Positions 1 through 49,615 of a DNA stretch of 49,615 nt are shown one piece after another. A program made the translations under genes and the position numbers. The notes beneath the pieces were generated by a model, which ran no database searches, was not told where the DNA came from, and saw nothing but the letters and a program-made list of their open reading frames with translations. Origin of the DNA: Verrucomicrobiia bacterium Tous-C4TDCM. Its GTDB lineage: Bacteria > Verrucomicrobiota > Verrucomicrobiia > Verrucomicrobiales > Akkermansiaceae. Where the stretch lies: NCBI GenBank assembly GCA_002304315.1, contig NEUO01000007.1, forward strand, positions 1 through 49,615. Direction: 5' to 3'. The stretch's first letter is position 1, and each line of letters begins with the position of its first letter.

Positions 1-49
1 GGCCGTAATGCCCTTGCTACGCGGGGATTGCTGCCCTAATGCCCTACGC

Positions 50-1468
50 ATGCCTACCGTCGCCATCGTCGGACGCCCGAATGTCGGGAAGTCCGCCCTC
101 TTCAACCGCCTGGCCAAGCGGAAGATCGCCATCGTCCACGACCAGCCCGGCGTGACCCGCGACCGCATCTCCGCGCCTTGCATGGCGACGACCATTCCCT
201 GCACCCTGATCGATACCGGCGGCATCGGCGGGACGCTCGAGGACGGCTTCGCCGAAGCCGTGACGATCGAGGCCGACATCGCGATGCAGACCGCGGACCT
301 GATTCTTTTCGTGGTCGATGCCCAGGACGGCCTGACCGCGATCGACCTCGACCTCGGCGGGAAGCTGCGCAAGGCCAAGCCGCCGGTGATGCTGGTGGTC
401 AACAAGGTCGACGACGACAAGCACATCAAGAACGCCGACGAGTTCAGCCGCCTCGGCTTCGGCGAGGCGGTCCGCGTTTCCGCCGAGCACGGCAAGGGCA
501 TGCAGTTCCTCATCGACCAGATCGACGAGTTCATGAAGCCGATCGCCGGGGAGATCGAGCAGGCGGTCGCCGAGGCGGAAGTCGCCGGCATCAAGCTGGC
601 CATCGTCGGCAAGCCGAACGCCGGCAAGTCCTCGCTGGTCAATGCGATCCTCCACGACCAGCGGACCATCGTGTCGGAGATCGCCGGTACGACCCGCGAC
701 GCGATCGACCTGCCTTGCGAGTTCGACGGCGAGAAATTCACCCTCATCGACACCGCCGGCCTGCGCCCGCGGGCGAAGCGCGACACCTCGGTGGAGGTCT
801 TTTCCGCGATGCGCTCCGAACGCGCGATCCGCCGCGCCGACCTGTGCATCCTGGTAATCGACCTCGCCGCCGGGGTCAGTTCGCAGGACCGCAAGATCGC
901 CCAGGAAGTGCTCAAGGAGAACAAGCCCTGCCTGATCGTGCTCAACAAGTTCGACCTCTACCACCCCGGTGCCTCCAAGAGCGCGCGGATGGAAGAAGCG
1001 ACCGAACACGTGAAGCGCGAGTTGTTCTTCCTGGCCTACGCCCCCTTCGTCGCCGTTTCCGCCAAGAGCGGCCAAGCGGTCGACCAGGTGCTCAAGGAAG
1101 TCCTCAAGATCCGCAAGGGCGCGAAGAAGGTGCCGAGCACCGGCAAGCTCAACCGGATGCTACAGGACGCCTTCCAGCTTAACCCGCCGCCGTCCGACAA
1201 GCGCTCGGCCAAGCGCGTGAAGCTTTATTACGCGACCGCCGCGGTGGATGAGAAATACAGCACCATCCCGGTCCCGACCTTCGTGCTCTTTGTCAACGAC
1301 AAGTCGCTGATGCCGCAGAGCTACGAAAGCTACCTTTCGAACCGCCTGCGCGAGTTCAACCCGGTGGCTGGAGTGCCGGTCGTGTTTTCGATCCGCTCCC
1401 GTGACCGCCGGGAATGGGAGAAGCGGGACGGCCCTCCGGGCGGAGCACGGGGCGGGAAGAAAAAATAA
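50..1468 (+). CDS. der: Ribosome-biogenesis GTPase Der (EngA)
   Basis: A GTPase with two tandem G domains that acts in maturation of the 50S ribosomal subunit in the cytoplasm. Seen: P-loop GRPNVGKS at residues 8-15 and a second P-loop GKPNAGKS at about 187-194, NKVD near 117 and NKFD near 298 as the two guanine-specificity motifs, then a C-terminal KH-like region and a basic tail ending in GGKKK. The product is 472 residues, normal for Der. An ATG 14 codons upstream (position 8) is in frame, but the second ATG at 50 places the first beta strand (PTVAIVGRPN) at the N-terminus as in the family, so I chose 50. No terminator was seen after it. Confidence 0.96.
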   Translation: MPTVAIVGRPNVGKSALFNRLAKRKIAIVHDQPGVTRDRISAPCMATTIPCTLIDTGGIGGTLEDGFAEAVTIEADIAMQTADLILFVVDAQDGLTAIDLDLGGKLRKAKPPVMLVVNKVDDDKHIKNADEFSRLGFGEAVRVSAEHGKGMQFLIDQIDEFMKPIAGEIEQAVAEAEVAGIKLAIVGKPNAGKSSLVNAILHDQRTIVSEIAGTTRDAIDLPCEFDGEKFTLIDTAGLRPRAKRDTSVEVFSAMRSERAIRRADLCILVIDLAAGVSSQDRKIAQEVLKENKPCLIVLNKFDLYHPGASKSARMEEATEHVKRELFFLAYAPFVAVSAKSGQAVDQVLKEVLKIRKGAKKVPSTGKLNRMLQDAFQLNPPPSDKRSAKRVKLYYATAAVDEKYSTIPVPTFVLFVNDKSLMPQSYESYLSNRLREFNPVAGVPVVFSIRSRDRREWEKRDGPPGGARGGKKK

Positions 1469-1470
1469 TT

Positions 1471-1572
1471 TGCGATAATGACGCCATCGGCAGCGGCCCA
1501 CCCATCCCCTTCGGCTCCGGCTACCAAATTCGCGCCGATGAGGCGAACCTGCTGATCGCGGTGAAGCGATAA
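1471..1572 (+). pseudogene. Possible 33-codon gene remnant behind der
   Basis: Directly after the der stop codon an open stretch of 33 codons ends in TAA and reads like a genuine protein C-terminus, with local peptide IPFGSGYQIRADEANLLIAV. It has no start codon or ribosome site of its own. I do not recognise the family. Composition matches neighbouring genes, so it may be the tail of a deleted gene, or chance. Confidence 0.25.
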
Positions 1573-1605
1573 CTACTGTGGCTGTGGCATGCTGCCGCAA
1601 GCCTC

Positions 1606-2016
1606 TCATCTATCGCACGGCATCCCCTCCGAAAGGATGAAGTCGAATGGATAAATCTCCCCGTCGGCCTCGGCGAGGATGGCATTCTCAGGGCGAACGT
1701 CCGTGGCGACGACATTGCCCCGACGCCACGTGAGGGTGGCGAGCATGTCGAGGCGGGTCGGCGGGGACTCGGGGTGCCAACCTTCGCGGTGCATCCACGC
1801 GTAACTCAGTTCGTCTTCAACCTGACGACCGTCGAGGCATTCGCCAAAGGCCGCAGCTTCAAGGCATCTTCCGGAATCACGGGCCCACTCCGCGATTCGA
1901 GCATCGCCGATCTCGCACGGTTGCGTCGGGTCTGTTCGAGGGCTTCCTCTGCGGTAACCCGGCGCTGCTTTTTCGGAGCCATCTGCGGAGCTAAGCAAGC
2001 TAGAGAGGTTCTTCAA
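1606..2016 (-). pseudogene. C-terminal fragment of a polyvalent-protein-kinase-like protein
   Basis: An open frame of 136 codons on the minus strand ends in a segment reading TDVRPENAILAEADGEIYPF. The pattern D-x-x-P-x-N followed by G-x-I-x-P-x-D matches the catalytic end of the small kinase-like domain found in polyvalent proteins of phages and plasmids. The frame has only a TTG start with no clear ribosome site. Family members carry more N-terminal sequence than is present here, so I call it a truncated gene. It lies in a remnant-rich gap between der and the large secreted protein. The kinase assignment rests on one motif. Confidence 0.35.
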
Positions 2017-2231
2017 GGTGAACGATGGGGTAGGAGGACGTCATCAAGGGAAGGCGGACAGCCCGCCCGTCGCGCCAGGGCATCCAGAAACGGCCGGTCC
2101 TTCCATGACCCAGCTGTTCGCGACAACGGCGATCCTTGCCTCCACCGGCTCACTTCAAGCGATCCCATCGGTCTCGCCGAGCAGATGCCCGGTTCGTCTT
2201 GGAAGCAGGTGATAACAAGAAGTCTTGGCAA
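2017..2231 (-). pseudogene. Remnant resembling the C-terminus of the serine hydrolase at 9.4-10.4 kb
   Basis: The minus-strand frame here contains GSWKDRPFLDAL, nearly the same as the extreme C-terminus of the serine-hydrolase gene that ends at 9394 (ASWKDRPFLEALG). The similarity also holds in DNA: 27 bases at 2080-2106 match 9404-9430 with about four differences. The rest of the frame is not recognisable. I read it as a decayed duplicate tail lying upstream of the large secreted protein gene. Confidence 0.3.
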
Positions 2232-2268
2232 AGGAAGCTATTCTGAGATTGTTTCGCCACCTTCTTCC

Positions 2269-5200
2269 ATGAACTCCCCGACGTCGGCACGCACTGGCCT
2301 GAGTCTCTCCTCCCAGCTCGCTCGCCGATGGTTTTCCGCGCTGGCGGGTTGGCTCGCGCTCGCCACGCTGTCTGCCACCGCGCAGATCAATGGCACTTGG
2401 TCCAACCCGGCGGGCGGGTCGTGGGCCACGGCCGCCAACTGGACCAACAGCGTGATCGCCGTTGGCAGTGGCTCGAGTGCCAATTTCAATAACCTCAACC
2501 TTACAGCAGACGCCACTGTTTCGCTGAATGGAGCCCGCACCATCGGCAAGCTCTTTTTCAGCGATACCACGCCAAGCAACGGGTGGATTCTTAATACTGG
2601 CTCCGGGGGTTCACTCACCTTGGCCATTGGCACGGGCACCCCGGAAATCTCGGTGGCCAACGGCACCTCCACCATCAATGCCGTGCTGGCCGGCACCAAT
2701 GGATTTACCAAAACCGGGTTCGGCACCCTGATACTCGGGGCGGCCAACAGCTACACCGGCACCACCCAGATTTCCGCAGGCACGCTGCTGGTGACCGGCA
2801 GCCTGGCGACTGGACCCTCCACCGTGGCCATCGGGGGCACGCTTGCAGGCACCGGGACGATCAACGGCCCGGTCGTGGCAAGCGGCAAGATCGCCCCCGG
2901 CAACGAGGGCGTCGGCACCCTGAGCATCAAGAACACCCTCAATCTGAGCTCTACCGCCCAGACCGTCATGGAGATTGCCAAAACCGGCACCGTGCTCACC
3001 TCCGACCGGGTCACTGACGTCACCACGTTTGCCATGGGTGGCACACTCACCGTCGCGCTGAAAGCGGGCAGTGCCGCGCTGGCCCACGGGGATGTCTTCA
3101 ATTTGTTCTCCGCCACCACCCGGAGCGGCGCTTTTGATTCGGTGGCACTGCCTCCGCTGCCCGTCGGCTACACTTGGAAAACCAGCGAACTGGCCACGCA
3201 GGGCCGGATTTCGGTTTGGGCACCCTACGACCCGGGCGACCTGACCCTCTCGCCGACCACGGATTTGCTCGATGTCGGCTTTGGCCAGGCCGGCACGCTG
3301 TCCCGCACGCTGATCAACGCCAATCCGGATCTTCCTGCGCAGTGGGTCGTGTTCGCTCCGCCCGCCCGCGCCAACTCCGCCACGCTGGCGGAGACGCTCA
3401 GCGGTTTGGTGCCCCGCCAAACCTTGTTCAATCAAGCGATTTCGGATCGTTACCATTTTACCGGCGGGACCACTGGCAATGGCATCAGTGATACCAAGCT
3501 GTTTCCCTCCAGCAACGGCATCCGGGTGACTTACACCCCCAACCCGGCTCAACCGTGGATCACCCCCGACCTGAGTCTGGCAAACACGAACAGCACCATC
3601 GGCTCCGCAGGCGAATCCGGCGGCGGCGCACAGCCGTATTTCACCTGCAAGGGCGAAGGCTTCTGGGGCTTGTCCGCCGACCTCGTGCGCTGCACCACGC
3701 TGAGCATGTGGTACTTCTCGGCCACCGCCGCACGGGCTTCGTCCGCAACCACGATCAGCCACGCCGGAACCTCTTGGAAGGTGTTCATCTTCAAAGACAG
3801 GCCCGCCACCTCCAATTCCCTGCACCAGTTGATCATCACGCCGGATGCCCCGGCCATCATCCGTCCCGCGTCGGACAGCTATTTCAGTGTCACCGGCCTG
3901 CCCCCCTCATGCCGCGTCCATTGTATGGTGTTCTCCAAACCGGGAACGGCCTATTATGATGACGCCACCTGTCTCAAGGTGGCCAAGGCTTGGCTCGCGG
4001 CGGCAGCCCCGCCCGAGACATGGTTGGGATTGCCCGCCCTCACCGGCACACTGCCCGGCGGGCAGAACGCTCCATTGTCCCTGTTCCCGGACTCCACCGG
4101 CCTGAACCCGGGCAGTCATGTCGCCCGCTGGGCCGTCGCGCCCAGCGACTTCGACATTTGGACGCTGCCTGACGGAAGCTTCGGGTCCACCACGCTGCAG
4201 GTCGGAGCCGCAGAATTCACCGTGGACCGGCCCGCCATCGATCTGTCCCCGGCCGTCGGCGCGACCCCGGGTCGCCAACGCATCCGCCTGACGGGCGGCA
4301 ATGGATTTTCACTCGCCGATCCGCTTTTGACCTCCAGCCAGCCCTGGGTAGTACCGATGGCGTCCGAGAACCGCCTTGGGGAAATCGACCTTAGCTTCGA
4401 CACCCGCAATCTGCCCGCTGGCACTCATCAGGCCACCGTCACCATCACGCTTGGCAACACGCGCCAGAACGTCACGGTCCGTCTGACCATCAAGGCGCTG
4501 AATGTGGCCTGCCTGGTCGCCGACCCCTGGCGCAACCGCGTTTACGGCATCGATCAAACCGGTGCCGCGCCGGGTTCGCTGCTGGTGATCGATCCCACCG
4601 ACGCGAGCGTCCTCCGCACGCTGCCCCTGGGTGCTTGGACCACCGATCTGGCGGCGACACCCGATGGGGCCATCCTTTACGCGCTCGGCACAGGGGAGGG
4701 CCGCATCCGGCGGTTTGATCTGGACCGCTTGGTGGAACTCGACTCGCGGGCGATCCCGGATTGGACCAACTCAACGGCCGCCACCACATTGCCTCACCTC
4801 CTCGTCGGCCCCACGGGTCTGCTGTATTTCCTGGGTGCGGAAGGTTCGGCTCCCGCCCTGCGCGTGTTCAACTACGATTCCGGCACGCTGCTCCAGAGCG
4901 TGCGGCCGGCCGGCTCGAATGGGTTTTCCTCGTTTTGCTTCGATCCGGGGAATCCCCGACTGTTGGCTACGACCGCTTCGTCATGGAGCTTCCAGGCCGC
5001 CGCGCGAACCATCGCCATTCCGGTCAACCCGGACGGCCAGTTGGGCGCGATTCCCTCTTTGGGTCTTGATGAAACCGATTCGATCCCGAGCGCTGCCAGC
5101 GGCGCCCGCCTGTTCGCCCCGCCGGAGGGTGGCCCGCTGTATTTCCGCGACTCGGCCATCGCCTCCTCGTCACTGGCCCGCACCTCGCCCTCCTTCGGCA

Positions 5201-8200
5201 GCCGCGTGCTCGCGCTCTCCGCCAACGGCAAGGCGCTGGCCACCCAGTCCGCCGTACTGCGGGCCGATGATGCCAGCAACCTGCTGGCCCTCAACGCCAC
5301 CATGCCCGTGCTCACATTCTCCGCCGACCAGCGGCGACTGGTGGGCTTTGAATCAACAACCAAGACCCTCAAGTCGTTCGATCTCGCCCCGCTGGCCGGA
5401 ATATTGGGCAACATCACCGCTCCGGCGGATGGAAGCGACGGCTTCAACGGCACGCTCGCTTGGGAACCGGTGACCGGGGCTTCGCTCTACCATGTTTACA
5501 TGAGCACCGATTCGGCCGCCTTGCGACCCGCCGGCGGCGCACGGCCGGCTGATTCGCTGCGGGTCGGATCGGTCGCGGACAATCGCCTGCAGGTACCCAC
5601 GACCCTGTCCCCGGGCAGTGGCTGGTTCTGGCGCGTCTACCCGGTGACGCTCAACGGCATCGGCGTGGGAACCGTCCGCAGTTTCACCGTGCCGGCCGCG
5701 TTTCCCGCTGCTCGCGAATTGCGCTTCGATGCCATCCGCGGGCTGACATTCGACCAGCGCATCGTGCCGCTCGCGCTGGCTCCTGGCGCGCCCGCGTGGA
5801 CCGCCAGCAGCGACCAGCCGTGGCTCGTTGCAAGCGGCACCGGCAGTACCCTCGAAGCCGTCGTCCAACCGACCTCCCTGGCCGCCGGTTGGTATCGCGG
5901 CACGATCAGCGTGCAGTGCGCCGGCACCACCGCCCGCATCCCGGTCACCCTGCGGGTGCGCGCGCCGAAAATCACCCTGGTCCACAGCGATCCGGAATTG
6001 TCCCGCGTCTATGCCGTGCATGAGGATACCTCGGACGATCCGGCGTTCGGCGGCCAGGTGCTGACGATCAACGCGGCCACGACCGCCATCGTCCGCCAGA
6101 CCCCGGCCGGGCGCTCGGTCACCAGCCTGGCCGCTCATGTGGCGGACGACCGCCTTTATCTCACCAACTGGCGGACCGGCGCACTGGTGGCGATCAACCG
6201 CACGACCTTGTCCGAGGAACAGCGCTGGCCGTTTCCACCCTTTGCGGGGGTGGGCTATTCACGGGAAGATGCCCATCAGGTCGCCGCTGGCGGCCCCGGC
6301 CGCGTGATAGTAGAAGGCGGCGATCAAACGATCGCGGCCCGCTGGTTCGATACCACCACCGGCACCATCGTCGCCCAAAGCCTGCTCAGCGCGGGCAACG
6401 GCCGGTTCGGGCCCGATGGACTGACCTATTACCACGGCGTGATGAACTCCTCCTACGCCCTCCAGAAATACGACCTCTCCGGTGGCTCGCTGGCGTTGCT
6501 GAAGTCCCAGCAGCCCACGAGGTCTCTCGGCTACTCCGCCCCCTTGCGTTCACTGGTGGTGGCTCCCAACGGCGAGCGGCTGTTCTGGCACGCCACGGCG
6601 TTCACCGACGAACTGGTGGAAATCAACAACTACGGCCAGATCGTCCATGATTGCGCCACGGACGGCGCCTACGCGGTGACCTCCGCCCGCATTGTGAACA
6701 CCTCCAGCGCCGCCACCTTGTTCACCCTTCCGTTCACCACCGACCTGCTGGCCGTTTCCCATCCGTCGCGCAAGCTGTTCACATTCCGCGCCGCGCCCGC
6801 CGCCGGTGAAGCGATGTTCCAAGTGACGAATCTGGAATCCGCTCTCGCGCTGGGCACCACCGAACCGGCCTCGCCCATTGCCAACGGCGCGGTGGTCAAC
6901 GGCAGCCTCTCCACCTTGACCTGGACCGCCGATTCGCTGGCGAAATCCTACCGGGTTTTCTTCGGCGACAACGCCGCCGCCGTCAGTGCCGCAGGGGCCG
7001 GATCTCCATTGGAAATCGCCGCCACGCCGCTGACCACCGCCACGCTTCCCGAACCACTGGTTCCAGGCCGCACCTATTACTGGCGCTTGGACCGGGTCGG
7101 ACACTACGGCGGCGACGAAGGCGACGTCCGCAGCTTCGCCGTGGCACCGGTCGTGCTCTCGAAAGCGGCCTCCACCATCCAGCAGCCGATCCAAGTGCCG
7201 GTGCCGCGGACGGCGCTCGACCTCACCGCTCCGGCGGCCGTTTCCTGGCAGGCGACGACGCCCACGGCATGGATCAGCCTCGCGGCCACCAGCGGCAGCA
7301 CACCCGCGACCCTGTCGTTCGACATCAATAAGACCGGGCTCGCGGCCGGCACCCACACCGGCGTGATCCGCGTGACCGCCGACGGTCGGACGCTCGACCA
7401 TCCGGTCACGCTCACGCTGCTGGCCACCAATTACACCCGGATTGTTTCGGATCCCTCGCTGCCACGCGTCTACGGCATCAATCAGGCGGCCGTTTCCGCG
7501 ACCGATCCGGCCTATCTGGTGGTGATCGACGCCGCCACCGGCAACGCTCTGTCATCCGCTCCGGTCGGAACCGCCGCCACCGACCTGGCGGTTCACGTCG
7601 CGGATAACCGCATCTATGTGACCAACTGGTATGGCGGCAAACTGCTGGCCCTCAACACCACCACACTGACCGAGGAACGGCAGTATGCCTTCGGCCCGCG
7701 CTATTCCACCACCGATGCCTACCTCGTCGCCGCCGGTCCCGCGGGCCGCGTGATGGTGGAGGCCAGCGACCAATCCATCAGCATCCAGTTGCTCGACACG
7801 GCTGCGGGAACAATCGCGGGGACTTTCTCCACCCGCCAGGGTGGCGGCGAGTTCGATCCCGCCGGGCGCTACTATTGGCACGGCACTAATAACATTTCGA
7901 ACGCCGCCTTGCAGAAACTCGACACCCAGACCCATCCCTTCACCCGCACCGCCTCGCTGCGGCCCACCTCGATGCTGAGCACCTTCGGCTCCGGGATTCT
8001 CACCGTTTCCGGCGACGGTGGCCGCATTTTCTGGAACGGCAACATGTTCGACACCACCCCGACCTCGCTCTGGTATCTGGCAAGTCACATCTTCGCCTCC
8101 AACACCGACGGTTCGCGCGCACTCGGCTCCACCGTCCTGTTCAACACCGTGGCCAGAACCACCGTGCTGACCCTGCCGCGAACTGCGACCGACGGCGCAT

Positions 8201-8577
8201 GGAACCCCGACACCGACCGCTGGTTCTACCTTAGTGCCGGCCAGCTCTATTCCTTCACCGCCCCGGCACCCGTCGCCGCCGCTCCCTCGCCGAACCTCGC
8301 CTCCACCACGGCGGGCGCGGACACCGCCGGGCTGTTCGGCGATTTCCTGCCGGTTACCGGGCACTTGATCGTGGATGACAGTTTCATCCTTCGTTTCCGC
8401 CGTGCGGCCGGTGATGCAGCCGTGCCGCTTATTGAGACTTCCACCGATCTTCTCACTTGGGAGCCACTACCGGAGCAACCTGTGACCGCCGTTGCCGGCG
8501 AGGACGGCGTGGAAACCATGGAGTCCGCTATCCCGCTCGCCGGTCCCAAGCGCTTCTTCCGCATCCGCCGCCACTAG
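2269..8577 (+). CDS. Giant secreted protein with beta-strand repeat, three BACON-like/propeller modules and a C-terminal 'STDLLTW' module
   Basis: A 2102-residue exported protein of unknown role, probably at the cell surface. Residues 1-42 form a signal peptide (arginine-rich start, hydrophobic WFSALAGWLALATLSATA). An autotransporter-associated beta-strand repeat with FTKTGFGTLILGAANSYTG lies near 145-180. Three related modules follow, with propeller starts near residues 744, 1234 and 1721. Each has a BACON-like domain (W...L.AGT..G.I.V), then a YVTN-type propeller opening with DP.L.RVYGI or a variant. Fibronectin-III-like segments (A.SYRVFF, YYWRL) sit near 1060 and 1547. The last 70 residues carry ETSTDLLTWEPL and end in FFRIRRH. 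The frame stays open upstream to 1774, but the signal peptide fixes the start at the ATG at 2269. The ribosome site is weak. Confidence 0.85.
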   Translation: MNSPTSARTGLSLSSQLARRWFSALAGWLALATLSATAQINGTWSNPAGGSWATAANWTNSVIAVGSGSSANFNNLNLTADATVSLNGARTIGKLFFSDTTPSNGWILNTGSGGSLTLAIGTGTPEISVANGTSTINAVLAGTNGFTKTGFGTLILGAANSYTGTTQISAGTLLVTGSLATGPSTVAIGGTLAGTGTINGPVVASGKIAPGNEGVGTLSIKNTLNLSSTAQTVMEIAKTGTVLTSDRVTDVTTFAMGGTLTVALKAGSAALAHGDVFNLFSATTRSGAFDSVALPPLPVGYTWKTSELATQGRISVWAPYDPGDLTLSPTTDLLDVGFGQAGTLSRTLINANPDLPAQWVVFAPPARANSATLAETLSGLVPRQTLFNQAISDRYHFTGGTTGNGISDTKLFPSSNGIRVTYTPNPAQPWITPDLSLANTNSTIGSAGESGGGAQPYFTCKGEGFWGLSADLVRCTTLSMWYFSATAARASSATTISHAGTSWKVFIFKDRPATSNSLHQLIITPDAPAIIRPASDSYFSVTGLPPSCRVHCMVFSKPGTAYYDDATCLKVAKAWLAAAAPPETWLGLPALTGTLPGGQNAPLSLFPDSTGLNPGSHVARWAVAPSDFDIWTLPDGSFGSTTLQVGAAEFTVDRPAIDLSPAVGATPGRQRIRLTGGNGFSLADPLLTSSQPWVVPMASENRLGEIDLSFDTRNLPAGTHQATVTITLGNTRQNVTVRLTIKALNVACLVADPWRNRVYGIDQTGAAPGSLLVIDPTDASVLRTLPLGAWTTDLAATPDGAILYALGTGEGRIRRFDLDRLVELDSRAIPDWTNSTAATTLPHLLVGPTGLLYFLGAEGSAPALRVFNYDSGTLLQSVRPAGSNGFSSFCFDPGNPRLLATTASSWSFQAAARTIAIPVNPDGQLGAIPSLGLDETDSIPSAASGARLFAPPEGGPLYFRDSAIASSSLARTSPSFGSRVLALSANGKALATQSAVLRADDASNLLALNATMPVLTFSADQRRLVGFESTTKTLKSFDLAPLAGILGNITAPADGSDGFNGTLAWEPVTGASLYHVYMSTDSAALRPAGGARPADSLRVGSVADNRLQVPTTLSPGSGWFWRVYPVTLNGIGVGTVRSFTVPAAFPAARELRFDAIRGLTFDQRIVPLALAPGAPAWTASSDQPWLVASGTGSTLEAVVQPTSLAAGWYRGTISVQCAGTTARIPVTLRVRAPKITLVHSDPELSRVYAVHEDTSDDPAFGGQVLTINAATTAIVRQTPAGRSVTSLAAHVADDRLYLTNWRTGALVAINRTTLSEEQRWPFPPFAGVGYSREDAHQVAAGGPGRVIVEGGDQTIAARWFDTTTGTIVAQSLLSAGNGRFGPDGLTYYHGVMNSSYALQKYDLSGGSLALLKSQQPTRSLGYSAPLRSLVVAPNGERLFWHATAFTDELVEINNYGQIVHDCATDGAYAVTSARIVNTSSAATLFTLPFTTDLLAVSHPSRKLFTFRAAPAAGEAMFQVTNLESALALGTTEPASPIANGAVVNGSLSTLTWTADSLAKSYRVFFGDNAAAVSAAGAGSPLEIAATPLTTATLPEPLVPGRTYYWRLDRVGHYGGDEGDVRSFAVAPVVLSKAASTIQQPIQVPVPRTALDLTAPAAVSWQATTPTAWISLAATSGSTPATLSFDINKTGLAAGTHTGVIRVTADGRTLDHPVTLTLLATNYTRIVSDPSLPRVYGINQAAVSATDPAYLVVIDAATGNALSSAPVGTAATDLAVHVADNRIYVTNWYGGKLLALNTTTLTEERQYAFGPRYSTTDAYLVAAGPAGRVMVEASDQSISIQLLDTAAGTIAGTFSTRQGGGEFDPAGRYYWHGTNNISNAALQKLDTQTHPFTRTASLRPTSMLSTFGSGILTVSGDGGRIFWNGNMFDTTPTSLWYLASHIFASNTDGSRALGSTVLFNTVARTTVLTLPRTATDGAWNPDTDRWFYLSAGQLYSFTAPAPVAAAPSPNLASTTAGADTAGLFGDFLPVTGHLIVDDSFILRFRRAAGDAAVPLIETSTDLLTWEPLPEQPVTAVAGEDGVETMESAIPLAGPKRFFRIRRH

Positions 8578-8602
8578 CTTTTCCGCCCCTATTCCTACCG
8601 CC

Positions 8603-9250
8603 ATGCGCCCGCTCCCCTGCTTTCTAACAGTGCTGACCCTGGTCGCCGGTGCCCGTGCGGCCACCCCGGTGATATCCACCCCACTCGTCACCTATGACGC
8701 GACTCCAGGCAGCGAGTTCGCGCCCACGTTCACATTCTTCGGCTTGAGCGCGAGTGCTCTCCTCACGGGCGACTCCGCCGGCACTCTGGAACCCGGCCTG
8801 GCCGTGCCGTCGTCGGTATTCCTAATGACCACCACGGCCTCGCCCGACGCCAACGCCGCCATCGCCAACCGCCAATACCTCCAGTTTACCCTCACGCCAC
8901 AAGCGGGTCAGTCGATGGTGTTCGACATGCTGGAGTTTCGCGCCGCAAAAGGCGGTGCATCGGGTCCGCGCGGCTGGGCACTCACCACCAGTTTGGATGG
9001 ATTCGCCTCGATCCTTTCCTCGGCCGACATTCTATCCACCGCGCCGAACCTCTCCGACTTTCAAGTCCAGTTGCCCGTCACTCCCCCGATTGATACCGCC
9101 ACGGTATTCCGCCTCTACGCCTATGCCCCGGCCGCCGGCAACGGCATCTTTCTCGATTCCATCACGATATCCGGCAGCGCGATTCCTGAACCCTCCACAG
9201 CGGTCCTGCTCGTCCTCGCCGCCACCGCCACTCTACGCCGCCGCCGCTGA
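8603..9250 (+). CDS. PEP-CTERM sorting-domain protein
   Basis: A 215-residue exported protein. It has a signal peptide (MRPLPCFLTVLTLVAGARAA), a beta-rich middle and a C-terminal PEP-CTERM tail: IPEPSTAVLLVLAATATL followed by four arginines. In this family the tail is recognised by an exosortase in the inner membrane, cleaved, and the protein sent to the surface, often with exopolysaccharide. No exosortase is in this window. The gene begins 25 bases after the giant secreted protein gene ends, so the two may be co-transcribed. The function of the mature domain is not recognised. Confidence 0.85.
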   Translation: MRPLPCFLTVLTLVAGARAATPVISTPLVTYDATPGSEFAPTFTFFGLSASALLTGDSAGTLEPGLAVPSSVFLMTTTASPDANAAIANRQYLQFTLTPQAGQSMVFDMLEFRAAKGGASGPRGWALTTSLDGFASILSSADILSTAPNLSDFQVQLPVTPPIDTATVFRLYAYAPAAGNGIFLDSITISGSAIPEPSTAVLLVLAATATLRRRR

Positions 9251-9393
9251 CCGCGGTCCAGGCCGGGCTTGGAGCCCATTCCACCCGTCATTTCCCCGCC
9301 CTCCGGCGCAGCCACCGGACTCCTTCACCCGAACACGTTTCCAAAGGAGGCCGACAGTGGGTTTGAAGGAGAGAACGGGTGATTGTCCATCGA
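9251..9393. other. Intergenic stretch between convergent genes with a degenerate copy of the secreted-gene upstream element
   Basis: On the minus strand at about 9312-9345 it reads TTTGG, 24 bases, GGTGG. The inside of the spacer, GGTGAAGGAGTCCGGT, matches GGTGAAGGACTCCGGT ahead of the beta-helix gene at 13.2 kb in 15 of 16 bases. No gene follows it in the right direction, so it may be a leftover from a lost gene. Confidence 0.35.
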
Positions 9394-10413
9394 TCACCCC
9401 AACGCCTCCAGAAACGGCCGATCCTTCCAACTCGCCGCCACCCCGAGCCGCGCCACCACCCGGTCCTGCGACGGCCAGATGAGGACCCGCCGGCCGGACG
9501 AACCGATCAAGGCGACCAGATCCGTGGAATGCTTCAGGGAAAGGCACGCGCTCTTCCAGAACTCCGAATTCCGCGGCGGGTCCAGTGCGTCCTCCACCTC
9601 GATCTCCACCGCGCCGGCCTTCCTCGCGTGGCCATTCCGCCAAAGCCCGCCGCCGAACATCGGGTTCACCGCTGACGGCCGGGCCATCGCCGCGAAGCTT
9701 GCGGCATCGATGCCGCCCGCACTTTCACCCCGCAGCAAGGCCGCGATCGCCCGGCCCAGTTTGCCCAGTTCTCCGACACTCAACTCCGCACCGGTCGAAA
9801 GATAAAAGCGGCCCATCCCGTCCGAGCGCCACTTCGGGCTGCTCAGTCCAAGCGGCGACATCACCGCTCGATGCAGGAAGCCTTCCAGTGAATCACCCCG
9901 CACGGCGAGTTTGCGATGCATCAACTCCGCCAGCACCTCCCAGCATGCCGGGCCGTAGCGGAACACCCGGCCCGGCTCATCCACCGCGCGCAGGGCAATG
10001 GCATTGCGGCCCTTGTCCGCCGGATTGCGGTAAAGTGCCGCAACCCCCGCTTCGAGGCCGGCGGTCTGTTGCAGCAGCAACCCCACGGTGATCCGCGACT
10101 TGCGCGGATCACCACTCCATTCCCGGATCGTCGCCACTACGGCCTCACGATCCGATAGCCATCCCTCGCCCGCCGCCTTCGCCGCCGCCAGCGCGGCGAG
10201 CGATTTCGTGATGCTCAGCGCCGGGCCTTCCTGACCGATCTGCCAGCCCGCGACCCGTGAGCCGCCCAGCCAAGCCGCCCAGCCGCGCCCGCCATCCCGC
10301 CGCGCGATCGCATCCGCCTTTCCCCACGCCGGCGACGCACGGGAATCCAAGGCACAGCCGCCGCCAAGCAACGGACCACTCACTGCGAGAAGGAAATCAC
10401 GCCGGGAAATCAT
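9394..10413 (-). CDS. Serine hydrolase, class C beta-lactamase-like, exported
   Basis: A 339-residue penicillin-binding-protein/beta-lactamase-fold hydrolase, substrate unknown. The N-terminus MISRRDFLLAV is a twin-arginine-type signal. A cysteine at residue 20 (GGGC) could make it a lipoprotein, though the lipobox is not canonical. The active-site S-x-x-K is SITK at residues 67-70. The usual Y-x-N position appears to be YGP (FRYGPACWE), a departure from the standard triad that could mean altered or lost activity. The gene is convergent with the PEP-CTERM gene. A copy of its last codons occurs at 2.08 kb. Confidence 0.75.
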   Translation of the reverse strand: MISRRDFLLAVSGPLLGGGCALDSRASPAWGKADAIARRDGGRGWAAWLGGSRVAGWQIGQEGPALSITKSLAALAAAKAAGEGWLSDREAVVATIREWSGDPRKSRITVGLLLQQTAGLEAGVAALYRNPADKGRNAIALRAVDEPGRVFRYGPACWEVLAELMHRKLAVRGDSLEGFLHRAVMSPLGLSSPKWRSDGMGRFYLSTGAELSVGELGKLGRAIAALLRGESAGGIDAASFAAMARPSAVNPMFGGGLWRNGHARKAGAVEIEVEDALDPPRNSEFWKSACLSLKHSTDLVALIGSSGRRVLIWPSQDRVVARLGVAASWKDRPFLEALG

Positions 10414-10439
10414 GCTCTTCTCATCACTTTCGAAGCATC

Positions 10440-10468
10440 ATCCCAACCCGGCACCGCGTGAAAGTCAA
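10440..10468 (-). promoter_or_regulatory. Candidate sigma-70 promoter of the serine hydrolase gene
   Basis: Reading the minus strand, a -35-like TTGACT and a -10-like TGGGAT are separated by 17 bases, with the ATG 26 bases further on. The -35 is good and the -10 is weak. Confidence 0.35.
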
Positions 10469-10487
10469 ACCGCCTCCGGCATTCCTT

Positions 10488-10723
10488 TCACGGCTGGATC
10501 TTGGTGATGAAGATCCGCGCCTTGGCCTCGGCGAATTTCAGGTCGCCGTTCGAGGCGTCATCCGGGGCACCCGCTCGCCGAGCTCGCCGAGCTTGTCCCA
10601 GATCTCCTGCAAGGTCTTCATTGCGGGAGCGGGCGTCGAACTCGGCGGGGTCAGTGGACCTTGGCCGGAAGCGGCGGCGAGGCATCCCAGGAACATCATG
10701 GCGGCGGTGGTAGTCGTTTTCAT
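10488..10723 (-). pseudogene. Small secreted protein with apparent frameshift (paralogue of beta-helix protein N-terminus)
   Basis: The ATG at 10723 opens a signal peptide (MKTTTTAAMMFLGCLAAASG) followed by QGPLTPPSSTPAPAMKTLQE. This is the same leader type as the beta-helix protein at 13.2 kb (QGPLSPPPSG...MKTL). The start frame stops at 10538 after only 61 codons, the last of them out of character (RMTPRTAT). The minus-strand frame that ends at 10488 continues in the local codon style (...LKFAEAKARIFITKIQP). Joining the two frames near GERVP gives a protein of about 78 residues. So a frameshift mutation, sequencing error or programmed shift lies around 10560-10575. The ATG sits 8 bases behind the shared GTTGG box. 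Function unknown. Confidence 0.5.
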
Positions 10724-10731
10724 CGAAACCC

Positions 10732-10762
10732 CCAACTGCAGGGCACCACGGCGATTTCCAAA
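10732..10762 (-). promoter_or_regulatory. Shared upstream element, copy 1
   Basis: Minus strand: TTTGG, 20 bases, AGTTGG, then 8 bases to the ATG at 10723. An A/T-rich run (AATTTTTTTC) precedes it. The same layout recurs ahead of the genes starting at 13158, 13362 and 19840. Confidence 0.45.
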
Positions 10763-10770
10763 ATAGATCC

Positions 10771-10805
10771 GAAAAAAATTACCCCCGGCCCTTGCGGACC
10801 GGGGG
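10771..10805 (-). terminator. Rho-independent terminator after the GW-repeat gene
   Basis: On the minus strand the stem CCCCCGG / CCGGGGG with a 10-base loop is followed by TAATTTTTTT. It lies 58 bases behind the stop codon of the gene ending at 10863, the right place to end that transcript. The T-run also falls in the upstream region of the next small gene. Confidence 0.75.
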
Positions 10806-10862
10806 CATTGCACGCGGCCCGCCATCAGGCCGCGCACGGGTTTTTGCCGGGGAGGGAATTTC

Positions 10863-11702
10863 TCAAGGGAGGGACGCCTCGACCCTGAAGAACAGCCGCG
10901 GCGCTCCCCCGGTGGCGACGGCGGCGGAGTCGAGCAAGGTCGGAGCACCTTCGTCGGTCCATGTCAGCAGGTCGGGACTGCTCTTCACCTGGTAGATCCG
11001 CCGCGGGCTGTGGGTCCACTGGAGGGCCGCGCTCAAGGCGGCACGGGTGAAGTTCGTGATCCGTAGTAGTTCGCCGGAGTCGAAGGGATCGGTATCGGCG
11101 TCGAACTCGTCGGCGTCGCTCGTTCCATCGCCATCCACATCCCCCGCGCCAAGCGTGGCCAAGTTCGCCGGGAGGCCGGCCGCCGCGAGCTGCTCATACT
11201 CCCAAGCGTCCGCGATTCCGTCCCCGTCGCTGTCGGTGCCCGGGCCGAAGCTCGTGGTGATGCCTTCCAGCCCGATCCAGCCGACGTTCGAGCTATAGGC
11301 AAAGCCCGACATTTTCCCGGTGGCCAGATCCACCCGCGGCGGGGAGGAAACCGAGGGATCGAAGGCGATCCAACCGATGTTCGCCCCGTAGGCATAGCCG
11401 GACAGGTTGCCCGCGCCGTCGTGGTTGACGCCCCATTCCCCGCCGGTCTGCGAGTACTGGACGCCGCCGGCGGGCGTGCCGTTGCCGGTGTCGATCCAGC
11501 CGACGTTCGCCGCGTAGATCTTCCCGTGGAGGAGGTAGTTTTCCACGGTCACGCCATCGGGCGCGGCGGTGTCGTACTGCCAGTCGGTCCAGCCGATGTT
11601 GGCCCCGTAGCCGTGCCGCGCGGCGGGATCGATGGTCGATCCGGCCCGGGCCGCGGCCGTCGCGAGGAAGGCGAGCGCGAGGATTCTGAGTTTCGTTTTC
11701 AT
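10863..11702 (-). CDS. Secreted GW-repeat protein with calcium-type repeats and C-terminal 'SSPDLLTW' module
   Basis: A 279-residue exported protein of unknown role. After a signal peptide (MKTKLRILALAFLATAAARA) come four evenly placed motifs of the form aromatic-x-x-N-(I/V)-G-W (YGANIGW near 32, YAANVGWI near 63, YGANIGWI near 105, YSSNVGWI near 136). Then a thrombospondin-3/dockerin-like acidic region (TDSDGDGIADAWE, DVDGDGTSDADEF) at 157-208 that should bind calcium. The C-terminus carries YQVKSSPDLLTWTD and ends FFRVEASLP, the module also seen on the giant protein and the S8 protease. It begins 28 bases after the beta-helix gene stops and ends at a terminator, so the two probably form one operon. 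Confidence 0.75.
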   Translation of the reverse strand: MKTKLRILALAFLATAAARAGSTIDPAARHGYGANIGWTDWQYDTAAPDGVTVENYLLHGKIYAANVGWIDTGNGTPAGGVQYSQTGGEWGVNHDGAGNLSGYAYGANIGWIAFDPSVSSPPRVDLATGKMSGFAYSSNVGWIGLEGITTSFGPGTDSDGDGIADAWEYEQLAAAGLPANLATLGAGDVDGDGTSDADEFDADTDPFDSGELLRITNFTRAALSAALQWTHSPRRIYQVKSSPDLLTWTDEGAPTLLDSAAVATGGAPRLFFRVEASLP

Positions 11703-11730
11703 GTGCGTGTCGAATTGGCCGCTCGGCGGA

Positions 11731-13158
11731 TCAGAAGCTGTAGTTGCCGTTCGGGTTGACGCTGGCGGACGGCAGGATGAAGGGGCCGACGCTGCCGCCC
11801 GCCGCGCTGATCGCGCCGGCACCGTTGCCGCGGACGTAGTTGCGCATCACCACGTTCTCATTTGAGAGGATGTTGATACCCCATCCGGCGTTGGCGTGGA
11901 CGGTGCTGTCGGTGATGAAGTTGTAGTTGCCGCCGTTGATGCCGTGTCGGGCGTTGTTGGTGGCGACGCAGGCGTTGAGCTTGGAGCCTTCCGCGATGTC
12001 GAAGCCATCACCGTCCGGACCGGCCATGGCCGGCGGGAAGCCAGGCTGCGGCTGTGGTCCCTCGCCGTCGCCGTTCTGGTCGGCGGTGCAGTGGGTGAAG
12101 AGCGTGTTGATCCCGCTGCGGAAGCCGTCCCGCTTGTTCTGCGTGGCGGAGCATTGAAGGAAGTTGATCGCGGTGTGGTAGTCCTGGGGCTGGGTCACGT
12201 TGGCCGGCTGGGCGAGGAATCCTTCGAGCTGGTTGGACTGGGACACGGAGTTTTGCACGGTCGAACCGCTGCGCACCTTGAAGCCTTCCGCCACGTTCTC
12301 GGAGGCGGAGCAGGTGTCGATGGTGCAGCCGCTGTAGAAGTCGATGCCGGTGTTGCCGTTGCGGTGGGCTTGCGAGGTGCGGACCGTGTTTCCCTTCAGC
12401 CCCACGATCCCGCAGCCGAGGTTCTCGCAGGCCGCGCTGTCCACGATGGAGCTACCGTTGTCCACGCGGATGCCGATCCCGTGGACTTTCTTCACCGTGC
12501 AGCCGGTGACGACCGAGCAGTCACCGGTCGAGATCCCGGAGTGCGGGCCCGCACCGTTCGGCGGCGTGCTCGGTCCCATCACCTGGGTGTCTTCGACGAG
12601 GCCGTTCGACTCGACAAAGACGCCGTAGGTCAGCGGGCCGGAGACTTCCAGATCCTTGACGGAGCAAATCTGGCCGAGATGGATGCCTTCGGTCCAGCCG
12701 CCGGTGATGTGACCGTTCTTCACGGTGATGCGGTCAAAGGTGTTCACGCCGGCCAGCGAGGTGATCGCCACCGGCGGAGCGCCCGCACCACTGGGGACGA
12801 AGCGGATTTCAAAGCCGCGGAGGTCGAGCGTCACGCCGTCGCTCTCGATGATGATCGGCTTGTCGCCGACCAGGTTCTCGGTGAGGAAATAGTGGCCGGG
12901 GCTCTTGATGCGATACACGCCGGTGCTGCCGTTCAGATCGGCGAAACCGGGATCGCGGCTGGGGATCGGCTGGCCCGGGTCGGTCTGGGTCAGCGTCTTC
13001 ATGGAACCCTTCGGCGCACCGCCGGGGGTCAGGGCTTCATCGGTCAGCGGCAGGCTGCCCGACGGAGGTGGTGAAAGCGGTCCCTGCGCCAGCAACACGG
13101 CGGGCACGAGGAAGGTGAAGCCGAAGGAGGCGAGGCGGACGAACGATGGGGTCTTCAT
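11731..13158 (-). CDS. Secreted right-handed parallel beta-helix protein
   Basis: A 475-residue exported protein. Signal peptide (MKTPSFVRLASFGFTFLVPA), then a proline-rich leader QGPLSPPPSGSLPL, then short repeats typical of a pectate-lyase-like beta-helix (GVYRIKSPGHYFLTENLVG, VTLDLRGFEIRF, many N-T-V/S-x-V-x-x-S turns) up to residue 475. Related proteins occur in many Verrucomicrobia; whether they bind or cleave polysaccharide is not known to me and no catalytic motif stands out. The frame is open further upstream, but the signal peptide sets the start at 13158. The gene is divergent from the S8 protease gene 203 bases away. Confidence 0.8.
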   Translation of the reverse strand: MKTPSFVRLASFGFTFLVPAVLLAQGPLSPPPSGSLPLTDEALTPGGAPKGSMKTLTQTDPGQPIPSRDPGFADLNGSTGVYRIKSPGHYFLTENLVGDKPIIIESDGVTLDLRGFEIRFVPSGAGAPPVAITSLAGVNTFDRITVKNGHITGGWTEGIHLGQICSVKDLEVSGPLTYGVFVESNGLVEDTQVMGPSTPPNGAGPHSGISTGDCSVVTGCTVKKVHGIGIRVDNGSSIVDSAACENLGCGIVGLKGNTVRTSQAHRNGNTGIDFYSGCTIDTCSASENVAEGFKVRSGSTVQNSVSQSNQLEGFLAQPANVTQPQDYHTAINFLQCSATQNKRDGFRSGINTLFTHCTADQNGDGEGPQPQPGFPPAMAGPDGDGFDIAEGSKLNACVATNNARHGINGGNYNFITDSTVHANAGWGINILSNENVVMRNYVRGNGAGAISAAGGSVGPFILPSASVNPNGNYSF

Positions 13159-13218
13159 GGTATGTTTTGGTTTGGTGGTCGAAGTGGGAGGAGGAAGGAC
13201 TTCCCCCTGTCGCAGCCC

Positions 13219-13249
13219 CCAACCGGAGTCCTTCACCACGATTTCCAAA
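13219..13249 (-). promoter_or_regulatory. Shared upstream element, copy 2
   Basis: Minus strand: TTTGG, 20 bases, GGTTGG, preceded by AATTATTTTCC. Here the start codon (13158) is 60 bases further on instead of 8-9 as in the other copies, so a longer leader is expected. Confidence 0.45.
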
Positions 13250-13322
13250 TCGGCGGAAAATAATTTCCCACCGCGCCCGCCACAGTCGCCGCTCGACCCC
13301 ACCCCGGCCTTTCCGTTAGTGA

Positions 13323-13353
13323 TTTGGCAGAAGCCCGCGTCGATTGCGGTTGG
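13323..13353 (+). promoter_or_regulatory. Shared upstream element, copy 3
   Basis: Plus strand: TTTGG, 20 bases, GGTTGG, then 8 bases to the ATG at 13362. The match to copy 4 ahead of the haemagglutinin-like gene extends inside the spacer (GATTGCGGTTGGAA against GACTGCGGTTGGAA). It decides between the two possible starts of the protease gene. Confidence 0.45.
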
Positions 13354-13361
13354 AAATGACC

Positions 13362-16175
13362 ATGCGCTCCCTGTTCATTCCCCTGTTTGCCTTGTTACTG
13401 CTCGGCCCGGCCCGCGGCCAGTTGCTCGAGTGGCGCGCCGCCATCGTGGCCAATGCTTCCGGCGGCGCGACTTTCACCGCCATTCAATCGCTCGCCGCCA
13501 GCAGCCCCACGGCACCTGATCGCGCTTTCACCTGCGGTCACTTCACCGGTTCCTTCGCTTTCGGCCCCGGCCCCGCTCTCGCCAATCCCGCGGGACAAGA
13601 TGGCGTCGTCGTCCGCCTTTCCAACGCACCGCCGTGGGACATCGACTGGAAGGCTCACGCCACTTCCCCCGGCGATGTCGAAATCAACGACCTGTCGATC
13701 GCTCCGAACAGCGAAATTTTCATCTGCGGCAACTTCACCGACCAGATCCAGTTCAGCGGCTCCGCCTTCGGCTTCATCCGCAGCGGCGGGCCACACGGCT
13801 TTGTCGCATGGCTGAATCCCGACAACGGAACCTGGCTCGGTGCCTACGAAACGCCCGGCATCGAGCCCGCCAGTCTGGTCGCCTTGCCCGCCGGAAATGT
13901 CGTTCTAACAGGTCCCGGGACCCTCGCCGCCCGCTACTCCGCCACCGGCGCTCAGCTCTGGTCCACCCCCGCCCCGCCGGGCACCAGCGGCTGGGCCCAC
14001 GTCGCCACCGATCCGCAGTCGGCCCACGCCTACGTCATGACCCGGCGGCCGGACCTGTCCAGCAACGATGTCTCGCTCACCCGCCTCCTCCTTTCCAATG
14101 GCAACGTGCTGTGGTCGAAGTCGATGGGCAGCCCCGGTCCCGACAGCACCGGCGGGCTCGATGTCGCGCCGGACGGCGAGATCCGCCTGACCTTCGCCGC
14201 CGACCACCCCGCCCCGCGCTACGACGGCATCCTCGTCCCCGGTGTCCCGCCCGTCGCCGCCATCCACACCGTCATGGGCCGCATCCGCCCCGACGGCTCG
14301 CCGCGCTGGCTCGTCCCCGTCGGACTCGCCCAAGGTCCGGGCTCTCTAACAAGCGCCGACCTCGATTGCGATTCCTACGGCAATGCCTGGCTCGCCGCCC
14401 GCTTCGACGGCCCGTGGAAGATCGAGTCGCGCATCGAGACCGGCAACGATGATGCCGCTCTCATCGCCGTCGATGGCACCGGCCTGCTCTTCGATTTCCA
14501 CCGCAGCACCGGCACCGCGACCGAGAAGCCCCGCGGAGTCGCCGCACCTATTAGAAAGCTCGCCTTGCTGGCGGGCGAGTATCTCGGCACCGGCTCCACT
14601 TTCCCAAACCGCCCGCCCTTCCCGGCCCGCACGAACCCGGAGGCCTTCGTCACCGTCGCGTCGCCGGTGCCGGTCCAGGACCACTACGTCTTCCGCCCCG
14701 CCGGCACCACCCCGCCGACGCCTCAACAGCTCGCCGACATCCTCGACCAAGCCGGCCTGCAAGTTTACGCCATCGCGCAAAACTCCACCACCGGCCTCTG
14801 CGTTTCCGCCCACGCGACTCCCGGCCAGATCAACGCCCTCACTTCAAACCCCAATCTCACCTTCGAACTCGAAGCCGGCCTCGCTGCGAATGGCAGAAAC
14901 CCCGACGCGGGCTGGGCGCTCGGCCGCCTCAACGACCCCGCCGCATCGGCGGCAGCCGTGAATCCCTTCAGCTATCCCGACACCGGCGGCGAGGTCGTCG
15001 TCTATCTCATCGACACCGCCATCGATCAGCTCGCCGGCTGGTTCGCAGGGAATGCCAACCTCGCCATCGAAGACAGCACGCTGATCCGCGGCGCGGGCGA
15101 TCCCACCGAGTCCTCGTCTTTCAAGCACGGCACCCAGGTGCTCTCGATGCTCGCCGGTCCTTCTTGCGGCGCGGCGCTCGGCACCCCCGTGCGGCTCGTC
15201 AATTTCGACATCTATCCGGCCGGCCCCTCCAGCTACACCACGCTGCTGAACGACGCCATCCTGGAGGCGATCGACCATCGCGCCACGAACCACCCCTGCT
15301 CCCCCGCGCTCATCTGCATCGCCAGCAGCAGCAGCGCCCCCGCCACCAGCATCAGCGTGTCCGCGGCGCTGAGCATCGCACTCTCCGAAGGCATCCCGCT
15401 CATCCTCTCCGCCGGAAATCTCGGGGCGAACGCCACAAACTACGTCCCCCAGCGCTACGCCTCCACCGGCATCCTCTGCGCCGGTGCCAGCGGCACCGCA
15501 AACACCCGCAGCGCCCTCTCGAACTTCGGCGCACCCGTCGATCTTTACGCGCCGGGCTCCGGAGTGCGTGCCGTCGATTTCTCGAATCCCACCGGCCCCT
15601 ACGATGCCTTCAGCGGCACCAGCGCCTCCGCCGCCCTCGTCGCTGGCATCGCCGCGGTCCACCTGTCCGTGAATCCTTGGCAAACGCCTGGCGAACTCGA
15701 AAGCGCCGTCCTCGCCGATGTCCACCGCGCCGCCATCGACCTCGCCCAGCTCCCCGCCGCCGGCCCCGCCTTCACCGGCAGCTTCAGCGACTGGGCGACC
15801 TGGCACGACCTCGCCGCGACGGACACCGCCGCCGACTCCGACGGCGACGGCGTGACCGATGGCATGGAGTTCGTGCTCGGCGGCGACCCTTGCACGGACG
15901 ACGAACTTTCGCCCGTCGCTTTCAGCTTCGACGGCACCACATCGGAGCTCTCATTTACGATATCCGCCGTACTTCACGACCCCGCCGCACCGGGCACCCT
16001 GCGCGATGGCACGACGTGGGAAGTCCGGTCCAGCCCCGACCTTTCCACCTGGTCGCCCGCCGCCGGCACCTTCGGCTTCGGCAGCGCCGCATCGTCGCGG
16101 ATTCCCGTCACCCTCACCGACACGCCCGTCGATCCCGCATGCTTCCTCCGGCTCGAAATTTCGCACGCGCCCTGA
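13362..16175 (+). CDS. Secreted subtilisin-like (S8) serine protease
   Basis: A 937-residue exported endopeptidase. The order is signal peptide (MRSLFIPLFALLLLGPARG), a beta-propeller-like region (residues 30-430), a short inhibitor-like propeptide region (about 440-510), the subtilase domain with Asp551 (YLIDTAID), His589 (FKHGTQV) and Ser754 (GTSASAALVAGIAAVHLS) and a conserved SAGN segment, then a calcium-type stretch DSDGDGVTDGMEF and the C-terminal SSPDLSTW module. The complete triad argues for activity. An ATG two codons earlier (13356) is possible; 13362 keeps the 8-base distance to the upstream box. It overlaps the next gene by 37 bases, so the two are translationally linked. Confidence 0.88.
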   Translation: MRSLFIPLFALLLLGPARGQLLEWRAAIVANASGGATFTAIQSLAASSPTAPDRAFTCGHFTGSFAFGPGPALANPAGQDGVVVRLSNAPPWDIDWKAHATSPGDVEINDLSIAPNSEIFICGNFTDQIQFSGSAFGFIRSGGPHGFVAWLNPDNGTWLGAYETPGIEPASLVALPAGNVVLTGPGTLAARYSATGAQLWSTPAPPGTSGWAHVATDPQSAHAYVMTRRPDLSSNDVSLTRLLLSNGNVLWSKSMGSPGPDSTGGLDVAPDGEIRLTFAADHPAPRYDGILVPGVPPVAAIHTVMGRIRPDGSPRWLVPVGLAQGPGSLTSADLDCDSYGNAWLAARFDGPWKIESRIETGNDDAALIAVDGTGLLFDFHRSTGTATEKPRGVAAPIRKLALLAGEYLGTGSTFPNRPPFPARTNPEAFVTVASPVPVQDHYVFRPAGTTPPTPQQLADILDQAGLQVYAIAQNSTTGLCVSAHATPGQINALTSNPNLTFELEAGLAANGRNPDAGWALGRLNDPAASAAAVNPFSYPDTGGEVVVYLIDTAIDQLAGWFAGNANLAIEDSTLIRGAGDPTESSSFKHGTQVLSMLAGPSCGAALGTPVRLVNFDIYPAGPSSYTTLLNDAILEAIDHRATNHPCSPALICIASSSSAPATSISVSAALSIALSEGIPLILSAGNLGANATNYVPQRYASTGILCAGASGTANTRSALSNFGAPVDLYAPGSGVRAVDFSNPTGPYDAFSGTSASAALVAGIAAVHLSVNPWQTPGELESAVLADVHRAAIDLAQLPAAGPAFTGSFSDWATWHDLAATDTAADSDGDGVTDGMEFVLGGDPCTDDELSPVAFSFDGTTSELSFTISAVLHDPAAPGTLRDGTTWEVRSSPDLSTWSPAAGTFGFGSAASSRIPVTLTDTPVDPACFLRLEISHAP

Positions 16176-18799
16176 TCCTTGCGCTCGCCTTGGAAGCACG
16201 CGGCGACCTTGAGCAGCATCTCGCCGCCGGCGACCTCGCGGCAGCGGAAGCGGAACTCGAACAACTCGCCACCGAATGGCGCGACGCCGCGACGAAAGAC
16301 CCGTCGCCCGGGCAGCGCCTCGACCATGCGCGCGTCCTGCAAGCCCTCGGCACCGTCGAGCGCCAGCTTGGCCGCGCCGGAGAAGCCGTGCCGCATCTCA
16401 CAAGTGCGCTCGATCTCGCCGCGGATTCGCCCGCCGATGCCGCAGCGATCGCCGAGGCGCTGGCGCTTTCCCGGCAAGACCTCGGCGAACTGACGACCGC
16501 CGAACCGCTGTTGCGCGGCACCCTCGCTTTCCGCGAAAAGGACGAAAATCCTGCCGCCCTCGCCACGACCCGCGACCACCTCGGCCTGCTCCAGCTCCAG
16601 CTCGGCCGTTACCCGGAAGCCGCCGCGCTGCTCCAAGCCGCCTTCGACGCCACGCCCGCCACCGATCCCGTCGCGCTCGCCCGCCGCCACGGCCACCTCG
16701 GCCGCTACCGCCACACCCTCGGCAGCCATGCCCGGGCGCTGCGCCACTTCGAACAAGCCCTCGCATTGCTTGGCGACCGCGCCGATGAAGCCGAACTCCG
16801 CCTCGCCCTCGTCTCCCAGCAAGCCCTCGCCCACCTGCGGCTCGGCGATCTCGAGGAAGCGCGCGCCGGCTTCGAGGCCGCCGCCGATAGCGCCCGATCC
16901 TTGTTCCGCGGCCGGGAAATCGCCGCCGCCCCCCACCTCAACAACCTCGGCACCTTCGCCATTGCCGCCGGCGACCCCGAGCTGGCCCGCGCCGCATTCG
17001 CCGAGTGCCTCGACATGTTCGAAGCCGCCCACGGGCCCGACCACCCGGCCCTCATCGCCCCGCTCAACAACCTCGGCGCCGCGCTCCAGGAACTCGGCAA
17101 CTACGACGAAGCTCGTACTTCCTTCGAACGCGCCGCCGCCCTCCAGCAGCGCCACCTTCCGCCCGGCCACCTCCGCGTTGCCGAGACCGCCCGCAATCTC
17201 GCCCGCAATGCCATCCTCGCCGGCGACCCCGCCGCTCCCGGACTCGTCGAACGCGCCACCGGCCTCGGGCTCGAACTGCTCGATCGCCTGATCCGCGAGG
17301 GCAGCGAAACCGAGCGCCTGAACTTCCTCCAGCGCATCGATCTCGTTTCCCTCCCCTGTTCCGCCGGCGACGCGCCTGCCATCGCCGCCGTGCTCGCCGC
17401 ATCGAAATCCCGGCTGCTCGACACCCTGCTCGCCGCCACACCCGGCGGGCGCGTTCCCACCGCTTCGGAAATCCGCGATGCCCTGCCGCCGCAGTCCGCC
17501 TTCGTCGACTTCTGCCGCTATACCGAAATTACGAGGGATGCCGTACTTCGCTACGGAGCCGTCGTCCACGCCCCGGGCAAGGAACCCGCCTGGATTCGCC
17601 TCGGCACCGAAGACCAGCTCCGCGGCCTGCTCGACGCCCTCCGCCTGCGCCTCGAATGGAAGGCCGCCACCCTTTCCGGAAGCACCGCCACCGCCCCGCC
17701 GCTCCAGCTCCGCGGCCTGCTGCGGGAACTCCACCGCGGCTTCATCGAGCCGCTCGAAGCCGCCCGGCCGCCCGGCTGCCGCCAGCTCGTCGTCGCGCCC
17801 GATGCCTCGCTGCACTTCCTCCCCTTCGCCGCCCTCGTCACCGCCGACGGTTCCCTGCTTTGCGAAAAGCTCGACCTCCTGGTCAGCGTCGGCAGCGCCC
17901 GCGATCTCGTGTCGAACAACCCGCCGCCCTCGCTCTCGGGAGCTCCCTGGCTCCTCGCCGGCGTGACCGATTTCCCCGCCGCGGCTCGCGATCCCGACGC
18001 CCCCCTCGCCGCCGTCCTGTCCCACCTCGCCCAGCTGCCCGGCACCCGCGATGAACTCCGCCGGATCCTCGAAGTCGCCCCGCCCGGCACCCAGGTCCGC
18101 GAAAATGACCAGGCCGCCGAAAGCAGTTTCAGCCAACTCTCCCCCGCGCCCCGCGTCCTCCATCTCGGCACCCATTCCTTCGCCACCGCCACCGGTGAAT
18201 CCACCGCCGCGCCGATCGACTTCGACCGCTCGGCCAACCTGCTTTTTTCCTCCGGCATCCTCCTCCACCGCGCCGCGCTCCGCTCCGCCGATGCCCCGCT
18301 GTTAGACCCTGCTGACGACCTCCTTTTCCCCGCGGAGATCGCCGCCCTTCCGCTGGCCGGCACGCGCCTCGTCACGCTTTCCTCCTGCCACTCCGGCAGC
18401 GGCACCGCGCTGTCCGGCGAAGGCGTCCTCGGCCTCCGCCGCGCCTTCACCCTGGCCGGAGCTCATGAAGTCCTCGTCGCACTCTGGCCCGTCTCCGACC
18501 AAGCCTCGCCCGACTTCATGCACCGCTTCTACCAACTCGCGCTCGCCACCGATCACCCCGCGCAAGCACTGTGGCAAACCCAGCGCGAATTCCTCGCTGC
18601 CGGCGATGACTTCGAAGCCGCCGTCCTCCACGCCGCGCCCTTCGTCCTCAGCCAGCGCGGCGGCCCGCTACCGCTGGCCGCGATCCCGCCACCCGACCGG
18701 ACGCTGCCGTGGAAATGGCTGCTCGGCCTGCTACCGCTCGGGCTTTTTCTCGGCGGCCGGCTGGCCCGTCGCTCCGCCGCGCATGCCGAAAAACGATAA
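16139..18799 (+). CDS. Exported TPR-CHAT protease with C-terminal membrane anchor
   Basis: An 886-residue caspase-like (CHAT, clan CD) cysteine protease candidate. It has a probable signal peptide (FARALILALALEARG), a long helical region of tetratricopeptide repeats (about 20-390, with LNNLG...A...F..ALDMF patterns), and a C-terminal CHAT domain with the His/Cys dyad His679 (LHLGTHSF) and Cys750 (LSSCHSGSG). After WLLGLLPLGLFLGGRLA, a membrane anchor near 858-876, it ends in a basic tail. This predicts a periplasmic enzyme tethered to the inner membrane. Its start lies inside the end of the S8 gene, and its last 69 bases overlap the convergent haemagglutinin-like gene. The substrate is unknown; other TPR-CHAT proteins cleave partner proteins. 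Confidence 0.88.
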   Translation: MLPPARNFARALILALALEARGDLEQHLAAGDLAAAEAELEQLATEWRDAATKDPSPGQRLDHARVLQALGTVERQLGRAGEAVPHLTSALDLAADSPADAAAIAEALALSRQDLGELTTAEPLLRGTLAFREKDENPAALATTRDHLGLLQLQLGRYPEAAALLQAAFDATPATDPVALARRHGHLGRYRHTLGSHARALRHFEQALALLGDRADEAELRLALVSQQALAHLRLGDLEEARAGFEAAADSARSLFRGREIAAAPHLNNLGTFAIAAGDPELARAAFAECLDMFEAAHGPDHPALIAPLNNLGAALQELGNYDEARTSFERAAALQQRHLPPGHLRVAETARNLARNAILAGDPAAPGLVERATGLGLELLDRLIREGSETERLNFLQRIDLVSLPCSAGDAPAIAAVLAASKSRLLDTLLAATPGGRVPTASEIRDALPPQSAFVDFCRYTEITRDAVLRYGAVVHAPGKEPAWIRLGTEDQLRGLLDALRLRLEWKAATLSGSTATAPPLQLRGLLRELHRGFIEPLEAARPPGCRQLVVAPDASLHFLPFAALVTADGSLLCEKLDLLVSVGSARDLVSNNPPPSLSGAPWLLAGVTDFPAAARDPDAPLAAVLSHLAQLPGTRDELRRILEVAPPGTQVRENDQAAESSFSQLSPAPRVLHLGTHSFATATGESTAAPIDFDRSANLLFSSGILLHRAALRSADAPLLDPADDLLFPAEIAALPLAGTRLVTLSSCHSGSGTALSGEGVLGLRRAFTLAGAHEVLVALWPVSDQASPDFMHRFYQLALATDHPAQALWQTQREFLAAGDDFEAAVLHAAPFVLSQRGGPLPLAAIPPPDRTLPWKWLLGLLPLGLFLGGRLARRSAAHAEKR

Positions 18800-19840
18800 A
18801 CGTCGTAGCAGCGGAGCCGCCGGCTTTTTCGCTATCTGCACCGACGCCGCCCGGTCGCGCTGCGAGTCGCTGCTCGCCGTCATTGGCACGTCTTTCCGCA
18901 AATCCCGCGCCCGGCTCGCCGTGGATCCATCCGGCCGCTTGAGCTCCGGCAAGCGCAGCAACGAGCTGTTCGCCGCGACCACCGCGTCGCCCTCGTCGCC
19001 GCCCAGCACCGTGCCGTCGTTGTCGTAGCGACCCTTGATCTTCACCCGGCCGACGATCACGCCGCTGCCTTCATTGAGAATTTTCCCGCCCCGGCCGACT
19101 TCCAGAAAGACCCGCGCGCCTTCGATCCGGCCGGCGTTCGCCACTTCCTGCCGCGCTTCGATCTCCACCTCGCTGCCGCGGCTTTCACCCAAGTGCTGCA
19201 CCACCCCGGTCGAGCCGCTCGTTCCCAACCTCCAGCGCCCGTCCGCCGCCACCGTCACCGATCGCCCGCCCGCCAACCGCACCGCGCCGGTCGCCTCGAG
19301 CTTCGCCCCGCCGCGGACGTTGACGAATTCCCCGGCCACCACCGCATCGCCGCCCGTCGCCGTGACCGAGCCGTCCACCGTCATCACCCGCAACCCCGCG
19401 GCGGTGGCATTCATCGCGTAGCCGCCGCCTGTTAGAAACGCCACCGCGTCGCCGGTCCCGAGCGTCGCCAGCGTGACCGACCTGCCCGTCACGCTGCCAT
19501 TCACCCGCAGCCCGGCCCCATCCGCGAAAAATCCGATCACCCCGTCCGCCGCCACGATGCCATCGATCCGATGCTCCCGCGTCCCGCCTAACAGATTCAC
19601 CACACCCGCCCCGCCGGAGAACACCAGTTCGTCGCCCGCCGGCAGCAGGAAGCGCCCCCAGTTCAGCACCGTGTCGCCCGTCAGCGTGTACTCGGTCCGC
19701 GTTCCGATCACCGTCGTCACGCAGTCCCAGCTCGCCGTGCCCGGCGTCAACACCACCGGCCCGCCCGGCGATCCCGGCACCAAGCCCGCCCACGCCGCCC
19801 CGGGCAGCAAAGCCCACAGCCATGACATCCATCGTTTCAT
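18731..19840 (-). CDS. Filamentous-haemagglutinin N-domain (two-partner secretion type) protein
   Basis: A 369-residue exported protein. Signal peptide (MKRWMSWLWALLPGAAWA), then a beta-helix N-domain of the haemagglutination-activity family: the sequence TVLNWGRFLLPAGDELVFSG, then NLLGGTREHRIDGIVAADGV, then IGFFADGAGLRVNGSVTG follows the family order (N-W-x-x-F, V-x-N-x-x-x-G, I-x-G-x-I-x-A-x-G, G-x-x-x-N-G). Repeats run to about residue 290 and a charged tail follows. It is short for an adhesin and no TpsB transporter gene is nearby. It is divergent from the sigma-like gene (124-base gap) and convergent with the TPR-CHAT gene. Such proteins often neighbour CHAT proteins. Confidence 0.75.
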   Translation of the reverse strand: MKRWMSWLWALLPGAAWAGLVPGSPGGPVVLTPGTASWDCVTTVIGTRTEYTLTGDTVLNWGRFLLPAGDELVFSGGAGVVNLLGGTREHRIDGIVAADGVIGFFADGAGLRVNGSVTGRSVTLATLGTGDAVAFLTGGGYAMNATAAGLRVMTVDGSVTATGGDAVVAGEFVNVRGGAKLEATGAVRLAGGRSVTVAADGRWRLGTSGSTGVVQHLGESRGSEVEIEARQEVANAGRIEGARVFLEVGRGGKILNEGSGVIVGRVKIKGRYDNDGTVLGGDEGDAVVAANSSLLRLPELKRPDGSTASRARDLRKDVPMTASSDSQRDRAASVQIAKKPAAPLLRRLSFFGMRGGATGQPAAEKKPER

Positions 19841-19849
19841 CTGCCGATT

Positions 19850-19880
19850 CCAACCGCAGTCCATGCCGGTCCTTCCCAAA
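19850..19880 (-). promoter_or_regulatory. Shared upstream element, copy 4
   Basis: Minus strand: TTTGG, 20 bases, GGTTGG, then 9 bases to the ATG at 19840, with AATTTTCC ahead. It sits in the 124-base divergent gap with the sigma-like gene. Confidence 0.45.
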
Positions 19881-19964
19881 TTGGGAGGAAAATTCGCACG
19901 CCACCCCGCCCCGGCTCCTTCCTTGCCAAGCCCCGCCCCCGCCGCTCTTCTCACAGGCGTCCGA

Positions 19965-20888
19965 ATGAGCGACCTCCGTCCCTTCCTCCAGTCCACTTGG
20001 CACGCCTGCTGTCGTCGCGCGCGCCGGCCGGTCGAAGGCGTGCTGGTCGATCCCGCCCTGGCCGCCCGCATCGCCGAACGCGCCTTGCGGAACCTCTCCA
20101 TCGAACTTTCCACCCCGCCCCCGCAGCCGCGCTTTCTCGCCTCCGCCCTGGAGGAAACCACCCGCCACGCCGCCGGCACCGTGGCCGCCGAGCGCCGTGA
20201 GCCTCCCGATCCCCAGCGCCACCACGACCCCGCCGACACCCGCTACCCCGCGAACCTCGACCTTGACCGCCTCCAGCGCCATGACCCGCAGCGCGGCTTC
20301 CACGACCCCGAATGGAACCACCTGCCGCCGCTCCTCAAGCCGCTCGCCTTCGCCCAACTCGCGAAAAAGGACATTCTGGGCCCCGACGCCGAGGATCTCT
20401 TCCTCGAAATCCTCACCGAAATGGCCCGCGAGCGGAGCAGCGACCGCCGCGCGCCGATCACCGACCTCACGGTCTTCGAAGAGATCGTCCCCTTGCAGAG
20501 CCGCATGCTCCAGTTTCGCTCCATCGACTGGCACCGCCGCCGCTCCGCGATCCGCAACCAGACCAACACCGGCCCCAGCTTCGACGCCCTGAGCGACGAC
20601 CCGGACCGTCCGATGCAATTCGCCGACCCGGCCACCGCCGCCCACGCCTGGCCGCGCTTCGAACACATCCACGCCCAGTGCGAGGAAGCCCTGACGCCGG
20701 CCGAGTGGACCCTCGTTTTCGAACTTTATGTCGCCCAGACCGTCACCATCCAGGATCTGGTGGACGATGAAAACCACTGCGCCTCGCTCGGCCTCAAGCC
20801 CGGCACCTCCGCCTCCACCCGCCGCCGCGCGGTCAACGCCGTGATCGAGACCGCGCTGGAAAAACTCCGCGAATGCCTGCTGCCGTGA
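19965..20888 (+). CDS. Sigma-70-family-like regulator (divergent)
   Basis: A 307-residue cytoplasmic protein. The stretch ILGPDAEDLFLEILTEMARE, then FRSIDWHRRRSAIRNQTN, resembles sigma region 2 (the D-A-E-D and I-D-x-x-R-R-R landmarks). The C-terminal LTPAEWTLVFELYVAQTVTI, then STRRRAVNAVIETALEKLRE resembles region 4 with its helix-turn-helix. It is longer than a usual ECF sigma factor because of an N-terminal extension of about 100 residues and insertions. The next gene, 38 bases on, encodes a single-pass membrane protein of anti-sigma layout. I infer a sigma/anti-sigma pair; the sigma assignment is by pattern only. Confidence 0.55.
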   Translation: MSDLRPFLQSTWHACCRRARRPVEGVLVDPALAARIAERALRNLSIELSTPPPQPRFLASALEETTRHAAGTVAAERREPPDPQRHHDPADTRYPANLDLDRLQRHDPQRGFHDPEWNHLPPLLKPLAFAQLAKKDILGPDAEDLFLEILTEMARERSSDRRAPITDLTVFEEIVPLQSRMLQFRSIDWHRRRSAIRNQTNTGPSFDALSDDPDRPMQFADPATAAHAWPRFEHIHAQCEEALTPAEWTLVFELYVAQTVTIQDLVDDENHCASLGLKPGTSASTRRRAVNAVIETALEKLRECLLP

Positions 20889-20926
20889 AAATCCCGCCCG
20901 CGGCCTGCGGTTGAGGCCGCATCGAC

Positions 20927-21508
20927 ATGAACGACGAACTTCCCGAACACCTCCGCCCCGTGCGCGACATCCTGATGAACGCCGCCCATGGCAGCGACGA
21001 CGAGGACTTCCCGCCCGCGCCGGACGATCTGCTCGATGACCTCGAGGAAAAGCTCGGCGGTCGTCGTGCCGTCCCCGCCGCGCCCGTCGCCGCGGTCCCT
21101 TGGCACGTCAGGCTCACCCGCTTCCTCGGCAGCCCCGGCTTCGGCCTCGCCGCCGCGGCCATCGTGGTCCTGCTCATCGCCGTTCCCTTGTTCAAAGGCC
21201 CCGACCGCTTCCGCAACAACGGCTCGTCCACCACCACTGCGGCCGTCCGCGTGGTCCTCGTCGCCCCGGACAGCGCCACCCTCGACCGCATTTCCGGCAG
21301 CGACCTCATCGACCCCGCATCGCGGGTCATCGCGGAAAACGCCGCCGCCGCGAAAGCCGTGCCCAGCCCGAAACTCGTGCTCGATTTCCAAGCTTCCACG
21401 CTCGAAGGCTGGTCCGCGGACGGCACCCTGCTTTTCACCGATCCGCTGCCCGCCGCCGCCGATCAGCCCGCGGCCATCGCCACCGCGCTGTCCCGCCTCG
21501 GCCGATAA
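20927..21508 (+). CDS. Single-pass membrane protein, probable anti-sigma factor
   Basis: A 193-residue protein with an acidic cytoplasmic N-terminus (residues 1-65, with DDLLDDLEEKLGG), one membrane segment (FGLAAAAIVVLLIAVPLF, about 72-90) and a periplasmic C-terminus of about 100 residues. A TGAGG ribosome site sits 10 bases before the ATG. It follows the sigma-like gene by 38 bases. No zinc-binding anti-sigma motif or FecR signature is seen, so the role rests on layout and position. Confidence 0.55.
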   Translation: MNDELPEHLRPVRDILMNAAHGSDDEDFPPAPDDLLDDLEEKLGGRRAVPAAPVAAVPWHVRLTRFLGSPGFGLAAAAIVVLLIAVPLFKGPDRFRNNGSSTTTAAVRVVLVAPDSATLDRISGSDLIDPASRVIAENAAAAKAVPSPKLVLDFQASTLEGWSADGTLLFTDPLPAAADQPAAIATALSRLGR

Positions 21509-21558
21509 GCCCTCACTTCGCCCTTTTCCCGCACGGCCGGAGGGACTAAACCCCCCGC

Positions 21559-23187
<1,629 letters not shown>

Positions 23188-23223
23188 CGAGGCATCGATT
23201 GAGGAAGCTGGGGTTTTGGCCAA

Positions 23224-23658
23224 TCATACCGGCACCACCAGACCTTCCTCCTCGGCGAGCTTCTTCTGGTTCCCGTCGAAGGTGAGGAAATGGGTCGAAT
23301 TCATTTTCAGGGCGCTTGCCACATGGAGGATATCGAACCCTCGGTGACCTCCTGCGAGCGTGCGCAGGGAGGACAGGCGCTTGGCCTCATCGACCACATC
23401 GGCGAGATTGGAGGTGGCAACGATCAACCGGCCTTGAGCGATGGCAGCCTCAAATCCAGCCCAATACAGAGCGGCGCAACCCGCCGGGATGGCCTTTCGG
23501 AACTCGGAAAACCTCAAGGCATTCCCGAACTCGAAATGAGTCAGGCTGTTGAGGTGGAGCGGCCTCGTGTTTTGGGCAGACCAAGCCACCGCCTTTTGGC
23601 TATTGGCATCGCTTCCGTAGAGTGAAAAAAGGAAGCTGGTATCACAGGCGATCACCAT
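23224..23658 (-). CDS. VapC-like PIN-domain toxin
   Basis: A 144-residue PIN-domain ribonuclease, the toxin of a type II pair. The acidic residues expected in the active site are present: Asp6 (ACDTS), Glu43 (HFEFGNALR), Asp109 (GFDILHVASAL) and Asp128 (LTFDGNQ). The start codon overlaps the end of the antitoxin gene by 7 bases, so the two are translated together. The RNA target cannot be told from sequence. It is convergent with the ABC-F gene. Confidence 0.88.
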   Translation of the reverse strand: MVIACDTSFLFSLYGSDANSQKAVAWSAQNTRPLHLNSLTHFEFGNALRFSEFRKAIPAGCAALYWAGFEAAIAQGRLIVATSNLADVVDEAKRLSSLRTLAGGHRGFDILHVASALKMNSTHFLTFDGNQKKLAEEEGLVVPV

Positions 23659-23903
23659 CGACCGCCAGCCTCCGCAAGAATTTCAGCCGATTGCTCGGCA
23701 CTCAAAACGGGATCCCCGCTGCGGTCTCGCAGCACTTCGGGACTGGATGCCCAGTCGATCACTTGAGCCGTCTGGGCGCTTTCCGGGCTCAGCCTGGCGA
23801 TGACAACGCCTCGTTGGGTGATGAGCACATCTTCCCCGGCGCTTATCCAGCGCAGTACGCTCTTGTAGTGGTTCCTCAGATCTCGAACCGTCGCGATCCT
23901 CAT
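23652..23903 (-). CDS. Phd/YefM-family antitoxin
   Basis: An 83-residue antitoxin with the typical Phd/YefM start MRIATVRDLRNHYKSVLRWI and GEDVLITQRGVVIARLSP: an N-terminal DNA-binding and dimerisation region, then a short C-terminal toxin-binding tail. It lies immediately upstream of the PIN toxin gene and overlaps it by 7 bases. The pair should repress its own promoter. The frame is open further upstream, but only this start gives the family N-terminus. Confidence 0.85.
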   Translation of the reverse strand: MRIATVRDLRNHYKSVLRWISAGEDVLITQRGVVIARLSPESAQTAQVIDWASSPEVLRDRSGDPVLSAEQSAEILAEAGGRW

Positions 23904-23914
23904 TGTAGCACAAA

Positions 23915-23941
23915 AATGTAGCCACCTTCTACGCGCGTCAA
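23915..23941 (-). promoter_or_regulatory. Candidate promoter/operator of the PIN toxin-antitoxin pair
   Basis: Minus strand: TTGACG, 15 bases, TACATT, with the ATG 11 bases later. The hexamer GCTACA occurs twice here, 7 bases apart, the first overlapping the -10 box, and could be a binding site for the antitoxin. Confidence 0.35.
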
Positions 23942-24043
23942 GTCCAATTCCCTTTGGGCGTCGAGTTGGCGGACCTCGGTTTTCAACGCTCTCGCTCAGG
24001 ATGAAGAAACAGAGGGCGGCACAACCCGATTCGGAACATGAAA

Positions 24044-24165
24044 GGTTTCCCAAGGCGGGTTTCCCAAGAGACAGGAAGTTTTCTGCAACGCACATCATGC
24101 GCAGTGGTTTCCCAAGCGGGTTTCCCAAGGGACAGGAAGTTTTCTGCAGGAAGTTTTCTGCAACG
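24044..24165. repeat. Tandem direct repeats, units built from GGTTTCCCAAG and GGAAGTTTTCTGCA
   Basis: A unit of about 43-47 bases (GGTTTCCCAAG, CGGGTTTCCCAAG, GACAGGAAGTTTTCTGCA) occurs at 24044-24090 and again from 24106 to 24148. A third partial unit (GGAAGTTTTCTGCAACG) follows directly to 24165. Within a unit, TTTCCCAAG is itself doubled. Too few copies, and too little spacer, for a CRISPR array. Confidence 0.85.
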
Positions 24166-24247
24166 CCGGATTCACGCGGAAAAGACCCAAGTGAATCCGT
24201 GAGAACCCACTCCATGCGCAGCTACTCGGAGGGGCTCTGATTACCCG

Positions 24248-24538
24248 TCACCGGTGGAGCGCCTCAAGAAAGGCCTCCGGGTGGCATTCGGCCACGCGCA
24301 GAAGGGCGCGGGCGGTGCCTTCGGGCTGGCGGTGACCCTGCTCCCAGTTTTGCAAGGTCCGGGGGCTGATCCCGATGAGGGTGGCAAAGCCGGTCTGGCT
24401 GAGACCCAGCTTTTTGCGGATTGCCCGGGCATCGGGTGACTTGAGAGTGGTCGTGCGCGCGGCTCTCTTCTTGCCTCGCAGGATCGCTCCGCCTTCCTTG
24501 AGGCTGGCGGCAAGTTGCTGGAACAGTTCTTCTTTCAT
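24248..24538 (-). CDS. HigA/NadS-like helix-turn-helix antitoxin
   Basis: A 96-residue DNA-binding protein with an XRE-type helix-turn-helix at residues 44-69 (GLSQTGFATLIGISPRTLQN, then WEQGHRQPEG). Proteins of this shape are antitoxins of RelE/HigB-type toxins and repress the operon. Its ATG overlaps the toxin stop codon as ATGA (24535-24538). The toxin-first order is the rule in higBA loci. Confidence 0.85.
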   Translation of the reverse strand: MKEELFQQLAASLKEGGAILRGKKRAARTTTLKSPDARAIRKKLGLSQTGFATLIGISPRTLQNWEQGHRQPEGTARALLRVAECHPEAFLEALHR

Positions 24539-24876
24539 GGGAATTCGGTTTCGATGATGGAGCGCAAGACCCGGAGCTGGGCGGCCGTGAGCGTGTCTTG
24601 CTCGTTTTTCGGGTAAGCAAGGAGCAGCAGGATCGTGTCTCCGGGAACATACCAATAGTAGATGACCCGCAGGCCTCCTCGCTTGCCCCGCCCGGATCCT
24701 GCCCAGCGCAGCTTCCGCAAGCCGCCGGAGCCGCGGATGAGATCTCCGCGTTCCGGGCCGGCCATGAGAGCCCATTGCATGGCGTTCAATTCGTCGTCCG
24801 GAAGATGCTCGCCCGCGAGGCGGGTGAAGATCGAGGTCTCGCGGAAAACGAATCGCACGTGGGAACCATCCGTCAT
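24535..24876 (-). CDS. HigB/RelE-like toxin
   Basis: A 113-residue protein of the RelE/HigB fold, expected to cut mRNA on the ribosome. The family core is clear: GGLRKLRWAGSGRGKRGGLR, then VIYYWY and ILLLLAYPKNEQDTLT. It lies upstream of, and overlaps by 4 bases, its antitoxin gene. The palindrome at its start codon may be the operator. Confidence 0.85.
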   Translation of the reverse strand: MTDGSHVRFVFRETSIFTRLAGEHLPDDELNAMQWALMAGPERGDLIRGSGGLRKLRWAGSGRGKRGGLRVIYYWYVPGDTILLLLAYPKNEQDTLTAAQLRVLRSIIETEFP

Positions 24877-24893
24877 TGACGGATACTTGTCAA
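24876..24893 (-). promoter_or_regulatory. Candidate operator at the higB start
   Basis: TTGAC and GTCAA form an inverted pair separated by 8 bases, touching the toxin ATG. The outer half-site read on the minus strand is TTGACA, which could also be the -35 box. A site here would suit repression by the HigA-like protein. Confidence 0.35.
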
Positions 24894-24920
24894 GCGGTAG
24901 GCGCAGTCTTCAATTTCCCG

Positions 24921-24949
24921 TGAACGACCTTGGCGCGGTGACGGCGTGA
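24921..24949 (+). repeat. Right copy of the ABC-F tail direct repeat
   Basis: TGAACGAC, then GGTGACGGCGTGA at the end, corresponding to codons ND.GAVTA and stop as in the real ABC-F gene end at 23156-23187. No ABC-F coding sequence precedes it here. Confidence 0.7.
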
Positions 24950-24955
24950 GCTTGG

Positions 24956-25984
24956 TCATTCGTCCTTTTCAGGAGCGGCGTCGGGAGCATTCAGAATCAC
25001 GGGCTTGAAATAGCCTTCGATCTTGTAGCTCTTCACCCTGCCCGAAGTCTCGTCGATCTCGTAGAACTCGACCGAGATCCATCCGCGGAGCCGCGAACCC
25101 GGCTCCCCGATCGCGTCCTTCAGCTTCATCGCCTTCTTCCTCACGACCCAACGAAGGGGAGTTGGCGAAGAAGGGTATTCCGCCTTGAACTCGCAAGTGA
25201 ACTGGTGCTTCGCATCCACTCGCACGGTCAAGACCCCTGTGTAAGCGGGAAATCCTCCCCAAAACTCCAGTTTCAAACCGTCTCCGGACTTCCCGGCATC
25301 GCAGAAATCCAACGCGTGCTCACCTTGATGGGTCGAGCTGCAGTTCGCCGTCCGCTCGACGAGCAAGAGGTCGTCCGCATCGACCTCCCCATCCGTGGCA
25401 TCTTCCAAGCTTCCATCGGAATGCTCCACGATCCAAGGCCGCCGGCGCGTCTTGGTCTTGCTGAAAAACTCGGAATTCAGCGTGGGATCAAGAACGGCCT
25501 CCGCCACGAGTTTGTCCTCACACTCTCCATGCCGGGGATCGCGAGCAAGCGCGCGCCGGGTCGCGAACGAAGTCTTCCACAAGCCAGCCTTCTGGCAGAC
25601 ATCGATGACCTCAACGATCCGCTGGTACTCGACCGCCGCATCGCCGCGGATGCGAACTGCCTGGTCCTTGTTCCGCTTGGCCCGCTCCTCGAGCAGTTCA
25701 AGCAGGCCATCGAGTGTCAGCTTGTCTTTTTTCACCACAATCCCTCCGTCGACTTTCACGTTGATGACGATCTCGTCCTCCTCCTGCGCTGCGTCATCGG
25801 AATTGGCCGGCACCGCGACTTTCATCTTCGTCTCCGCAGCCAAAAAGTCCCGCAGCTTCGCCAGTTCTTCGACCGACTTCTCCAGCTTCGCCACCCGCTC
25901 CGTAAGCTCTTCGACCGTCGGCCCGGCGATGGCAGACGAAAGCATGGCGGAGTGCAGGATAGCTGCGATGATTCTGAATTCCAT
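24956..25984 (-). CDS. Exported protein with coiled coil and ExbD-like domain
   Basis: A 342-residue protein. A hydrophobic start (residues 3-20) is probably a signal peptide. A coiled coil (VEELTERVAKLEKSVEELAK) follows at about 24-50, then an ExbD/TolR-type periplasmic domain at about 70-145 (EIVINVKVDGGIVVKKDKLT, AVRIRGDAAVEYQRIVEVID). The last 190 residues are not recognised. Normal ExbD has an N-terminal membrane helix with a conserved aspartate that forms the proton path; none is seen, so a proton-driven role is doubtful unless the hydrophobic start is kept. The gene 53 bases upstream encodes a small ExbB-like membrane protein. Confidence 0.6.
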   Translation of the reverse strand: MEFRIIAAILHSAMLSSAIAGPTVEELTERVAKLEKSVEELAKLRDFLAAETKMKVAVPANSDDAAQEEDEIVINVKVDGGIVVKKDKLTLDGLLELLEERAKRNKDQAVRIRGDAAVEYQRIVEVIDVCQKAGLWKTSFATRRALARDPRHGECEDKLVAEAVLDPTLNSEFFSKTKTRRRPWIVEHSDGSLEDATDGEVDADDLLLVERTANCSSTHQGEHALDFCDAGKSGDGLKLEFWGGFPAYTGVLTVRVDAKHQFTCEFKAEYPSSPTPLRWVVRKKAMKLKDAIGEPGSRLRGWISVEFYEIDETSGRVKSYKIEGYFKPVILNAPDAAPEKDE

Positions 25985-26037
25985 GGTGCTGACTGAAGGT
26001 GACCGTCCTTGCAGGCTTTGGCGTTCGACTCTCTCGC

Positions 26038-26442
26038 TCAGGACGGGTTCAAAGGGGCCGGTCCGCCTTGATTCGGATCGTGAAGCGGGAAAGCAAAACC
26101 GGCGGCTGTGGTGAGAAGGGAAATGCCAGCGGTTGAGAGCACGACAAGAGTCGTCCGCCCGATCCGCACCGCCTTCTCGATGTATATCATTTCGTCAGGA
26201 TAGCCCGAGATCTCCATCCCTTGATGCACCGCGTGCCAATGGAACACCCACTGGCCCAGGCCTAACAGGCCGAAACCCAGCGGAAAAATCAGCAGCGAAA
26301 CCAGATGCTTCACGCTTCGGTTCCGGCGGAAAAAGTAGCGGAGGGTCGTGCCGATCCAGATCAACGCGAACAATAGAAACGGCCCCATCAGCACACCGCC
26401 TTCGATCACGGTTCGGGTCAGCGATGGTTCGGGGTCAGGCAT
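26038..26442 (-). CDS. Small membrane protein, possibly minimal ExbB/MotA-like
   Basis: A 134-residue inner-membrane protein with three likely membrane segments (GVLMGPFLLFALIWIGTTL, LVSLLIFPLGFGLLGLGQWV, LVVLSTAGISLLTTAAGFAF). The order resembles the MotA/TolQ/ExbB fold (EGGVLMGP start, F.LGLLG centre, TTAAG near the end) but the cytoplasmic loops are almost absent. A TTG start at 26481 is possible; I prefer the ATG at 26442. It precedes the ExbD-like gene on the same strand, supporting a pair. The ExbB link is tentative. Confidence 0.45.
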   Translation of the reverse strand: MPDPEPSLTRTVIEGGVLMGPFLLFALIWIGTTLRYFFRRNRSVKHLVSLLIFPLGFGLLGLGQWVFHWHAVHQGMEISGYPDEMIYIEKAVRIGRTTLVVLSTAGISLLTTAAGFAFPLHDPNQGGPAPLNPS

Positions 26443-26517
26443 TCTCAAGATGAACCTTAAACTGCCGGGAAATCGCGTCAAGGTTGCGAGTTATCGGAGG
26501 CCCCGCCACTCCAGACG

Positions 26518-26548
26518 AAAAAAGCCGCCTCCCCGGAAGGAAGCGGCC
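26518..26548 (-). terminator. Rho-independent terminator of the EF-hand gene
   Basis: Minus strand: stem GCCGCTTCC / GGAGGCGGC (one wobble pair), 6-base loop, then TTTTTT. It begins 23 bases after the stop codon at 26571. Confidence 0.85.
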
Positions 26549-26570
26549 TTTGCCAAGAGCACCCGTTGAA

Positions 26571-27395
26571 TCACTCCACCCCCGCCGGGCGGACCTGGCG
26601 GTGGGTGTATTCGGCGAAGCTGATCTTGCCGTCGCCATTGCGGTCGGCCTCTGCGAAGATCGCTTCGAGCACGCCCGGACCGGAGGGCCGCAGGACGGCG
26701 GTGAATTCGCCGAAGGTCAGGAAACCGTTGCCGTCGAAGTCCAGCGCATTGAAAGACAGCCGGGCATCGTAGGCTTCGAACACGTCGAGCGATGCGGGCA
26801 TGACCAGCGGAACGGATCCCTTGTTCTTGAACTCCGCAACGGAAAGCAGGCCGTTGCGATTCTTGTCGGCGCGGCGGAAGGCCTTCGCGTTCGACTTCGC
26901 CGCGCCGGGGCGGTGGACCGAGAACTCGTCGGTATCCAAGCTGCCGCTGGCGTCGGTATCCAGTTCCTCGAAGGTCACCGCACAGCCGTCGGCGATGTCC
27001 GCCGCCAGTGCCGCCTTCTTTTCCTTCCGCGTCTGCTTCGGCCCGGCGGGAATGCCGGACTGATAGATCACGGGGTCGATTTCGATCGCCTCATCGTAGG
27101 GATCGAGGACCGGATCGTCGTCGACACCATCGAGCGTGTAGAAAATCACATTCGGGTCATCGCCGCGCTTGAGCCAATCCGGATCCCAGCCGCCGGGCAA
27201 CCAATCGTCCGGAGCCGGGTCTTCGATGACATCGGGGACTTCACCCTCGTCGCCTTCTTCGTCGATGACTTCGTCATCGGCTGGAACGTCTTTTTCGACC
27301 GGGGCGAAGGGCAGGATGAACACGGATTCCTGTGAAAATGCAGGGCTGGTGCCGCAGGCGATCAGGAAGGCGGAAAGGAACAGGGTGGGCTTCAT
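26571..27395 (-). CDS. Secreted EF-hand calcium-binding protein
   Basis: A 274-residue exported protein. Signal peptide (MKPTLFLSAFLIACGTSPAF), an acidic proline-rich region (residues 30-110), then four EF-hand loops: DTDASGSLDTDE, DKNRNGLLSVAE, DFDGNGFLTFGE and DRNGDGKISFAE. All four have acidic residues at positions 1 and 12, so calcium binding is likely. The role beyond that is unknown. It is a single gene with its own terminator. Confidence 0.85.
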   Translation of the reverse strand: MKPTLFLSAFLIACGTSPAFSQESVFILPFAPVEKDVPADDEVIDEEGDEGEVPDVIEDPAPDDWLPGGWDPDWLKRGDDPNVIFYTLDGVDDDPVLDPYDEAIEIDPVIYQSGIPAGPKQTRKEKKAALAADIADGCAVTFEELDTDASGSLDTDEFSVHRPGAAKSNAKAFRRADKNRNGLLSVAEFKNKGSVPLVMPASLDVFEAYDARLSFNALDFDGNGFLTFGEFTAVLRPSGPGVLEAIFAEADRNGDGKISFAEYTHRQVRPAGVE

Positions 27396-27490
27396 GGGGA
27401 TGTTTGAGGGAGGAAGTTCAGACCGGAATCATCCGGCTCGCGAAGCATGACGGGCATCGGACGCGGTCCTTGGAAAAAATCGAGGGAAAT

Positions 27491-29476
27491 TTAAAACTGG
27501 AGCCCCAGCTTCAACAAAAGGCTGTTTTCAGAATCCCCTCCATCGCGCCATTCGGTGCTAGAGACCGCGTCAAAAAACAGCAAGCCGCTCGGCGGCACCC
27601 AGCGCAGGCCGCCTTCCAGCAACAGCGAATCGCGCTCCGGGGAAACCGGGGGCACCACGAAGTTGCCGGCCGGCCCGCCCTGCGCCATTCCGCCGTCCGC
27701 CAGGATCGAGCGATGCCGCCATCCCAGCACCGCGTGGGGCAGCCAATCGCCGGCCGCCGTGTCGAATCGCCCGGCCATCTGCCAGCCGACCAGCGAGGTC
27801 ATCAACCCGAAATCCCGGCCCGCCATGCTGACCCCGCCGGCAAAGGGCTCTTGGTAGCCTTCCAGTGAGCCCCACGAGCCCTCGACTCCGGCCACCGGAC
27901 CGTGGGTCCAGCACCCCGCTTCGAACTCCCGGGTCATCCACAGCGACAGGAGCTGCACCGTGGCGTCCTGGCCTGCCGGATACAGCATGCCGCCCGCTTG
28001 ACGCCGCAGGTCTTGGTCGAAAGTTCCCAGCGTATGGGTCAAGGCCGCATGATACCCGTTCTGCCGCCAGTCCAGCGACCACGAGAAGGCCGCGCCCTCC
28101 GCGTCCACCGTGCCGAACCCTGGCACTTCCATCCGTGAATCGATCCCCGCGAGGGAAACCCCGGCCTGCCACGACGGGGAAAGCAGCCACGACATCCCGG
28201 CCTCGATCCTCCATGAGTCCGACTCCACCCCGCCCTTGCCCGATGGCAGATTGAAATCCATCGCCTGGAAATCCGCCGACAGCCATCCGCCGCCCCCCGT
28301 CCGCGAAACATCCGGCCGCCCCGAAACCGGACCGCGGAGCAAGGCGGAGAGCCGATAGGGCTGCGATTGGGACAAAATCAAAGAGCCGGCTTCCGGAGTC
28401 GCGGCCGCCAAAGCCCCCCCGGGATCCGCATCGTTACCGGCATCGGGATCTGGATCCGGATCAACATTGTCCACCCGGGAAATCGCCGTGGCCGCAGTCA
28501 CCAGATCCCGGCTGCCGCCGGTCATCCGGGGAGTATTCATCGGCCCGACCCCGTCCAAGCTCGCAAGGAGGCCCGCGGCCGACGCCTGCCCGGTCGCAAT
28601 CGACTTCGTGGAGATCAGCGGGTCTTCCGCCCGCACCTTAAGATTCACGGCAAGGAGCTGCTCCAGATCGGGCGCGGGTTCACCCGGAGCCGGTCGCAGC
28701 ACGGGCCGGGTAGGATTCGCGGAGAAGACAAATGCAGGTTCCACCGGAGCCTCCTCGACGGGGTTCGCGATCCAAATTCCTTCCGATGGCTGCCGAGTCC
28801 GCGCCGGGCTGGGACGGGTCGCGACGCCCGCCCGATCCGCCCTTTCCACCAAGCCGGGGCGCAGCGTCACAAGGGCCGGCTCCGGCGAACCCGTGGATGT
28901 TTCCACCGCGACCGCCTTTTCCCCGGGGACCGGCAAAGCAACCCGGGCGGCGACCGGGAGTTCCGGCGAACCCGGCCGCTGGAACAGGGCGACGAACAGC
29001 GCGACCATCGCCGCTGCCACTGTCGCGAAACCGGCGACCCGGCGACCCGGCGCGGGTGCCGAAAAAATCCGCCGCAGCCGTCGCCGCTCCCACCAACCGG
29101 GAGCCCCCAACGGCGGGAGCAGGAGCTCTGCCCGATGACAAAAATTCCGAATTGCCAGGCCCTCAGATCGCAAATCCTCATCGGTCTCCATCCGGGCCTC
29201 CAGAGGCGAGCATCGCTCCACTGGGAGTTCTCCCAGCGCCCAGGCCGTGAGGTCTTCCTCCTTCACCGCCGTGGAAAGCCTCGCAACCAGATCCTTCCGC
29301 TGTGCCGGCTCGAATTCGATCTCGCCGGGATCCAGCTCTCGGGCCAGCAGTGTCATGAACTCCGCCGTTGCCAGCAGCTCCGCTTTCTCCGCTGCCGACA
29401 GATCGATCTCGCCGGGGTCCAGCGCGGCCCCGAGCATCCGCTCGAAGTCATCGGGTGTTTCGCCGGAATGCTTCAT
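27491..29476 (-). CDS. Anti-sigma-like domain fused to an outer-membrane beta-barrel
   Basis: A 661-residue protein with an unusual layout. Residues 1-145 are cytoplasmic: a duplicated LDPGEI-type helix motif at 20-25 and 48-53, then an anti-sigma-like stretch LTAWALGELPVERCSPLEAR. Residues 147-166 are one membrane helix (VAGFATVAAAMVALFVALF). Residues 170-365 are a proline-rich periplasmic linker. Residues 370-661 look like an autotransporter-type beta-barrel of alternating strands ending in LLLKLGLQF, with the terminal phenylalanine expected of outer-membrane barrels. Its ATG overlaps the stop of the ECF sigma gene (ATGA), with a GGGAGGG ribosome site. I infer one polypeptide linking the outer membrane to a sigma factor. 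The barrel and anti-sigma calls are by pattern. Confidence 0.75.
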   Translation of the reverse strand: MKHSGETPDDFERMLGAALDPGEIDLSAAEKAELLATAEFMTLLARELDPGEIEFEPAQRKDLVARLSTAVKEEDLTAWALGELPVERCSPLEARMETDEDLRSEGLAIRNFCHRAELLLPPLGAPGWWERRRLRRIFSAPAPGRRVAGFATVAAAMVALFVALFQRPGSPELPVAARVALPVPGEKAVAVETSTGSPEPALVTLRPGLVERADRAGVATRPSPARTRQPSEGIWIANPVEEAPVEPAFVFSANPTRPVLRPAPGEPAPDLEQLLAVNLKVRAEDPLISTKSIATGQASAAGLLASLDGVGPMNTPRMTGGSRDLVTAATAISRVDNVDPDPDPDAGNDADPGGALAAATPEAGSLILSQSQPYRLSALLRGPVSGRPDVSRTGGGGWLSADFQAMDFNLPSGKGGVESDSWRIEAGMSWLLSPSWQAGVSLAGIDSRMEVPGFGTVDAEGAAFSWSLDWRQNGYHAALTHTLGTFDQDLRRQAGGMLYPAGQDATVQLLSLWMTREFEAGCWTHGPVAGVEGSWGSLEGYQEPFAGGVSMAGRDFGLMTSLVGWQMAGRFDTAAGDWLPHAVLGWRHRSILADGGMAQGGPAGNFVVPPVSPERDSLLLEGGLRWVPPSGLLFFDAVSSTEWRDGGDSENSLLLKLGLQF

Positions 29477-30000
29477 CGCTCGTGGCCCTCCCGTTGCCAA
29501 TGGTCGCGCATCGCCTTAACCGCGTGATGCAGCAGGTAGCCGACATGTCCCTCGGTGATCCCGGTGATCGCACTGATCTCCCGGTAGCTGAGGCCCGCTT
29601 GGAATTTCAGCCGCACCAGCTCCCGCTCACGCTCCGGCAGGGAATCCACCATCCTCAGCAAAGACGCCGATTGCTCGCTCGCTTCAAGCCGTGCCGAGGG
29701 CGCCGGCACCCCGTCGAGATCCTGCTCGAGGTGCCCGTCCTCCAAGGGGACCAGCCGGAACTGCTTGCGCCGGATATCGATCAGCCGGTTCCGACAAACA
29801 CTGAAGAGCCATGCTGGGAGATTCTGCGGACGCTCTTCGATCGACTCCGCCGCCAGTTTGAGAAAGGTGTCCTGCACCGTATCGCGCGATAGCTCACGGT
29901 CGCCACAAAGCCCGAGGGCATACTTCAGCAATGGCTTCTCATAGCGCTCTAGGGCGCCAAGCAACCATTCTTCCGAAGGCTCGGGGGACAGGGCGGACAT
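29473..30000 (-). CDS. ECF-type RNA polymerase sigma factor
   Basis: A 175-residue sigma-70 family protein. Region 2 is seen in LLKYALGLCGDRELSRDTVQ, DTFLKLA and WLFSVCRNRLIDIRRKQ; region 4 in LPERERELVRLKFQAGLSYR and EISAITGITEGHVGYLLHHA. The frame is open upstream (ATGs at 30066 and 30114); I chose 30000 because it gives the usual ECF length and N-terminus. Its stop overlaps the start of the anti-sigma/barrel gene by 4 bases, so the two are made together and that protein is its likely regulator. Confidence 0.9.
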   Translation of the reverse strand: MSALSPEPSEEWLLGALERYEKPLLKYALGLCGDRELSRDTVQDTFLKLAAESIEERPQNLPAWLFSVCRNRLIDIRRKQFRLVPLEDGHLEQDLDGVPAPSARLEASEQSASLLRMVDSLPERERELVRLKFQAGLSYREISAITGITEGHVGYLLHHAVKAMRDHWQREGHER

Positions 30001-30270
30001 GGGAGTGCAATTCGGCACCGGGCTGTCCTCCAGCCGCCGGGATGGATCCGACGACGGAAGGGCCATGGTTAGGGAAGGGATATCGAGGATCGGATGAAAA
30101 TCCGCTCGTGGCATGACGGCGGAGACGGGAGTTCCTTGGGAAATTCTTGAAAAAATGTCGCGCACCGATTCATCGAAACTCCCACGACCGCTCGGATCCA
30201 AGCGCCCGCGTCCTCTTTCCCATCAGCGCGTGCCCTATCCAGCATGGGCGACTGCGTGCCTCTAACAGCC
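30001..30270. other. Upstream region of the ECF operon
   Basis: 270 bases between the DUF971 gene and the sigma gene. An A/T-rich patch lies near 30140-30160 (minus strand ATTTTTTCAAGAATTTCCC). I see no convincing promoter pair or further gene. A CTAACAG heptamer sits at 30262. Confidence 0.4.
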
Positions 30271-30573
30271 TCAGAGCAGGACCGCGAGCCGCCGCAAGTA
30301 GTCGAACGTGAAAATCCCCGTCGAATGCCCGTCCGCCCAAAAAAGCTGAAGGGCGTAGCCACCCACCGCCTCGCTTCTTAGGAGTTCAAAACCGTGCGGA
30401 CCGATCTGCTGGACCGGCCGCAGCACACGACCCAACGCGTCCGGCTCGCCTTGGCACGCGGCGCAAGGACAGGCGCGTCGCAGGAGGTCGAGCGCTAGGT
30501 AAATCTCCTCCCCGCCCTCGAAAGCGATCGCGAGTTCCGGGCCAATGACGACCGCTTGTTGAAGACGACTCAT
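30271..30573 (-). CDS. DUF971 (GBBH-like N-terminal domain) protein
   Basis: A 100-residue protein consisting of the DUF971 domain found at the N-terminus of gamma-butyrobetaine hydroxylases and as a stand-alone protein. The signature is LRRACPCAAC followed by WADGHSTGIFTFDYLRRL. Cysteines in CPCAAC could bind metal. Its ATG overlaps the end of the yggS gene by 4 bases. The stand-alone form has no settled function that I know of. Confidence 0.88.
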   Translation of the reverse strand: MSRLQQAVVIGPELAIAFEGGEEIYLALDLLRRACPCAACQGEPDALGRVLRPVQQIGPHGFELLRSEAVGGYALQLFWADGHSTGIFTFDYLRRLAVLL

Positions 30574-31250
30574 GCCGGGTAGCTGCGGTTGCCGAAAAGG
30601 GCGGAGCCGACCCGCACGATGGTGGACCCCTCCTTCACGGCTTCTTCGAAATCCCCACTCATGCCCATGCTAAGTCCCGGCAAACGCAATCCGGACCGAG
30701 CTTCCAGAAGATCCCGAAGCTCGCGAGTCCGAGCAAAACATCCACGGGCACCTGCTTCCGGAGGAATTGCCATCAATCCCAGCAGCTCGATATGCCTGAA
30801 CTCATGAAGGCTTTCCGCTGCAGAAAGCAGCTCATCCGACGAAAAGCCGCCTTTGCTCTCCTCACCCGCCACGTTCACTTCCAGATAAATCTGCGGGCGC
30901 TTTCCCTCGTCCCCAGCCACTCGGTCCAAATATTCCGCCAATCGTAGCGAATCCACGCTATGGATGCAGCCGAAGCCGGCCACCACCTTGCGCACCTTGT
31001 TGCGCTGCAGCCCGCCGATGAAATGCCATCGGATGTCCGGCGGCAACACCTCGATCTTCGGGGCCGCCTCCTGCTGCCGACTCTCGCCGAAAGCCCGCTG
31101 CCCCGCGTCGTAAGCCTCTCGCACGGCTTCCGCCGGAAAGGTCTTCGACACTGCCAGTAGTTCCACCTCAGAGTCATCTCGGCCAGACTCGCGGCAAGCC
31201 GCTGAAATCCGTCCACGCAAAGCAGCAAGTCGCTCGGCAATGTCCGACAT
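30570..31250 (-). CDS. yggS: Pyridoxal-phosphate homeostasis protein (YggS/PLPBP)
   Basis: A 226-residue cytoplasmic protein that carries pyridoxal 5'-phosphate and buffers its level. The cofactor lysine is Lys36 in LLAVSKTFP; HFIGGLQRNKVRKV and SMGMSGDFEEAVKEGSTIVR are the other family landmarks. Length is normal. It starts inside the end of the tail-specific protease gene (TGATG, 1-base overlap) and overlaps the DUF971 gene, so the three are one transcription unit. Confidence 0.94.
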   Translation of the reverse strand: MSDIAERLAALRGRISAACRESGRDDSEVELLAVSKTFPAEAVREAYDAGQRAFGESRQQEAAPKIEVLPPDIRWHFIGGLQRNKVRKVVAGFGCIHSVDSLRLAEYLDRVAGDEGKRPQIYLEVNVAGEESKGGFSSDELLSAAESLHEFRHIELLGLMAIPPEAGARGCFARTRELRDLLEARSGLRLPGLSMGMSGDFEEAVKEGSTIVRVGSALFGNRSYPA

Positions 31251-33490
31251 CAGCGGTCAAGAAGTCCGGCCATCCGGGCATTCCGCGTGATCTCGACGAG
31301 ATCTCCAAGGATCTGGACGCCCTCGCGCTTGTGAAGGTCCAGTCCACTCGGCCAGTTCGGCGTGTCATCCAGTTCAGCCGTCTCGTCCTTTGCCCGGAGC
31401 ATGTATTCGTCGTTTTCTTTCGAAGGATCGAAAGGCCGCAAGTCGCCGCCCTTCTCGACATCATCCAGCGTGAGCTTGGAAAATGCCAGCGATGCCTTGT
31501 CTTCCTTCTCAACCGCCGTGAAGCGCGCCTTCCGCTCCTCGTTGCGCTGCCGGGACTGGCGCTCGATCTGGTCGAGCTCCTTCTTCCTCTCATCCAGATT
31601 GAGGGAAACCTTGTTGTCGCGGATCCGGGCCTTGGTCTTGGTCACATCTTCGATCACGTAGCCGAAATCCTTCGATACCGAGACTCGTCCGGTGCTCAAC
31701 TCTTTGAGCCGAGGAACGAACAACTGCTCCTTTTTGAGCGGCGCGAAGTCAGGTGCCTTGCGGATCATGTCGTATTCCAACGGATGATCGAGGAACGCCT
31801 CGCCCATCTCCAGCGCGTCGGTCAAACTCGGCAACACGATATCTGGCACCACTCCCATCTTCTGGGTGGAAGATCCCGACGGACGATAGAACTTCTGGAT
31901 GGTCACCTTGAGCGTGCCCGCCTTGTTGCGCGCCTTGAAGAAGGGCAGCATGCGACCGATGTCCATCGGTTGCTGGACCGTTCCCTTGCCGAAAGTCGAG
32001 GACTCCCCGACGATCACCGCACGGTTGTTGTCCTGCAAGGCACCGGCCAGAATTTCGCTCGCTGAAGCGCTGCTCTTGTCGGTGAGCACGATCATCGGGC
32101 CATCATAGATCGGCTCCTGCCGGTCGGATTCCTTCACCTGGATCTCGCCGAAGGTATTCTTCACCTGAACCACCGGACCCCGGCGGGTGAAGAACCCGGT
32201 CATCCGACGCACCTCCTCGAGAGCGCCGCCACCGTTGTTTCGAAGGTCGAGCATCAGTCCATCGATGCCTTCCTCCTTCAAGCGCTCCAGCAAACGCTCG
32301 ACGTCCACCGAGCACCGCGTTTTACCTTCTTCAAAATCCGCGTAGAACGAGGGCAACGTGATGATCCCGATGCGCTTGCCTTCGCCGTCAATTGTCTTCA
32401 TCTCGATGATCTCAGCGCTGGCCTGCTCATCCTTGAGGGCGACCTTGTCGCGGGTGATCGTGATCAACTCGGTCTCACCCGGCGCTCCACCCGCGGGCTC
32501 GGCTTTCATCCGCACCGGCGTTCCCTGCTCGCCACGAATCAAGTCGACCACCTTGTCGATCTTCATGAACATGATATCGACCATCTCGCGAGGACCGTCG
32601 GCATCGGGGTCGACCGCCACGACCCGGTCGTTGAGCTTGAGCACGCCGTGTTTGTCGGCAGGTCCACCGACGACGATTCCCATGATCTTGGTCGCCCCGT
32701 CTTCTTCCCCTTGGAGCAGGGCGCCAATGCCGACGAGCTCGTTTTTCATCCCGTCCCGGAAGCGGTCCATTTCACGGGTGCTCATGTAGTCGGTATGGGG
32801 GTCGAAAGCCCGTGACACGGCACTGAGAAACATCGCGGCGACATCCTCGTCGTCCACGTCCACGACCACGCTGTGGAGGAAACGTTCGTAGCGCAGGGCG
32901 ATCTTTTCCTTCGGCTCCTTATCGTTTTTGAGTGGGTTCTCCTTGCCCTGTTTCTTGGCAATGTCAGCGATCATGTCGCGTCGGAGCATCTCGGAAAGCA
33001 GCGCCTCCTTGATCTGCTGTCCCCAAAGAACCATCGCCTCTGCCTCGTCCTTCGGCCACTTGGCGTCCTTCCGGCTGCGCTCGAGGGATTCCCCCTTGGT
33101 AAAATCGAACTCGTTCGAGACCAGCAGGCGCCTTGCCTCTCCGACGCGGGCTTCGACACGCTTCTTGAATGTGGAGTAGATGTCGATCGCCGCACCCATG
33201 CTGTTTTCCTGAAGCAGCATTGCGGAGAGATCCTTCGCGTAGAGCCGGTTGAAGCGGTCGATGTCCTCTTGGATGAAGTAAACCTTCCCAGCGTCCAGAT
33301 CGCGGATGAAATCGTCGAGGAAACGTTTGCTCAGGTCATTGAACGGCAGGCGCGCGAAGTGACTGTTCTGCAGCATGATCGCCATCTGCCGGCCGACCTC
33401 GTCGAAATCCGCCTGCTGGGCGCATGCGGTCTGGGATGTGGCTGTGAGAAGGGCCGCCATGGCGGCGCTGCGGATGCGGGTGAAGTTCAT
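31250..33490 (-). CDS. prc: Carboxy-terminal processing (tail-specific) protease, S41 family
   Basis: A 746-residue exported serine protease of the Prc/Tsp type that trims proteins from the C-terminus in the periplasm. Signal peptide (MNFTRIRSAAMAALLTATSQ), an N-terminal helical domain, a PDZ domain (near 230-320: GIGALLQGEEDGATKIMGIV) and the S41 core with the catalytic serine near 475 (TDKSSASASEILAGAL) and lysine near 500 (STFGKGTVQ). A charged DUF3340-like C-terminus completes the family pattern. It heads the prc-yggS-DUF971 unit. Confidence 0.92.
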   Translation of the reverse strand: MNFTRIRSAAMAALLTATSQTACAQQADFDEVGRQMAIMLQNSHFARLPFNDLSKRFLDDFIRDLDAGKVYFIQEDIDRFNRLYAKDLSAMLLQENSMGAAIDIYSTFKKRVEARVGEARRLLVSNEFDFTKGESLERSRKDAKWPKDEAEAMVLWGQQIKEALLSEMLRRDMIADIAKKQGKENPLKNDKEPKEKIALRYERFLHSVVVDVDDEDVAAMFLSAVSRAFDPHTDYMSTREMDRFRDGMKNELVGIGALLQGEEDGATKIMGIVVGGPADKHGVLKLNDRVVAVDPDADGPREMVDIMFMKIDKVVDLIRGEQGTPVRMKAEPAGGAPGETELITITRDKVALKDEQASAEIIEMKTIDGEGKRIGIITLPSFYADFEEGKTRCSVDVERLLERLKEEGIDGLMLDLRNNGGGALEEVRRMTGFFTRRGPVVQVKNTFGEIQVKESDRQEPIYDGPMIVLTDKSSASASEILAGALQDNNRAVIVGESSTFGKGTVQQPMDIGRMLPFFKARNKAGTLKVTIQKFYRPSGSSTQKMGVVPDIVLPSLTDALEMGEAFLDHPLEYDMIRKAPDFAPLKKEQLFVPRLKELSTGRVSVSKDFGYVIEDVTKTKARIRDNKVSLNLDERKKELDQIERQSRQRNEERKARFTAVEKEDKASLAFSKLTLDDVEKGGDLRPFDPSKENDEYMLRAKDETAELDDTPNWPSGLDLHKREGVQILGDLVEITRNARMAGLLDR

Positions 33491-33576
33491 GAGAGATTCA
33501 GTGCCGATGGTGCACGGGGGTAAAAGTCGCACTCACAGGCGAATTGTCGATTTTTAAAAAGTCTGCGGACGCCTGC

Positions 33577-34398
33577 TCAAGGCTTGCCATTGCCGGCTCG
33601 CCGCTCCTTGAGCCATGCCTCGAAGCAATCTTCCTTGGCCTTTTTCTCGTCCGCCTTCTGCTTCTCTTCGAGCGCCTTGAATTCCTCGTCTCCCATTTGC
33701 ATGAGGTTGAGACGAATTCCGGGGATCCCCTGAAGACCTTGGAGTCCCTGAATGCCTTGGAATTGGATCGCCGGGCCTTTGCCGACCTCGGGCAAACCCA
33801 TCGGCCGTGCGGCCAGGGTGACCTTGACTTTCTTGAGTTCCCCGCCCCGCAGGATGCCGAGTTCCACCACGTCGCCCGGCTTGTGCTTCATGATCATCTC
33901 CTGAAATCCGGTCATCGCGGACGTGTTGATCCAGCGTTGCTTGTCGACCGATACCACCACGTCTCCCGCCAGAAGGCCGGCCCGGCTTGCCGGGGTATCG
34001 GCCTGCACGCGGCTGATGCTCACTCCGGCGCAGGCCTCCGGCCCTTTGTCACCCGGCACCATGACTTCCACGTCCATCATGCTGATACCCACATAGCCGG
34101 GCCCGTCCTTCTGGTGTTCCACGACGACCACCTCTTTCATGACCTCCCGCAGCCGATGGCGGACCTCGGGGTCCTTGGTGGCTTCGAATTCGTGGAACAG
34201 CCAGTCCTGGCTGAGATCGGGCTGCTCAAGCGACCAACGCGATAGAGCCATCTGCGCCTGGGTCCGCTCCTTGAATTCCTCGCTTGCGAGTGAATCCACC
34301 AGCGCACGGGTGGCATCGTCCTGGCACAAAGCCACTGTCGGAGATCCCCAAAGGAGACTTCCGACAATTAAAATGGCCAGTTGAGGGGCGGTGCCCAT
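33577..34398 (-). CDS. Exported PDZ-domain protein
   Basis: A 273-residue protein with a signal peptide (residues 1-25), a helical region of HEAT-like type (25-90), a PDZ domain at about 100-200 (GYVGISMMDV, TPASRAGLLAGDVVVSVDKQ) and a Gln/Gly-rich repeat FQGIQGLQGLQGIPGI before a charged tail. No protease residues are present, so it is probably a binding or scaffold protein. It lies 15 bases after the polysaccharide export gene on the same strand and 86 bases before the PDZ protease gene prc, so it could belong with either. Confidence 0.75.
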   Translation of the reverse strand: MGTAPQLAILIVGSLLWGSPTVALCQDDATRALVDSLASEEFKERTQAQMALSRWSLEQPDLSQDWLFHEFEATKDPEVRHRLREVMKEVVVVEHQKDGPGYVGISMMDVEVMVPGDKGPEACAGVSISRVQADTPASRAGLLAGDVVVSVDKQRWINTSAMTGFQEMIMKHKPGDVVELGILRGGELKKVKVTLAARPMGLPEVGKGPAIQFQGIQGLQGLQGIPGIRLNLMQMGDEEFKALEEKQKADEKKAKEDCFEAWLKERRAGNGKP

Positions 34399-34413
34399 GG
34401 TGACGAGGTTGGA

Positions 34414-34980
34414 TCAGTTGCCAAAGATATCCTTTGGCGGCACTTGGATCGTGTCGTTCGGCTCAACCAAGATGTTCATGTGCTTGGTATCGGTGAGATC
34501 ATACACCTTGGTCTGAGCACCTCGGGTCAGACGGACTCGTTTCATGCTGCCGAAAATGGTCGATCCCCCCGCCGCCTGAACCGCATTGTAGAGAGTCAGG
34601 CCACGGACGTATTTCACCGGTCCAGTCTTGTTCACCTGTTCCCCGACCGTCACCACCAACTCGTTGATGGATTCATTCGTCGAGTGGATCACGTTGACCG
34701 TGGGAGTCGTGTAGATCTTCTCGGAACGATAAGCCGCCTCGATGGCGCGCGCCAGAGAGGTGGCGCTCTGACCCGACGCGCGGATCGGACTGGTAAGCAG
34801 GGGCATGCTGATCATGCCCGTTTCGGACACCGTGTAAGTCCCGCTGACGAGGGCCATTTCCTCGCTGGGAACTCCTTTGAGTTGGATCTCGATCGCGCGC
34901 CCGGCACTGATCGTGGTCTGGGCCATCAATGGCTGGAAAGCAGCCAGCGCGAATGCGATGAAGACAAGAATGTGTTTCAT
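34414..34980 (-). CDS. Polysaccharide export protein (Wza-like, Poly_export/SLBB)
   Basis: A 188-residue exported protein. After a signal peptide (MKHILVFIAFALAAFQPLMA) comes a polysaccharide-export domain (25-105: VSGTYTVSETGMISMPLL, LARAIEAAYRS) and one SLBB domain (108-180: VTVGEQVNKTGPVKYVRGLT, LYNAVQAAGG). It lacks a lipobox cysteine and the C-terminal helix that crosses the outer membrane in Wza, so it would need a separate outer-membrane barrel. The 411-residue barrel two genes upstream could serve. Gap to the BY-kinase gene 31 bases. Confidence 0.85.
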   Translation of the reverse strand: MKHILVFIAFALAAFQPLMAQTTISAGRAIEIQLKGVPSEEMALVSGTYTVSETGMISMPLLTSPIRASGQSATSLARAIEAAYRSEKIYTTPTVNVIHSTNESINELVVTVGEQVNKTGPVKYVRGLTLYNAVQAAGGSTIFGSMKRVRLTRGAQTKVYDLTDTKHMNILVEPNDTIQVPPKDIFGN

Positions 34981-35011
34981 GGTCTAAAGTTCCGGTTGGG
35001 TAGGTTGGGTG

Positions 35012-37192
35012 TCAATAGAGGTCTTGTTTGGCGTCGTCCGCGGCGTCTCCCCGTGAAGTGGAGCGGGGCGGGGCGGGTTTGGCAGGGGCGGAAGACGAAC
35101 CCTGCGAAGGCAGCGACTGCGACTCGGCGGGAGCGTAGTAGGTGTAGTAGCTGGTGTAATACTGATACTGGCTGTCGCTGCGGACGTCCACGTTGTTCAA
35201 CACGACTCCGATGACGTGACCGCCGACGTTTTCGACCGCCTGCTTGACGCGCATCAGCATGTTCCGCGGCAGCTTGCGATGCTGGACCACGATCATCGTC
35301 AGGTCCACTTCGCTGGCCAGCACCGAGGCATCGCTGACGCCGAGGATCGGCGGGGAGTCCACCAGCACCAGGTCGAAGCGCTGCTTCACATCCTGGATGA
35401 GCTCGGACATGCGGCGGCTGTTGAGAATACCCGCGGCATCCGCTGGAAGAATGCCCGAAGGCATGAAATAGAGATTATCCACCGGCGTCTGGAGGATGAC
35501 GTCTTCCAGCATCAGTTCGGTGGTCAGATAGTTCGTCAGACCAACCGAGTTGTTGATTTCGAAGAACGTGTGCAACCGCGGACGGCGCAAGTCGGCATCG
35601 ATCATCAGGGTGGTATAACCGCCCTGCGCGCAAATGTAGGCGAGATTGACCAAGGTGGTCGATTTGCCTTCACCGGCACCGCCGGAAACCACCGTGATGG
35701 AATTGTCTTCCGGATTCTTTCGGTTGAACTCGATATTCGTCCGGAGAATCCGGTAGGCCTCCGCATCGGGGCTCATGCCACTCTGCTTGTAGAGCACTCC
35801 GACATCCTTGGGAATCACGGCGAGCACGGGCACCTGCAAGTAGCGCTCGACATCTTCCAGCGTTTTCACGGACGTATCGAGATACTCGAGGAAAAAAGCC
35901 ACGGCGATTCCGAAGATCAGTCCCACGACCGTCCCCAGAGCGAGATTGAGAGTAACGTTCGGGCTTACCGGCACCTGGGAAACCACCGGCTCTTCGTGAA
36001 TGATGATCGGGTCATCGGTGACCTTGTCTTGCATCCTCTCGACGATTTCCTTAGCCTGGAGGGTTTCGAGCAAACGCAGGGCAGACTCGAACTCGTTCTT
36101 CGCGTCGATGAAAGTCTGGTTGGCAATCCCTTTGCCGATGGCGTCTTCGTTCGTCGATTCCTTCCGGCTCTTCAGTCGGGCCAACTGCTCTTTGGAGAGT
36201 TCCAATTTGACCTTGAGTGTTTCGCGAAGGTTTGCCACTGCCTCGTCCAACTGCTTTTCCATGGCGACGAGGTTTGTGGCCAAAGAGACCATCTTGGGAT
36301 GCCGCTCGCCAAGTCCGGACGACATCGCGGAATCGTATTCCCGTTTCGCCGACTGGAATTGGGGAAGTAACACCGGGATGACGTTGTCGGGCAAACTCAG
36401 CCCCGAAGCGTGCGCCAACAATTGGGCACCATCATACTTCAAAAGGGTCTCGATCTGACTTTCCAGCTGGATCTTCTCCCGGTCCAGCCGGTCGTATTCG
36501 CGGGCCGCGGTTTCGGCTTCATCCGCCTTGTCGAAGCCGCTTGTTCCTTGGAACACGGAACTGTCGCCCTGATAGATGATTCCTTCCTGACGGATGATCT
36601 GCGAGAGCAGCTTCCTCTTGTCTTCGACCAGATCCTTCTGCTGGACGACCGCCTTGCCCAGTTGGTCCATCGCTTGGCTGGCGACTTCGCTTTGAAGGGC
36701 TGTCCGCCGCTCGCGATAGGCCTCGGAAACCGCGCTTGCGATGGCTTGAGCATCTTTCGGGTCGTTGTAGCGAACCCGGATTTCGATCAAGGATGTGCCG
36801 CGGATGTTCTGGGCGGAGACAATCCCCCTGAGGGTTCCCCGAACCGACTCCCGATCCGAATTCCAGCGATTGACGAGATCAAGATTCTCGATGGCCGAAT
36901 CCAGCGTTTTCTGGGCCTTGATGACTTCGAATTCCGTTGGGAAGAAAGTCGACGTCATCTCATACTGCCCGCGGGGTTCGGTGCCCGGCATCATGACCGC
37001 GCCGGCTCCCTTGGGCCGAACCTGAACGACAGCTGTACTTTCGTACTTTTTGGGCATCACGTAGGTGATGACAAGAGCTGTCATGAAGACCAAGAGGAAG
37101 GTCAGCAGGATGACCCCGTAGCGGTTCTTGGCGACCTGCCAGTAGTCAATGGCATGGAGCGATGCCTCCGATGTGTTTGTGGTTGGATTCAT
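35012..37192 (-). CDS. Polysaccharide co-polymerase / BY-kinase (Wzc-like)
   Basis: A 726-residue inner-membrane protein that controls exopolysaccharide length and export. Residues 25-46 and about 413-436 are the two membrane helices of the Wzz domain, with a long coiled coil between them. The cytoplasmic kinase domain has Walker A GGAGEGKST (504-512), Walker A' LMIDADLRRPR (529-539) and Walker B LVLVDSPP (608-615). A tyrosine cluster at 676-686 (YQYYTSYYTYY) is the expected autophosphorylation site. A Ser/Pro/Ala-rich tail follows. Neighbours are the SLBB export protein and a barrel. No glycosyltransferase is in the window. Confidence 0.93.
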   Translation of the reverse strand: MNPTTNTSEASLHAIDYWQVAKNRYGVILLTFLLVFMTALVITYVMPKKYESTAVVQVRPKGAGAVMMPGTEPRGQYEMTSTFFPTEFEVIKAQKTLDSAIENLDLVNRWNSDRESVRGTLRGIVSAQNIRGTSLIEIRVRYNDPKDAQAIASAVSEAYRERRTALQSEVASQAMDQLGKAVVQQKDLVEDKRKLLSQIIRQEGIIYQGDSSVFQGTSGFDKADEAETAAREYDRLDREKIQLESQIETLLKYDGAQLLAHASGLSLPDNVIPVLLPQFQSAKREYDSAMSSGLGERHPKMVSLATNLVAMEKQLDEAVANLRETLKVKLELSKEQLARLKSRKESTNEDAIGKGIANQTFIDAKNEFESALRLLETLQAKEIVERMQDKVTDDPIIIHEEPVVSQVPVSPNVTLNLALGTVVGLIFGIAVAFFLEYLDTSVKTLEDVERYLQVPVLAVIPKDVGVLYKQSGMSPDAEAYRILRTNIEFNRKNPEDNSITVVSGGAGEGKSTTLVNLAYICAQGGYTTLMIDADLRRPRLHTFFEINNSVGLTNYLTTELMLEDVILQTPVDNLYFMPSGILPADAAGILNSRRMSELIQDVKQRFDLVLVDSPPILGVSDASVLASEVDLTMIVVQHRKLPRNMLMRVKQAVENVGGHVIGVVLNNVDVRSDSQYQYYTSYYTYYAPAESQSLPSQGSSSAPAKPAPPRSTSRGDAADDAKQDLY

Positions 37193-37242
37193 TTCAAGCG
37201 TTTGCTGGTTGATTTATGGTCGCTAATTTCACCACGTTCAAA

Positions 37243-37275
37243 CGAAAACTCCCGCAATGGTTTCCATTGCGGGAG
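37243..37275 (-). terminator. Perfect 12-bp hairpin with T-run between barrel and BY-kinase genes
   Basis: Minus strand: CTCCCGCAATGG, three-base loop, CCATTGCGGGAG, then TTTTCGTTTG. It ends the barrel gene's transcript or acts as an attenuator before the BY-kinase gene 50 bases on. Confidence 0.8.
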
Positions 37276-37325
37276 GTCTCGTGTTTCTTGAATGGAGTGG
37301 TGTTGAAAAAGATTTCCTTGCGGGA

Positions 37326-38561
37326 TCAGAACTCGGCCCGGACGCCGACACTCACGCGGTTGCGGTCGTAGGACTGGCCCACGAAATCTGAGCTGGAATC
37401 GGTGTAGTTGTAGGAAAAGGTGCCGTAGAGCATTTCGGTAAATTTGACTGAGAGACCGATGTGAGCATTCACGATGTCCTCATCCAAACCGCCAGCAGTT
37501 GCTCCTCCTGCCCCCCCAACAAGCCGGCCGTCGTCGAAGGTCGCCGGAATGTAGTCGAGTCCGCCGAAAACATTCAGCATCGGCGAAATTGCATACTCGC
37601 TGGCGATTCCCAAACGAAAGGTCTGCCGGTCATCGAATTCATAGACACCTCCGCCCACCGGACGTACCGTGTCGGAACCTTCCACGCCATAACGGACGAA
37701 TCCTCGCACGGACAGCTGCTCGTTGACCTGGGTTCTTACTGTGGCTTCGACATACGGGGATGTCGTATCGCCGCCGCCAGTTGCTTCAGACTCATGCAGC
37801 TGGGCACCGACCCGGGCCACCAAAATGGTGTTGGGGCTGAAGCGGTGCTCGATGCCGCCAAGAAGGTAGTGGTCGGTGTAGTCAGAAGAAAGGTCGTCTC
37901 CATCGGTCTGGGAGTAACGGTAATCCGCCGTCAGGACCGTCTGCGGGGTGAGCTGATAACGGAACTGATTGTAGAGCGTCCAAGTGAACCGGTCTTGATT
38001 CAAGACGACGTCGTCATAGTCCAGACCCGTGACCGACAACCCGGTGTAAGTTCCAAGCCGCTCGGTCCAACGATAGCCGACCGAATTGTCCGTCTGCCAA
38101 TTGAAATACTCGCCCAGTTGGCGGGTGGTCGCGATTCCGTTGGCGTAGTCCGGCTCCATCTCGTAAGAGAGGAAATTGCGGCTTGAGAAGCGAAGCCGCT
38201 CACTGACCCGGTGGGTCCAGTTTACTCCCACGCGGGATTGACTGTAGATGTCCTCCGTGTTGGCTGCTGCGGGCTGGTCGAAATAGTAGACTGCGCCGAG
38301 GCGCGCGTAGACGTCCCACGTCGTCTGCGGACTGATGTTGACAAAGGTCAGACCGATATGGGGGGTGATGCTGAGCGACTCTTCATTCGCTCCGGGTCCG
38401 ACAGTCGCCGGACTGACGTTGTCATCCCAAGTAAGGTCCGCACCGATGCTCCACTTGAGTGGCAGGCTCTCCTGAGCCTCGTCTTGAATGTAGTAGAGAT
38501 CGCCACTGGCGACCCCGAGAGACGAGGCAATGGCGAGCGTGGAAAGAAAATTGCGTTTCAT
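37326..38561 (-). CDS. Outer-membrane beta-barrel protein of the polysaccharide cluster
   Basis: A 411-residue exported protein. Signal peptide (MKRNFLSTLAIASSLGVASG), then regularly spaced amphipathic strands with many aromatic residues and Y-x-Y/D-Y-R patterns (QTVLTADYRYSQTDGDDLSS) and the C-terminal strand RVSVGVRAEF ending in Phe. It fits the barrel proteins found with exopolysaccharide genes. Role inferred: outer-membrane exit or anchor for the polysaccharide. Substrate unknown. Confidence 0.8.
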   Translation of the reverse strand: MKRNFLSTLAIASSLGVASGDLYYIQDEAQESLPLKWSIGADLTWDDNVSPATVGPGANEESLSITPHIGLTFVNISPQTTWDVYARLGAVYYFDQPAAANTEDIYSQSRVGVNWTHRVSERLRFSSRNFLSYEMEPDYANGIATTRQLGEYFNWQTDNSVGYRWTERLGTYTGLSVTGLDYDDVVLNQDRFTWTLYNQFRYQLTPQTVLTADYRYSQTDGDDLSSDYTDHYLLGGIEHRFSPNTILVARVGAQLHESEATGGGDTTSPYVEATVRTQVNEQLSVRGFVRYGVEGSDTVRPVGGGVYEFDDRQTFRLGIASEYAISPMLNVFGGLDYIPATFDDGRLVGGAGGATAGGLDEDIVNAHIGLSVKFTEMLYGTFSYNYTDSSSDFVGQSYDRNRVSVGVRAEF

Positions 38562-38605
38562 GTAGGGGTAAGGGGAAAAAATTAATACGAACGAGAAAAC
38601 CCGAA

Positions 38606-39214
38606 TTACCGCGCGGACTGTTTGATCCCCCGGATGAACGGGCGATCAATGCCAGTGCCGGAGGGCGGGGCGATGATCGGCGGGACAGTCCCCGGCGGCA
38701 GGCCGGGGGGAAGAACCGAAAGACCTCCGGGACCACCGGGAGTCGGTCCGACGGGTCCTTGGCCGGGGAAATCCAGCGGATTCCATGCTGGTTGGACCGC
38801 TATATCCTTGGCACCCTTGGCGCTTTCCGAACTGTAGCTGGCTTCGCCGAGATTCGGGTCGAGACGGCTCATCACCGCTTGAACGTCGCCTAAGGCTTCC
38901 GGGGCCACGGCAACCGCACATTGGGAGACGAGGCGCATCTTCTCCGGAGCGGCAGTAGAGGCGGTTTCGACAATGCTGGCGACCAACTTCGAGTCGGCTT
39001 CAGTGCCCTGGATGGCCGCTTTCACCACCTCGCAGGCACAGTCGGGATTCGCAGTCACCTCTTTTTCAACCACTTCAAGAACGGTGGAAGGGGCCGCTGT
39101 GACCGCATGTGTGACGGAGACCGCAAGCTCGAGGCAATTCACTCCGTCCGCCGCAGAGGCTGGGAAGATGCTCAGGCAGGCTGCTACAATCGTGAATCGG
39201 GAAGTGATCTTCAT
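38606..39214 (-). CDS. Secreted protein with Ala-rich helical domain and Pro/Gly-rich tail
   Basis: A 202-residue exported protein of unknown role. Signal peptide (MKITSRFTIVAACLSIFPAS), a helical Ala/Val-rich middle with three pairs of cysteines or near-cysteines (VNCLELA, PDCACEVV, SQCAVAV), then a Pro/Gly-rich end (GQGPVGPTPGGPGG, LPPGLPPGTVPP). It lies 44 bases upstream of the barrel gene on the same strand, so probably heads that transcript. Not recognised. Confidence 0.7.
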   Translation of the reverse strand: MKITSRFTIVAACLSIFPASAADGVNCLELAVSVTHAVTAAPSTVLEVVEKEVTANPDCACEVVKAAIQGTEADSKLVASIVETASTAAPEKMRLVSQCAVAVAPEALGDVQAVMSRLDPNLGEASYSSESAKGAKDIAVQPAWNPLDFPGQGPVGPTPGGPGGLSVLPPGLPPGTVPPIIAPPSGTGIDRPFIRGIKQSAR

Positions 39215-39253
39215 ATTGGGAAATTTGTAAGGGAGCTTGATCCGGACGACGAG

Positions 39254-39324
39254 AGCGGGTAGCGGGAATCGAACCCGCATAGCTAGCTTGGAAGGCTAGA
39301 GCTTTACCACTAAGCTATACCCGC
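39254..39324 (-). tRNA. tRNA-Gly (anticodon TCC)
   Basis: 71 bases with a 7-bp acceptor stem (GCGGGTA/TACCCGC), T-loop GTTCGATTC, and anticodon stem CTAGC/GCTAG around the loop CTTCCAA, giving anticodon TCC. Discriminator U73, as usual for glycine. No encoded CCA. Confidence 0.95.
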
Positions 39325-39484
39325 GTCAACGGGGGTAAGCTAACAGCGCGGAAGATGGGCCCGCAAGTTCTTTTTTGCTGGATTCCTCGGCCTCATTAAC
39401 GGTCCGGGGCCATTGGAAGGTGGCCGACAAATGGTATTTCGATTGCATCCCCCGGCCGGGGCATGTAACCAGCTCCGCTCTAAG

Positions 39485-39555
39485 GCGGGTGTAGTTCAAT
39501 GGTAGAACGCGAGCTTCCCAAGCTTGAGGCGTGGGTTCGATTCCCATCACCCGTA
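39485..39555 (+). tRNA. tRNA-Gly (anticodon CCC)
   Basis: 71 bases with the same plan as the neighbour. Anticodon loop TTCCCAA gives CCC; T-loop GTTCGATTC. The acceptor stem closes with a G1-U72 wobble and A73 stands at the discriminator position, which is unusual for bacterial tRNA-Gly. It is divergent from the TCC isoacceptor 160 bases away. Confidence 0.9.
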
Positions 39556-39775
39556 TTCCCCCTCGCCCCTTCCCTATCGGCTGGGCCTCCCGCTGAGGTA
39601 GCCGCTGCCGACTTCCGAGAACCGCTTGGGAAGCTCGCGGCCGCAGGAAATTCCAACGCGGGTTCCCGCCACGATTTCCCGGGCGATAACGGGAACGATG
39701 CCGGTGGCCCCCCGTCGGGAAAGCCCGTCCCATGGCAGCTACCGCCGATTCCTAGCGGTCCAAGCGCTCCATGAA

Positions 39776-40531
39776 TCAAAGGCCCGTTGGATGATCCATA
39801 AATGTCCAAGTCAGCCCGAAGTCCCCGCCGAGCCGCCGGGCCAGCGCTTTCACGCCGAAGGTTTCCGTGGCATAGTGCCCCCCGTATAACAAATTGATAC
39901 CCAGCTCCTCGGCCAGCGGGTAACTCCAGTGGGGACCCTCGCCGGTGATGAAAGTGTCGATCCCCTCCCGTGCACAAAGTGCCACCTCGGATCCTGCTCC
40001 GCCAGTCACCACTCCGATTTTTCGGACCCTCTCCGGCCCCCCCGGACAAAGGTGGACCGCGCCGCCGACCGCCGTCGCTACCCTCTCCAAAAGCTCGTCG
40101 CGCGAAATCTCCACATTGGCCGTCAAACCGAGCCGGGTTCCTTTCCAATCGAAAAAAGTCCCGTTTGGATAAAAACCCAACTCTTTCATCAGCAACATGT
40201 TATTCCCCATCTCAGGATGCACGTCCAAGGGCAGGTGCGCCGAATAGATCGCCAGCCCGCCATCCATCGCCGACTTGATCTTCCGGTAAAACGCGCCCGT
40301 CAACGGCTGCGCACCCTGCCAGAACATCCCGTGATGCACCACCAGGAGGTCCGCGCCAGCGGCCACCGCGGCCTCGACCACGGGCAGCGAGGCGTCCACC
40401 GCCGCCGCCACTTTGCTCACCGTTCCACCATTCGCCAACTGCAAGCCATTGACCGCCCCGGAGTAGTCCGGAATCTCGGCAATCCTCAGCTCCGCATCTA
40501 GAAACGCCACGATCTCCTGCAAACTCGCCAT
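39776..40531 (-). CDS. Nif3-like dinuclear metal-centre protein
   Basis: A 251-residue member of the NIF3/YbgI family, which binds two metal ions. Motifs: LLVVHHGMFWQG (two His ligands), YSAHLPLDVHPEMGNN and, near the end, YGGHYATETFGVKAL with His and Glu ligands. Length is typical of the short form without the PII-like insert. Reaction unsettled in the family; some members relate to GTP-cyclohydrolase-like activity. Its start lies 11 bases from the end of the pseudouridine synthase gene on the same strand. Confidence 0.93.
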   Translation of the reverse strand: MASLQEIVAFLDAELRIAEIPDYSGAVNGLQLANGGTVSKVAAAVDASLPVVEAAVAAGADLLVVHHGMFWQGAQPLTGAFYRKIKSAMDGGLAIYSAHLPLDVHPEMGNNMLLMKELGFYPNGTFFDWKGTRLGLTANVEISRDELLERVATAVGGAVHLCPGGPERVRKIGVVTGGAGSEVALCAREGIDTFITGEGPHWSYPLAEELGINLLYGGHYATETFGVKALARRLGGDFGLTWTFMDHPTGL

Positions 40532-40541
40532 GCCCCAGTCT

Positions 40542-41273
40542 TCACTCCCCGCAAAACCGAGTCAAATCCGGTGGCAGTTCAGAGCGCCAATCCATCCGCC
40601 GGCCGTCCCACTCCGCCATCAGCCGGCACGCGTGCAGGGCGTGTCGCGGCAAAATCAGGCGCGCCACCGACTCATCAGACAGCCCGCCCGCGACCTGTTC
40701 CAGATACGCCCGTCCATCGGTCCCGTAGATCTTGTCCCCGACCAGCGGATGATTGGCATGCTCCAGATGCACCCGGATTTGATGCATCCTCCCGGTCTCC
40801 GGAAAACAACGCAGCACCGCGAAATCGCCGAGCGCGTTCGAGAATCGCCGCTCCACCCGGAAGCCCGTCACGCAGTCCCGCCCCGCCGGATCGACCGCTT
40901 GCCGCAGCCAGATTTCCCCACCCGCTCTGTGAATCGACGCTTGGACCGCCCGCTCGTCCCACTCCGGCCAGCCGTGGACCACCGCCAGATACTCTTTCCC
41001 GATCTCCCGCCGCTCGAACTGCCGCGAAAAATGCCGCGCCGCCGCCGCGTGCTTCGCCACCAGCACCAGCCCGCTCGTTTCCCGGTCCAGCCGTGTCAGG
41101 ATCGAAAGCCGCGCGCCGTTCGCGATCTCATACATCAGCAGTTCTTGCAGCCCGCTCAGCAGCGTTGCCTCCACCTTCCCATTCGCCGGGTGCACCGCCA
41201 GAGGCGCCAGCTTGTCGACGACGATCCAATCGTTCGTCTCGTCGATCACCCGGAAATCACACACCACCCTCAC
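40542..41273 (-). CDS. RluA-family pseudouridine synthase
   Basis: A 243-residue enzyme that isomerises uridine in rRNA or tRNA. The catalytic aspartate is in LTRLDRETSGLVLVAKHAAA, the family motif R-L-D-x-x-T-S-G-L. RMHQIRVHLEHANHPLVGDK is the second conserved block. I chose the GTG at 41273 (RVVCDFRVIDETNDW) because the frame upstream of it is made of the palindrome at 41280-41365. No S4 domain is present, as in RluC/TruC-like short forms. Target position unknown. Confidence 0.88.
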   Translation of the reverse strand: MRVVCDFRVIDETNDWIVVDKLAPLAVHPANGKVEATLLSGLQELLMYEIANGARLSILTRLDRETSGLVLVAKHAAAARHFSRQFERREIGKEYLAVVHGWPEWDERAVQASIHRAGGEIWLRQAVDPAGRDCVTGFRVERRFSNALGDFAVLRCFPETGRMHQIRVHLEHANHPLVGDKIYGTDGRAYLEQVAGGLSDESVARLILPRHALHACRLMAEWDGRRMDWRSELPPDLTRFCGE

Positions 41274-41279
41274 GGATCG

Positions 41280-41365
41280 AAGTTCCAAGGGAAAAGTGCC
41301 AAGTGCCAATGAAGAAATCACCGACCACCTCTCATTTGGCACTTGGCACTTCTCCCTTGGAACTT
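41280..41365. repeat. 30-bp inverted repeat in a divergent promoter region
   Basis: Arms 41280-41309 and 41336-41365 match at 29 of 30 positions (core AAGTGCCAAGTGCCAA), with a 26-base spacer. It lies between the pseudouridine synthase start (41273) and the lpxC-fabZ start (41378). The 19 bases GAGAAGTGCCAAGTGCCAA also occur in the argD-argF gap near 46323-46341. Confidence 0.9.
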
Positions 41366-41377
41366 TCCCCTCCCCCC

Positions 41378-42691
41378 ATGTCCGCCGACGTGCAGCACAC
41401 CCTCGCCACCTCCGCCACCCTCGAAGGCACCTCCCTCCACACCGGGGCGAAAGTCACGCTCACCCTCAGGCCCGCACCCGCCGGCCACGGCTTCAAGTTC
41501 CGCCGCACCGACCTCGCCGACCAGCCCTTCATCGATGCCGATGCCGACAAAGTGCAAACCGTCGAGCGCGCCACTACCCTCGCCGAAGGCTCGGTCAAGG
41601 TCCACACCGTCGAGCACGTCCTGTCCGCTCTCACCGGCATGGGCGTCGACAATGCACTCATCGAAATGGACGCCAACGAGCCGCCGATCGGCGACGGATC
41701 CTCCCGCCCCTTCGTCGAGCTGATCAAGAAAGCCGGCCTCGCCCCGCAGGACGCCCCGCGCAAGATTTGGGAAATCCGCGAGCCGATCCACCAGGAAAGC
41801 GGCGACGGCACCCTGATCACCATCGTCCCCTGCAAGACCTTCCGCGTCTCGGTCACCAACGTCGGCCCCGAAGGCCGCTTCACCCAGTATTTCTCCAGCG
41901 AAGTCACCCCGGAGCTCTACGAGAAGGAAATCTCCCCCGCCCGCACCTTCGTTTACTACGAGGACGTCAAGCCACTCCTCGAAAAAGGCCTGATCAAAGG
42001 CGGCTCGCTCGAGAACGCGGTCGTCGTCCGCGGCAACGAGGTGATGAGCAAGGAAGCACTCCGCTTCCACAACGAGTTCGCCCGCCACAAGGCGCTCGAC
42101 CTGATCGGCGACCTGATCCTCTCCGGCAAGCGTATCCTCGGCCACGTCATCGCCGTCAAGCCCGGCCACGGCCCGAACTCCAAGCTCGCCGCCACCCTCA
42201 AGCGCGAATACGCCCGGATGCGCTCGCTTGCCGCACCCTTCGTCCTGCCGCACGGCGAGACCGTCCTCAATATCCACGACATCCTCAAGATCCTCCCCCA
42301 CCGCTACCCCTTCCTGCTGGTGGACCGGATCATCGACATGGTCGGCGACACCAAGTGCACCGGGATCAAGAACGTCACCATCAACGAGCCCTTCTTCATC
42401 GGCCACTTCCCCGGCCACCCGATCATGCCCGGCGTCCTCCAGTTGGAAGCCATGGCGCAGGTCTCCAGCGTGCTGATGCTCCGCAAGCCGGAGAACGCCG
42501 GAAAGATCGGCTACTTCATGAGCGCGGACTCCGTCAAATGGCGCCGCCCCGTGCTGCCCGGCGATACCCTTCACATCGAGGCGGAGGTCATCAAGATCCG
42601 CGGCTCGATCGGCCAGACCCGCTGCCGCTGCATGGTCGGCAACGAAGTCGCCTCCGAAGCCGAGCTCAAGTTCGCCCTGGTCCAGCAGTAG
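41378..42691 (+). CDS. lpxC-fabZ: Bifunctional LpxC deacetylase / FabZ dehydratase fusion
   Basis: A 437-residue cytoplasmic enzyme. Residues 1-290 are LpxC, the zinc UDP-3-O-acyl-N-acetylglucosamine deacetylase that commits lipid A synthesis (KVHTVEHVLSALTGMGVDNA near 75, GDGSSRPF, HKALDLIGDLILSGKRILGH). Residues about 300-437 are FabZ, the 3-hydroxyacyl-ACP dehydratase (ILPHRYPFLLVDRI, and HFPGHPIMPGVLQLEAMAQ with its His and Glu). The fusion is known in Bacteroidetes and Verrucomicrobia. The ATG at 41378 gives a normal LpxC N-terminus. The frame runs open upstream through the palindrome but that is not coding. Confidence 0.95.
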   Translation: MSADVQHTLATSATLEGTSLHTGAKVTLTLRPAPAGHGFKFRRTDLADQPFIDADADKVQTVERATTLAEGSVKVHTVEHVLSALTGMGVDNALIEMDANEPPIGDGSSRPFVELIKKAGLAPQDAPRKIWEIREPIHQESGDGTLITIVPCKTFRVSVTNVGPEGRFTQYFSSEVTPELYEKEISPARTFVYYEDVKPLLEKGLIKGGSLENAVVVRGNEVMSKEALRFHNEFARHKALDLIGDLILSGKRILGHVIAVKPGHGPNSKLAATLKREYARMRSLAAPFVLPHGETVLNIHDILKILPHRYPFLLVDRIIDMVGDTKCTGIKNVTINEPFFIGHFPGHPIMPGVLQLEAMAQVSSVLMLRKPENAGKIGYFMSADSVKWRRPVLPGDTLHIEAEVIKIRGSIGQTRCRCMVGNEVASEAELKFALVQQ

Positions 42692-42702
42692 GCGGAGCCC
42701 TC

Positions 42703-42810
42703 GGACTGCGCGCAGCCTGCTGCCGCTTTCGTCCGCCAGCCTGCTGGCGAGACCGGCCAGACTCCACAGCAGGCTGTGGCAACAGAGCGGCAGCAGGCTG
42801 CACGCAGTCC
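42703..42810. repeat. Palindromic repeat element A with nested hairpins
   Basis: Arms 42703-42727 and 42786-42810 match at 24 of 25 positions (core GCAGCCTGCTGCCGCT). Inside lie two perfect hairpins, CGCCAGCCTGCTGGCG (42734-42749) and CCACAGCAGGCTGTGG (42764-42779), giving a clover-like fold. It starts 12 bases after the lpxC-fabZ stop codon. The flank GGCGGAGCCC recurs at element B. Confidence 0.9.
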
Positions 42811-42829
42811 AAGGCCGGCTTCGCCTGCG

Positions 42830-43246
42830 TCATTCCGCCTTCGCGAATGCCCGATACTTCCGGCTCCGCCAGACGATGAGCCCCGCCCACCCCGCCACGT
42901 AGCCGATGACCGGCCAGTGGTAGGCGATGAAGACGTATCCGATGGATGGAACCGCCTCGCTAACCGCCATCCAAATTCCGCTCGTCTGCCGCGCCTCCTC
43001 CCCCCTCATCGCGTCATGCCCGACATCGAAATCCCCCCAATCCGGCCCGACGTCGGAGTTCCCCCACGCATAGACCCCTCCGCCCACTTGCCCGGCTTCC
43101 CAAGCAGAAAGTGCTTGGCCATAGGACACCCCCGACCAGTGCCCCATCGAAACCCACCACCCCCAAAGCAAACCCACCAGCCCCGGCACCCCGAACCAGA
43201 ACCCCGTGACCGGAACAAGCGGACCCTCATGCCCTGCTTCTCGCAC
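42830..43246 (-). CDS. Small membrane protein of unknown function
   Basis: A frame of 138 codons with two strongly hydrophobic stretches near residues 12-35 (TGFWFGVPGLVGLLWGWWVS) and 105-128 (GYVFIAYHWPVIGYVAGWAG) around a Gly/Trp-rich polar middle. The start is uncertain (GTG at 43246). It lies between palindromic elements A and B. Codon use looks real, but no family is recognised. Confidence 0.5.
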   Translation of the reverse strand: MREAGHEGPLVPVTGFWFGVPGLVGLLWGWWVSMGHWSGVSYGQALSAWEAGQVGGGVYAWGNSDVGPDWGDFDVGHDAMRGEEARQTSGIWMAVSEAVPSIGYVFIAYHWPVIGYVAGWAGLIVWRSRKYRAFAKAE

Positions 43247-43307
43247 GCCGCCCGATCAAGGGAAAGCTGGCAATTCGCTCAACGCCGCCCGAAAAGGCGG
43301 AGCCCTT

Positions 43308-43336
43308 GGACTGCGGCAGCCTGCTGCCCGCAGTCC
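43308..43336. repeat. Palindromic repeat element B
   Basis: Hairpin GGACTGCGGCAG / CTGCCCGCAGTCC with a 4-base loop and a bulge. Flank and core are shared with element A (GGCGGAGCCC, then GGACTGCG and CAGCCTGCTG), so A and B are a family; B lacks the nested part. Confidence 0.8.
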
Positions 43337-43405
43337 ATGGCCGGCAGATCCGCCAGCCATCGTTTCGCGTGACGGCCGCCGCTCCGCCAAGTATCCCTCC
43401 CGCCA

Positions 43406-43750
43406 ATGGACCCCGAATTGGAAGCAGCAGCCCGCGCGGCGGGAGTCGACCGCGGGGAACGCCACATCTTCCTCTGCGCCGATGCCTCCAAGCCGAAGTG
43501 CTGCGACCCGGCGCAGGGCCTGGCATCGTGGGAATTCCTCAAGCATCGTTTGGCCGCCCTCGGCAAAGCTGCACCCGTCATCCTGCGAACCAAGGCCGAC
43601 TGCCTGCGCGTCTGCATTCGCGGACCGGTGGCGGTGGTTTACCCGGACGGCGTCTGGTATCACTCCTGCACGCCCGACGTTCTGGAACGGATCGTCACCG
43701 AGCATCTGTTAGAAGACCGGCCGGTCGAGGAGTTCCGGCTCCGCGGTTAG
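43406..43750 (+). CDS. Thioredoxin-like [2Fe-2S] ferredoxin
   Basis: A 114-residue cytoplasmic electron carrier of the thioredoxin-fold ferredoxin family. Cluster ligands are expected among Cys24 ([13 protein letters not shown]), Cys32/Cys33, Cys66 and Cys70 ([14 protein letters not shown]), with a further Cys88 in the YHSC segment. [13 protein letters not shown] is the family centre. The redox partner is not in the window. Preceded by palindromic element B and followed by a small hairpin at 43765-43781. Confidence 0.92.
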
Positions 43751-43925
43751 TCTCCCCCGGGAGCGCCGGTCTGCGACCGGCCCGAACGGTCCCCAAGCAC
43801 CGTCGCCCATTCCAACCCGTATCACCGGAGCGTGGCCTTTCCCTTGCTTCTGCGAGCCGGTGGCACGCGGTCCCGGGAAGGCTTGCCGAAACATCATCCG
43901 GCGGCCATCGGTATGCGGTCACACC

Positions 43926-44819
43926 ATGAAAACCCTCGCCGCCCTCTGCCTGATGACCACACTTGCCGCCGCTGCCGATGATTGGAAACCACTCTGGCCC
44001 GGCGAAGCCCCTGGCGCCAAGCGCCCGCCGGCCGGCACCGAGAAGATCAACGAGGGCGGGCGCTACACCGACATCGAGATCCCGCAGTTCCAGGTTTACG
44101 TCGCCCCCGAAGGCAAGCGCACCGGCCAGGCGGTGGTGATCCTGCCCGGCGGCGGCTACGGCATCCTCGCGATGAACCACGAGGGCCACGATTACGCGAA
44201 GTGGCTCGCCGAGCGAGGCATCACCGGCGTGGTCGTGAAGTACCGCGTCGGCAAGCCGAACTTTGGCTACCAGTTCCCCGTCCCCTTCCTCGATGCCCGC
44301 CGCGCGATCCGCACGGTGCGGGCGAATGCGAAGGAGTGGGGCGTCGATCCCGCAAAAGTCGGCGTGATGGGTTCCTCCGCCGGCGGCCACCTCGCCAGCC
44401 TCTGCACCACCCGCTTCGCCGACACCTTCCCGGAAGAGGGCAAGGACGACATCGACAAACTCAGCGCGCGGCCGGACTTCTCGATCCTGATCTACCCCGT
44501 CATCTCGATGGGCCAGGTCGCCCACGGCGGCTCGCGAAACAACCTGTTAGGTGCGAAGCCCGCACCGGAGCTGTTGGAGAAATGCTCCACCGAAAAGCAG
44601 GTCACCAAGGCCACCCCGCCGGTCTTCTTGCTCAGCACCTTCGACGACGGCGTCGACTGCCGCAACAGCCTCGACTTCGCGTCCGCCTGCAAGGCCAACG
44701 GCGTGCCGGTCAGCCTGCACCTCTTCGAAAAAGGCGGCCACGGCTACGGGATGAACGTGGCGGACAAGGGGGATCTGAAGGTGTGGCCGAGCTTGCTGGA
44801 AGGGTGGTTGAAGCGGTGA
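43926..44819 (+). CDS. Exported alpha/beta hydrolase (esterase of the BD-FAE/acetylxylan type)
   Basis: A 297-residue secreted esterase. Signal peptide (MKTLAALCLMTTLAAAA), WPGEAPGA opening, oxyanion motif LPGGGYG near 75, nucleophile GSSAGGHLAS with Ser near 150, catalytic Asp near 240 (FDDGVDC) and His near 271 (EKGGHGYG). Such enzymes remove acetyl or feruloyl groups from plant polysaccharides. Substrate inferred from family only. A small membrane protein gene follows 21 bases on. Confidence 0.88.
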   Translation: MKTLAALCLMTTLAAAADDWKPLWPGEAPGAKRPPAGTEKINEGGRYTDIEIPQFQVYVAPEGKRTGQAVVILPGGGYGILAMNHEGHDYAKWLAERGITGVVVKYRVGKPNFGYQFPVPFLDARRAIRTVRANAKEWGVDPAKVGVMGSSAGGHLASLCTTRFADTFPEEGKDDIDKLSARPDFSILIYPVISMGQVAHGGSRNNLLGAKPAPELLEKCSTEKQVTKATPPVFLLSTFDDGVDCRNSLDFASACKANGVPVSLHLFEKGGHGYGMNVADKGDLKVWPSLLEGWLKR

Positions 44820-44840
44820 ACGTGGGGAGCAGAAGCAACG

Positions 44841-45086
44841 ATGAACCCCTACCTCCCGCCTGGACAAGATGAGACCCCGCCGATTGAGACTCGAAAAGTC
44901 GGCCAATCAGCGCCGCTCATCGGATGTGGGTTGGGCGGGTGCCTCCTTCCCATTCTATTGTTTTTCGCGTGCACCGTTCTCCTCGGTGACACGGGTGGAC
45001 CCTTGATCTGGCCGATTTTTGCAGTCCCACTCGGGATCATCGGACTGATTGCAGGCTTCGTTTACAGGGCAGCCAGGGGGAGGTGA
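44841..45086 (+). CDS. Small two-pass membrane protein
   Basis: 81 residues, proline-rich start (MNPYLPPGQDETPP), then two hydrophobic stretches (GCLLPILLFFACTVLLG and GPLIWPIFAVPLGIIGLIAG) and a basic tail YRAARGR. Function unknown. Confidence 0.6.
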   Translation: MNPYLPPGQDETPPIETRKVGQSAPLIGCGLGGCLLPILLFFACTVLLGDTGGPLIWPIFAVPLGIIGLIAGFVYRAARGR

Positions 45087-45407
45087 AAACTACCATCGAG
45101 ACCATGAGCGCATCCACCTGATTGAAGAATCGAAACCGGTGGAATCCCGGGAACGGCTTGCGGCAAGACCACACCGCTGAAGCTTCGAGGCCCAGGGATG
45201 CCGCAGCCACGGTGCTGCGGGCCAGCCGCCCGCGCCCCTCTTCTTCTGAATCCCATGCATCCTATCCATCCCGGTCCCAAAGGACGCTGGGCCCTTGGTC
45301 CTGGTTTGGGTAGGAATCGCGGGGACGGAGAGACGAAGGCTTGTCCGGTGGGTTCGGAAGCGCCGCAGGAGGCGGGCCGCGAGAAGCGCGCAACTTGCAA
45401 AGTCGCG
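45087..45407. other. 321-base gap without a gene
   Basis: No credible frame. A hairpin is seen at about 45200-45222 (GCCGCAGC / GCTGCGGGC with a bulge). Nothing else stands out. Confidence 0.5.
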
Positions 45408-46304
45408 CTACTTCGCCAGCGCCACCAAGATCGCCTTCTGGGCGTGGAGGCGGTTCTCGGCTTCCTGGAAGATGATGTCGGCGTGCTTCTCCAGCACTTC
45501 CTCGGTGATCTCCTTGCCGCGGTAGGCGGGCAGGCAGTGGAGCACGATGTGCTCCGGCGCGGCGCGGGCGACGAGGTCGGCATTCACCTGGAAGGGACCG
45601 AAGGCCTCCTCCTTCTCCTGCTGTCCTTCCTGGCCCATCGAGAGCCAGACGTCGGTATTGATGACGTGGGCACCCTGCGCGGCAAGTACGGGATCCGTCG
45701 TAACAATGACGTTCGGCGCGTCGAGCTTCTCCAGGAACGAAGCCGGCGGCTGGTAGGCGGCGGGCGCAGCGACGGCGAGTTCGAAGCCGAGCTTCTTCGC
45801 CGCCCACATCCAGGAGATGGTCATGTTCGAAAAGCCGTCGCCGATGAAGGCAATCTTCTTCCCGTCCCAGCCGCCGAGCGCTTCCTTCACCGTCAAAAGG
45901 TCGGCGAGGATCTGGCAGGGATGCTCGTCGTCGGTCAGCGCGTTGATCGTCGGTATGCCGGAGAACTCCGCGAAGTCCACCACGTCCTGCTGCGCGAAGG
46001 TGCGGATGATGCAGCCGTGGACCATCCGGCCGAGCACCCGGGCGGTGTCCTTGATCGGCTCACCGCGGCCGAGCTGGATGTCGTTCTTCGAAAGGAACAT
46101 CGGAAAGCCGCCGAGCTCGCGGATACCGACTTCGAAGGACACGCGGGTGCGGGTGGACGACTTGGTGAAGATCATCGCCCAGGTCTGCCCGGCCAGCGGC
46201 TGCGACGTGTGATGGCCGCGCTCGGCTTTCAAGCGCACGGCATCGTCGAGCAGCGCGGTGATCTGCGCGGCGGTGAGTTCTTCGATGGAAAGGAGATGCT
46301 TCAT
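45408..46304 (-). CDS. argF: Ornithine carbamoyltransferase
   Basis: A 298-residue enzyme that makes citrulline from ornithine and carbamoyl phosphate in arginine synthesis. The carbamoyl-phosphate motif SSTRTR is at 49-54; HPCQ is in the first domain; the ornithine-site cysteine motif HCLPAYRG is near 262. WMWAAKKLG and NTDVWLSMGQE fit the family. It follows argD with a 61-base gap carrying the GAGAAGTGCCAAGTGCCAA repeat. argD and argF probably form an operon. Confidence 0.95.
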   Translation of the reverse strand: MKHLLSIEELTAAQITALLDDAVRLKAERGHHTSQPLAGQTWAMIFTKSSTRTRVSFEVGIRELGGFPMFLSKNDIQLGRGEPIKDTARVLGRMVHGCIIRTFAQQDVVDFAEFSGIPTINALTDDEHPCQILADLLTVKEALGGWDGKKIAFIGDGFSNMTISWMWAAKKLGFELAVAAPAAYQPPASFLEKLDAPNVIVTTDPVLAAQGAHVINTDVWLSMGQEGQQEKEEAFGPFQVNADLVARAAPEHIVLHCLPAYRGKEITEEVLEKHADIIFQEAENRLHAQKAILVALAK

Positions 46305-46322
46305 GGGAAATTTCCAAGTGAT

Positions 46323-46345
46323 GAGAAGTGCCAAGTGCCAAGGGA
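46323..46345. repeat. Third copy of the GTGCCAAGTGCCAA repeat
   Basis: GAGAAGTGCCAAGTGCCAA in the argD-argF gap, identical over 19 bases to the right arm (reverse strand) of the palindrome at 41336-41365. Here there is no opposite arm nearby. Confidence 0.8.
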
Positions 46346-46365
46346 TCAGCCTGCCCTCCGCAGCT

Positions 46366-47610
46366 TTAGCGAAGAAGGGTGATCAGGGAAGAGAGGGTGG
46401 CGTGGAAGATTTCGAGAGCCTCGTCCACTTCGCTGTCGGACACGTTGAGGGGAGGCAGCAAGCGGATGGTTTCGGGGCCGGCGGGGGGGACGAGGAGTCC
46501 GGCTTCGAGGAGCTTGCCGCAGACATAGGCGGCGGGGAGCTTGCCTTCGGGGACGGCGAACTTCGTAACGTCGAGGCCGATGCCTAACAGCAGGCCGAGG
46601 CCGCGGACTTCGGTGATGGCGGGCATTTGCCACGACGCGATGGTCGCGCGGATCCGCCGTTCCTGGCGGAGGACATTCGCCTCGAGGTTCTTTTCAGTCA
46701 CCTCAGCAAGCACGGCCAGCGAGGCGGCGCAGGCGAGCGGGTTGCCGCCGTAGGTGGTGCCGTGCGAGCCGGGGCCCATCAGCGAGGAAAGGGTCTTGCC
46801 GCTGGCATCAACCGCACGATCCGACAGCCAGAAAGCGCCGATCGGGAAGCCGCCGCCCATGCCTTTCGCCCAAGAAATGCCATCGGGCTCCAGCTCGGGG
46901 GCGATTGCCCGCCAAGCCATCGTCGGACCGCAGCGGCCGAAGCCGACCTGCACCTCGTCGAGCAGCAGCAGCAGGTCGTGCTTCTTGCAGACGGCCGCGA
47001 CGCCGCGCAGGAATTCCGGCGTGGCGACATTCACACCGCCCTCGCCCTGCACCGGCTCTAACAAGATCGCGGCGGTGATCGGCGAGATGCCGGCCTCGAG
47101 CGCGGCGAGATCGTTGAAAGGCAGGTGGCGGAAGCCGGGGAGCAGCGGGTCGAAGCCTTCCTTCACCTTGTCCTGACCGGTGGCGCTGATGCCGCCGAGC
47201 GTCCGGCCGTGGAAGGATTTGTTGAAACTAAGGACCTCGTACCTCGGCGAGCCGTCGGGCTGCGGCCGGGCGTGGCCGAACTTGCGGGCGGTCTTGATCA
47301 GGCCGTCGTTCGACTCCGCGCCGGAGTTGGCGAAGAACACCTTGCCGGGAATCTTCACGTGCTCTTCCACGATGACCCGCGCCAGTTCCTCCTGCTGCGG
47401 GATGCCGTAGAGGTTCGAGACATGCATCAAGGTGCCGGCCTGCTCACGGATGGCATTCACCAGCCGCGGCGGGCAGTGGCCGAGCGCGCAGACGGCGATG
47501 CCGGTGCAGAAATCGAGGTAGGATTTCCCGGCATCGTCCCACACGCGGGTGCCCTCGCCGCGGACGAGCGTGACGGGAAAGCGGGCGTAGGTGGACAGGA
47601 CGTGGCTCAT
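46366..47610 (-). CDS. argD: Acetylornithine aminotransferase
   Basis: A 414-residue class III PLP aminotransferase in arginine synthesis. The PLP lysine is Lys249 (SWAKGMGGGFPIGAF) and the cofactor aspartate is Asp218 (LLLLLDEVQVGFGR). FFANSGAESNDGLIKTARK, then SFHGRTLG, fits the family. The ATG at 47610 gives the usual N-terminus (SHVLSTYARFPVTLVRGEG); another ATG at 47640 is in frame. Next to argF, which supports acetylornithine over other omega-aminotransferase roles. Confidence 0.92.
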   Translation of the reverse strand: MSHVLSTYARFPVTLVRGEGTRVWDDAGKSYLDFCTGIAVCALGHCPPRLVNAIREQAGTLMHVSNLYGIPQQEELARVIVEEHVKIPGKVFFANSGAESNDGLIKTARKFGHARPQPDGSPRYEVLSFNKSFHGRTLGGISATGQDKVKEGFDPLLPGFRHLPFNDLAALEAGISPITAAILLEPVQGEGGVNVATPEFLRGVAAVCKKHDLLLLLDEVQVGFGRCGPTMAWRAIAPELEPDGISWAKGMGGGFPIGAFWLSDRAVDASGKTLSSLMGPGSHGTTYGGNPLACAASLAVLAEVTEKNLEANVLRQERRIRATIASWQMPAITEVRGLGLLLGIGLDVTKFAVPEGKLPAAYVCGKLLEAGLLVPPAGPETIRLLPPLNVSDSEVDEALEIFHATLSSLITLLR

Positions 47611-47684
47611 GGGAAAGGGGCGGACGCTAGCGGGGTTCATGGTTTTGGCAAATCGGGAATTTGAGGCGAAAAAGGCGGGATTTC

Positions 47685-47759
47685 ACCGCCAAGACGCCCA
47701 GGTCGCCAAGTCAAGCAGACCCAGGTTCCAAAACTTGGCGCACTTGGCGTCTTGGCGGT
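47685..47759. repeat. Palindromic repeat element with ACCGCCAAGACGCC arms
   Basis: Arms 47685-47711 and 47733-47759 match at about 24 of 27 positions with a 21-base loop. It ends 9 bases from the stop codon of the half-size EamA gene. The ACCGCCAAGACGCC type looks unrelated to elements A and B. Confidence 0.85.
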
Positions 47760-47768
47760 TCACCTTCT

Positions 47769-48227
47769 TCATCGCGACGCGGCGACGCGCCAGGTGGCGA
47801 GGAGGGTGAGTGCGGCCCCGGCGAACTCCGGCGCGGTGAAGCGCTCGTCGAACAGGAACCAGGCCCCCGCGGCGGTGACCAGCGGCAGCAGCATCTGGAT
47901 CGACGAGCCGCGCGAGACCGGCAGGGTGCGGTAGGCGTTGGTCACTGAAAGGTAGAACGCGGCGGTGCTGAAGGCGCCGATCACCCCGCGCAGGATGACC
48001 AGCTTGCTGCCGAGCAAGGCCCGCATCGAGAACCCGCGGCCGAAGCCGTAGAGCGCGACGACCATGCCCATCCCGATCACCCCGCGATAGAGCAGCGCCA
48101 TCCAGCCGTCGGCCTGCGGCAGGTGCAGGCTGAGGGCGCGCAGCAGCAGCGTGTTCGCGGCAAACAGGAACACGGAAAGGAGCATCAACAAGGTGCCGCG
48201 CGGGTCGGTTGGATCGGGTGGTTTCAT
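47769..48227 (-). CDS. Half-size EamA-family transporter, possibly truncated
   Basis: A 152-residue membrane protein with about five helices, covering one EamA domain (LMLLSVFLFAANTLLLRALS, then NAYRTLPVSRGSSIQMLLPL and FLFDERF). Full drug/metabolite transporters have two such domains (near 300 residues). Either a natural half-size form or a gene cut short: its end lies next to the palindrome at 47685-47759. The transported substance is unknown. Confidence 0.75.
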   Translation of the reverse strand: MKPPDPTDPRGTLLMLLSVFLFAANTLLLRALSLHLPQADGWMALLYRGVIGMGMVVALYGFGRGFSMRALLGSKLVILRGVIGAFSTAAFYLSVTNAYRTLPVSRGSSIQMLLPLVTAAGAWFLFDERFTAPEFAGAALTLLATWRVAASR

Positions 48228-48644
48228 CGGATCATGGGGATCCGGAAACGGCGGGCCAGCGGATGGGATTCATCGTTCCTCCGGGTGGCCGTGGGCCGCG
48301 TCCGGAGGTGGCAGGGTGCCATCATGCTCCGAACGCGCCCGCACGCCAAATGGCGCGGACGACGAGACGGACAGCTTTGCGATGGATCGAGGGCACACCG
48401 CGGAAGTGGCAGGCATGGCGCGGGATGTCAAGAAAGCGGGTTCCCCATTTCTTATCCTTCCTCGCGAAGTCGGACAGCTGAAGATTTGGAGTGCTGCGGC
48501 ATGACGCAGCTTTAACTGCGGGGGCGGCCGCTTCACTTCGCTGGCCACGGATCGCCTTGCCGGCCGATCCGCGGTCGCTGGGGTGGGGCGGACTTCATCC
48601 CAAGCCAAAGCGACGTCGTGCCGTCGCACTCCACAGGGCTCATA
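48228..48644. other. 417-base gap without a gene, containing a palindromic repeat
   Basis: No credible gene. Its right third is the imperfect palindrome at 48487-48633. A TTGACA box occurs near 48425 on the minus strand without a good -10. Confidence 0.5.
48487..48633. repeat. Imperfect palindromic repeat with TGGAGTGC ends
   Basis: Arms 48487-48513 and 48607-48633 (both starting TGGAGTGC when read inwards, with CGGCA and CTTT shared) surround a GC-rich stem-forming centre. About 20 of 27 arm bases match. A different family from elements A and B. Confidence 0.6.
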
Positions 48645-49615
48645 CTATCTCGGAGCACCTGCCTTGAGCGAAGCCGCTACCGCATCGAGTTTCCCTAACA
48701 GACGCGCCACAATCTCCGGCTGTTCCGCCGCGCGGTCGATGCGTTCGCCAAGGTCCTGCTCGACGTTGAAAAGCAGCGGCTTCTCCATCGAGGCCGCGAA
48801 GCCGTGGTTGCTGCCGGTCTGGCTGATGAGTTTCACGTGAAGCTTCCACGGTCCCTCGCGAAAGGCATTCGGCAGGTTGTCCGGGCCGGAGTAGGCGAGT
48901 TCGAAGGGCTTGACCGCTCCCTTGAAGCGGCCGGGCGAGAGCAGCGGCCGGATGTCGCGGCCATCGAGACCCTTCGGCACTTCCGCGCCACACAGCGAGA
49001 GGACCGTCGGCAGCACGTCCAGCGTGCTCGCCGGCTCAAGCTGGCGCAGCGGCTCGATCACCCCGGGCCAATGGAAGATCCCCGGCACGCGATGGCCGCC
49101 TTCCCAGTTCGAGCCCTTGCCATCGCGGAACGGCTGGGCATAGCCCACATGCAGCCGGGCCTCACCATACTTCGTCTCCGCCTCGTTCTCGAAGCGGATC
49201 CACGGACCGTTGTCGGAAGAAAAAATCACCAGCGTGTTATTCGCCACGCCGTTGTCTTCCAGCGCCTTCATGATCCGCCCCACCGAGTCGTCGATCTCCG
49301 CCATCACGTCGCCCAGCAGGCCGCGGCGGGACTTGCCCCGGAATGCCTCGCTTGCGAACAGTCCGAGGTGCGGTTGGTTGTGCGCGACGTGGGCGAAGAA
49401 CGGCCGCTTCCGATTTGCCGCGATGAATTCGACCGCGGCTTCCGTGTAGCGGTTTGTTAGAGAAGTCGAAGCCGCGATGTCCGACGGCAGATTGCGGGCG
49501 AGAACCGAGTAGCCGGGCACTGGTTCCTTGCCCTTGGGATCGGATTTCATCAGCAGGGCATCGCCGTAGTCATGCAAGACATTGGTTCCGACCCAAGTGC
49601 CGAAGCCATGGGCCA
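48645..49615 (-). CDS. Sulfatase (arylsulfatase family), N-terminus outside the window
   Basis: At least 323 residues of a sulfatase, cut by the right end of the window. Seen: HVAHNQPHLGLFAS, AEIDDSVGRIMKALEDNGVA, IFSSDNGPW with the metal-binding Asp-Asn, and the FRDGKGSNWEGGHRVPGIFH block that follows in sulfatases. The C-S-x-x-R active-site motif that becomes formylglycine would lie in the missing N-terminus. Verrucomicrobia use many sulfatases on algal and animal polysaccharides. Substrate unknown. Confidence 0.92.
   Translation of the reverse strand, partial: AHGFGTWVGTNVLHDYGDALLMKSDPKGKEPVPGYSVLARNLPSDIAASTSLTNRYTEAAVEFIAANRKRPFFAHVAHNQPHLGLFASEAFRGKSRRGLLGDVMAEIDDSVGRIMKALEDNGVANNTLVIFSSDNGPWIRFENEAETKYGEARLHVGYAQPFRDGKGSNWEGGHRVPGIFHWPGVIEPLRQLEPASTLDVLPTVLSLCGAEVPKGLDGRDIRPLLSPGRFKGAVKPFELAYSGPDNLPNAFREGPWKLHVKLISQTGSNHGFAASMEKPLLFNVEQDLGERIDRAAEQPEIVARLLGKLDAVAASLKAGAPR

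What the first reader, a model, noticed from the sequence alone, without database searches (positions are those of the whole stretch)
27491..30000. ECF sigma factor coupled to an anti-sigma domain fused to an outer-membrane barrel
The 661-residue product has an anti-sigma-like cytoplasmic domain, one inner-membrane helix, a Pro-rich periplasmic linker of about 200 residues and a C-terminal barrel-like region ending in Phe. Its start overlaps the stop of an ECF sigma gene (ATGA). In FecA-FecR-FecI type signalling the barrel, anti-sigma and sigma are three proteins; here barrel and anti-sigma appear to be one chain spanning both membranes. The linker length is plausible for crossing the periplasm. 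Such a protein would face a folding problem (one end in the inner membrane, the other in the outer), so it may be cleaved after export. I do not know a described family with this layout.
Basis: partly seen in the sequence, partly recalled or inferred. Interest (0 to 1): 0.85.

Follow-up and report, generated by a model that had tools for sequence, protein, structure and literature searches.

The report
Anti-sigma factor tethered to autotransporter barrel
A bacterial gene switch (a sigma factor) appears to be held in check by a single protein chain that runs from the cell interior through the inner membrane to a barrel in the outer membrane; the same layout is already known from gut Bacteroides, but here it is built on a different kind of barrel in a different phylum.

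Summary
On the minus strand an ECF sigma gene (29473-30000) overlaps by ATGA a 661-residue protein (27491-29476): class I-type anti-sigma domain, one membrane helix, Pro-rich linker of about 194 residues, C-terminal barrel. The barrel is a type Va autotransporter translocator (Pfam, Foldseek). The fusion is intact behind the sigma gene in 7 of 18 genomes of the genus, so it is no assembly error. Its anti-sigma domain belongs to a Verrucomicrobiota family that elsewhere carries YfbK/VWA-type or other non-barrel C-termini, again beside an ECF gene. A conserved ECF-type promoter (CCAAGGAA-N13-CGTCATGC) precedes the sigma gene and, in 4 of 4 genomes that have it, a secreted EF-hand protein gene. 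They are reported only from Bacteroidota, and sequence kinship could not be tested. Best reading: a Dma-like relay from outer membrane to RNA polymerase in Verrucomicrobiota, made by giving a local anti-sigma family an autotransporter barrel. Sigma binding, spanning of both membranes and the trigger are inferred.

The parts
29473..30000 (-). ECF sigma factor, 175 aa; stop overlaps next start by ATGA
   Evidence: Sigma70_r2 E 4e-11, Sigma70_r4_2 E 1.8e-13; 67-93% identical in 5 aligned relatives; 45% identical to the ECF beside a YfbK-type anti-sigma gene
27491..29476 (-). Fusion protein, 661 aa: anti-sigma domain, membrane helix, linker, autotransporter barrel
29270..29455 (-). Residues 8-69: two copies of an F-x3-L-x3-LDPGEI-type repeat (a further degenerate copy in three relatives), helices in a low-confidence part of the model
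   Evidence: no clear match in the other anti-sigma proteins
29120..29260 (-). Residues 73-119: class I-type anti-sigma core of three helices, no Hx3Cx2C zinc motif seen
   Evidence: helices in model; hhalign to 32 other anti-sigma N-termini prob 98.9, E 1.8e-17; joint profile matches solved anti-sigma factors
28982..29032 (-). Residues 149-165: single membrane helix after an Arg-rich stretch
   Evidence: hydropathy 2.36, 7 K/R in 20 residues before and 2 after
28391..28972 (-). Residues 169-362: Pro-rich linker, 194 aa (177-232 in the seven), probably disordered
   Evidence: pLDDT below 50 for residues 118-359; 18-39% identity; dN/dS 0.26-0.79
28337..28390 (-). Residues 363-380: helix just before the barrel, invariant QPY
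27494..28288 (-). Residues 397-661: 12-stranded type Va autotransporter barrel ending in Phe
   Evidence: PF03797 E 3.3e-20; Foldseek BrkA, EspP, NalP beta-domains, target TM 0.69-0.75 among the ten best
30111..30139 (-). Predicted ECF promoter CCAAGGAA-N13-CGTCATGC, about 110 bp before the sigma start
27445..27473 (-). Second copy of the promoter (1 mismatch), about 50 bp before the EF-hand gene
26571..27395 (-). EF-hand protein, 274 aa, signal-peptide-like start (by eye); predicted regulon member
   Evidence: Pfam EF-hand; relative in 4 of 195 family genomes, all with the fusion; promoter in front in 4 of 4
24956..25984 (-). ExbD/TolR-like domain protein with signal-peptide-like start (by eye); neighbour, membership uncertain
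   Evidence: PF02472 E 1e-18; also at the locus in G039 and, cut short and recognised by eye, in G125

Best explanation
A two-gene relay from outer membrane to transcription. The ECF sigma factor is held inactive at the inner membrane by the N-terminal class I-type domain of the fusion protein. The chain crosses the inner membrane once, spans the periplasm with a disordered tether and ends in an autotransporter-type barrel that BAM places in the outer membrane. A change at the outer membrane (barrel state or assembly, a ligand, or envelope geometry) opens the tether to a periplasmic protease and then to an intramembrane M50 protease; sigma is released and transcribes its own operon and a secreted EF-hand protein through CCAAGGAA-N13-CGTCATGC. 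Shown computationally: domains, one conserved chain, sigma linkage, conserved promoter-like motif, EF-hand co-occurrence. Inferred: sigma binding, simultaneous insertion in both membranes, proteolytic release, the signal. Evolution: in a Verrucomicrobiota ECF/anti-sigma family the usual C-terminal part was replaced by an autotransporter barrel; the layout then resembles Dma of Bacteroidota, probably by convergence.
For: Fusion with sigma in front in 7 of 18 genus genomes. Anti-sigma domain homologous to N-termini that have an ECF frame next door in 33 of 34 loci (the exception lies at a contig edge; two of the 33 sigma matches are weak, 7e-8 and 5e-5), hhalign E 1.8e-17; joint profile of 43 matches solved anti-sigma factors: 3hug 5.6e-6, DdvA 0.0054, ChrR 0.0063, RskA 0.045. 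Barrel. No barrel match in the frames of the 34 non-fusion loci; in 28 autotransporter loci no anti-sigma or sigma profile match at E 0.01 within the stretch read. Barrel and N-terminal part under purifying selection, linker relaxed. Motif: 7 perfect matches in 18 genomes, all at this locus (about 0.05 expected in 101 Mb by my arithmetic). EF-hand gene only in fusion-bearing genomes, 4 of 195, with the motif in front even where two genes on the other strand lie between (G064). M50 family in 18 of 18. In Bacteroides the vesicle phenotype of a deletion of the same-layout Dma2 needs its sigma gene das2.
Against: The profile of the seven fusion N-termini alone finds no anti-sigma factor in the PDB; the NCBIfam anti-sigma match is only E 0.53. 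In the joint profiles an unrelated peroxisomal transporter outranks RskA (0.021, 0.0039). No complex model of sigma with residues 1-145. Model confidence is modest: mean pLDDT 53.9, residues 1-70 at 37-49. At up to 2 mismatches the motif has 94 hits against 32 for the reversed control, in all 18 genomes, and two one-mismatch hits are in genomes without the fusion. No EF-hand relative in 3 of 7 fusion genomes (one is 61% complete). Prc next door is a genus-wide arrangement and M50 proteases rang in 14 of 14 control genomes, so neither is specific.
Confidence: 0.68

Rival explanations
1. Split after export: the chain is made as one but is routinely cut in the linker, so the barrel works as an ordinary outer-membrane protein and the anti-sigma half as a separate inner-membrane regulator; the fusion only fixes their ratio.
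For: The linker is poorly conserved (18-39%) and looks easy to cut; many autotransporters shed their passenger (recalled).
Against: Gene fission would be simple, yet none of the 7 genomes shows it. Linker length is kept within 177-232.
Confidence: 0.17
2. Assembly sentinel (a special case of the best explanation): the barrel is a test client of BAM. When insertion fails, its C-terminal peptide ending in Phe stays in the periplasm, is read by a PDZ protease, and the tethered anti-sigma domain is destroyed.
For: Beta-signal-like C-termini ending in Phe in all seven; PDZ protein and Prc genes nearby; DegS/RseA logic (recalled).
Against: A Prc-like gene lies beside YggS in all 13 other YggS loci read, 11 of them from genomes without the fusion. 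The one well-supported predicted target outside the operon, an EF-hand protein, does not look like an outer-membrane chaperone.
Confidence: 0.25
3. Arrested autotransporter: the inner-membrane anchor stops secretion, so part of the linker is left as a loop in or outside the barrel and is the sensing element.
For: Helix plus 12-strand barrel as in type Va translocators; linker directly before the helix.
Against: The fusion helix carries QPY (7 of 7; 0 of 30 compared autotransporter frames have a QPYxL-like string), and 10 of those 30 have an RDVGDR-type helix instead; no test of surface exposure.
Confidence: 0.15
4. Not a regulator: the N-terminal domain no longer binds sigma and the protein is an inner-membrane-anchored structural tether of the outer membrane.
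For: Residues 1-69 are an added element; the anti-sigma core is diverged.
Against: ATGA coupling to the sigma gene in 7 of 7, N-terminal part under purifying selection, conserved motif before the operon.
Confidence: 0.06

Closest known systems
[quoted passage not shown] the founding 2024 PNAS paper is not held)
   Same: Order of parts: N-terminal anti-sigma domain, membrane helix, long disordered tether, C-terminal barrel; for Dma1 and Dma2 an ECF sigma factor is the cognate partner.
   Different: Verrucomicrobiota, not Bacteroidota; barrel is a type Va autotransporter translocator (barrel type of Dma not stated in what I read); sigma and anti-sigma domain resemble those of Verrucomicrobiota YfbK-type pairs; predicted target is an EF-hand gene, whereas Dma1 acts through nigD1. 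Sequence kinship with Dma not tested.
Verrucomicrobiota ECF / anti-sigma-YfbK (VWA) pairs
   Same: Homologous anti-sigma domain and membrane helix and homologous sigma (45% identity).
   Different: C-terminal part is vWF_A, VWA and YfbK_C (two full-length proteins of six scanned) or another non-barrel part.
FecA-FecR-FecI cell-surface signalling
   Same: Outer-membrane barrel, inner-membrane anti-sigma and ECF in one pathway.
   Different: One chain instead of two; Pfam finds no FecR, STN, plug or TonB-dependent receptor domain.
IutY of Pseudomonas putida (PMC9249621, passages seen)
   Same: A fusion that shortens a cell-surface signalling chain.
   Different: There sigma and anti-sigma are fused and the barrel is separate.
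Type Va autotransporters (EstA, AaaA, BrkA, EspP, NalP)
   Same: Barrel fold and preceding helix.
   Different: No secreted passenger and no obvious signal peptide; the N-terminus is an anti-sigma domain with an internal membrane helix.

Membership tests
Dma family | N-terminal anti-sigma domain, one membrane helix, long disordered tether, C-terminal barrel | tested here: met
   (disorder read from low pLDDT in a seven-sequence model)
Dma family | Adjacent cognate ECF sigma gene | tested here: met
   ATGA overlap in 7 of 7
Dma family | Sigma of group ECF21 | not testable with these tools
   no ECF21 model at hand; a tested relative is a Verrucomicrobiota ECF at 45%
Dma family | Found solely among Bacteroidota (authors' statement) | tested here: not met
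   three of the seven genomes match records titled Verrucomicrobiaceae, Akkermansiaceae and Akkermansia
Dma family | Sequence homology to Dma1-3 | not tested
   no Dma sequence was at hand
Dma family | Control of outer-membrane vesicle formation | not testable with these tools
   needs an experiment
Class I anti-sigma factors | N-terminal helical anti-sigma domain homologous to known members | tested here: met
   through the wider family; not by the seven sequences alone
Class I anti-sigma factors | Binds the cognate ECF | not testable with these tools
   no complex prediction on offer
Type Va autotransporter | 12-stranded C-terminal barrel with preceding helix | tested here: met
Type Va autotransporter | N-terminal signal peptide and exported passenger | tested here: not met
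   anti-sigma domain and a membrane helix at 149-165 instead; no signal-peptide predictor was run
FecR/FecA signalling | FecR, STN and TonB-dependent receptor domains | tested here: not met
   only PF03797 found in the fusion at E up to 1

The most novel reading that the evidence does not exclude
Probability: 0.4. Interest if true: 0.75.

Novelty: new variant of a known kind. Interest (0 to 1): 0.6.

Why it matters
The Dma layout was reported as confined to Bacteroidota. Finding it in Verrucomicrobiota with a well-studied barrel type suggests that tethering an anti-sigma factor to the outer membrane is a general solution that may evolve repeatedly. The autotransporter barrel makes the open question (how can one chain be inserted in both membranes, and what does it sense) testable with existing BAM and autotransporter tools, and a predicted promoter gives a ready reporter.

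Tried and rejected
Assembly error: rejected, seven genomes. Separate start for the barrel: no Met after M1 is invariant in the seven-row alignment; GTG/TTG starts were not examined. Prc next door as partner protease: a Prc-like frame lies beside YggS in all 13 other YggS loci read (recognised by eye; 11 from genomes without the fusion), so no specific link. N-terminal repeats as moved copies of the segment after the anti-sigma core: only weak hits, none convincing. Other anti-sigma/autotransporter fusions: none in the 34 non-fusion loci (their frames complete after the longer fetch), none in 28 autotransporter loci; 386 order genomes gave six full-length hits, all in the genus. The broad searches scored at most 6, 8 or 3 candidates per genome; the genus search scored all. 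Anti-sigma matches listed without a locus were fetched only in part (5: four have a sigma frame in front; L096, E 0.0069, has none and is taken as a false hit). Rows dropped: L061, L095 and L096 left out of alignment A4; L037, L045, L057 and L086 further left out of A5. Off-locus one-mismatch motif hits (six) were neither proved nor disproved; in G039 and G064 one lies at the same place before the same gene (G108 with two mismatches). In the window alone, 2 matches at up to 3 mismatches against 0.47 expected is weak (7 of 100 shuffles reach it); the weight rests on the genus scan. The three named loci are taken to be contigs of G125, G129 and G133 (equal contig lengths), not further genomes. 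Papers: ten searches listed no title or abstract start on an anti-sigma/autotransporter fusion; several demanded all terms and returned 0-2 papers, and the library lacks many journals.

Full report
What is there. On the minus strand, 29473-30000 encodes a 175-residue ECF sigma factor and 27491-29476 a 661-residue protein whose ATG overlaps the sigma stop. Pfam finds Sigma70_r2 and Sigma70_r4_2 in the first and, at E up to 1, only the Autotransporter beta-domain (residues 398-626, E 3.3e-20) in the second. The AlphaFold2 model, made with seven sequences, has a modest mean pLDDT of 53.9: helices between 8 and 138 (pLDDT by ten residues 37-49 up to residue 70, 69-77 for 71-110), a membrane-length helix 147-163, pLDDT below 50 for 118-359, a helix 363-380 and twelve long strands between 397 and 660 at 46-89. 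The ten best Foldseek matches in the PDB are autotransporters (AaaA, EstA, BrkA, EspP, NalP), with target TM-scores of 0.69-0.75 for isolated beta-domains. The single strongly hydrophobic N-terminal stretch (149-165) follows an Arg-rich segment, the linker (169-362) is 194 residues long with 14% Pro, and all seven chains end in Phe. At 0.36 nm per residue (assumed) the linker could reach about 70 nm, more than a periplasm needs.

Is it real. A search of 195 genomes of the family found matches in 27; seven are the full fusion and twenty match only the barrel part. All seven lie in the genus, where 18 genomes were searched with every candidate scored; all have the ECF gene directly in front with the same 4-base overlap. 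In 386 genomes of the order only six full-length hits appeared, all of the genus, with three candidates scored per genome. Identity to the window protein is 42-62% in the anti-sigma core, 18-39% in the linker and 40-83% in the barrel. Five pairwise comparisons give dN/dS of 0.14-0.36 for residues 1-130, 0.13-0.17 for the helix and barrel, 0.18-1.06 for the 21 codons around the membrane helix, and 0.26-0.79 for the linker, whose alignment is uncertain. This is the pattern of two working ends joined by a tether.

What the N-terminus is. The profile of the seven N-termini, searched in 387 genomes of the phylum, matched in 39; outside the fusions most matches cover about 40-105 profile positions around 'LTAWALGEL'. 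Of 34 non-fusion loci read, 33 have an ECF sigma frame directly in front; the one without starts 181 bases from a contig end. Of six non-fusion products scanned with Pfam, two are vWF_A/VWA/YfbK_C proteins, one has a borderline vWF_A match, two have no match and one a zinc-finger (zf-HC2) match just under the cut-off; many of the other C-terminal ends printed look YfbK-like by eye. None of the 34 has the barrel. hhalign between the seven and 32 of these N-termini gives probability 98.9 and E 1.8e-17 over the core and membrane helix. The joint profile of 43 finds solved anti-sigma factors: 3hug (the record says membrane protein; that it is the anti-sigma RslA is recalled) 5.6e-6, DdvA 0.0054, ChrR 0.0063, RskA 0.045, with an unrelated peroxisomal transporter at 0.021 between them. 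The 32 alone find 3hug 8.9e-5 and RskA 0.0063, again below that transporter at 0.0039. The seven alone find none, so the link to known anti-sigma factors runs through the wider family. No Hx3Cx2C zinc motif is seen in the seven; about half of membrane-bound class I anti-sigma factors lack it (PMC7406223, passages). The window sigma is 45% identical to the sigma beside a YfbK-type gene. The simplest history is that a local sigma/anti-sigma pair exchanged its C-terminal part for an autotransporter barrel. An added element, two 'F-x3-L-x3-LDPGEI' repeats (plus a degenerate one in three relatives), precedes the core.

Output. Aligned upstream regions of six sigma genes share CCAAGGAA-N13-CGTCATGC, five exactly and the sixth (G129) with two mismatches, with an unconserved spacer, about 110 bp before the window's sigma start; this is of the GGAA/CGTC type usual for ECF promoters (recalled). 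Over 18 genomes there are seven perfect matches, all at this locus: six before the sigma gene, one before an EF-hand gene. About 0.05 would be expected in 101 Mb by simple arithmetic with equal base frequencies. The EF-hand protein (window 26571-27395) has relatives in 4 of 195 family genomes, all fusion-bearing, and each of the four has the motif in front with none or one mismatch, also in G064 where two genes on the other strand lie between. Against this, at up to two mismatches the motif gives 94 hits and the reversed control 32, in all 18 genomes, so at that looseness it is not specific; two of the six off-locus one-mismatch hits are in genomes without the fusion.

How it probably works. 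The cytoplasmic domain holds the ECF sigma factor; the chain crosses the inner membrane, spans the periplasm and ends in the outer membrane; a change at the outer membrane leads to cleavage and sigma release; sigma then transcribes its own operon and the EF-hand gene. M50 proteases are in 18 of 18 genomes, as in all 14 control genomes. A Prc-like gene is a neighbour of YggS throughout the genus and proves nothing, although Prc and RseP act on IutY (PMC9249621, passages). Which change is sensed is open: assembly of the barrel, a ligand, or the distance between membranes.

Known or new. Dma2 is described as an N-terminal anti-sigma domain, a transmembrane helix, a long disordered tether and a C-terminal barrel, next to an ECF21 sigma gene, and Dma proteins as found solely among Bacteroidota; deletion of dma1 or dma2 raises vesicle production, for dma2 only if das2 is present (PMC13088901: abstract, passages and one section; the founding 2024 paper is not held). 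It is not filed as a Dma: the phylum differs, and ECF21 membership and sequence kinship were not tested. It is a new variant of a known kind, with an autotransporter translocator as the outer-membrane part; ten paper searches listed no report of such a fusion (see Tried and rejected).

Noticed in passing
window 24956-25984 (-): ExbD/TolR-like domain behind a signal-peptide-like start (by eye), apparently without the usual membrane anchor; also beside the fusion in G039 and G125.
   Followed up: partly
window 1774-8577 (+): 2267-residue frame with a passenger-associated-transport repeat (PATR), perhaps a large autotransporter-like surface protein.
   Followed up: no
window 23224-24215 and 24248-24876 (-): Two toxin-antitoxin-like pairs: PIN with Phd/YefM-like (the latter under Pfam's cut-off), and RelE-like with an HTH-like frame seen by eye.
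   Followed up: no
L130, L131, L132 (G039, G064, G108): One- or two-mismatch copies of the promoter motif at the same place between a CoA-transferase-like gene (by eye) and a conserved secreted-protein-like gene; a further regulon member or another ECF's promoter.
   Followed up: partly
   Followed up: no
L171 (G079): GBBH-like gene followed by the ABC-F-like gene that lies beyond the system in the window, with no sigma/fusion genes between: looks like the empty site.
   Followed up: partly
window 29270-29455 (-), residues 8-69 of the fusion: LDPGEI repeats before the anti-sigma core, varying in number between relatives; function unknown.
   Followed up: partly
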